Virus record (IMG/VR): IMGVR_UViG_3300010354_000423
Coordinates: 1 to 29,282 of that record
Reading direction: 5' to 3' (one strand)
Origin: a virus
DNA length: 29,282 bases
This document shows positions 1 through 29,282 of this stretch, piece after piece. The notes beneath the pieces were generated by a model. The model was not told where the DNA came from and did not search any database. It was given only the letters and a program-made list of their open reading frames with translations. Each line of letters opens with the position of its first letter. Positions within the stretch are counted from its first letter, which is position 1. Position numbers and translations under genes: made by a program.

Positions 1-138
1 TATTACTGTCTTTTCTGTAATATATTTTCTGGGCAAATAATAAACTTCGACACCATACATCCTCAACTGCTCATTGATTAAATCTTGAATGAGACCTTGC
101 TCTGATTTTGATCCTTGTAAAAAAAATGGATTTAACAT
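1..138 (-). CDS. 14: Neck protein gp14, N-terminal part (runs off the window)
   Basis: Only the first 46 codons are present; the gene continues beyond base 1. The ATG at 138-136 lies 3 bp after the gp13 stop codon, with GGAT just upstream as a weak ribosome binding site. The start reads MLNPFFLQGSKSEQGLIQDL and continues through LRMYGVEVYYLPRKY, which I recognise as the conserved N-terminus of T4-type gp14 in marine myoviruses. In T4, gp14 works with gp13 in the neck that closes the filled head and lets the tail attach. Its position directly after gp13 matches T4 order. The assignment rests on this N-terminus and synteny only. Confidence 0.85.
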   Translation of the reverse strand, partial: MLNPFFLQGSKSEQGLIQDLINEQLRMYGVEVYYLPRKYITEKTVI

Positions 139-141
139 AGA

Positions 142-990
142 TTATCCGATCATATCGAGAGGTGGAAGTTCGTATGTATTGGACATTTTTTCCATTAAAA
201 CATCTATTTCTTTTTGTGCATCATCATACATTTGTCTTCCATTTAATTCAACACCACCTGGTAACTTGACTCCCGTGAATTTCATCATATTTTGTCCCCA
301 CTGCCTTTTAATCAGAGCAGTTAAATATGGTTTGATGAAGGAATCATTCCAAACTCGCGAATAATCATTAGGATCTAAAGTAGAGTAACAATCAATAATG
401 AAAAAATGATTTTCGGTAACTGATCCCCAATCAATGTCTAGGTATAATCTATCTTGCCTTTTATTAAATCTAATTTGCTTTTGTGTGTTTAAGAGGAAAT
501 CTAAGTCCTCCAAATATGTTTTAACCATAGCATAACTCAACAATTCGGTTGTTCCCCAATAGTAAATATCATTTAAAAATAACTGATATTTTACACTGAA
601 CATATTATGAGAAATGGTGTTAGCGCCATCAAAAGTGAAAATTTTATTTACGCCAATTACATTTGGTGGAACTTGAAGGTAGTTGCTATTTTCGTAATAT
701 GAGAAAGTTGTAGCAGTTCCTACTATATTTGCAGTTGCTGTTGTCGTAACAATTCCAACACTATTTGAATTTATTCCCTTTGCTTTTCCACGAGCAATAT
801 CATCCGCAGTTACTTTGTATTTGTAAAATGTTGGATAAACGCCATCGAAATGCCTTTCTTGGAAAAACTGAATGGCATCATCCACAAGGTCTTCAATTTG
901 CTCATCCGCAACATTAATTTCCAAAACTGGCGCTCCCAGTTTCCTTTTACAATAATCTATTAGTCCTTGTCTAGTAGATGGTTGCGCCAT
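142..990 (-). CDS. 13: Neck protein gp13
   Basis: A 282-aa protein, close to the T4 gp13 length of about 309 aa. The N-terminal segment (STRQGLIDYCKRKLGAPVLE, then an acidic DEQIEDLVDDAIQFFQERHF helix-like stretch at about residues 28-48) is typical of gp13 in T4-type cyanophages. In T4, gp13 and gp14 form the neck that seals the packaged head and provides the docking site for the tail. The start is supported by AAGAGG at 1004-999, nine bases ahead of the ATG, and by a late-promoter box at 1009-1016. The stop is followed at once by gp14. No signal peptide or membrane segment is seen. Confidence 0.9.
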   Translation of the reverse strand: MAQPSTRQGLIDYCKRKLGAPVLEINVADEQIEDLVDDAIQFFQERHFDGVYPTFYKYKVTADDIARGKAKGINSNSVGIVTTTATANIVGTATTFSYYENSNYLQVPPNVIGVNKIFTFDGANTISHNMFSVKYQLFLNDIYYWGTTELLSYAMVKTYLEDLDFLLNTQKQIRFNKRQDRLYLDIDWGSVTENHFFIIDCYSTLDPNDYSRVWNDSFIKPYLTALIKRQWGQNMMKFTGVKLPGGVELNGRQMYDDAQKEIDVLMEKMSNTYELPPLDMIG

Positions 991-1008
991 TGCTTTTGCC
1001 TCTTAAAA

Positions 1009-1016
1009 TATTTATG
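1009..1016 (-). promoter_or_regulatory. T4-type late promoter box for gp13
   Basis: The minus strand reads CATAAATA, seven of eight matches to the T4 late consensus TATAAATA. It sits 18 bp upstream of the gp13 start and 2 bp past the stop of the preceding 57-aa gene. T4-type late promoters need only this -10 element, which is read by phage-modified host polymerase. The same octamer is found upstream of gp8. Confidence 0.7.
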
Positions 1017-1018
1017 TT

Positions 1019-1192
1019 TTACGAAACACCCAAGTTTGAGATGACTTCCTGTTGCTTCAAATAAAGTTTATAATAACATTTAGCAACCTTTCTAAGTTGT
1101 TCGACATCATCGATACAATCAATTTCATTGCAATATTTAAAATATTCGAAACTTTTGCTTAAGTTTTCCAAATTAATACTATCAGGATCCAT
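1019..1192 (-). CDS. Small conserved protein of unknown function (57 aa) between the giant wedge gene and gp13
   Basis: Hand translation gives 57 residues from MDPDSINLENLSKSFEYFKY to the TAA at 1021-1019. It is mostly helical in character (residues 10-52 rich in E, K, L), with three cysteines and no membrane segment. Its ATG lies inside the last codons of the preceding small gene, an 11-bp overlap, with AGAGGG about a dozen bases upstream as a likely ribosome binding site. Overlap plus location at the end of a late unit suggests translation coupled to the structural genes. I recall similar small unknowns at this place in T4-type cyanophages but know no function. A small neck or baseplate accessory protein is possible. 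Confidence 0.75.
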   Translation of the reverse strand: MDPDSINLENLSKSFEYFKYCNEIDCIDDVEQLRKVAKCYYKLYLKQQEVISNLGVS

Positions 1193-1421
1193 TTGACAAC
1201 CCTCTTAATAAATTTTTGATCTCATCAAGATCACTCTTTATGTTAGCAAGATCTTTTTCCATATTCTGTATTTTTTGATTCTCTTCACTTTTCATTTTTC
1301 TTCTTGCCAAATATTCATTATATTCTGACATATTAGTATTAATGATGGAGTTTGTTCTTGAATCTCTTTTGAGGTAAGAGTGTCCTTTTATGTTGGTGTA
1401 TTCCATACTATTATCAACCAT
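1182..1421 (-). CDS. Small coiled-coil protein of unknown function (about 79 aa)
   Basis: The frame is open from a TTG at 1436, but ATG codons at 1421 (MVDNSMEYTN) and 1406 (MEYTN) are better starts. The ATG at 1421 follows the 2736-aa gene's stop by one base; the 1406 start gives 74 aa. None has a clear Shine-Dalgarno sequence. The N-terminal half (GHSYLKRDSRTNSIINTNMS) resembles an N-terminal motif I associate with small late proteins of marine T4-type phages. The last 30 residues (EDLANIKSDLDEIKNLLRGL-like heptads) look like a coiled coil, suggesting oligomerisation or binding to a baseplate protein. Function is unknown; it probably travels with the gp8-giant late unit. Confidence 0.75.
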   Translation of the reverse strand: MVDNSMEYTNIKGHSYLKRDSRTNSIINTNMSEYNEYLARRKMKSEENQKIQNMEKDLANIKSDLDEIKNLLRGLSNGS

Positions 1422-1422
1422 A

Positions 1423-4400
1423 CTAAGCAAGTGCAATAACTCTTAGGTTTTTGAATCTTGGTGGGTAAACTTGATTCGTCGAAGACATGACAATTTTAAT
1501 TCTGTAGGTCTTGAAGCTTGGTAGATTGTCAACGGTGAACTTATACTCATTAAATGTGAGTGAATTCGATTCAAACCCAAGATTAGAGGTTGGAGATACA
1601 TACTTATCTGGACGACCACTGTTATTTGATGGATTAATAACTAAACCAAGATTATTAATGTTGTCCCATCCTGGGAATGGAACAAATATTGGATTTGAAT
1701 TTTCTTTAGTATCTATAGAATAGAAAACTCTAATATCCGCAAAAGTATTGACATGGGCATCCAAGATCACCTGTATTGATGATGCTGGAGTTGTCAGTAC
1801 ATTTTCCTTCGAGATATACTGGAAGGCATTTGGATCATCAAAAATAGAATTTGCTCTACTATCCGTCACATAATCAGTAATCGGATTGTTAATTCTGTTG
1901 GAAGTTAATATGATATTTGATCTCTGAAGATCTATAACTGGACTGATTCTAGAATTGTTTGTACTTAATAAGACTCTCAAATTAAATGACTTATTATCGG
2001 GAACGGATCCTAGATAATTGAATTCATTTATGGATGAAGCAATAAGTCTTGGACTATCTAGATAATTTGTTTCGTTAATAGTTACCGTTTCAAAACCTTG
2101 ATCCACATATGGAATTTCATTTCCATCAATACTCTTTCCAGAAATAGTTCTTATTTGACCACTAACTGAAGTTCCTCTCACAGTCATATTCTGGATCATA
2201 GGAGTTATGATTTCGTAAGGAATGTTTTGGGATGCTGTTACATTCCTTCCACCAGCAGTTTTTGATTGATTAATGTAAAGAGCTGGTAAATCCGCTCCAG
2301 TAGATCTATTTCTTCCAAATAAACCGGAAGTGTCAAGTTTAATATTGTAAGAATCAAAATCACTTGGATTTGGAATTGTAACGTTACTTAAATTGTGACT
2401 TGTGTTAATCCTACGCAAGGAAACTCCACCCAATTCATACTTATAAACCGGAGTTCCTACTGGATAATTTCTAGCATTTCCAGATACCAATCTTACAACA
2501 TTTCCACCAATTTGACCTGTTGCGGTTGAAGTATATGATATTACCTCATCACCTATTAAAATATAACCAGCATTGGTAGTTCCGATTCCAATATTCTCAA
2601 AAGTGCCAAAGTCAGCAACAGATTCAACTGAAATGGGTCCAGTAGAGTCTGTCGTATATGCAGAAGTTAATTTTGTTGGCGGAATATCTGATTCTACTCC
2701 TCTAATTAAAACAGCATTGGTATCAAAATACATTCCATGATTCCTGTGGTTAACTTTTATATGAAGACCATCAGTGACCACAGATATATTTGAAATGTTG
2801 ACATTGCCGCCAATTGTGGAATTGAGGGTTGTTGTTATTCCAAGGCTGTTAACAAATAAAACAGTGTTTCCAATACCTGTTACAAAATCCCCCTGAACAT
2901 TATCAAGTATTAATTCATTCGTACTAGCGATTGAAACTATAGAGAATCTTGCATTCAATCCAGTTGAGAATGAACCCAGAGAATTTATACCAACAACATC
3001 TCCTGCTTTATAACCATTTCCTCCACTTGTTATTGTTGCTGCTACTGCAACTCCTCCTGTGATGGTTACATTTGCCAAAGCGCCCGATCCAGTGCCAGTA
3101 ATTGTTTGTAAGGGCACTGCAGAATATGTATAAGAACCACCCATATTGATAGATGGAGTATATCCTATTCCGGCATTGATTATTGACAATGCAGTTCCAG
3201 CTACACCAGCACCTCCAACATAATTACCTGAAGCATTTGAACCACTCTGTAAAATAGTATTACCCAGTTGCAAATTAGAATCTACAAGAGATGTGCTTAG
3301 TCCAACTCTGACCATTCTAGAACTTAAAACCAGTGGGTTTGCTGTTAAGAATGGAATTTGCGCGTTTCCTTCTGCAAGTGGTGGGTTGCAATACTCTAAA
3401 GTTCCACTATCAATAAAATCTGCTCTATGTAAAACAAATTTAAGATCTTCCCACTGACTAGGATCCCAAGTTGAACCATTCTGAGATTTAAATAAAGATC
3501 CTAGATATGGTTGATTTGAAATGAATTCTTGTGTAATTAGATCATTTTCGCCAACTCTCGAAATATAAACAAAGTATTTGGTTGAATTTGAAAGTAGAAC
3601 AACAGCATATTCTTTTCCACCTTCCAAGTAAACTGGAGCATCAAATGTAAAGGAAGTTGATACTGATCCGTCGCCAGAAACATTGATTTCTGAAGGATCT
3701 AAGGATACTTCCGAAAATGGGAGAACTCTTTGTGTTGGAATTCCTAGTTCAACTGTTCTTATTTGAAGAGTGACTGGAATATCATTATCATCAACCGTTC
3801 TGAAATAAATTTCACATCTTGTTAAGAAAACACCCTCTGGTTCTAAAACACTAAAAGTTTGTGCTAATGGATCTTTGCCCGTGTATGCTTTTACTGGACC
3901 AGTGAAAGCTGGATTATTTTTAGATCCCACTGGTCCTTTAGCTGCTAAGGAAGCTGCAGCTTGAGCGACGGTCTGTTGTTTAGCATCAGAAAATGGGTTA
4001 GCTAATGAAGCACCAACAGTAGCTCTAAGTAAAGGTGTTCCTCCTAAGTTTTGTTTAGCAGCTAGCGTAACAATTTGTTGAAGTGATAATCCAGTCGCTG
4101 CAGATGCTCTTTGTGCAGCTTGAAGACCAATTTCAGTCAAACCAGTTGGATTATCGGCACCAATGAATTGTCTTAGGTCGGGATCTGGTCTTGACGGTGG
4201 CGATGGTGGTGGTTGTGGTGGTCTTGGTGGTATTGGACCTGGACCTGGACCTGGACTTGGTACTGGTTGTGGTGTTACGTTTATTCTTTCTTGTTGTGTT
4301 AAAGTTTCTGTAGTAACTCTAGCATTTCTTACTGAAATTATTTCTTCTTGAATAGTTTCTATAGTTCCTTGAGAAGTAAATACCTCTTCAGCTAAAGTTT

Positions 4401-7400
4401 CAGATATACCTACCTGATTTGAAGGAGTATCAATTAATCTTAACGGTTTTAACCCACACTCAAATTTAGGGAATTGTGCTACATTTGGATTTGGAATATA
4501 GAAACTGCCTTGTAATCTAGTTGTGACATCTGAAATGAGTCTTACATTTGTTATAGATGCTTGAGCGCCACTAGTTTGTCCGACCAAAATCATTCCAGTC
4601 TCAATCCACCCACTAAATTCGCCATTTACTTGATTTGAGAGAGAATACAAATCAATATTTAAAATTGAGGATGTTGAGGAGTATGAACTCTGAATAATTG
4701 TATTGGTGTATGGGTTGATTGAATATGTAGAAGTTGGAGCATAATAAGGACCCTCTCTATGATTAGATTGAGCAACTCTAAATCTAATTCTTGGTGATCT
4801 TTCTATGGAATTTTCTCCACCCAAACTCAATCCTGTTGGTCTTCTCGTTCCAACTACAGTTTCCCCCGATTGGAAAGAACCCGAAATCATGGAGATTTCT
4901 AGTAGTTTTGGAATACAGAATCTAGTAACATCTACCCCATCGAAGAAAGCAGATACTTGAGTTAGTGGTTTTAAATTCCTTGCCTTAAAGGTGATATTTC
5001 TGGATCTCATAAAAGGAGTGAGATCTCTGCTAACAACTCTATCCCCAACAGAAGTTCTTTCGAATTGTTCCGATACTACGGTTCTAGTTCCGCTTCTGGT
5101 ATTCACCCCAGTAGTGGATCCAGTCCACGTAGTTTGCCATGCTCCCCATAAAGTTGGGGAGAACCCAGTTTGAGGATCTAGATTTATAGTTCTGGATAAC
5201 CTGGAAATAGTTTCTGCAAAATCACCTTCCCGACTAATAGTTTTTGCGCTAATTCTTACAGTATCAACCCAAGTATCTGATGCTGGTGTAAGTTCAAGAG
5301 TACCTCTCCAAAAACTTATCAAAAATGGTGTTACATTTTCAGTTCTAGTACCAAAGCGTTGTCTAATCCATTCAGTTTCTCCATAATCTAAGGTAACTAT
5401 ATCTCCATTTCTTCTAATATTAATACCAGTAGGTCTTATGATCGAGAGATCTTCTGCAATCGTTACTAATCCTGAAGAGAATGGTTGCAAATCAATAGAT
5501 GTTGTATAATGTTGAGGTCTTAATTCTCCATTTGTAAGATCAATACTGTTTTTGGGGAAAACACTTTCTTCTTGTGGTATTGTTGACGAAAAATTATCTA
5601 CAAAGAATCCAGATTTGAATCTATTAAGACCTTCTGAGTCGGATACAAAAAGATTTGAAGTGCTTGATTCAAGCAAAGATAATGTTGTATAATACTCAAG
5701 ATTCTTAATCCTATCTTCAAGTTTTTTGATATCTTTCATTTGATATCTCTTATACTGAAGAAAATCGAGTCTAATATCATTAACATTATAAAGATATGCA
5801 GGAATAAATGCTGTTGCAATTTCAATAGCATCATCCACAATAACTGGTCTTTCTGGGGTTTCTGATGGAGTTCCGTATTTTATTTGGAATGTACCATTTT
5901 TAGATAAGAATATTCTATCAATTCTTGGAAGATAGAATGAGAAACTTGTAAGTATTGTTTCGTCCGAGGCCAAAATGTTGGCAGCACTGTTTCCAGAACC
6001 ACTGAAATCTCTTCCATAGAACTCAAGGGGAGATCTTGATCCCTCTGAGACTGAATATACACCAACTTTGGGGCGAATATCAATAATGTCAGAATTTCTT
6101 ATTTTATTAATAGACTGAATGTCTTTGGAATAATCAAACGTAGAATATGAATTTGCAGTGGTGATATCACCATCATCAGTGGATTCATAATAAGCATTTG
6201 AGAAGTATACTTTTACCTTACGAGTAGGTGCAGAAACTCCTGATTTTCTAACAAGAGTTGCATAGTTATAAAATGATTCAGTTTGTCCATTAGTGAAAGT
6301 ATAATTTTCAGTGATATCGAAACTTGTACTTTGAATCGTTGTTACTATAGACTGTATACTCGATTCCTCAAAAATAACAGATTCTCCTTCTTGTATTCTT
6401 ATACCATTTTTGGAAATATATGATATTTGAGAATCATTTATCCTTTCCGCAACAATAGCAATTGCTCCAGATGATTGTCCTATAAATTTTTCGCCAATTA
6501 TTAGATCACTCGTTTTACTTGAAGGTCCACTAATTGGAGATAGTATTAATGTTGGAGCTAAAGGATTTATATCTGGTTTTGATGCCTCATAGACACCTAG
6601 TATTTCAATAATATCTGAGTTATTTACTGAAAGGATATCATCTTGTACTCTAGTTCCATATGGATATTTTCCATATGATAGTCCATCATTTAAAGATGTT
6701 GCTCCAATTCCAGAAGATGGATTTGAGGATTTATCGATAACAATTGAATTAACTCTATTCTTTAACTTTACTTTAGCCTTTGGCTTTGCTTTTCTGAGCG
6801 TAGCAACAAGAGTTGCTCCATTATTATTTGATCCCAAATTATAAATTTGGAGTTCTTTTGAACCGTTGGTTAAAGAAAATTTATCCGAAGTTAAGACTTC
6901 TGTTTGTCCGTCAGATCTAATTAATGTATATCTTTCCTCATCAAATGGTAAGAAAGATTCATTTGCATCTGCAGTTATAATTGAAGATAACTGATTATTA
7001 GTAATATTTACTGTGTATGTTTTTCTAATAACTAATGAAGCATTAGTTAAGTCTACATTGGATATATTAGACTTTGGAAGTTGTGTATATAAACTATTAT
7101 CGTTAGAATCTTCCAGTTTGGTGGTTAAGATTCTAAAATCATTTACCTGGGTTAGTGATGCTGGAAGTTTTCCGTCGCAAATATTTGTAACTGTGGATAC
7201 TCCAACAATGCTAATGTGAGTCGATCCAACAGAAACTACCTTTCCAAAGAATGGGTCTGGTAATGTTGTGGTAGTGTATGAAACAAGATTTCCTTTTTTA
7301 ACTATTGTTCCTGGGAACTGTGTATTTGGAGATATAACTTTACTTGCAAATACTGGATCACTATAAGTAACAGAACCTCCCGAAATGGTTTGTGAGGTAT

Positions 7401-9633
7401 TTGTAAATGTCACGGCACTTCCAACCGTAATGATGGAAGAGGAAGTTGATGCAGATCCTATTAAAACAAAGGTATTTCCAACAGAAACTATTCTTGCTTC
7501 TACTAATTGATTTGTGGATCCAATTGTAATTCTAGATTGAGATAAATTATAGGATCCAACGACACCTGCTGGTATTGAGGATAAGAAAATGACAGTTGAA
7601 CCAATTCCGACGTTTTGAGATACAGTGACACCGGTTGTAGAATATGGAAGAGTGACTCCTCCTACGGTTGAGCCAGATCCAATTACAACAAATGTTGTCC
7701 CAACTGAAACAATATTTGCATTTGTAATTAGCCCACTAATACTTACAGAACTACCTACAGAAACATCTGATGTATTATTAACAAAAAATACAGTTGATCC
7801 AACACCAACGGTTTGTGATAAAGATGAACTTAGGAAAAATTCATTCTCATAGAATGAAGGTTCTGTAATTGTAGCAAGGCCAACAAATGTTCCTGTTGAT
7901 TGAAGAATATCTGCACTAAAAGTACTTGCCGATCCTACGATTCCATATATTGATTTTATATCAGATATTCCATAATTTGTAATCGCTACAGCAACTCTAC
8001 CATTTTCAATTCCATCAAAATAGAAAGATTCGTTTAATACAAAATCTCCCGATTTTTGATAAACCGTAAGTGCTGTTCCTGCAGAGACAGAATCCTTAAG
8101 AAAAGCAGTTGCTCCACTATTTTTTCCCTTAATAAAAACTGGAGCAGTTAAAGTTACTGGCTCATTGAGAGATATCTCTGTTGTTGTTTGAATATCATAT
8201 AGAGAGATGTTCCAACGATTTAAATCGGGAAACTCCGTGTCATAAGAACCAGATTCTAACTTAAAGTCATAAACTCTAGCAACACCAATTTCTTTGCCTG
8301 GAGCAAAATTTTGGTTTAGACCAATTTTTCTTGAAGCATTTCTTGTAGAACCAACTCTAGAATCCCTTAGGCTTACGACGTAAGTATTCCCAATTCCAAT
8401 TTTTGGTGCTCCATATGATCTATTTAAAACAAAAGTCGAACCAGTATTGTATTGGATTGATTGTTCTGTTAATGTTTTTGTTGTTCTTGTTTTTGGGAAA
8501 TCTATGTAAGTTGAGGATACTTTTTCTACTTCATATCCTCTTACTAAAGCTTTACCTGGACCAATCTTATACAGTCCTAATTCTTCGCTTGGGACTGATC
8601 CATCATAGGTTAATTGTCCAGGGTTAAAAATTCCTTGATTTCCCTCTCCATCATTTAATGATTCACTTGGAGAAACTGTAAATGGTGAAATATAATAATC
8701 GCCAGATTCTTGATAGGTTCTCCTAGCAAACTCGTCAGCTATTAGAGAATATTCAGTTTTCTCAACAAGAGATAGGAGTTCTCCATCTTTAATTGTTGCT
8801 AACTCAACAAAATTTGCATCGTTAAAGTCATCAAGATTTTTCTTAAATAAAGATACTGTTATTCTTAATCTGTCTGCTCCTGGAGCGGCATAGTTATTAA
8901 ATCCTTGAGAATTATCATTCAAAGATTCGTCAATATCAGAATTAACAACTTCTTCATTTACGAATAGACCAACTCTATAATTTGGTCTATTATTGTATTG
9001 GTCAAGAATTAATATTTCATCCTGTACATTTACAAACTGACCTCTAACAAAATAAACACCATTTGAAATGCCAAATGAAGATCCTAGAGCACTTGATCCA
9101 CTGGCAATTGTTGCTGCAAATGGTTCTCCTGCAGGAATTGTCGAGTTTCCTAATAGACCTGATAGAATATCGATATTAGAAAAAAGACTTTCCCCATCTA
9201 GAAATTGAGAAGTTGAATTATTTTGATTGCTTGAAGATATATAATTCACATAAAGAGTGGTAGACCCTCTTTCAGAATCTGAAGAAAGTAAAACACTATC
9301 TACTACTGCAGTTACACCGGATGTTAGTCCAGTAATTTTTGCTCCTATCAATTGACTTACATAGGCATCGATAGGGACGCCTAAGAAAGTGTTATTTAGA
9401 ATTACTGCATTATAAATTGGATTATATGAAACATTTCCTGGAATTACTTTAGCACCCTCTTTAAAAAAGTGCTGTCCAAATTTTTCAACTTGGTTTTGTA
9501 ATATTGATTGTAGAGATGTTAGTTCTCTTGCTTGTACAGGATATCCTGGTTTAAATAAGACTCTATAATAGTTATTGTTAGCATCAAAGTCATCAAAATA
9601 TGGAGAAACATTGAGGTTAGTTTGCTGTGGCAT
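1423..9633 (-). CDS. Giant virion protein with DUF4815-like N-terminus (2736 aa), gp9/gp10 position of the baseplate wedge
   Basis: The N-terminus (NVSPYFDDFDANNNYYRVLF, then PVQARELTSLQSILQNQVEK) matches the DUF4815 family of phage structural proteins. The family's usual closing segment, a short coiled coil with KLEDRIKNLEYY, appears only near residue 1310, so the domain seems interrupted by a repeat-rich insertion (about 570-900). Next come a WGAWQTTWTG segment near 1505 and an FMRSRNITFKARNLKPLT segment near 1548. A proline-rich linker (about 1787-1820) leads to a beta-rich C-terminal part with a LAQTFSV segment near 1925, where the product may meet the host or carry fibres. Lying between gp8 and gp13, it occupies the place of T4 gp9-gp12, which it does not obviously resemble. 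No signal peptide. It starts 6 bp after the gp8 stop, with no promoter of its own. Confidence 0.85.
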   Translation of the reverse strand: MPQQTNLNVSPYFDDFDANNNYYRVLFKPGYPVQARELTSLQSILQNQVEKFGQHFFKEGAKVIPGNVSYNPIYNAVILNNTFLGVPIDAYVSQLIGAKITGLTSGVTAVVDSVLLSSDSERGSTTLYVNYISSSNQNNSTSQFLDGESLFSNIDILSGLLGNSTIPAGEPFAATIASGSSALGSSFGISNGVYFVRGQFVNVQDEILILDQYNNRPNYRVGLFVNEEVVNSDIDESLNDNSQGFNNYAAPGADRLRITVSLFKKNLDDFNDANFVELATIKDGELLSLVEKTEYSLIADEFARRTYQESGDYYISPFTVSPSESLNDGEGNQGIFNPGQLTYDGSVPSEELGLYKIGPGKALVRGYEVEKVSSTYIDFPKTRTTKTLTEQSIQYNTGSTFVLNRSYGAPKIGIGNTYVVSLRDSRVGSTRNASRKIGLNQNFAPGKEIGVARVYDFKLESGSYDTEFPDLNRWNISLYDIQTTTEISLNEPVTLTAPVFIKGKNSGATAFLKDSVSAGTALTVYQKSGDFVLNESFYFDGIENGRVAVAITNYGISDIKSIYGIVGSASTFSADILQSTGTFVGLATITEPSFYENEFFLSSSLSQTVGVGSTVFFVNNTSDVSVGSSVSISGLITNANIVSVGTTFVVIGSGSTVGGVTLPYSTTGVTVSQNVGIGSTVIFLSSIPAGVVGSYNLSQSRITIGSTNQLVEARIVSVGNTFVLIGSASTSSSIITVGSAVTFTNTSQTISGGSVTYSDPVFASKVISPNTQFPGTIVKKGNLVSYTTTTLPDPFFGKVVSVGSTHISIVGVSTVTNICDGKLPASLTQVNDFRILTTKLEDSNDNSLYTQLPKSNISNVDLTNASLVIRKTYTVNITNNQLSSIITADANESFLPFDEERYTLIRSDGQTEVLTSDKFSLTNGSKELQIYNLGSNNNGATLVATLRKAKPKAKVKLKNRVNSIVIDKSSNPSSGIGATSLNDGLSYGKYPYGTRVQDDILSVNNSDIIEILGVYEASKPDINPLAPTLILSPISGPSSKTSDLIIGEKFIGQSSGAIAIVAERINDSQISYISKNGIRIQEGESVIFEESSIQSIVTTIQSTSFDITENYTFTNGQTESFYNYATLVRKSGVSAPTRKVKVYFSNAYYESTDDGDITTANSYSTFDYSKDIQSINKIRNSDIIDIRPKVGVYSVSEGSRSPLEFYGRDFSGSGNSAANILASDETILTSFSFYLPRIDRIFLSKNGTFQIKYGTPSETPERPVIVDDAIEIATAFIPAYLYNVNDIRLDFLQYKRYQMKDIKKLEDRIKNLEYYTTLSLLESSTSNLFVSDSEGLNRFKSGFFVDNFSSTIPQEESVFPKNSIDLTNGELRPQHYTTSIDLQPFSSGLVTIAEDLSIIRPTGINIRRNGDIVTLDYGETEWIRQRFGTRTENVTPFLISFWRGTLELTPASDTWVDTVRISAKTISREGDFAETISRLSRTINLDPQTGFSPTLWGAWQTTWTGSTTGVNTRSGTRTVVSEQFERTSVGDRVVSRDLTPFMRSRNITFKARNLKPLTQVSAFFDGVDVTRFCIPKLLEISMISGSFQSGETVVGTRRPTGLSLGGENSIERSPRIRFRVAQSNHREGPYYAPTSTYSINPYTNTIIQSSYSSTSSILNIDLYSLSNQVNGEFSGWIETGMILVGQTSGAQASITNVRLISDVTTRLQGSFYIPNPNVAQFPKFECGLKPLRLIDTPSNQVGISETLAEEVFTSQGTIETIQEEIISVRNARVTTETLTQQERINVTPQPVPSPGPGPGPIPPRPPQPPPSPPSRPDPDLRQFIGADNPTGLTEIGLQAAQRASAATGLSLQQIVTLAAKQNLGGTPLLRATVGASLANPFSDAKQQTVAQAAASLAAKGPVGSKNNPAFTGPVKAYTGKDPLAQTFSVLEPEGVFLTRCEIYFRTVDDNDIPVTLQIRTVELGIPTQRVLPFSEVSLDPSEINVSGDGSVSTSFTFDAPVYLEGGKEYAVVLLSNSTKYFVYISRVGENDLITQEFISNQPYLGSLFKSQNGSTWDPSQWEDLKFVLHRADFIDSGTLEYCNPPLAEGNAQIPFLTANPLVLSSRMVRVGLSTSLVDSNLQLGNTILQSGSNASGNYVGGAGVAGTALSIINAGIGYTPSINMGGSYTYSAVPLQTITGTGSGALANVTITGGVAVAATITSGGNGYKAGDVVGINSLGSFSTGLNARFSIVSIASTNELILDNVQGDFVTGIGNTVLFVNSLGITTTLNSTIGGNVNISNISVVTDGLHIKVNHRNHGMYFDTNAVLIRGVESDIPPTKLTSAYTTDSTGPISVESVADFGTFENIGIGTTNAGYILIGDEVISYTSTATGQIGGNVVRLVSGNARNYPVGTPVYKYELGGVSLRRINTSHNLSNVTIPNPSDFDSYNIKLDTSGLFGRNRSTGADLPALYINQSKTAGGRNVTASQNIPYEIITPMIQNMTVRGTSVSGQIRTISGKSIDGNEIPYVDQGFETVTINETNYLDSPRLIASSINEFNYLGSVPDNKSFNLRVLLSTNNSRISPVIDLQRSNIILTSNRINNPITDYVTDSRANSIFDDPNAFQYISKENVLTTPASSIQVILDAHVNTFADIRVFYSIDTKENSNPIFVPFPGWDNINNLGLVINPSNNSGRPDKYVSPTSNLGFESNSLTFNEYKFTVDNLPSFKTYRIKIVMSSTNQVYPPRFKNLRVIALA
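4180..4275 (-). other. Proline-rich linker with hexanucleotide repeats inside the 2736-aa gene
   Basis: About 30 residues are mostly P, G, S and R (PSPGPGPGPIPPRPPQPPPS and onward). The DNA holds at least three adjacent GGACCT units on the plus strand at 4235-4252, with related GGT-rich DNA toward 4200. This is clearly more G+C-rich than its surroundings. It probably acts as an extended hinge between the baseplate-bound half and the distal beta-rich half. Confidence 0.8.
7370..7835 (-). repeat. Two tandem copies of a 75-80-residue repeat in the 2736-aa protein
   Basis: Residues about 600-755 contain two similar blocks. Each opens with VG(V/I)GSTV(F/I)F(V/L), passes through an ARIVSVG or ANIVSVG turn followed by NTFVLIGS or TTFVVIGS, and ends with a serine/threonine-rich strand. 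The blocks fall where a simple DUF4815 protein would not have them, so this looks like an internal duplication. The divergence of the copies shows that it is not a recent assembly artefact. Confidence 0.6.
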
Positions 9634-9639
9634 AATTCT

Positions 9640-11190
9640 TTAAAATTGCAATATAACTTTGATGTCTTCTTTTTGGTTTGAAGATCGTGTAATAGAGGGT
9701 CTATTGTCAACGTAAATAATATTACCAGAGTATTTTTTTACTTCTGGATTCGATAAACCATTAACAAACTCCTGACCAAGGTAGTATGTTCTATTATTTA
9801 TTGAAGTTGACATACCACTAAATGCGGTACTAATTGATAAAGTCACAGTTCCACCGTTAATTAAAATTGAACCTCCCGTCGATGGATTACTGGTAAATTC
9901 TCTTAGATCATAACTATATGTTGGATTAGATTGTGTAGATCCAACGGTATTAAATCCTGCTAGGGTCCTATCCTGCCAATATTTTAAAACACCAGTAGTT
10001 TGGTTATAACTCACAACTTTTCCTGTAGCAGTTATTCCAGAACCAACTGTCTGTGTAATTACTGAGTCTGGAGTAAAAACAGCCGAACTGTATCCGATGC
10101 CAGTTAATCTCATTGCATAAACTGCACTTGCCTTATCTAGACCAAGAATCTGAGAAGATCCAAAAGACTGTGGATTTTCTACTATTCCAATACGTGCAAT
10201 TTGATTTCCAGTAATAAAATCTGGATTTTGGGAATCGTTTTCAATTCTTGAGTACATTAGAACATTATATGCTCCAAGTTCTCTGTAGATGTCATATCCA
10301 TGACCTCCTTTAGGTGGAATGATAACTTCAAATTGAGGTCTAGTTGAACCAGTTGGTACATTTCCTGCTACCAAATCAACATTTCCATAAGTATAATTTG
10401 ATCCCTGATTGGAAACTACAATAGACTCAACTTTTTGATCATTATCAATTACGATTGTACATTCTGCTCCAAATCCATCACCTTTAATTGGAACTCTTGT
10501 ATATGTTCTATTTGCTGTACCAATTCCAACGCCTCTATTAGTAACTGTTACAATTTTAATAGATCCGTTGACTGCGTTATTTCTAATGGGAGCATTATCT
10601 GCACTATTTTCCCAGTCTCTAGGAACTGGCATATAATCTGTAGATTCAAATTTTACGATGTCTGCAGGTTTTACTGTGTACAAGTATTTCCAAATATAAC
10701 CATCACCACTGCTTCCCGCAGATCTTGGTTCTAAGTCAGTGAAAGTTGGTTCATCTAGAGATGGTCTGCCATTTGGATTTTCTGGAGTTGTTCCATTCTG
10801 CAAACAAATATAAACCCTATAATCTCTATTAATTACATAATATGAAGCCCCATAGAGACTTGTTGAACCAGATACTTTCGCTGGGTTTGATCCACTATAA
10901 TCGTGCCTATACATATCATAAGTGGTTCCAGAAGACCAAGATCTCTTTACCACAACTTGCCTAATATCTTCCGATGATATCTTTTTTAAAGCTATCATCG
11001 TATCCCAGTAATCATTCTCCTCATTAAAATTATCTCTTGGCGATGGTGGATTTACATCCCAATTTGATAAAATTGAAGTTGCATTTGGCAATCCAATAAA
11101 AGAATAATAACTATTCTCAGAAGTTGTTACTCCAGATACAAAGTTTTTAGCATTTAATATTCTAATCTGATCAGTTATAATAGCAGCCAT
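9640..11190 (-). CDS. 8: Baseplate wedge subunit gp8
   Basis: The 516-aa product is longer than T4 gp8 (334 aa) but shares its landmarks. GDGYIWKYLYTVKPADI at about 167-183 corresponds to GDGYVWEYLFEIPPDV in T4. The C-terminus (SGNIIYVDNRPSITR, then QKEDIKVILQF) corresponds to SGEMIYMENRPPIIM and TEEINILFTF. In T4, gp8 dimerises and binds gp7 and gp10 in the wedge. The extra length lies largely in the middle (about residues 205-275 and beyond), which holds two glycine/tyrosine repeats also found in both giant neighbours. The start follows a late box by 18 bp but lacks a clear Shine-Dalgarno sequence. The stop is 6 bp from the next gene. Confidence 0.92.
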   Translation of the reverse strand: MAAIITDQIRILNAKNFVSGVTTSENSYYSFIGLPNATSILSNWDVNPPSPRDNFNEENDYWDTMIALKKISSEDIRQVVVKRSWSSGTTYDMYRHDYSGSNPAKVSGSTSLYGASYYVINRDYRVYICLQNGTTPENPNGRPSLDEPTFTDLEPRSAGSSGDGYIWKYLYTVKPADIVKFESTDYMPVPRDWENSADNAPIRNNAVNGSIKIVTVTNRGVGIGTANRTYTRVPIKGDGFGAECTIVIDNDQKVESIVVSNQGSNYTYGNVDLVAGNVPTGSTRPQFEVIIPPKGGHGYDIYRELGAYNVLMYSRIENDSQNPDFITGNQIARIGIVENPQSFGSSQILGLDKASAVYAMRLTGIGYSSAVFTPDSVITQTVGSGITATGKVVSYNQTTGVLKYWQDRTLAGFNTVGSTQSNPTYSYDLREFTSNPSTGGSILINGGTVTLSISTAFSGMSTSINNRTYYLGQEFVNGLSNPEVKKYSGNIIYVDNRPSITRSSNQKEDIKVILQF

Positions 11191-11208
11191 TTGACGGAGT
11201 TTTTTATC

Positions 11209-11216
11209 TATTTATG
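11209..11216 (-). promoter_or_regulatory. T4-type late promoter box for gp8
   Basis: The minus strand reads CATAAATA, identical to the box ahead of gp13 and 18 bp before the gp8 ATG. The TAA stop of the 4119-aa gene (11214-11212) lies inside it. It would start a late unit of gp8, the 2736-aa gene and the two small genes after it. Confidence 0.7.
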
Positions 11217-14200
11217 AAATATAATTGGAAGATTTGAGAGGAATTTCTCTACTGACTAAGGATCCTGTTGATAGTCCAGTGTATCCATTGTTTGTTTGTG
11301 CTGCAAATGCCTGGGATTCATTTCTAGAAGAAAGAGTTATTTTTCCCCAACTATAATCGCCATAGTAAGAACTATACCCAATTCCATTTAAGTTATTATA
11401 ATTTGAAACACTTACGACAACTTTTGCTACATATGTTAAACCAAGTCCAACAACAGATGTTTGAGCTATTGATACCGATGCCACTTGATATACATTATCA
11501 ATAAACTGAGTACCAACACCAACAATTTGATTACTAGAATCCAAAGAAGTCAAACCAGAACCAACATTGCTGTTATTGATAACAAAATAATATCCAGTAG
11601 AAATTCCACTTACACTAGTAAATCCTGTTATAAAAGAATCTCTTAAAATAGAATTTTTATCTATCACAAAATCAAAAACTAGTCCGGTTGAAGCAACTCC
11701 TACTGATATTGTAGATATGCCACTAATAATTCCAAAATCACCCTCATATGAATTAACACTATTAGTTTCAGTAATAACTGATGGAGACTCAATTAATACT
11801 AATGGTGGATTTGATGTCGTATAACCAGCACCTGGATTGGAAATTGATATTGAAGTTACAATACCTGAAGTTATTGATGCAATCGCAGTTGCTTTTACTG
11901 GAGTTGTTGTGCCAATTCCAACTGAATCTTGAATTGTAACGGTTGGTGTCGTTACATATCCAGAACCACCATTCGTTATTTGTATTGATGTTATTGTTCC
12001 CGCAACAGACACTATTGCTGTGGCGGAAGCACCAACTTTATTGTCCTGAGAAATAAGTGTAATTGAATTTTGGAATAATAAAGAGGTATCATTTTCATTA
12101 ATGGAATTAAATAGGGGTCTTACATTTTCAACATAAATTACAGTTTCTCCAACTCCAACAGAACGAATAATGTTTGCCACTGGATAAACTAGAGGTTCAT
12201 ATAGTTCTCTTTCTTTTCCAACGATTTTTTCATTTATTATTTTATCTTCAGTTTGTCTACACCATACAATGTTTCTAAACAAAGTTTCATCTGGAGAATT
12301 GCCTGGGCCAAAGTATGGGTTCGTGTTTACATTGTCAATTGAGTTTATACTTGTAACTACTCTTTCCTCTTCTTGAAGAATTTCTGACTGACCTTGATAA
12401 GGATCATAACCAAGTATTAACCCATCACCAACTTTTACAGTTTCAATGATATTTTTAACAACCACGTCAACAGATCCACTTCCTTTGTAGAATATAATCT
12501 TGGAAGTATCTCCTGGTTTTGGTGCTTCTGTGAAAGTAATATTGCTTCCACCATTAAATATGTAACCTTCACCAGGAACCTGAAGAATATCGTTAATAAA
12601 GATTAAGAGAGTAGCTTGAACATCAATATTTGATCCAGGTGAAGAACGAATTGACGTTAAATTGCCACCTATTAATATTGGGAAAATCTTTCTTGATCCA
12701 TCAAATAAATTATCAAGTTTATCAATAACTTGAAGTTCCCCAACAGACCATCCAGTAAATTTGTCATTTGCTGTTTTTTGGATTGTTAATTGGAACTCTC
12801 TAAATCCTGATGTTGTTGGTATTCCGACAACTCCACCAACAGGTATAGTCAAAGTTTCATTTTGTCCATAACCATATCCAGTGTTCTTAACTTCAAAATC
12901 AATTACACTAGATCCTTGACCAACAACAATGTCAATTGTTGCTTGGGTGCCAACACCAGAAGATGATGAACTATAAACTAATGGAATATTAGAATATGAG
13001 AGTGGAGCATCAAAGAAAGCAAATGGACTATTAGATATTGTGGATATACCCGATGTATATCCAATTCCACCATTTGTTACATAAACTGGAGATAGAACAT
13101 TTCCATTATAAATCGTAGCAACACCTACATGGGTTAAAGATGAAATTCCAACATTAGTTTTGCCGACAGAAACATTAACGATGCCAATCTGAGGATTATT
13201 TACAGAAATAATAACATTAGTGCCTGATGGAATCACATACCCTGAAGTATTTGCCGTTCCCACTGCAATAAATGTTCCTCCAACTGATATCAGTGATGAA
13301 TTAACATAAGTTCCGATAGATACTGTACAATTAGATCCAGTATTATTAAACTCCAGAACTTTAAATATACTATTTTTATTTTCAATGTTAATAATTGTGG
13401 AACCAATTGATGTTAAGTTGGAAGTATTTGTATAAATTTGATACTTACTTGAAGATCTATTACCAGAACCACTGTTTCCAATACTGATATTTGATATAGT
13501 CCCTGCAGAAGAAACAGTTACTGTTCCTCCGGCAGAAATGAGTGGTTGGTAACCAAATCCTGCAGTGGATCCAACAGAAACTATTACTCCGCCAACAGGA
13601 ATATTTGCATTATTTGGATCATAAGAAACTGAACTTGCAGTTCCTGTAAAAGTAATAGTTGTAATACCAGAATTTTCTGAGAGTCTATAATCATAGGCCA
13701 AACCAGGTCCCTGGAAAATATCATTAACAAGAACTATGGCGTTTTCATTCGCTATTCCTGATACATCAGACCTGTTAGATTTTAAAGTAAAACTCTTTGC
13801 TAAACCATTGAAACCTGAAGAAATATCATCGAAAACATAATTTTTATAATAAGTTTCATTTGAAGTATCTTTTATTCCAGATCTCAAGAAAGTTCTTCCT
13901 TGGAAACTTGAACCAGTGCTAATTCCCACCCAATCTCTCTCATCTGGAGGATTTGTTGTGGAACCAATCGGTATATTTCCATAAGGAGCTTCAACAAAAT
14001 TGATTGTATTATCAATTATGTTATAACTTCCAGTAACTTTTGTTACCAAAGATCCAGTGGAGTGTCCAGAAACAACCGATCCCATCCAAGGTCTCTTGAC
14101 TTGTATGGCATTTGTGCTTCCGATACCCACTGAGTCAATTCTCATAACTTCATTATTAATCTTTATGAGGTCTCCTCCAAAGAATGAAGTTATACCCGCA

Positions 14201-17200
14201 AAATAAATTATATCATCGACACTTAGAGCAGCTCTTTCTTGAGATGTTGTTAGTGCTGTTGCAACTAGTGGTGATTGTATTATATTATCAATTGCAATAA
14301 TTACTTTTTGGTTTTGATTTTTGGAAGTAAATGAATGCGAAGTTCCTATCCCAACAGATGTTATATCTACAAATAATGGTTGTGTTTTTAATGCATTCTC
14401 CGCACTTGATGCTAATTTAATATTAGAATCATCAACTTTAATTGCAAAAACTGTCGAAGGAAGTTTATCAGTTGTTCCAATTCCTACAAAATTTGTGGTT
14501 ACAATTCCTATTGGATTTCCTTCATGAGTATAAATTAGTTCTTCTCCTGTAACAAAGAAGTGACTACCAATTCTAACAGTATTTTCGTCAACGCTGACAA
14601 CATCAGGATTGCTTCCATCAAAATCTCTTTTGAATATCTTTTGGTTATTGTGTCTTAAATCAAACGATCTTCTAATATCAGTTTCTGTTCCAGTATAAAC
14701 CCCATAGTCACTTTCGATAGAGGAGTTATTAAAATTAACAAATATATCACCAAGATCATCGTCAGGGTTTCTTATTCCATTAATGAAAGATTTTATTTCA
14801 ACATCTATTCCAGAAATTGGAGTAAATGTTACTATTGTATCGTTTCCACTTCTATAAGATCCAACAGTCCCCAATCCAATTGTTGTTTCTAACGTTCCAA
14901 ATTCGGAATAGTAAGTTTCTGAACCATCATCAATTACAATTACCTCTGATACTTGATGCCTATTGTTGGTAGTATCGGAAACTTGTAAAATTAAATATGC
15001 GGCGTCATATTCATCTGAGTATGAAGCCACATCAATCGCAACTGGAGAAGATGTGGATGCCGCAGAAACAGAGGATGATGATACTTTTCCATCTCTAAAA
15101 TTAATAGTACCAACCCCTGATAAAGAAGTATTTCCAATAGAAACTTGTAAAGTGTTAACTGTCACACCTATTCCAGACGTTGGGGTAAAATCAATTTTTA
15201 GATTCGAACCAGAAATATATGGATAATATGTTCCTAAACCAGGGACGCTGGAAAGACTATAATTTGTCAGTTGCCCATACTCTAAAAATTCAAATGATGT
15301 TCCATTATGAACCAAACTTAATTCATTAAATTCATACTGACCATTATTTCCAGTTATTGCTAGAATAACTTTTGTAGATGTATAATCGAGAGGTGTTGTA
15401 ACAATAGTCTTAACCATTCCAGAATTTATCTGGGTGCTTGATGAATTTAATAAAACAGAACCTCCCAAATTGGTACTACCAATACCAGAAAAAGTAGATT
15501 GTAAATTGTATGATAGTGATGAAACATTATAATCATTTACAGTATACTTGACTGGATAGAAGGTTAAAACACCTTCAGATCCTGAAGTATAAAAATCGAA
15601 AGAACCTAAATCATACTGAGTTTCTAATCTACCATATTGGTTGATAAAGGTACCTCCTTCATTGTCATATAGTAGAGAAACTAGCATTAACTGCCTTTCT
15701 CCGATATATCTCTTATCTTGAACATATGTTATGTATTTTTTGCATCTAGCATCACCTAGAGAAAATCTAGATACTTCGGAGAATTTTGTTGGTCTTGGAT
15801 TGCTATTAAACTGCCCACTTATATCATCAATAATCAAGACTCTATTTCCAACAGATTCTGCATAATCCGTTAAAATTCTGTTAGCAAATATTATCTCATC
15901 TGAAAAGACATTTGAATTAGAAACTAGTGCATTTTCGGAAGCCAAATCAAAGTTATAAACGCAATTTAAACTTGCATACCCTATTATATCAGTCGTTACT
16001 TCTATGCTTGGAACATTTGTTGGTATTCCAACTACCATTCTTCTAGAATCTCTTTGAGGTACAATAGATTCCATTTGTAAGTCACTAAACTTTTTATATC
16101 CAACGGTATGGTTTAATGAACTTACTACATCGTTCCAAGAATCATAATCAACTCTAGATTTTAAGGAATATGAGAAATTTTGATAATAATCATTATCAGG
16201 GATTCTTTGTAAGTTGTTGCTTAAGAATCCTATTTCTGTTCCCCACCCATTTTTTACTAGTGAGTAATAATCAATTCTATAATCGGATCTGAAGGTATCG
16301 ATTTTTTTAATAATTCCTTTTGTAAAAGAAGACTTTCCTTCAAGCACATCACCAACTTTTAAATTGGTATCTGTGTTTAATCTTAATATTGCATTGTTTG
16401 AGTCCCAATTACCAACAAATCCGATTTCACCAAATCCTTCTTTCTTTATTATTTCGTTCTTTAAATATTTGTTTACTTTGAGGATTGGATCAAACTTTAC
16501 TAAGTATTTTTCGGGTATAATTCTTCCAGAAGAATTGGTAGCATTGAAATTGCCTGGATATTCACCAGATTTTATAAATTTATCTAAACTATAAGTAACA
16601 ATTCCAATACCACCTATATTTTTCGCAACAGACTTAACCGTAAATAAACTATATCCATAGTCCTCAGAATTGAATCCTTTACCAGTAGATCCAACACCAA
16701 CGCTAATATTTTCAATCAAAATTCTATCATTAACTGCGAATGGGAAAGAATCTGCAGTACTAAAACCAACGGCTAGAGTTACAGTCACATCTTTAGTTGT
16801 ATCATTATAAGAAATATTCGATATTCCAACACCATTGGAATTATTGATTGGGAGTATAGTTGGCCTTACATTGTTAATTCCAAAAGTATTTTTTCTTATT
16901 TCTACTATACTATTTCCCAAAGTATATTTTAGATCAACCTCCGAAACCAATTGTCTCGTCTTTCCATCGAGAACTATTAATTTTGGAGCTACAGTATATC
17001 CTCTACCAAAAGAAGTTACTCCTATTGACTCAAAAGATGCTAGTTGATCTATTTTACAAATTTTGGGAAGATTTGGTTTTGGTCTGATAGTAAAATCAGA
17101 AGGAAAGTCAAACCCAATATCATCGATTCTAAATGTTTTTAACGCACCAATATTACTACTACTTGGTTCTAAAATAGCTCCAGTTCCTAAATCAGAGGAA

Positions 17201-20200
17201 AGTTGCGTTGATATTCCTGGCAATGATATGTAATTTAATCCGCCAGTTTTAACTCTAACAGAAGAAATTCCACCATAAGCACTTAAAGAGTTTGTCTTAT
17301 AAGAAATAGATGATGTTGTAGAATTATATTCTACATTTTCTGGTGTTTGGCTTAAAGTATATGTAAATGTTGTTCCTGAAGAAACTGTGACGAAATGGTC
17401 TCCTGCAAAAATACTACTTTGTACGATTATTTCATTATAAGAAGGGACCAATTTATCAACTACTATTTCTTTCTTGACTGGGAGAATTGAATTGGTATTT
17501 ACGAGATCAAACTTATAATAAAGATTAGGAGTATTTTCATTTACAGATAAAACAACTCTAGCATCTGAACTAACACCAACCGTACCATACTTATTAACAT
17601 TAAAGAAAGCAGTTGATTCTGATGTATCATATGCCTCAGTAAAGTTTTTATCCTTATAGAAATTTAATTCAAAGGCAGAATAATTATTCGATTGATTTAC
17701 AAAAGATAAGGAAGAATCTGATAGGTCAAAAGTTATAGTGGAGTTTCTGTATGCTTGAATTGGTGGATTGATTGGTGATATTTCTCCACCGTAAGCACTA
17801 GTTATTCCAATGTAATTTGGAATTCTTCTAATAGAATTTTCGTAAGTATCTGAAAGTTTAAATCTGTTTTTATCGATACTAACAACATAATAAACTTCAT
17901 TATTCTTCAGTCCATAGAAACCAGATGCTGAAGTGTGTAAAACTTTTTGACCAGTATAAAATCCATGATTTTGAATGGTAATTTCACCGGTTGAAGTGTT
18001 TACACCTACATTTGCAAATGATTTAGGATTTATGAGTATTCTTCTTGAATTGTCATTATATTTTATAGTATAAGAGGTAGAAATTGATGGATTTACATCA
18101 ATTCTCACTAAGTCATTATTTGCAAGACCGTGAGTTTGTGAAGTTGAAACTGTGACAAGATTTCTAGATACTGTTGCTCTTAATACATTATCATAATCAG
18201 TTTTAAAACTATGATAATCGCCACTTCCAGTTGAAGTGAAGAACAATGTACTATCATTAAATGTTGTGGCAGATACTCCAACAAAATTTCCAGTAGATCC
18301 AAGTCCAACTTGAACAGTCGATATGCCAATTAAATCATTAGAAACCTTGGCAATATAAAGAACAGTATTATTGCTTAAAGACAGTGAAGTTGAAATGCCA
18401 TTTGTACTAACTCCAATTGGAGTGCCACTGTTTGTAAGATATGTTACTCTGTCACCAGTTTTTAATCCGTGGTTTGGTAGATAAATCGATTTTGTTGGAA
18501 TGTATACCTGAGTAACTCCGAAACCGGGGTTTGAAAAAGAAATCGTTGTGCCAATACCAACTCCATAGTTGTTGCCTAAAGCAACAGACTCTAAAGGATT
18601 GAAATAAATTTCTCTGTTGATTTTATTATCAAAAGAGGTTCTATATCCAACATTTACAGAAATTCTTCTTTGTGCTTGGTAGATTAGGGTTGAACTAGTA
18701 TGCGAAACTCCTACAGTACCATTAATTGCTCTAAGAACTCTTATTCTTGAATTAGTTTGATCAACATTCAGAACACGTAATTGTTCTTGTTCTATCCTCA
18801 AAATATCATTTTCGGATAAAGATGGGTATAAGAGATTGCCAGATACTGAAAAATAAGTTACAAATCCGGTTATTGCAGTAGATCCAACACCAACATTTAA
18901 AATGTATGTGCTATTAGTGGCAATTCCTGCAGAATAAGAACCAGAAATAAGTGAGTTTGTTGTACTGACCCCAGAAATCGAAACAACATCGCCGGTATTG
19001 TAATTGTGAGGATTCTCTGCAAAGATTAGAAAGTCGCCATTTCCACCTACGGGATAAAATTCAGTATTAAAAATACTACTAGTGGCTACACTTATATTAG
19101 ATACTGGTTTCCCCGAAATTATAGAAACTATTGCGTTTGCACCCGAACCAGAAGTCCCTTCATTATTGAAAATGACACGATCATTTACTTTGTAATTGGA
19201 TCCTCCAGTTACTACTCCTACAGACTGAACAGAACCTGGGGAAGCGTATCTGATCGAAGTTGTTTGTGATAATGAATTTGGAATAGTAAGATAATCATAT
19301 GAATTTGTAGATTTATTGATTTCATATGATTTGGTATTTCTTCTCCAATAAGTCGCATTCAAGTTTATAGAATCTTGAGATAAAGATCTATTGAAGTTAG
19401 AATCAATTGGTTTCGAATAGTAAGAATTACCAATGATGTAAGGAAAGTTAGGTCTCTTGTAATTAGCAAAAACACCAGAAGAATCTGGAGATAAATTCAA
19501 TGTTGCAAAATATGCATAGACTCCATTTGGAAATTCTGGAGTTATGCAGAATCTTCCATTATTTTCATCTAAAACTAAATCATCAGAACTATTAAAGTAA
19601 GTAAAATCTTCTACAAAAAATCCAGGTGGGTATGAAGGTGGTCTATTGCTCTTCTTAGAAGATTCTTCTACATATCCAGACTTAAGTTGCTTAATTGATC
19701 CACCAGTTTTCTTTTCATATCCATATGGACCGTAAATTGGATTTCCATCATAAGCCCATCCAATAATAGGCGAGTGATTGGTGGAATCTAATTCTTCCCC
19801 TGATTGGGACTTTTTAAGATCAAAATTTCCAAATAGTGTTTTTCCAGACTCATCATTAGAATATAATATCTCTCTTAATTTTCTTGGTGCATACAAATGC
19901 GAATATTGTAATCCAAAATTACCCTCAGTCAAAAATCCATCATCACTAGAAATATTATTAAAATGTCTTACAAAATTATTTACAGTCCAAGATTGTAGTT
20001 TTGCTCTAAAATTAGCTCCCTTTCCAGGAGAAATAACATTTATAAAAGTGCTACTAGGAGAATATCCTGCTCCAGACTCTATAACTCTAACTTCGTTTAT
20101 TCTTCCATCAGGGGAAAGGACTGGAACTAAAACCGCCCCAGAACCTCCACCAACTATTTCCAAGTTTGGTGGTGCAAAATATGATTTTCCTGAGTTGTTT

Positions 20201-23200
20201 ATTAAAACTTCAGAAATTTTTCCATTAGATACTATCGGAATCAGTTGACAATCTTGGCCAGAATATAAAGTAAATGATGGATCTCTATGGAAATTAATAA
20301 CATCACCAGAACCATATCCCGACCCTGAAGATTCTAAGTGTACAGATGTTATGCTTCCACGGAAAACGGGTTGAACAACTGCTTTAAAGTCATCATCAGA
20401 AACTGAAGAAATTCCAACAGATCCAATTACCTCAACTTTAATTTCGGGATAATTGAAAATATGGGTACCAACACCGACAGTTGATAGGTTTATTGGTTGT
20501 CTTATGTTATAAAAATAATTTTCTACAGTAGATCCAGTTCCAACAGATGCTAATTTAAACGAATCGTTATCTTCTTTTAGAACATAATACTTCTCTCCAG
20601 AAGTTAATCCATCTATGGTGGAAACAGTAGAAGTATATTTGATTATCTCGCCATCATTAAAACCATGGTTTTTAATTTGGATAGTATCTATTGCAGTGTT
20701 AATTCCAGAAACGCTTGATGTTCTCTTCTTATTTTGATACCCAAATCCAGAATTTATTACTCTTACACTAGATAAAATTGATTTCTTATCAAAAGATTTA
20801 ATAGTATGATTTCCTACCCCATACGAAAGTAGAGAAACGGTATTGATGCCAGATATAGCATCACTTTGATTTCTATGTAACTTAATAGTATATTGATCAT
20901 TAACATGAGCATAGTAAATAGAATTATCAAAAAGACCAGAAATTGCCTGTTGTCCATTTGTAGTATAAACTACTTTTTCACCATTTCTAAATTTATGATA
21001 TGTGCTAAAACCAATTGTCGATATAGTTGTACCGACTCCAACTAAAGCAGAATTTGCCTCAGAATTAAATGATACATCATGATCAATTAATTTCATATTT
21101 GCTTCAGCTACAGCACCTTCTCCATTTCCACCTGTAATTTTGATTATGGGGGTTTCTATATAATCAAAACCCGTGTCGAGAATTCTAATTTCCTCTAAAG
21201 ACCCAAAAACATCACAGTAACCAGTTGCACCAGTCCCAACTTCATCTGAAATATTTAAAATTGGTGGATTTATAATGTCGTAACTTTCGCCGGTAGAAGT
21301 AACTTCAATTTCTTCTATTCCTCCGTAAAATATTGTATCTTGTGACTTATAATTTAAAATTTCGACACCATTGACCAAAATTCCAGTTTTGCCTGGTAAA
21401 GTTTTATAATTTTTTCCATCATTTATTGGATTGGAAATTTCTTTTAAGAGTTTTTGAGACTCTAGTGTTTTCCCCTTTAGATTGTATTTTTCTAATGTGT
21501 TTGAACTTATATTAACATCGGAGTTAATACTAACAAAAATTCCATTAAAAATATTAGATCTACTTCTAGCAAGTTTTACATCGGTTTGATTTATTCTTTT
21601 TACAAAGTAAATCCCCTCTTTAATATTTTCTCCAAGAGAACTTAAAATTATTTCTTGTGTTGAAAAATTATTCTCATCTTCGCTGGGAATTTCAATAATT
21701 TCTTTTTCTGGAGTATAATATACTGCATCTCCACTATAGAGTCCATGATCTGTGTTAGTTGTTAGAGTAATTACGTCAGTAGAAGCAAGTCCTGCTGGGG
21801 GATAAGAACCCGAAAATACTATTTTTTGATTAACTGGATTAAGGGGCTGTCCAGAATAATGTGGTATTGATGGAGACGCTACGAGAACACTCTCACCATC
21901 TGGAGAATTATAAACATTTTGAACGTTTGAGTTTATAAAAGAAGCAGATGAAAAGGATGGAGAATTTGTTTTTAATAAATCTCTTCTCAGATTATATTTT
22001 GCGTTAGATGGCAAATTGCCTTGCCCAATGACTGAAAATGATCTATCTGACTTGACATCTATAACTGTTGCTGATATTTTTTCGTTATTTGAATTTATAA
22101 ATGTTGCTTTATCTCCAATTTTAAATAATGCTGGAGTTGATGTAGTTACAATACCAGTATTGTTTAAAGTATTAACAATAGAAAAGTCTTTTACCTCATA
22201 CGTTGGGCAAATATTCAACAACCAGGTGTCTACTTTTGCACCTGTTGCGTCATCACCTAAAGAGTTGATGGTAATTAAATCGCCTTTGCCGAGATAATAT
22301 GTATTCTGTAGAGGACTAAATTCGTTTAATACTGAAGTAACTCTTACTTTAATTTCCGACCCATCAACAGAAGATTGTCCATAAACATATGTGTTGATAC
22401 CAACTTTTGTAGTATCTAATATTTGTTTGGATATATTAGTACAATTTGCAAATTGAGTTAAGCTCTTAGATCCATACTTAACTTCTCCCACAGATCCATC
22501 ATCGTAAGTAACTCTAAGTTCCCCTGAATTTGGGAATCCAACAGTAGAATCTACATCAATAAAAGTTGATTGTGCAGAAACATTTCCAATTACTTTAGTT
22601 GTTGGATGAATCGTAAAGTTGCCATACACCGCACCTTCAACTATGATATCTCTATCATAACCACCATCGAGACTTATTTTGTAATAATCTGAAGTGGAAA
22701 TCCCACTTGTTATTTTTTCTACGCTTGTTACAGGAGCATATGCCTTTTTAATATTGTCATATTCGTTTTGGTATATTGTAGAATTTCTAAGATCCGTTGG
22801 ATCTCCAGAAATTTTTTCAACAATTATGTCTTTTGTAAGTTTATATTGACTATCTGATGGTCTAAAAAGAAAATCTCTTGGCTTTATAACTTCAACATTT
22901 TCATTGAATAGTGCTTTAAATAAAATCTTGAATGAGTAATCAGTTCCTTTTGATTTATAAAAATCCTTGAGTTGTTTTACAAAAAGACCTTGATTTAACC
23001 TTATCCTTTGACTTGGGTTAATCGATAAGTTATCATAAAAACTTCTATTTTCAAATCCAGGAGCAAGTTGATTTTTTGTTTTTCTAAAAAACTCTTTTAA
23101 AAACAAAGAGCTCAAGTTCTGTACCGATGCATTCGCTACGTGCTCATCGATTTCAGAATCAGAAAATACTAACTGCTCTGGATTATTCGAATTGTGATAA

Positions 23201-23571
23201 GAAGTAATACCACTAAATCCTCTTATACAACCTGTAAAAGATACATTAGTTTTTCCGGTATATGTAATAATTTCATCATTAATTTTTATAATACCATAAG
23301 AGTCTGGAAATCCTGCGGTATTAAATACGAATATTTCTGAGTCAAAAAGATCTACATCTCTGGTTAATGTAGTAGATTCAATTATATTAGCATTATTGTC
23401 AAGTTTCACATACTCATCAATATTCTGTAAAATATCTGTAGGACCACCTTGATATTCTACAGATTTGTAATACTGAGAAAAAAATTCTTGTGATAGAGGA
23501 TACTCCTCATTAACATAACCAGGAAACTGGTTCTTAACAATAGTGCTGAATTGAACTCTTTTTTCTGTCAT
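11212..23571 (-). CDS. Giant virion protein (4119 aa) in the gp7 position of the baseplate wedge
   Basis: One uninterrupted 12.4-kb frame fills the gap between gp6 and gp8, where T4 has gp7 (1032 aa), so it is probably the functional counterpart or a fusion built on it; I see no clear T4 gp7 motif. The N-terminal 270 residues (TEKRVQFSTIVKNQFPGYVN; FFRKTKNQLAPGF; LKDFYKSKGTDYSFKILFKA) are non-repetitive and probably dock to the baseplate. The rest is modular beta-rich sequence with three repeat families: about 14 units ending GxGYxxxPxxxI; about 8 units of HGxxxGdxVxY...YYV...xKLA; and several units with GxIxIxxExIxYT. A YHYH-like domain lies near 1259-1387. Near 3195-3300 is a conserved-looking segment with ERDWVGISTGSSFQGRTFLR. 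The start is 6 bp after the gp6 stop. No signal peptide or membrane segment. Confidence 0.85.
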   Translation of the reverse strand: MTEKRVQFSTIVKNQFPGYVNEEYPLSQEFFSQYYKSVEYQGGPTDILQNIDEYVKLDNNANIIESTTLTRDVDLFDSEIFVFNTAGFPDSYGIIKINDEIITYTGKTNVSFTGCIRGFSGITSYHNSNNPEQLVFSDSEIDEHVANASVQNLSSLFLKEFFRKTKNQLAPGFENRSFYDNLSINPSQRIRLNQGLFVKQLKDFYKSKGTDYSFKILFKALFNENVEVIKPRDFLFRPSDSQYKLTKDIIVEKISGDPTDLRNSTIYQNEYDNIKKAYAPVTSVEKITSGISTSDYYKISLDGGYDRDIIVEGAVYGNFTIHPTTKVIGNVSAQSTFIDVDSTVGFPNSGELRVTYDDGSVGEVKYGSKSLTQFANCTNISKQILDTTKVGINTYVYGQSSVDGSEIKVRVTSVLNEFSPLQNTYYLGKGDLITINSLGDDATGAKVDTWLLNICPTYEVKDFSIVNTLNNTGIVTTSTPALFKIGDKATFINSNNEKISATVIDVKSDRSFSVIGQGNLPSNAKYNLRRDLLKTNSPSFSSASFINSNVQNVYNSPDGESVLVASPSIPHYSGQPLNPVNQKIVFSGSYPPAGLASTDVITLTTNTDHGLYSGDAVYYTPEKEIIEIPSEDENNFSTQEIILSSLGENIKEGIYFVKRINQTDVKLARSRSNIFNGIFVSINSDVNISSNTLEKYNLKGKTLESQKLLKEISNPINDGKNYKTLPGKTGILVNGVEILNYKSQDTIFYGGIEEIEVTSTGESYDIINPPILNISDEVGTGATGYCDVFGSLEEIRILDTGFDYIETPIIKITGGNGEGAVAEANMKLIDHDVSFNSEANSALVGVGTTISTIGFSTYHKFRNGEKVVYTTNGQQAISGLFDNSIYYAHVNDQYTIKLHRNQSDAISGINTVSLLSYGVGNHTIKSFDKKSILSSVRVINSGFGYQNKKRTSSVSGINTAIDTIQIKNHGFNDGEIIKYTSTVSTIDGLTSGEKYYVLKEDNDSFKLASVGTGSTVENYFYNIRQPINLSTVGVGTHIFNYPEIKVEVIGSVGISSVSDDDFKAVVQPVFRGSITSVHLESSGSGYGSGDVINFHRDPSFTLYSGQDCQLIPIVSNGKISEVLINNSGKSYFAPPNLEIVGGGSGAVLVPVLSPDGRINEVRVIESGAGYSPSSTFINVISPGKGANFRAKLQSWTVNNFVRHFNNISSDDGFLTEGNFGLQYSHLYAPRKLREILYSNDESGKTLFGNFDLKKSQSGEELDSTNHSPIIGWAYDGNPIYGPYGYEKKTGGSIKQLKSGYVEESSKKSNRPPSYPPGFFVEDFTYFNSSDDLVLDENNGRFCITPEFPNGVYAYFATLNLSPDSSGVFANYKRPNFPYIIGNSYYSKPIDSNFNRSLSQDSINLNATYWRRNTKSYEINKSTNSYDYLTIPNSLSQTTSIRYASPGSVQSVGVVTGGSNYKVNDRVIFNNEGTSGSGANAIVSIISGKPVSNISVATSSIFNTEFYPVGGNGDFLIFAENPHNYNTGDVVSISGVSTTNSLISGSYSAGIATNSTYILNVGVGSTAITGFVTYFSVSGNLLYPSLSENDILRIEQEQLRVLNVDQTNSRIRVLRAINGTVGVSHTSSTLIYQAQRRISVNVGYRTSFDNKINREIYFNPLESVALGNNYGVGIGTTISFSNPGFGVTQVYIPTKSIYLPNHGLKTGDRVTYLTNSGTPIGVSTNGISTSLSLSNNTVLYIAKVSNDLIGISTVQVGLGSTGNFVGVSATTFNDSTLFFTSTGSGDYHSFKTDYDNVLRATVSRNLVTVSTSQTHGLANNDLVRIDVNPSISTSYTIKYNDNSRRILINPKSFANVGVNTSTGEITIQNHGFYTGQKVLHTSASGFYGLKNNEVYYVVSIDKNRFKLSDTYENSIRRIPNYIGITSAYGGEISPINPPIQAYRNSTITFDLSDSSLSFVNQSNNYSAFELNFYKDKNFTEAYDTSESTAFFNVNKYGTVGVSSDARVVLSVNENTPNLYYKFDLVNTNSILPVKKEIVVDKLVPSYNEIIVQSSIFAGDHFVTVSSGTTFTYTLSQTPENVEYNSTTSSISYKTNSLSAYGGISSVRVKTGGLNYISLPGISTQLSSDLGTGAILEPSSSNIGALKTFRIDDIGFDFPSDFTIRPKPNLPKICKIDQLASFESIGVTSFGRGYTVAPKLIVLDGKTRQLVSEVDLKYTLGNSIVEIRKNTFGINNVRPTILPINNSNGVGISNISYNDTTKDVTVTLAVGFSTADSFPFAVNDRILIENISVGVGSTGKGFNSEDYGYSLFTVKSVAKNIGGIGIVTYSLDKFIKSGEYPGNFNATNSSGRIIPEKYLVKFDPILKVNKYLKNEIIKKEGFGEIGFVGNWDSNNAILRLNTDTNLKVGDVLEGKSSFTKGIIKKIDTFRSDYRIDYYSLVKNGWGTEIGFLSNNLQRIPDNDYYQNFSYSLKSRVDYDSWNDVVSSLNHTVGYKKFSDLQMESIVPQRDSRRMVVGIPTNVPSIEVTTDIIGYASLNCVYNFDLASENALVSNSNVFSDEIIFANRILTDYAESVGNRVLIIDDISGQFNSNPRPTKFSEVSRFSLGDARCKKYITYVQDKRYIGERQLMLVSLLYDNEGGTFINQYGRLETQYDLGSFDFYTSGSEGVLTFYPVKYTVNDYNVSSLSYNLQSTFSGIGSTNLGGSVLLNSSSTQINSGMVKTIVTTPLDYTSTKVILAITGNNGQYEFNELSLVHNGTSFEFLEYGQLTNYSLSSVPGLGTYYPYISGSNLKIDFTPTSGIGVTVNTLQVSIGNTSLSGVGTINFRDGKVSSSSVSAASTSSPVAIDVASYSDEYDAAYLILQVSDTTNNRHQVSEVIVIDDGSETYYSEFGTLETTIGLGTVGSYRSGNDTIVTFTPISGIDVEIKSFINGIRNPDDDLGDIFVNFNNSSIESDYGVYTGTETDIRRSFDLRHNNQKIFKRDFDGSNPDVVSVDENTVRIGSHFFVTGEELIYTHEGNPIGIVTTNFVGIGTTDKLPSTVFAIKVDDSNIKLASSAENALKTQPLFVDITSVGIGTSHSFTSKNQNQKVIIAIDNIIQSPLVATALTTSQERAALSVDDIIYFAGITSFFGGDLIKINNEVMRIDSVGIGSTNAIQVKRPWMGSVVSGHSTGSLVTKVTGSYNIIDNTINFVEAPYGNIPIGSTTNPPDERDWVGISTGSSFQGRTFLRSGIKDTSNETYYKNYVFDDISSGFNGLAKSFTLKSNRSDVSGIANENAIVLVNDIFQGPGLAYDYRLSENSGITTITFTGTASSVSYDPNNANIPVGGVIVSVGSTAGFGYQPLISAGGTVTVSSAGTISNISIGNSGSGNRSSSKYQIYTNTSNLTSIGSTIINIENKNSIFKVLEFNNTGSNCTVSIGTYVNSSLISVGGTFIAVGTANTSGYVIPSGTNVIISVNNPQIGIVNVSVGKTNVGISSLTHVGVATIYNGNVLSPVYVTNGGIGYTSGISTISNSPFAFFDAPLSYSNIPLVYSSSSSGVGTQATIDIVVGQGSSVIDFEVKNTGYGYGQNETLTIPVGGVVGIPTTSGFREFQLTIQKTANDKFTGWSVGELQVIDKLDNLFDGSRKIFPILIGGNLTSIRSSPGSNIDVQATLLIFINDILQVPGEGYIFNGGSNITFTEAPKPGDTSKIIFYKGSGSVDVVVKNIIETVKVGDGLILGYDPYQGQSEILQEEERVVTSINSIDNVNTNPYFGPGNSPDETLFRNIVWCRQTEDKIINEKIVGKERELYEPLVYPVANIIRSVGVGETVIYVENVRPLFNSINENDTSLLFQNSITLISQDNKVGASATAIVSVAGTITSIQITNGGSGYVTTPTVTIQDSVGIGTTTPVKATAIASITSGIVTSISISNPGAGYTTSNPPLVLIESPSVITETNSVNSYEGDFGIISGISTISVGVASTGLVFDFVIDKNSILRDSFITGFTSVSGISTGYYFVINNSNVGSGLTSLDSSNQIVGVGTQFIDNVYQVASVSIAQTSVVGLGLTYVAKVVVSVSNYNNLNGIGYSSYYGDYSWGKITLSSRNESQAFAAQTNNGYTGLSTGSLVSREIPLKSSNYIS
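19411..19797 (-). other. YHYH-like domain inside the 4119-aa protein
   Basis: Residues about 1259-1387 contain SPIIGWAYDGNPIYGPYGY, a lysine/serine-rich loop, PGFFVEDFTYF, then NGRFCITPEFPNGVYAYFAT. The DGNPIYGP motif and a GxYxYxxT strand are the hallmarks of the YHYH family, although the histidines of the name are replaced here (YAYF). The family's role is unknown; embedded in a baseplate protein it might bind a surface ligand. Confidence 0.6.
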
Positions 23572-23577
23572 TTTTTA

Positions 23578-25500
23578 TTATCTTACGATGTATCCGTTTT
23601 TGTAACTTGAGGAAACTACATATGATGATCCAGAAGAATCTGCACCAGAAGAAATTTGATCAGTTACCGTTTCGAAAATACTATTACTAATATCTAGTTG
23701 CAAATACAAATCCTGTTTTCCAATGATATCATTCGATTGTGGTATTGCTGATATTTCAATAGTTGGTTGACCATCTCTTAATGGAGCAGAGGTTATATTA
23801 ATGGGGTTCAGAGTTATAACACCATTGACATAATCAATTCTTCCAACGTTTCTTCTCAAAATAGTCGCTTGAGATGATAAAGGAGAAGGAACCGTAAATA
23901 AGAATATTGACCCAGTTCTTCTATTTGTGTCTGGTACATCTGAGAGATAAACATCTTGCGTTAAACCAGCGACTCTAAAAGAAGTAGATTTGATATTAAA
24001 CCCATTTAAACTCTTGATATAAAATTGATTTCCAAATCCAATAGAATATTCCGCAAAAGTATTTAACACAACACGAAGATCTCTTCTCATCTGTATCTTC
24101 GTAATGTTTGATGTTATAGATTCATGACTATCATCAATAATCTTTAAAAATTTACTATACTTAAATCTGGCACCGTATCGGTTTAATTCTGAAGACTCAG
24201 AATACTTTGTTGCATTGTCTATAACCAAAGAAGAAACATATGAAGAATTGGGTGCTAGATTGGTATTATAATAAACTTGAGATTCTACTTCAATATAAAG
24301 ATATTTGAGATCTAATATTTCCGCAACAATACCAGCGACCGAATACTTCTTAAGATCTCTTTTGATGTTTTCTTTTACCAAGTTAGGTAAAAAGTCGCCA
24401 GTTCTTGGCTTTATACTAATAAAAACTTTCCCGTATTGGGGAGGAATAACATCTTCTCCGCCAAACACTGAAATAGATTCTGTCTCGGGATAAATTCTTG
24501 CGGGAATTAAAGTTTCAAAATCATTTATTGTTAATGCTCTATTTTGAGAGGCATAAATTCTTGGAGCATATTTTTTAATAGAATCAATTGACTCTATTTG
24601 TTCTCCACCAGATGCAGGTAAAATCGTCGTTAATAGCGATATCCCAGAAGACACTACATATTCCTGGGAATTTCTTACATAAACAATTCTTCCACTAAAT
24701 GAAAATCTGGATACACCATTTGCAGCATCTCCACTAGATGTAATATATGATGCTTCAATAAAACTTTCGTCTTCTAATTTTTGACCAAAAATTCCATCAC
24801 CAAAAATCAATTCATATCTTTCATCTTCAACTTCTTGCAGAAAGAATATTTTTGATTGTCCATTGATGTCAAATAAACTGTCCTGTCTATTGAATTTTGT
24901 TCTGATTGAACTAGTTTGTAGCGGTTTTACTGAAACTGAAATTAAATCGGTATCAATACCAGCATTATCAAGTATTAATCTTTGATTTGGATTCCTAAAA
25001 GAGTTCGTAAAATTACTTGTAACTAGCAACCCTTCATAAATTTTGACGTTTTCGAATACTGCAGTTCCATTGATGACAGGAACTGTTATATCTTCGAGAA
25101 TACAAAATGTAAATGACTGATTTGCAAACTGCGCTGATGAAGAGGCAACATTACCCTTCTGTAGAGTTAGTGATGCAGGTGTTGGAAATATATTAGAAGC
25201 ATCTACAAAGAAAGTCACTGTTGCAGAAGCTGCTTTTTTAGATCTTGGAATATATCCAATGTTCCTAGATAGTGCAACAATATTCTCCCTTAGAGTAGCA
25301 CTATCAATAAAGACCTCATTCGATACCATATTGGCATTGTATGAGGAGATATATGTATTATATGCTAATACATCTAAGATTGTTGATAAGTTCGAACCCT
25401 CAAAATCATAATCTGTGAAATTAGAGTTGGATCTTAGATAATCTTTAAGAGTAGACTTTATCTGATCAAAGTCTAAATTTGTAAAATTTATTAACGACAT
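23578..25500 (-). CDS. 6: Baseplate wedge subunit gp6
   Basis: The 640-aa product is close to T4 gp6 (660 aa). The N-terminus (FTNLDFDQIKSTLKDYLRSN; STILDVLAYNTYISSYNANM; DSATLRENIVALSRNIGYIP) is typical of the T4-type and Baseplate_J-like wedge family. So is the segment near 297-335 with SGGEQIESIDSIKKYAPRIY and SQNRALTINDFETLI. In T4, gp6 forms the continuous inner ring that ties the six wedges together. Its ATG directly follows the gp25 stop (TAAATG) with AAGG upstream, so translation is probably coupled. The C-terminal 40 residues are serine-rich. It shares the late unit that starts ahead of gp25. Confidence 0.95.
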   Translation of the reverse strand: MSLINFTNLDFDQIKSTLKDYLRSNSNFTDYDFEGSNLSTILDVLAYNTYISSYNANMVSNEVFIDSATLRENIVALSRNIGYIPRSKKAASATVTFFVDASNIFPTPASLTLQKGNVASSSAQFANQSFTFCILEDITVPVINGTAVFENVKIYEGLLVTSNFTNSFRNPNQRLILDNAGIDTDLISVSVKPLQTSSIRTKFNRQDSLFDINGQSKIFFLQEVEDERYELIFGDGIFGQKLEDESFIEASYITSSGDAANGVSRFSFSGRIVYVRNSQEYVVSSGISLLTTILPASGGEQIESIDSIKKYAPRIYASQNRALTINDFETLIPARIYPETESISVFGGEDVIPPQYGKVFISIKPRTGDFLPNLVKENIKRDLKKYSVAGIVAEILDLKYLYIEVESQVYYNTNLAPNSSYVSSLVIDNATKYSESSELNRYGARFKYSKFLKIIDDSHESITSNITKIQMRRDLRVVLNTFAEYSIGFGNQFYIKSLNGFNIKSTSFRVAGLTQDVYLSDVPDTNRRTGSIFLFTVPSPLSSQATILRRNVGRIDYVNGVITLNPINITSAPLRDGQPTIEISAIPQSNDIIGKQDLYLQLDISNSIFETVTDQISSGADSSGSSYVVSSSYKNGYIVR

Positions 25501-25902
25501 TTACCTTGATGATAGGAGAACGAATTCTAATTGCTGTGGAGGTATATTTGCTCCTATAATTTCATACCTTATTGTTGCATTGAATGTATTATTATCGTAG
25601 TCAGGTTCAATGGATACAGATTGTAAATTTACTCTTGGTTCAAAATTATTAATTGATGTTCTAATTTCACTTTCGATAATACTTGCAGAAAAAGGATCTA
25701 TATTTTCAAATAAAGATGCAGAGATATTAGATCCAAAATTTGGGTCAAAAAACTTCTCTCCAGGAAGGGTAAATACAATGTTTCTTACTGAGCGAGCAAT
25801 TGCCGTTGCATTTTTTATCGCAATTATATCATCATTCAGAGGATTGCTCTGAAATGACATACTAATATCTTTGAAGCCTTGACTTACCCTTTCTAGAGGC
25901 AT
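25501..25902 (-). CDS. 25: Baseplate wedge subunit gp25
   Basis: A 133-aa protein against 132 aa in T4. The family signature is clear: FFDPNFGSNISASLFENIDP at 51-70, then NNFEPRV at 86-92 with the conserved E-P-R, and a closing beta segment. gp25 is the wedge protein from which sheath assembly starts. The family (GPW/gp25) includes TssE of type VI secretion systems. A late-promoter box lies 21 bp upstream; no strong Shine-Dalgarno sequence is visible. It is the first gene of the 25-6-giant unit. Confidence 0.95.
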   Translation of the reverse strand: MPLERVSQGFKDISMSFQSNPLNDDIIAIKNATAIARSVRNIVFTLPGEKFFDPNFGSNISASLFENIDPFSASIIESEIRTSINNFEPRVNLQSVSIEPDYDNNTFNATIRYEIIGANIPPQQLEFVLLSSR

Positions 25903-25922
25903 TTGGTATTATAATTCTATCT

Positions 25923-25930
25923 TATTTATT
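25923..25930 (-). promoter_or_regulatory. T4-type late promoter box for gp25
   Basis: The minus strand reads AATAAATA, seven of eight matches to TATAAATA, 21 bp ahead of the gp25 start. The stop codon of the upstream 84-aa gene (25931-25929) overlaps its first two bases, as in the box before gp8. Confidence 0.65.
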
Positions 25931-26183
25931 ATCCTTTTAGTGGTCCATAGACTGGTTCTGTGCCATATTCCCAGTCATCATAGTCAGCATCATTGCGTAT
26001 TTTTTCATGAATTTCGTTTTGATGATAAAAATCATGTTTTTTGGGGGTATATTCATCACAATTTATCTCTCGAAGCATTTTTTGCTTCTCAACTTTGGTC
26101 TCCCAACCATATTCTGATGCTAGGAATTGTGTTCCCCACTCATTTTTCATAAAATTTTCATCTTTATCGACTTTTTTGGTCAT
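25929..26183 (-). CDS. Small acidic protein of unknown function (84 aa)
   Basis: A soluble, highly charged protein rich in D, E, K, Y and W, starting MTKKVDKDENFMKNEWGTQF and ending with an acidic DADYDDWEYGTEPVYGPLKG tail. The ATG is well supported by AGGAG at 26194-26190, seven bases upstream. The gene overlaps the end of the 231-aa gene by 20 bp in another frame, so the two are probably translated as a pair. I recognise no catalytic motif. Its position just before gp25 suggests a late or transition-phase role, but nothing in the sequence fixes this. Confidence 0.8.
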   Translation of the reverse strand: MTKKVDKDENFMKNEWGTQFLASEYGWETKVEKQKMLREINCDEYTPKKHDFYHQNEIHEKIRNDADYDDWEYGTEPVYGPLKG

Positions 26184-26859
26184 TGTTTGCTCCTGATTCG
26201 CTATAATCAGAACTTTTTACGGGGTTGCTATCCCGAATTTCCTTGACTTCGTACATAAAATCATCAGATGTCTCAATTTTACGACGATTTTCGACCGAAT
26301 ACTCAGTTAAATCAATCTCATACCCTGGATTTTTTGTAATTCTATTCTTTGTCCATGCATCATCATACCATAAGATTTTGTTGTTTGGGTATGCATAGAA
26401 GTTTCCGTTGTCCATCTTGAAAAAATGAGCACATTTATGCTCTGGAGTCTCACTAAAATTAGTATTCAGAGTGGATTTTGACTCCCATGACCAATCAAGG
26501 GTGAACATATAAGTTCCTTCATTTTTTTCACCGCGATAATTGATAAGTTCGGCACGTAGATTAGCAAGTCTTGATCGTACTTGAACATCAATATAAGGAG
26601 AAAAACAATCCCACCACATACACTCTTCTAATTCAGGGACTGGTGCATCTGGTTTCCAGCAAAACGCATGAATGGGTCTACGAGTCCAGTTCACTCCATT
26701 CTCAAGAAACGCCTCAAACAGCGGTACGTGCTTCTCTAAGGACGCTACAGAGTGGACATCACATAAAGTTACTTCACCATGACCTTTTTTATGATTAAAA
26801 AGAAATTCATTGCGAATGTAACAGGTAATTGTTGGAAGATTATGATTTAAATATGCCAT
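26164..26859 (-). CDS. Conserved phage protein of unknown function (231 aa)
   Basis: A soluble protein starting MAYLNHNLPTITCYIRNEFL, with a segment rich in W, C and H (WTRRPIHAFCWKPDAP; EECMWWDCFSPYIDV) around residues 57-95 and a second aromatic block near 120-170 (DWSWES; HFFKMDNGNFYAYPNNKILW). The C-terminal 40 residues are polar and probably disordered. No catalytic or metal motif is assigned, although the C/H/W cluster could be a binding surface. I recall similar unknowns beside gp25 in T4-type cyanophages. It begins only 12 bp past an intrinsic terminator and lacks a clear promoter in that gap, so it may be expressed by read-through. Confidence 0.85.
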   Translation of the reverse strand: MAYLNHNLPTITCYIRNEFLFNHKKGHGEVTLCDVHSVASLEKHVPLFEAFLENGVNWTRRPIHAFCWKPDAPVPELEECMWWDCFSPYIDVQVRSRLANLRAELINYRGEKNEGTYMFTLDWSWESKSTLNTNFSETPEHKCAHFFKMDNGNFYAYPNNKILWYDDAWTKNRITKNPGYEIDLTEYSVENRRKIETSDDFMYEVKEIRDSNPVKSSDYSESGANNDQKSR

Positions 26860-26870
26860 AAGTTAATACT

Positions 26871-26895
26871 AAAAAAGCAGGAATTTCTTCCTGCT
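26871..26895 (-). terminator. Intrinsic terminator after the small accessory operon
   Basis: On the minus strand a perfect 8-bp stem, AGCAGGAA/TTCCTGCT, encloses a GAAA tetraloop and is followed at once by six T residues (26876-26871). It lies 13 bp past the stop of the 47-aa gene and would end transcription of the glycosyltransferase/small-gene operon. Confidence 0.85.
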
Positions 26896-26907
26896 CTATC
26901 TATATTA

Positions 26908-27051
26908 TTAACCTTTACCTTGTCCGCGATACCGTTTCTTACGTCCATTACGAGAAGTTGCACTCAGTAGTGTACGAGAAGAACGTCCTTGACGTGTCTT
27001 CTTAGGTGCGCCTGGTTCAAATACAGTTTTGTTAGATCCACCTTTAGCCAT
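26908..27051 (-). CDS. Small basic protein of unknown function (47 aa)
   Basis: Hand translation gives MAKGGSNKTVFEPGAPKKTR followed by a strongly basic tail ending KKRYRGQGKG. About a third of the residues are K or R, with many glycines, so the protein is probably disordered and may bind nucleic acid (inference). A strong ribosome binding site, GGAGG at 27063-27059, lies within the end of the upstream gene, and start and stop overlap by one base (TAATG). I recall near-identical small proteins in T4-type cyanophages, without known function. It is the last gene before the terminator. Confidence 0.85.
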   Translation of the reverse strand: MAKGGSNKTVFEPGAPKKTRQGRSSRTLLSATSRNGRKKRYRGQGKG

Positions 27052-27203
27052 TAGATTTCCTCCATTTCAATTAGATTAGGATCAATATCTTCCCCCGAGA
27101 AATAACGCTCTGAGAGATCTTGAAGAATCTCAGTACAGTCTTCCATACTGAGATTTGAATAAATTTTACGACCTTTATATAAAAGATTGTATGTTTTTTC
27201 CAT
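27051..27203 (-). CDS. Small protein of unknown function (50 aa), paralogue of the 64-aa protein
   Basis: Hand translation gives 50 residues beginning MEKTYNLLYKGRKIYSNLSM and ending with an acidic tail (GEDIDPNLIEMEEI). The pattern EKxYxxxxKGRxIYxxLS is shared with the 64-aa product encoded at 28027-28221. The ATG overlaps the ancestral stop of the glycosyltransferase-like gene by one base, and its own stop overlaps the next start (TAATG). So three genes are tightly coupled. No function is known; such proteins are common in T4-type cyanophages. Confidence 0.8.
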   Translation of the reverse strand: MEKTYNLLYKGRKIYSNLSMEDCTEILQDLSERYFSGEDIDPNLIEMEEI

Positions 27204-27969
27204 CAGATAATACGAGTTTTCTCATGACCAACTCTAATACGAGGATCGCACCAGATTTCAAAGCCCTGATCTTTTGCATCAAGACAGAATGAAACGTCTT
27301 CCCCACACATATCCTGAACATTACCAGATTCAAGACTTGCATCTTAGGTGCAAACCAAGGGTATTCGAGGTTTTCAAAAACTCCATTCTTAATCAGCACC
27401 CAACCAAAACCAGTATAGTCTACTGTGAATGGCTTACGACGCTTTGAGATGCTCTCCACAGTTTCGTGGTTCATTACACCACCATTCTTACGGAAATCAT
27501 CTTCTTCTAACCAGTGTGCGACAGAAGTTGTGTGACCATCTTCAGTTGCATACCACCCAGCAACAATTTCACGCTCTGTGCCATCTTCTGAGATTGCTAG
27601 ATCACAAAGTTGCCAGAACTTGTTAGTGTCAAAAACAATATCATTATCAATCCATAGTTGATAATCATACTTAAGTTTTCCATCCCAAGGCACTTGCTTC
27701 GGACCCCTCAGAACATTTGCTCCAAGCACTTTGCAACGCGCAAAGTTTACCATCGATGAATAATCTTGTGAGATCTGAATACTCATTCCATTTTGTACAA
27801 GATCAAAACATAGTTGTACAAAATTCTTTAGAAAAATATAAGAGCATCCTCGTCCAGGCAGACAGAAAACAATACTCTTACCTTTCATTCGAGATTTGAT
27901 AGCATCAATATCCCATTCCTCAGTTGTCTTTTTTGGTGCTACAGTTTTAACAGTGAATCCTTTTGCCAT
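27175..27969 (-). CDS. Glycosyltransferase-like protein (GT-A type), frameshifted near its C-terminus
   Basis: As read, the product is 264 aa. Residues 30-210 look like a GT-A nucleotide-sugar transferase: GKSIVFCLPGRGCSYIFLKN, NFARCKVLGANVLRG, then YQLWIDNDIVFD with a D-N-D resembling the metal-binding DxD motif, and VDYTGFGWVLIKNGVF. After KMQ (codon CAA at 27339-27337) the frame becomes nonsensical. The adjacent frame continues with LESGNVQDMCGEDVSFCLDA, then WCDPRIRVGHEKTRII to a TGA at 27205-27203, restoring an expected GT-A ending. One missing base (CAAAGT to CAAGT) explains this; the repaired gene would be 27203-27969, 255 aa. A strong sigma70-like promoter lies just upstream, with GAAGG as ribosome binding site. 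Possible roles are modifying host surface glycans or virion proteins. Confidence 0.75.
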   Translation of the reverse strand: MAKGFTVKTVAPKKTTEEWDIDAIKSRMKGKSIVFCLPGRGCSYIFLKNFVQLCFDLVQNGMSIQISQDYSSMVNFARCKVLGANVLRGPKQVPWDGKLKYDYQLWIDNDIVFDTNKFWQLCDLAISEDGTEREIVAGWYATEDGHTTSVAHWLEEDDFRKNGGVMNHETVESISKRRKPFTVDYTGFGWVLIKNGVFENLEYPWFAPKMQVLNLVMFRICVGKTFHSVLMQKIRALKSGAILVLELVMRKLVLSDGKNIQSFI

Positions 27970-27991
27970 AAGTTAAAGTACCTTCAGATCA

Positions 27992-28020
27992 ATTTTATCG
28001 TCCTATTTAGTATTTGTCAA
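27992..28020 (-). promoter_or_regulatory. Sigma70-like early promoter for the glycosyltransferase operon
   Basis: The minus strand has a consensus -35 TTGACA (28020-28015), a 17-bp spacer and -10 TAAAAT (27997-27992). Transcription would start near 27985, 15-20 bp before the ATG at 27969. It lies in the gap after the 64-aa gene and fits reading by unmodified host polymerase early in infection. Confidence 0.8.
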
Positions 28021-28026
28021 CCAACC

Positions 28027-28221
28027 TCAATGAGAAGAATTGAGCAATACTTCCTTATTCATATAAAGTTCTTCATAACTTAAATCTTCTTTTGTAAGAT
28101 CCAAATTAAGAAGATCAACCATTCTGTGCATCATCTCCCAGGTCTCAGAGAATTTGTTCTCTGATAAACTGTGATATATGCACCGACCCTTTGCATAAAT
28201 GTGATAAACTTTTTCAGTCAT
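28027..28221 (-). CDS. Small protein of unknown function (64 aa)
   Basis: A 64-aa soluble protein starting MTEKVYHIYAKGRCIYHSLS, with a helical charged middle (ETWEMMHRMVDLLNLDLTKE). The N-terminal pattern matches the 50-aa protein at 27051-27203, so the two appear to be paralogues on either side of the glycosyltransferase-like gene. There is no clear Shine-Dalgarno sequence. A possible promoter with a perfect TATAAT -10 lies within the end of the 46-aa gene upstream. No function is recognised. Confidence 0.8.
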   Translation of the reverse strand: MTEKVYHIYAKGRCIYHSLSENKFSETWEMMHRMVDLLNLDLTKEDLSYEELYMNKEVLLNSSH

Positions 28222-28253
28222 AAAAATATTTCCGGAATTTTTTTCAGTATTTT

Positions 28254-28394
28254 TTATTTTGTTACCGCATTATATATCAGAACAATTAAAAACCCAACAG
28301 ATCCTCCGAAGATTGTAAAGCACTGTCGTGGATATCGTACTAACCACCCCGCAAAGACAACCTTCCAAAAATTCCAATAAGGGCGTTTTTTCAT
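28254..28394 (-). CDS. Small membrane protein of unknown function (46 aa)
   Basis: Hand translation gives MKKRPYWNFWKVVFAGWLVR, a short basic stretch, then CFTIFGGSVGFLIVLIYNAV and TK. The second half (about residues 25-44) is a good transmembrane segment, and the first half may be amphipathic or a second short one. The basic N-terminus and the R residues around 20-23 suggest an inner-membrane topology. It is isolated by 32 bp from the next gene and by the repeat-bearing noncoding region upstream. I recall similar small hydrophobic proteins in T4-type cyanophages. Function is unknown; a host-membrane target during early infection is possible. Confidence 0.75.
   Translation of the reverse strand: MKKRPYWNFWKVVFAGWLVRYPRQCFTIFGGSVGFLIVLIYNAVTK
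28269..28297 (-). promoter_or_regulatory. Possible sigma70-like promoter for the 64-aa gene
   Basis: A perfect -10 TATAAT (28274-28269) with a 17-bp spacer to a poor -35, TTGGGT (28297-28292). It lies inside the 46-aa coding sequence, so part of the match may come from the codons for its membrane segment. Confidence 0.35.
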
Positions 28395-28499
28395 TCTATA
28401 AAAGATATTGTGAGGTAATTTTTTTCGGAAAATTTTTTTTATGAACGTGAGAGAGAGGTCGAAAAAGACATACAGTGTAGGTTAGGGACTTATCGATTT

Positions 28500-28778
28500 T
28501 TTATACGGGGCAACGCAAAATATAAACAATAAACAATAAAATAAAATAACTGCTATAACGAATATCAAACTGACCACGAATAAGTATCATTATTCGTTAT
28601 TCTTTATACTAACTGCCCCGATATTGCTGCTTATTAGTAATAAACAATGAAGATCTTTATAGTAATTGCCCCAAAAACTGCGTTATTCTAATAATACAAC
28701 GCAGTTTTTTATAATAACTCTCAACGATTGTGCTACTTATCTAATAAGAACTGTCTATTCTTTATACGAACTGCTGCC
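28500..28778 (-). repeat. Periodic array of TATAAA boxes, each followed by an inverted repeat
   Basis: On the minus strand TATAAA boxes end at 28761, 28708, 28656 and 28603 (spacing 53, 52 and 53 bp), and one more ends at 28500, about twice that distance away. The best copies share GGGGCAGTTAG or GGGGCAATTAC before the box and GA after it. Downstream of each of the four regular boxes lies an inverted repeat: CTTAT/ATAAG at 28736-28748, a 12-bp stem at 28673-28709, TTATTA/TAATAA at 28631-28643, and ACGAATAA/TTATTCGT at 28576-28597. The T4-phage PeSL cassettes (early promoter plus stem-loop, often in tandem) are the closest known analogue, but no good -35 elements are seen. Confidence 0.65.
28673..28709. 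terminator. Terminator-like hairpin, possibly bidirectional
   Basis: A perfect stem built on AACTGCGTT/AACGCAGTT, extended to about 12 bp by flanking A/T pairs, encloses a 13-base loop. A T-run follows the stem on the plus strand (28705-28710) and a shorter one on the minus strand (complement of 28673-28677). It is one unit of the periodic array and could end transcripts from the 57-aa gene upstream. Confidence 0.6.
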
Positions 28779-28936
28779 AATTAACGACGAACAATAATAA
28801 GAATAAAGAATTAAGTTGTCTTGGGAGACATAAACAATTAGACAAAGTAATAAGAATCAACGAAACATCTATCAGACGATGTTGCTTACCGCCGCTGAGA
28901 ATAATACACTTGGAGAGATTTGAATTGTATTATAAA

Positions 28937-29110
28937 CTACCAACGAACTGATAGATCTTCCACATAACTCTTAACGTTTTCATTACGCTCAAGGTTAAAG
29001 AGTTTATTCCAATCAATCTGATGGGGATTAAAATCTTCATTCACGTTTAGTTCTAACGTGATACGATACTTATTCTTTGATGACTGTGCTTTGAGAGAAG
29101 AAGTTGCCAT
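28937..29110 (-). CDS. Small protein of unknown function (57 aa)
   Basis: Hand translation gives MATSSLKAQSSKNKYRITLE, then LNVNEDFNPHQIDWNKLFNL and an ending VEDLSVRW. The N-terminus is serine/lysine-rich and probably flexible. The remainder looks like a small alpha/beta fold with an alternating beta strand (YRITLELNV). I recall similar small proteins in T4-type cyanophages, function unknown. A strong sigma70-like promoter lies about 33 bp upstream, so early expression is likely. The ribosome binding site is weak or absent. Confidence 0.8.
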   Translation of the reverse strand: MATSSLKAQSSKNKYRITLELNVNEDFNPHQIDWNKLFNLERNENVKSYVEDLSVRW

Positions 29111-29142
29111 AAGACGGAAGAACGAATAAACTCTACTGCTTA

Positions 29143-29171
29143 ATTCTACTAGACCTTATCCCGACTGTCAA
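29143..29171 (-). promoter_or_regulatory. Sigma70-like early promoter for the 57-aa gene
   Basis: A consensus -35 TTGACA (29171-29166), a 17-bp spacer and -10 TAGAAT (29148-29143), with an expected start near 29136, about 26 bp before the ATG. The layout matches the promoter ahead of the glycosyltransferase operon. Confidence 0.8.
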
Positions 29172-29183
29172 GTTATTCCCTAC

Positions 29184-29282
29184 AACGAATCTTAATTATA
29201 AACGAATCTTTTCTATTTACAAATTCTCAAGCAATCTTATCAAATTAAATTGCAATACGAATCTTATCTAAACACGAATGAA
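29184..29282. repeat. Interspersed ACGAATCTT repeats upstream of the early promoter
   Basis: ACGAATCTT occurs at 29185, 29202 and 29257, with one-off or shortened copies at 29230 (AGCAATCTT) and 29274 (ACGAAT). The spacings are 17, 28, 27 and 17 bp. All are in the same orientation and sit immediately upstream of the TTGACA of the 57-aa gene's promoter. The array may extend past the window end. No gene overlaps it. Confidence 0.55.

Follow-up and report, generated by a model that had tools for sequence, protein, structure and literature searches.

A phased array of TATAAA boxes upstream of a conserved core at the baseplate locus of T4-like cyanophages: a candidate protein-docking site

What would a short box, repeated four times at a nearly constant period, be doing in the intergenic gap in front of phage baseplate genes? 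The question is raised by a 29,282-bp IMG/VR fragment of a T4-like cyanophage (hereafter the window, meaning the whole stretch analysed), in which an initial annotation made from the letters alone had described TATAAA boxes accompanied by inverted repeats. That annotation had assumed a cyanophage setting, and this was borne out: the long genes on the minus strand had matches to baseplate wedge proteins, a head-tail adaptor, and a ferredoxin-named family, and the window proteins matched those of T4-like phages of Synechococcus and Prochlorococcus. The boxes lie in the gap at 28395-28936, between a 57-residue ORF (28937-29110, minus strand; phrog_12516, unknown function), which is the upstream anchor of the locus, and a 46-residue ORF (MKKRPYWNFWKVVFAGW...; 28254-28394, minus strand), followed in turn by genes of phrog_2626 and phrog_1574 and by the baseplate cluster. 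Near the array, strong promoter matches were limited to a sigma-70-like early promoter upstream of the 57-residue ORF, TTGACA-17-TAGAAT (29171-29143, minus strand; 11 of 12 consensus bases), which contrasts with the boxes. Upstream of this promoter, in the segment at 29183-29282 (minus strand), we noted four GATTCGT/CATTCGT words with 5' ends at 29278, 29261, 29206, and 29189, i.e., two pairs with 17 bp within a pair and ~72 bp between pairs.

Boxes, inverted repeats, and flanking parts in the window

Four minus-strand TATAAA boxes spaced 53, 52, and 53 bp had been reported, and we confirmed them to the base at 28761-28766, 28708-28713, 28656-28661, and 28603-28608. Each belongs to a box of ~15 bp with the consensus CAGTTnGTATAAAgA, all on the minus strand: box 1 is CAGTTCGTATAAAGA (28759-28773), box 2 is GAGTTATTATAAAAA (28706-28720), box 3 is CAATTACTATAAAGA (28654-28668), and box 4, the last and best conserved, is CAGTTAGTATAAAGA (28601-28615). 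A box said to overlap the T-run of a stem could be identified as that of unit 2 (28706-28719). The flanks described as shared held up only in part, as GA follows the box in three of the four cases but GGGGCA precedes it in just two, the others having GCAGCAGTTCG and TGAGAGTTAT. When the intergenic region was shuffled 20,000 times with its dinucleotides preserved, the longest chain of boxes at 52/53 bp was two, and a four-box chain at any period from 30 to 110 bp never appeared; the top autocorrelation peak of the region was at lag 53 (Z 3.4). TRF did not call the array even with a low threshold, because the similarity is limited to ~15 bp per unit.

An inverted repeat after each box, also part of the initial description, was present in all four units, but the arms of two of them were within chance for AT-rich DNA. 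Arms matching the 5 bp of unit 1 (CTTAT-TAG-ATAAG, 28736-28748) were found in 41% of shuffled 42-mers and arms matching the 6 bp of the unit 3 palindrome (TTATTA-C-TAATAA, 28631-28643) in 13%, whereas the longer arms of unit 2 (10-12 bp) and unit 4 (8 bp) were matched in only 0.2% and 1.4%, respectively. The 12-bp inverted repeat of unit 2 (AAAAACTGCGTT / AACGCAGTTTTT, 28673-28709) received no terminator call, and its pairing is not kept in relatives. The last palindrome, ACGAATAA-TGATAC-TTATTCGT (28576-28597), is followed by two more CAGTT words 20 bp apart (28548-28572), the first of them 43 bp past the CAGTT of box 4, and by an AT-rich tract with short tandem repeats (ATTGTTT) and a conserved TTGTTTATAT end (28520-28547); all of these parts are given for the minus strand. 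The T-rich words TTATTCGT, TTCTTTAT, TTGTTTAT, and TTCTTATT were 20- to 150-fold denser in the array gap than in the remaining sequence of the window and of the sister phage G001.

The arms of the last palindrome were invariant in 21 of 21 sequences, which points to strong constraint on the sequence and is uninformative about pairing. Its loop varied: among 18 related loci it was GTATTAG in nine and the exact reverse complement, CTAATAC, in the other nine, with no intermediates. Phages whose other sequence was up to 98.2% identical could still have opposite loop states (L012-L030). On the tree the states require four changes, of which well-supported branches force two. Template switching during DNA replication is reported to leave such loop inversions (PMC8794818), and we take the flip to be a mutational mark of the palindrome and not a function. 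In one locus (L048) the region past the 57-residue homolog has the ACGAATAA/TTATTCGT palindrome, the CAGTT words, the AT tract, and a TATAAAA core with no box array, which suggests that the palindrome module arose before the boxes.

Recurrence of the array and a conserved core downstream

The array recurred in about 40 IMG/VR contigs, which are metagenomic, partly redundant, and non-independent, and it was always located between the phrog_12516 gene and the baseplate cluster. A search with the 57-residue protein identified 54 IMG/VR loci, most of which carry the array downstream on the same strand. An independent scan with the box pattern returned 57 contigs, many identical to those of the protein search; the runs at 53 or 106 bp sat at the array locus, and the few other multiple hits (93-120 bp) were chance-like. 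Within nine contigs of 58-156 kb, clusters of boxes occurred at the array locus only, accompanied by scattered single matches elsewhere, and the reversed pattern gave none. A search of INPHARED with the intergenic region found no match, and the array was absent from the marine relatives examined.

Conservation of the period in relatives had been proposed as a check on the array, and the period is kept. Across 33 loci the box spacings were 52-55 bp (24 cases), 73 bp (three), and 103-107 bp (twelve), or about 5, 7, and 10 helical turns; the middle box is decayed in the 103-107-bp spacings, and some shorter or odd distances came from weak matches. The suggestion that the boxes lie on one face of the DNA holds up. 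The box consensus and orientation are kept while the DNA between boxes has diverged, and the distance from the last box to the core described below is 129-135 bp in all but four of the box-bearing loci (139-154 bp). The CAGTT words were also phased, with an optimum of 10.6 bp in 16 representative loci, which do not amount to 16 independent observations because the loci are homologous. Unit number varied. Close relatives have three units, and the window has a fourth of about 51 bp between the relatives' last two, the unit that holds box 3 and is absent from most close relatives; L040 has five boxes at 53, 53, 73, and 73 bp, with several units near-identical. The extra unit of the window and the units of L040 indicate that units are gained or lost whole, with the spacing still near whole turns.

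A fifth TATAAA, which had been counted with the array at about twice the period, is indeed present at 28500-28505, 103 bp further on, but it belongs to a different conserved element. This core (28476-28507, minus strand), TATAAAAAA followed by AGTCCCTAACCTACA, is conserved in cyanophages, and the 46-residue ORF is the first gene past it in the window. It consists of a G/C run, TATAAAA, and about 11 nt later (C)TACCCTAACCTACA or GTCCCTAACCTACA, with two variants that differ by 2 bp in the spacing after CCTAACCTACA. We also found it at 58821-58892 of GU071095 and in L139-L256, where it is intergenic and apparently unannotated. A 72-nt marine version of the core matched 273 INPHARED records at 274 places, many at marginal E-values and all in records named as cyanophages or marine virus; CCTAACCTACA was in a like position in the three matches we inspected (S-RIM12, ACG-2014d, and S-CAM4). 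Among the 15-mer matches listed, the core was single-copy in all 131 IMG/VR loci examined, and a gene of the expected neighborhood was on the same strand in 123 of these 131. In the same listed loci the genes downstream of the core included phrog_1574 (102 of 131, median 516 bp), gene 25 (104 of 131, 2.6 kb), and gene 6 (98 of 131, about 3.0 kb). The box array accompanied the core in only 17 of the 131 listed loci, a proportion that depends on the contigs returned by the scans, and in S-SM2, SynMITS9220M01, and Bellamy the core occupies this position but no boxes accompany it. As the core is widespread and the boxes are mostly absent, we regard the array as added, in one particular clade, to an element that cyanophages share widely. 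A literature search for the core and box sequences returned unrelated papers only, with no description of the core, although most of the relevant papers were outside its reach.

Directly past the core, tiny and very basic proteins (MSPKRK...HGWGIFGGKHKKKK... and MFTRWIHKNGKSRPDKRCKSCKSQAKANGARKRKKK) substitute for one another. They are the first ORF past the core in L007, L008, L010, L012, L013, L018, and others, and are found also in L006, L017, and L039; they had no Pfam or PHROG match, and the window has no such gene.

Promoter, RNA, duplication, and origin readings

The lead reading of the initial annotation had been that of PeSL-like mobile cassettes. On that reading the units would be early promoters in tandem, each joined to a stem-loop terminator, and recombination would spread them. 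T4-type phages do have cassettes of an early promoter and a stem-loop (cited in PMC4503421), and the array is like them in having tandem intergenic units, gained and lost whole, each combining an AT-rich box with an inverted repeat. Our promoter and terminator scan, however, found no -35 element, no sigma-70 match, and no intrinsic terminator at any box; the stems of units 1 and 2 are broken in relatives; the boxes of the nine long contigs are at one locus and not dispersed; and the real early promoter at 29143-29171 looks quite different. The cassette reading fails on these counts, and we consider it very improbable. We rejected a simple array of early promoters, there being no promoter match at the boxes, and also a CRISPR-like array, since its repeat is short and its "spacers" resemble one another from one related phage to the next. 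The second promoter option of the annotation was an array of late promoters that would make short RNAs, to which we add a boost of the baseplate operon as a conceivable role. This option draws on the one-base difference between TATAAAGA and TATAAATA and on the fact that T4-type late promoters have a TATAAA and need no -35 element; that of cyanophage S-PM2 is NATAAATA (PMC2984593). Yet TATAAATA occurred in none of 63 boxes, which were TATAAAGA in 37 cases, TATAAACA in 14, and other forms in the remainder; base 7 was G (37), C (15), A (8), or T (3), and bases 7-8 were never TA. The late motif of the clade is instead ATAAATA, present in 15 of 28 late gaps of G001 (2.2 expected), where TATAAAG was in 0 of 28. 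Unlike T4-type late promoters, the boxes also have a conserved upstream CAGTTnG and a tandem 53-bp period. The late-promoter option fails as well, and we consider it very improbable.

A structured RNA was weighed in which the array, transcribed from the early promoter, would form a chain of hairpins acting as a leader, a decoy, or processing sites. Ten of ten loci did fold better than their dinucleotide shuffles (sense-strand z -3.1 to -8.3), and the covariation score was above 497 of 500 column shuffles, but the antisense strand of the ten loci was about equally over-folded, with no sense-strand specificity, and the same covariation score was reached when the structure was slid by 3 columns. 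The RNAalifold covariation term was unfavorable (+0.53), no Rfam family was identified (the only matches had E-values of 0.35-4.9, far below gathering scores), and many relatives have disrupted stems in units 1 and 2. Compensatory stem changes, for which the initial annotation had proposed to look, were not demonstrated; doubly changed pairs were no more frequent than in shuffles. We therefore judge an RNA function improbable; equal over-folding of both strands, as seen with DNA palindromes, counts for a binding array. The array might also have no function and be a tandem duplication that replication slippage and template switching maintain, and the near-identical units of L040, the extra unit of the window, and the inverted loops between close relatives would fit such a history. 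Against it, boxes and spacing are conserved despite the diverged sequence between boxes, and the spacings cluster at whole turns, which makes purely neutral upkeep quite improbable.

Replication offers a reading that we consider unlikely, though the likeliest of the alternatives, i.e., an iteron-type origin that would be a functional analog of T4 oriE, with an initiator on the phased repeats, opening of the AT tract, and a primer from a core transcript. The order of the parts (direct repeats, an AT-rich tract with short repeats, and a promoter-like core) resembles that of iteron origins, and the core is single-copy per genome. A single theta origin was predicted for cyanophage Syn9 (PMC2984593). 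T4 oriE has evenly spaced direct repeats, or "iterons" (PMC3016281), as the array does, and it lies a few kb upstream of gene 6 as well: oriE is annotated at 79355 in AF158101, 1.7 kb before gene 6, and the cyanophage core is about 3 kb before that gene. The T4 repeats nevertheless differ from the boxes, being GTTGAAGGTAAT-like and placed every 24 bp inside gene 5, while the cyanophage array is intergenic with a 53-bp period, and no sequence relation between the two was evident. At the locus the GC skew kept its sign in both S-SM2 and G001, although this test is weak where almost all genes point in the same direction. Helix stability was lowered, but not to an extreme, in the window and G001 and was ordinary in S-SM2, and no initiator gene was seen. 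In plasmid and lambdoid origins, classical iterons recur about every 20-22 bp. Such iteron arrays, and the phased activator sites found upstream of promoters, share with this locus direct repeats that are whole numbers of helical turns apart and lie next to a promoter or an AT-rich tract, but the array spacing of 53 or 73 bp sets it apart from classical iterons. It is likewise unlikely that array and core jointly make up the origin of replication in T4-like cyanophages, with the core as a common single-copy start site and the boxes as a clade-specific iteron array.

A candidate docking array for a DNA-binding protein

Judged from its sequence features, the array resembles a previously undescribed docking site for a DNA-binding protein more than it does a row of promoters. 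The initial annotation had mentioned a protein-binding array as an alternative, and this turned out to be the best fit, with a short conserved box, constrained where the DNA around it is not, kept in one orientation at spacings near whole helical turns. Specifically, our tentative preference, held at somewhat less than even confidence, is for a helically phased protein-binding array serving as an upstream control site of a core promoter before the baseplate operon. The boxes would be double-stranded DNA sites, in one orientation and on one helix face, for a sequence-specific and probably phage-encoded protein. They might be assembled into a nucleoprotein array that also takes in the ACGAATAA/TTATTCGT palindrome, the AT-rich tract, and the phased CAGTT words and that keeps almost the same distance upstream of the core TATAAAA-N~11-TACCCTAACCTACA from locus to locus. 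The core in turn may be a promoter and 5' leader opening the phrog_1574/gene 25/gene 6 (baseplate) operon, with the array as its putative enhancer or operator at the border between early small genes and late baseplate genes. We infer from this arrangement that array and core act in cis, and a role in transcription appears more likely than one in replication.

Two observations temper the docking-array reading. The near-identical units of L040 mean that the phasing could be partly inherited from tandem duplication, and since the core mostly occurs in phages that have no array, the array is not essential to the role of the core. No binding protein emerged from the analysis: the 57-residue neighbor had no Pfam match and is also found in marine phages that lack the boxes.

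If the array acts in cis, its geometry implies a dedicated binding protein, probably of phage origin, in an uncultured group of cyanophages, and it sits where the region of small early genes gives way to the late genes of the baseplate. It also leads to a very conserved, apparently unannotated core across T4-like cyanophages, in which late-operon control and the start of replication are both poorly understood. Were array and core together to prove an origin, the undefined replication origin of cyanophages would become directly testable.
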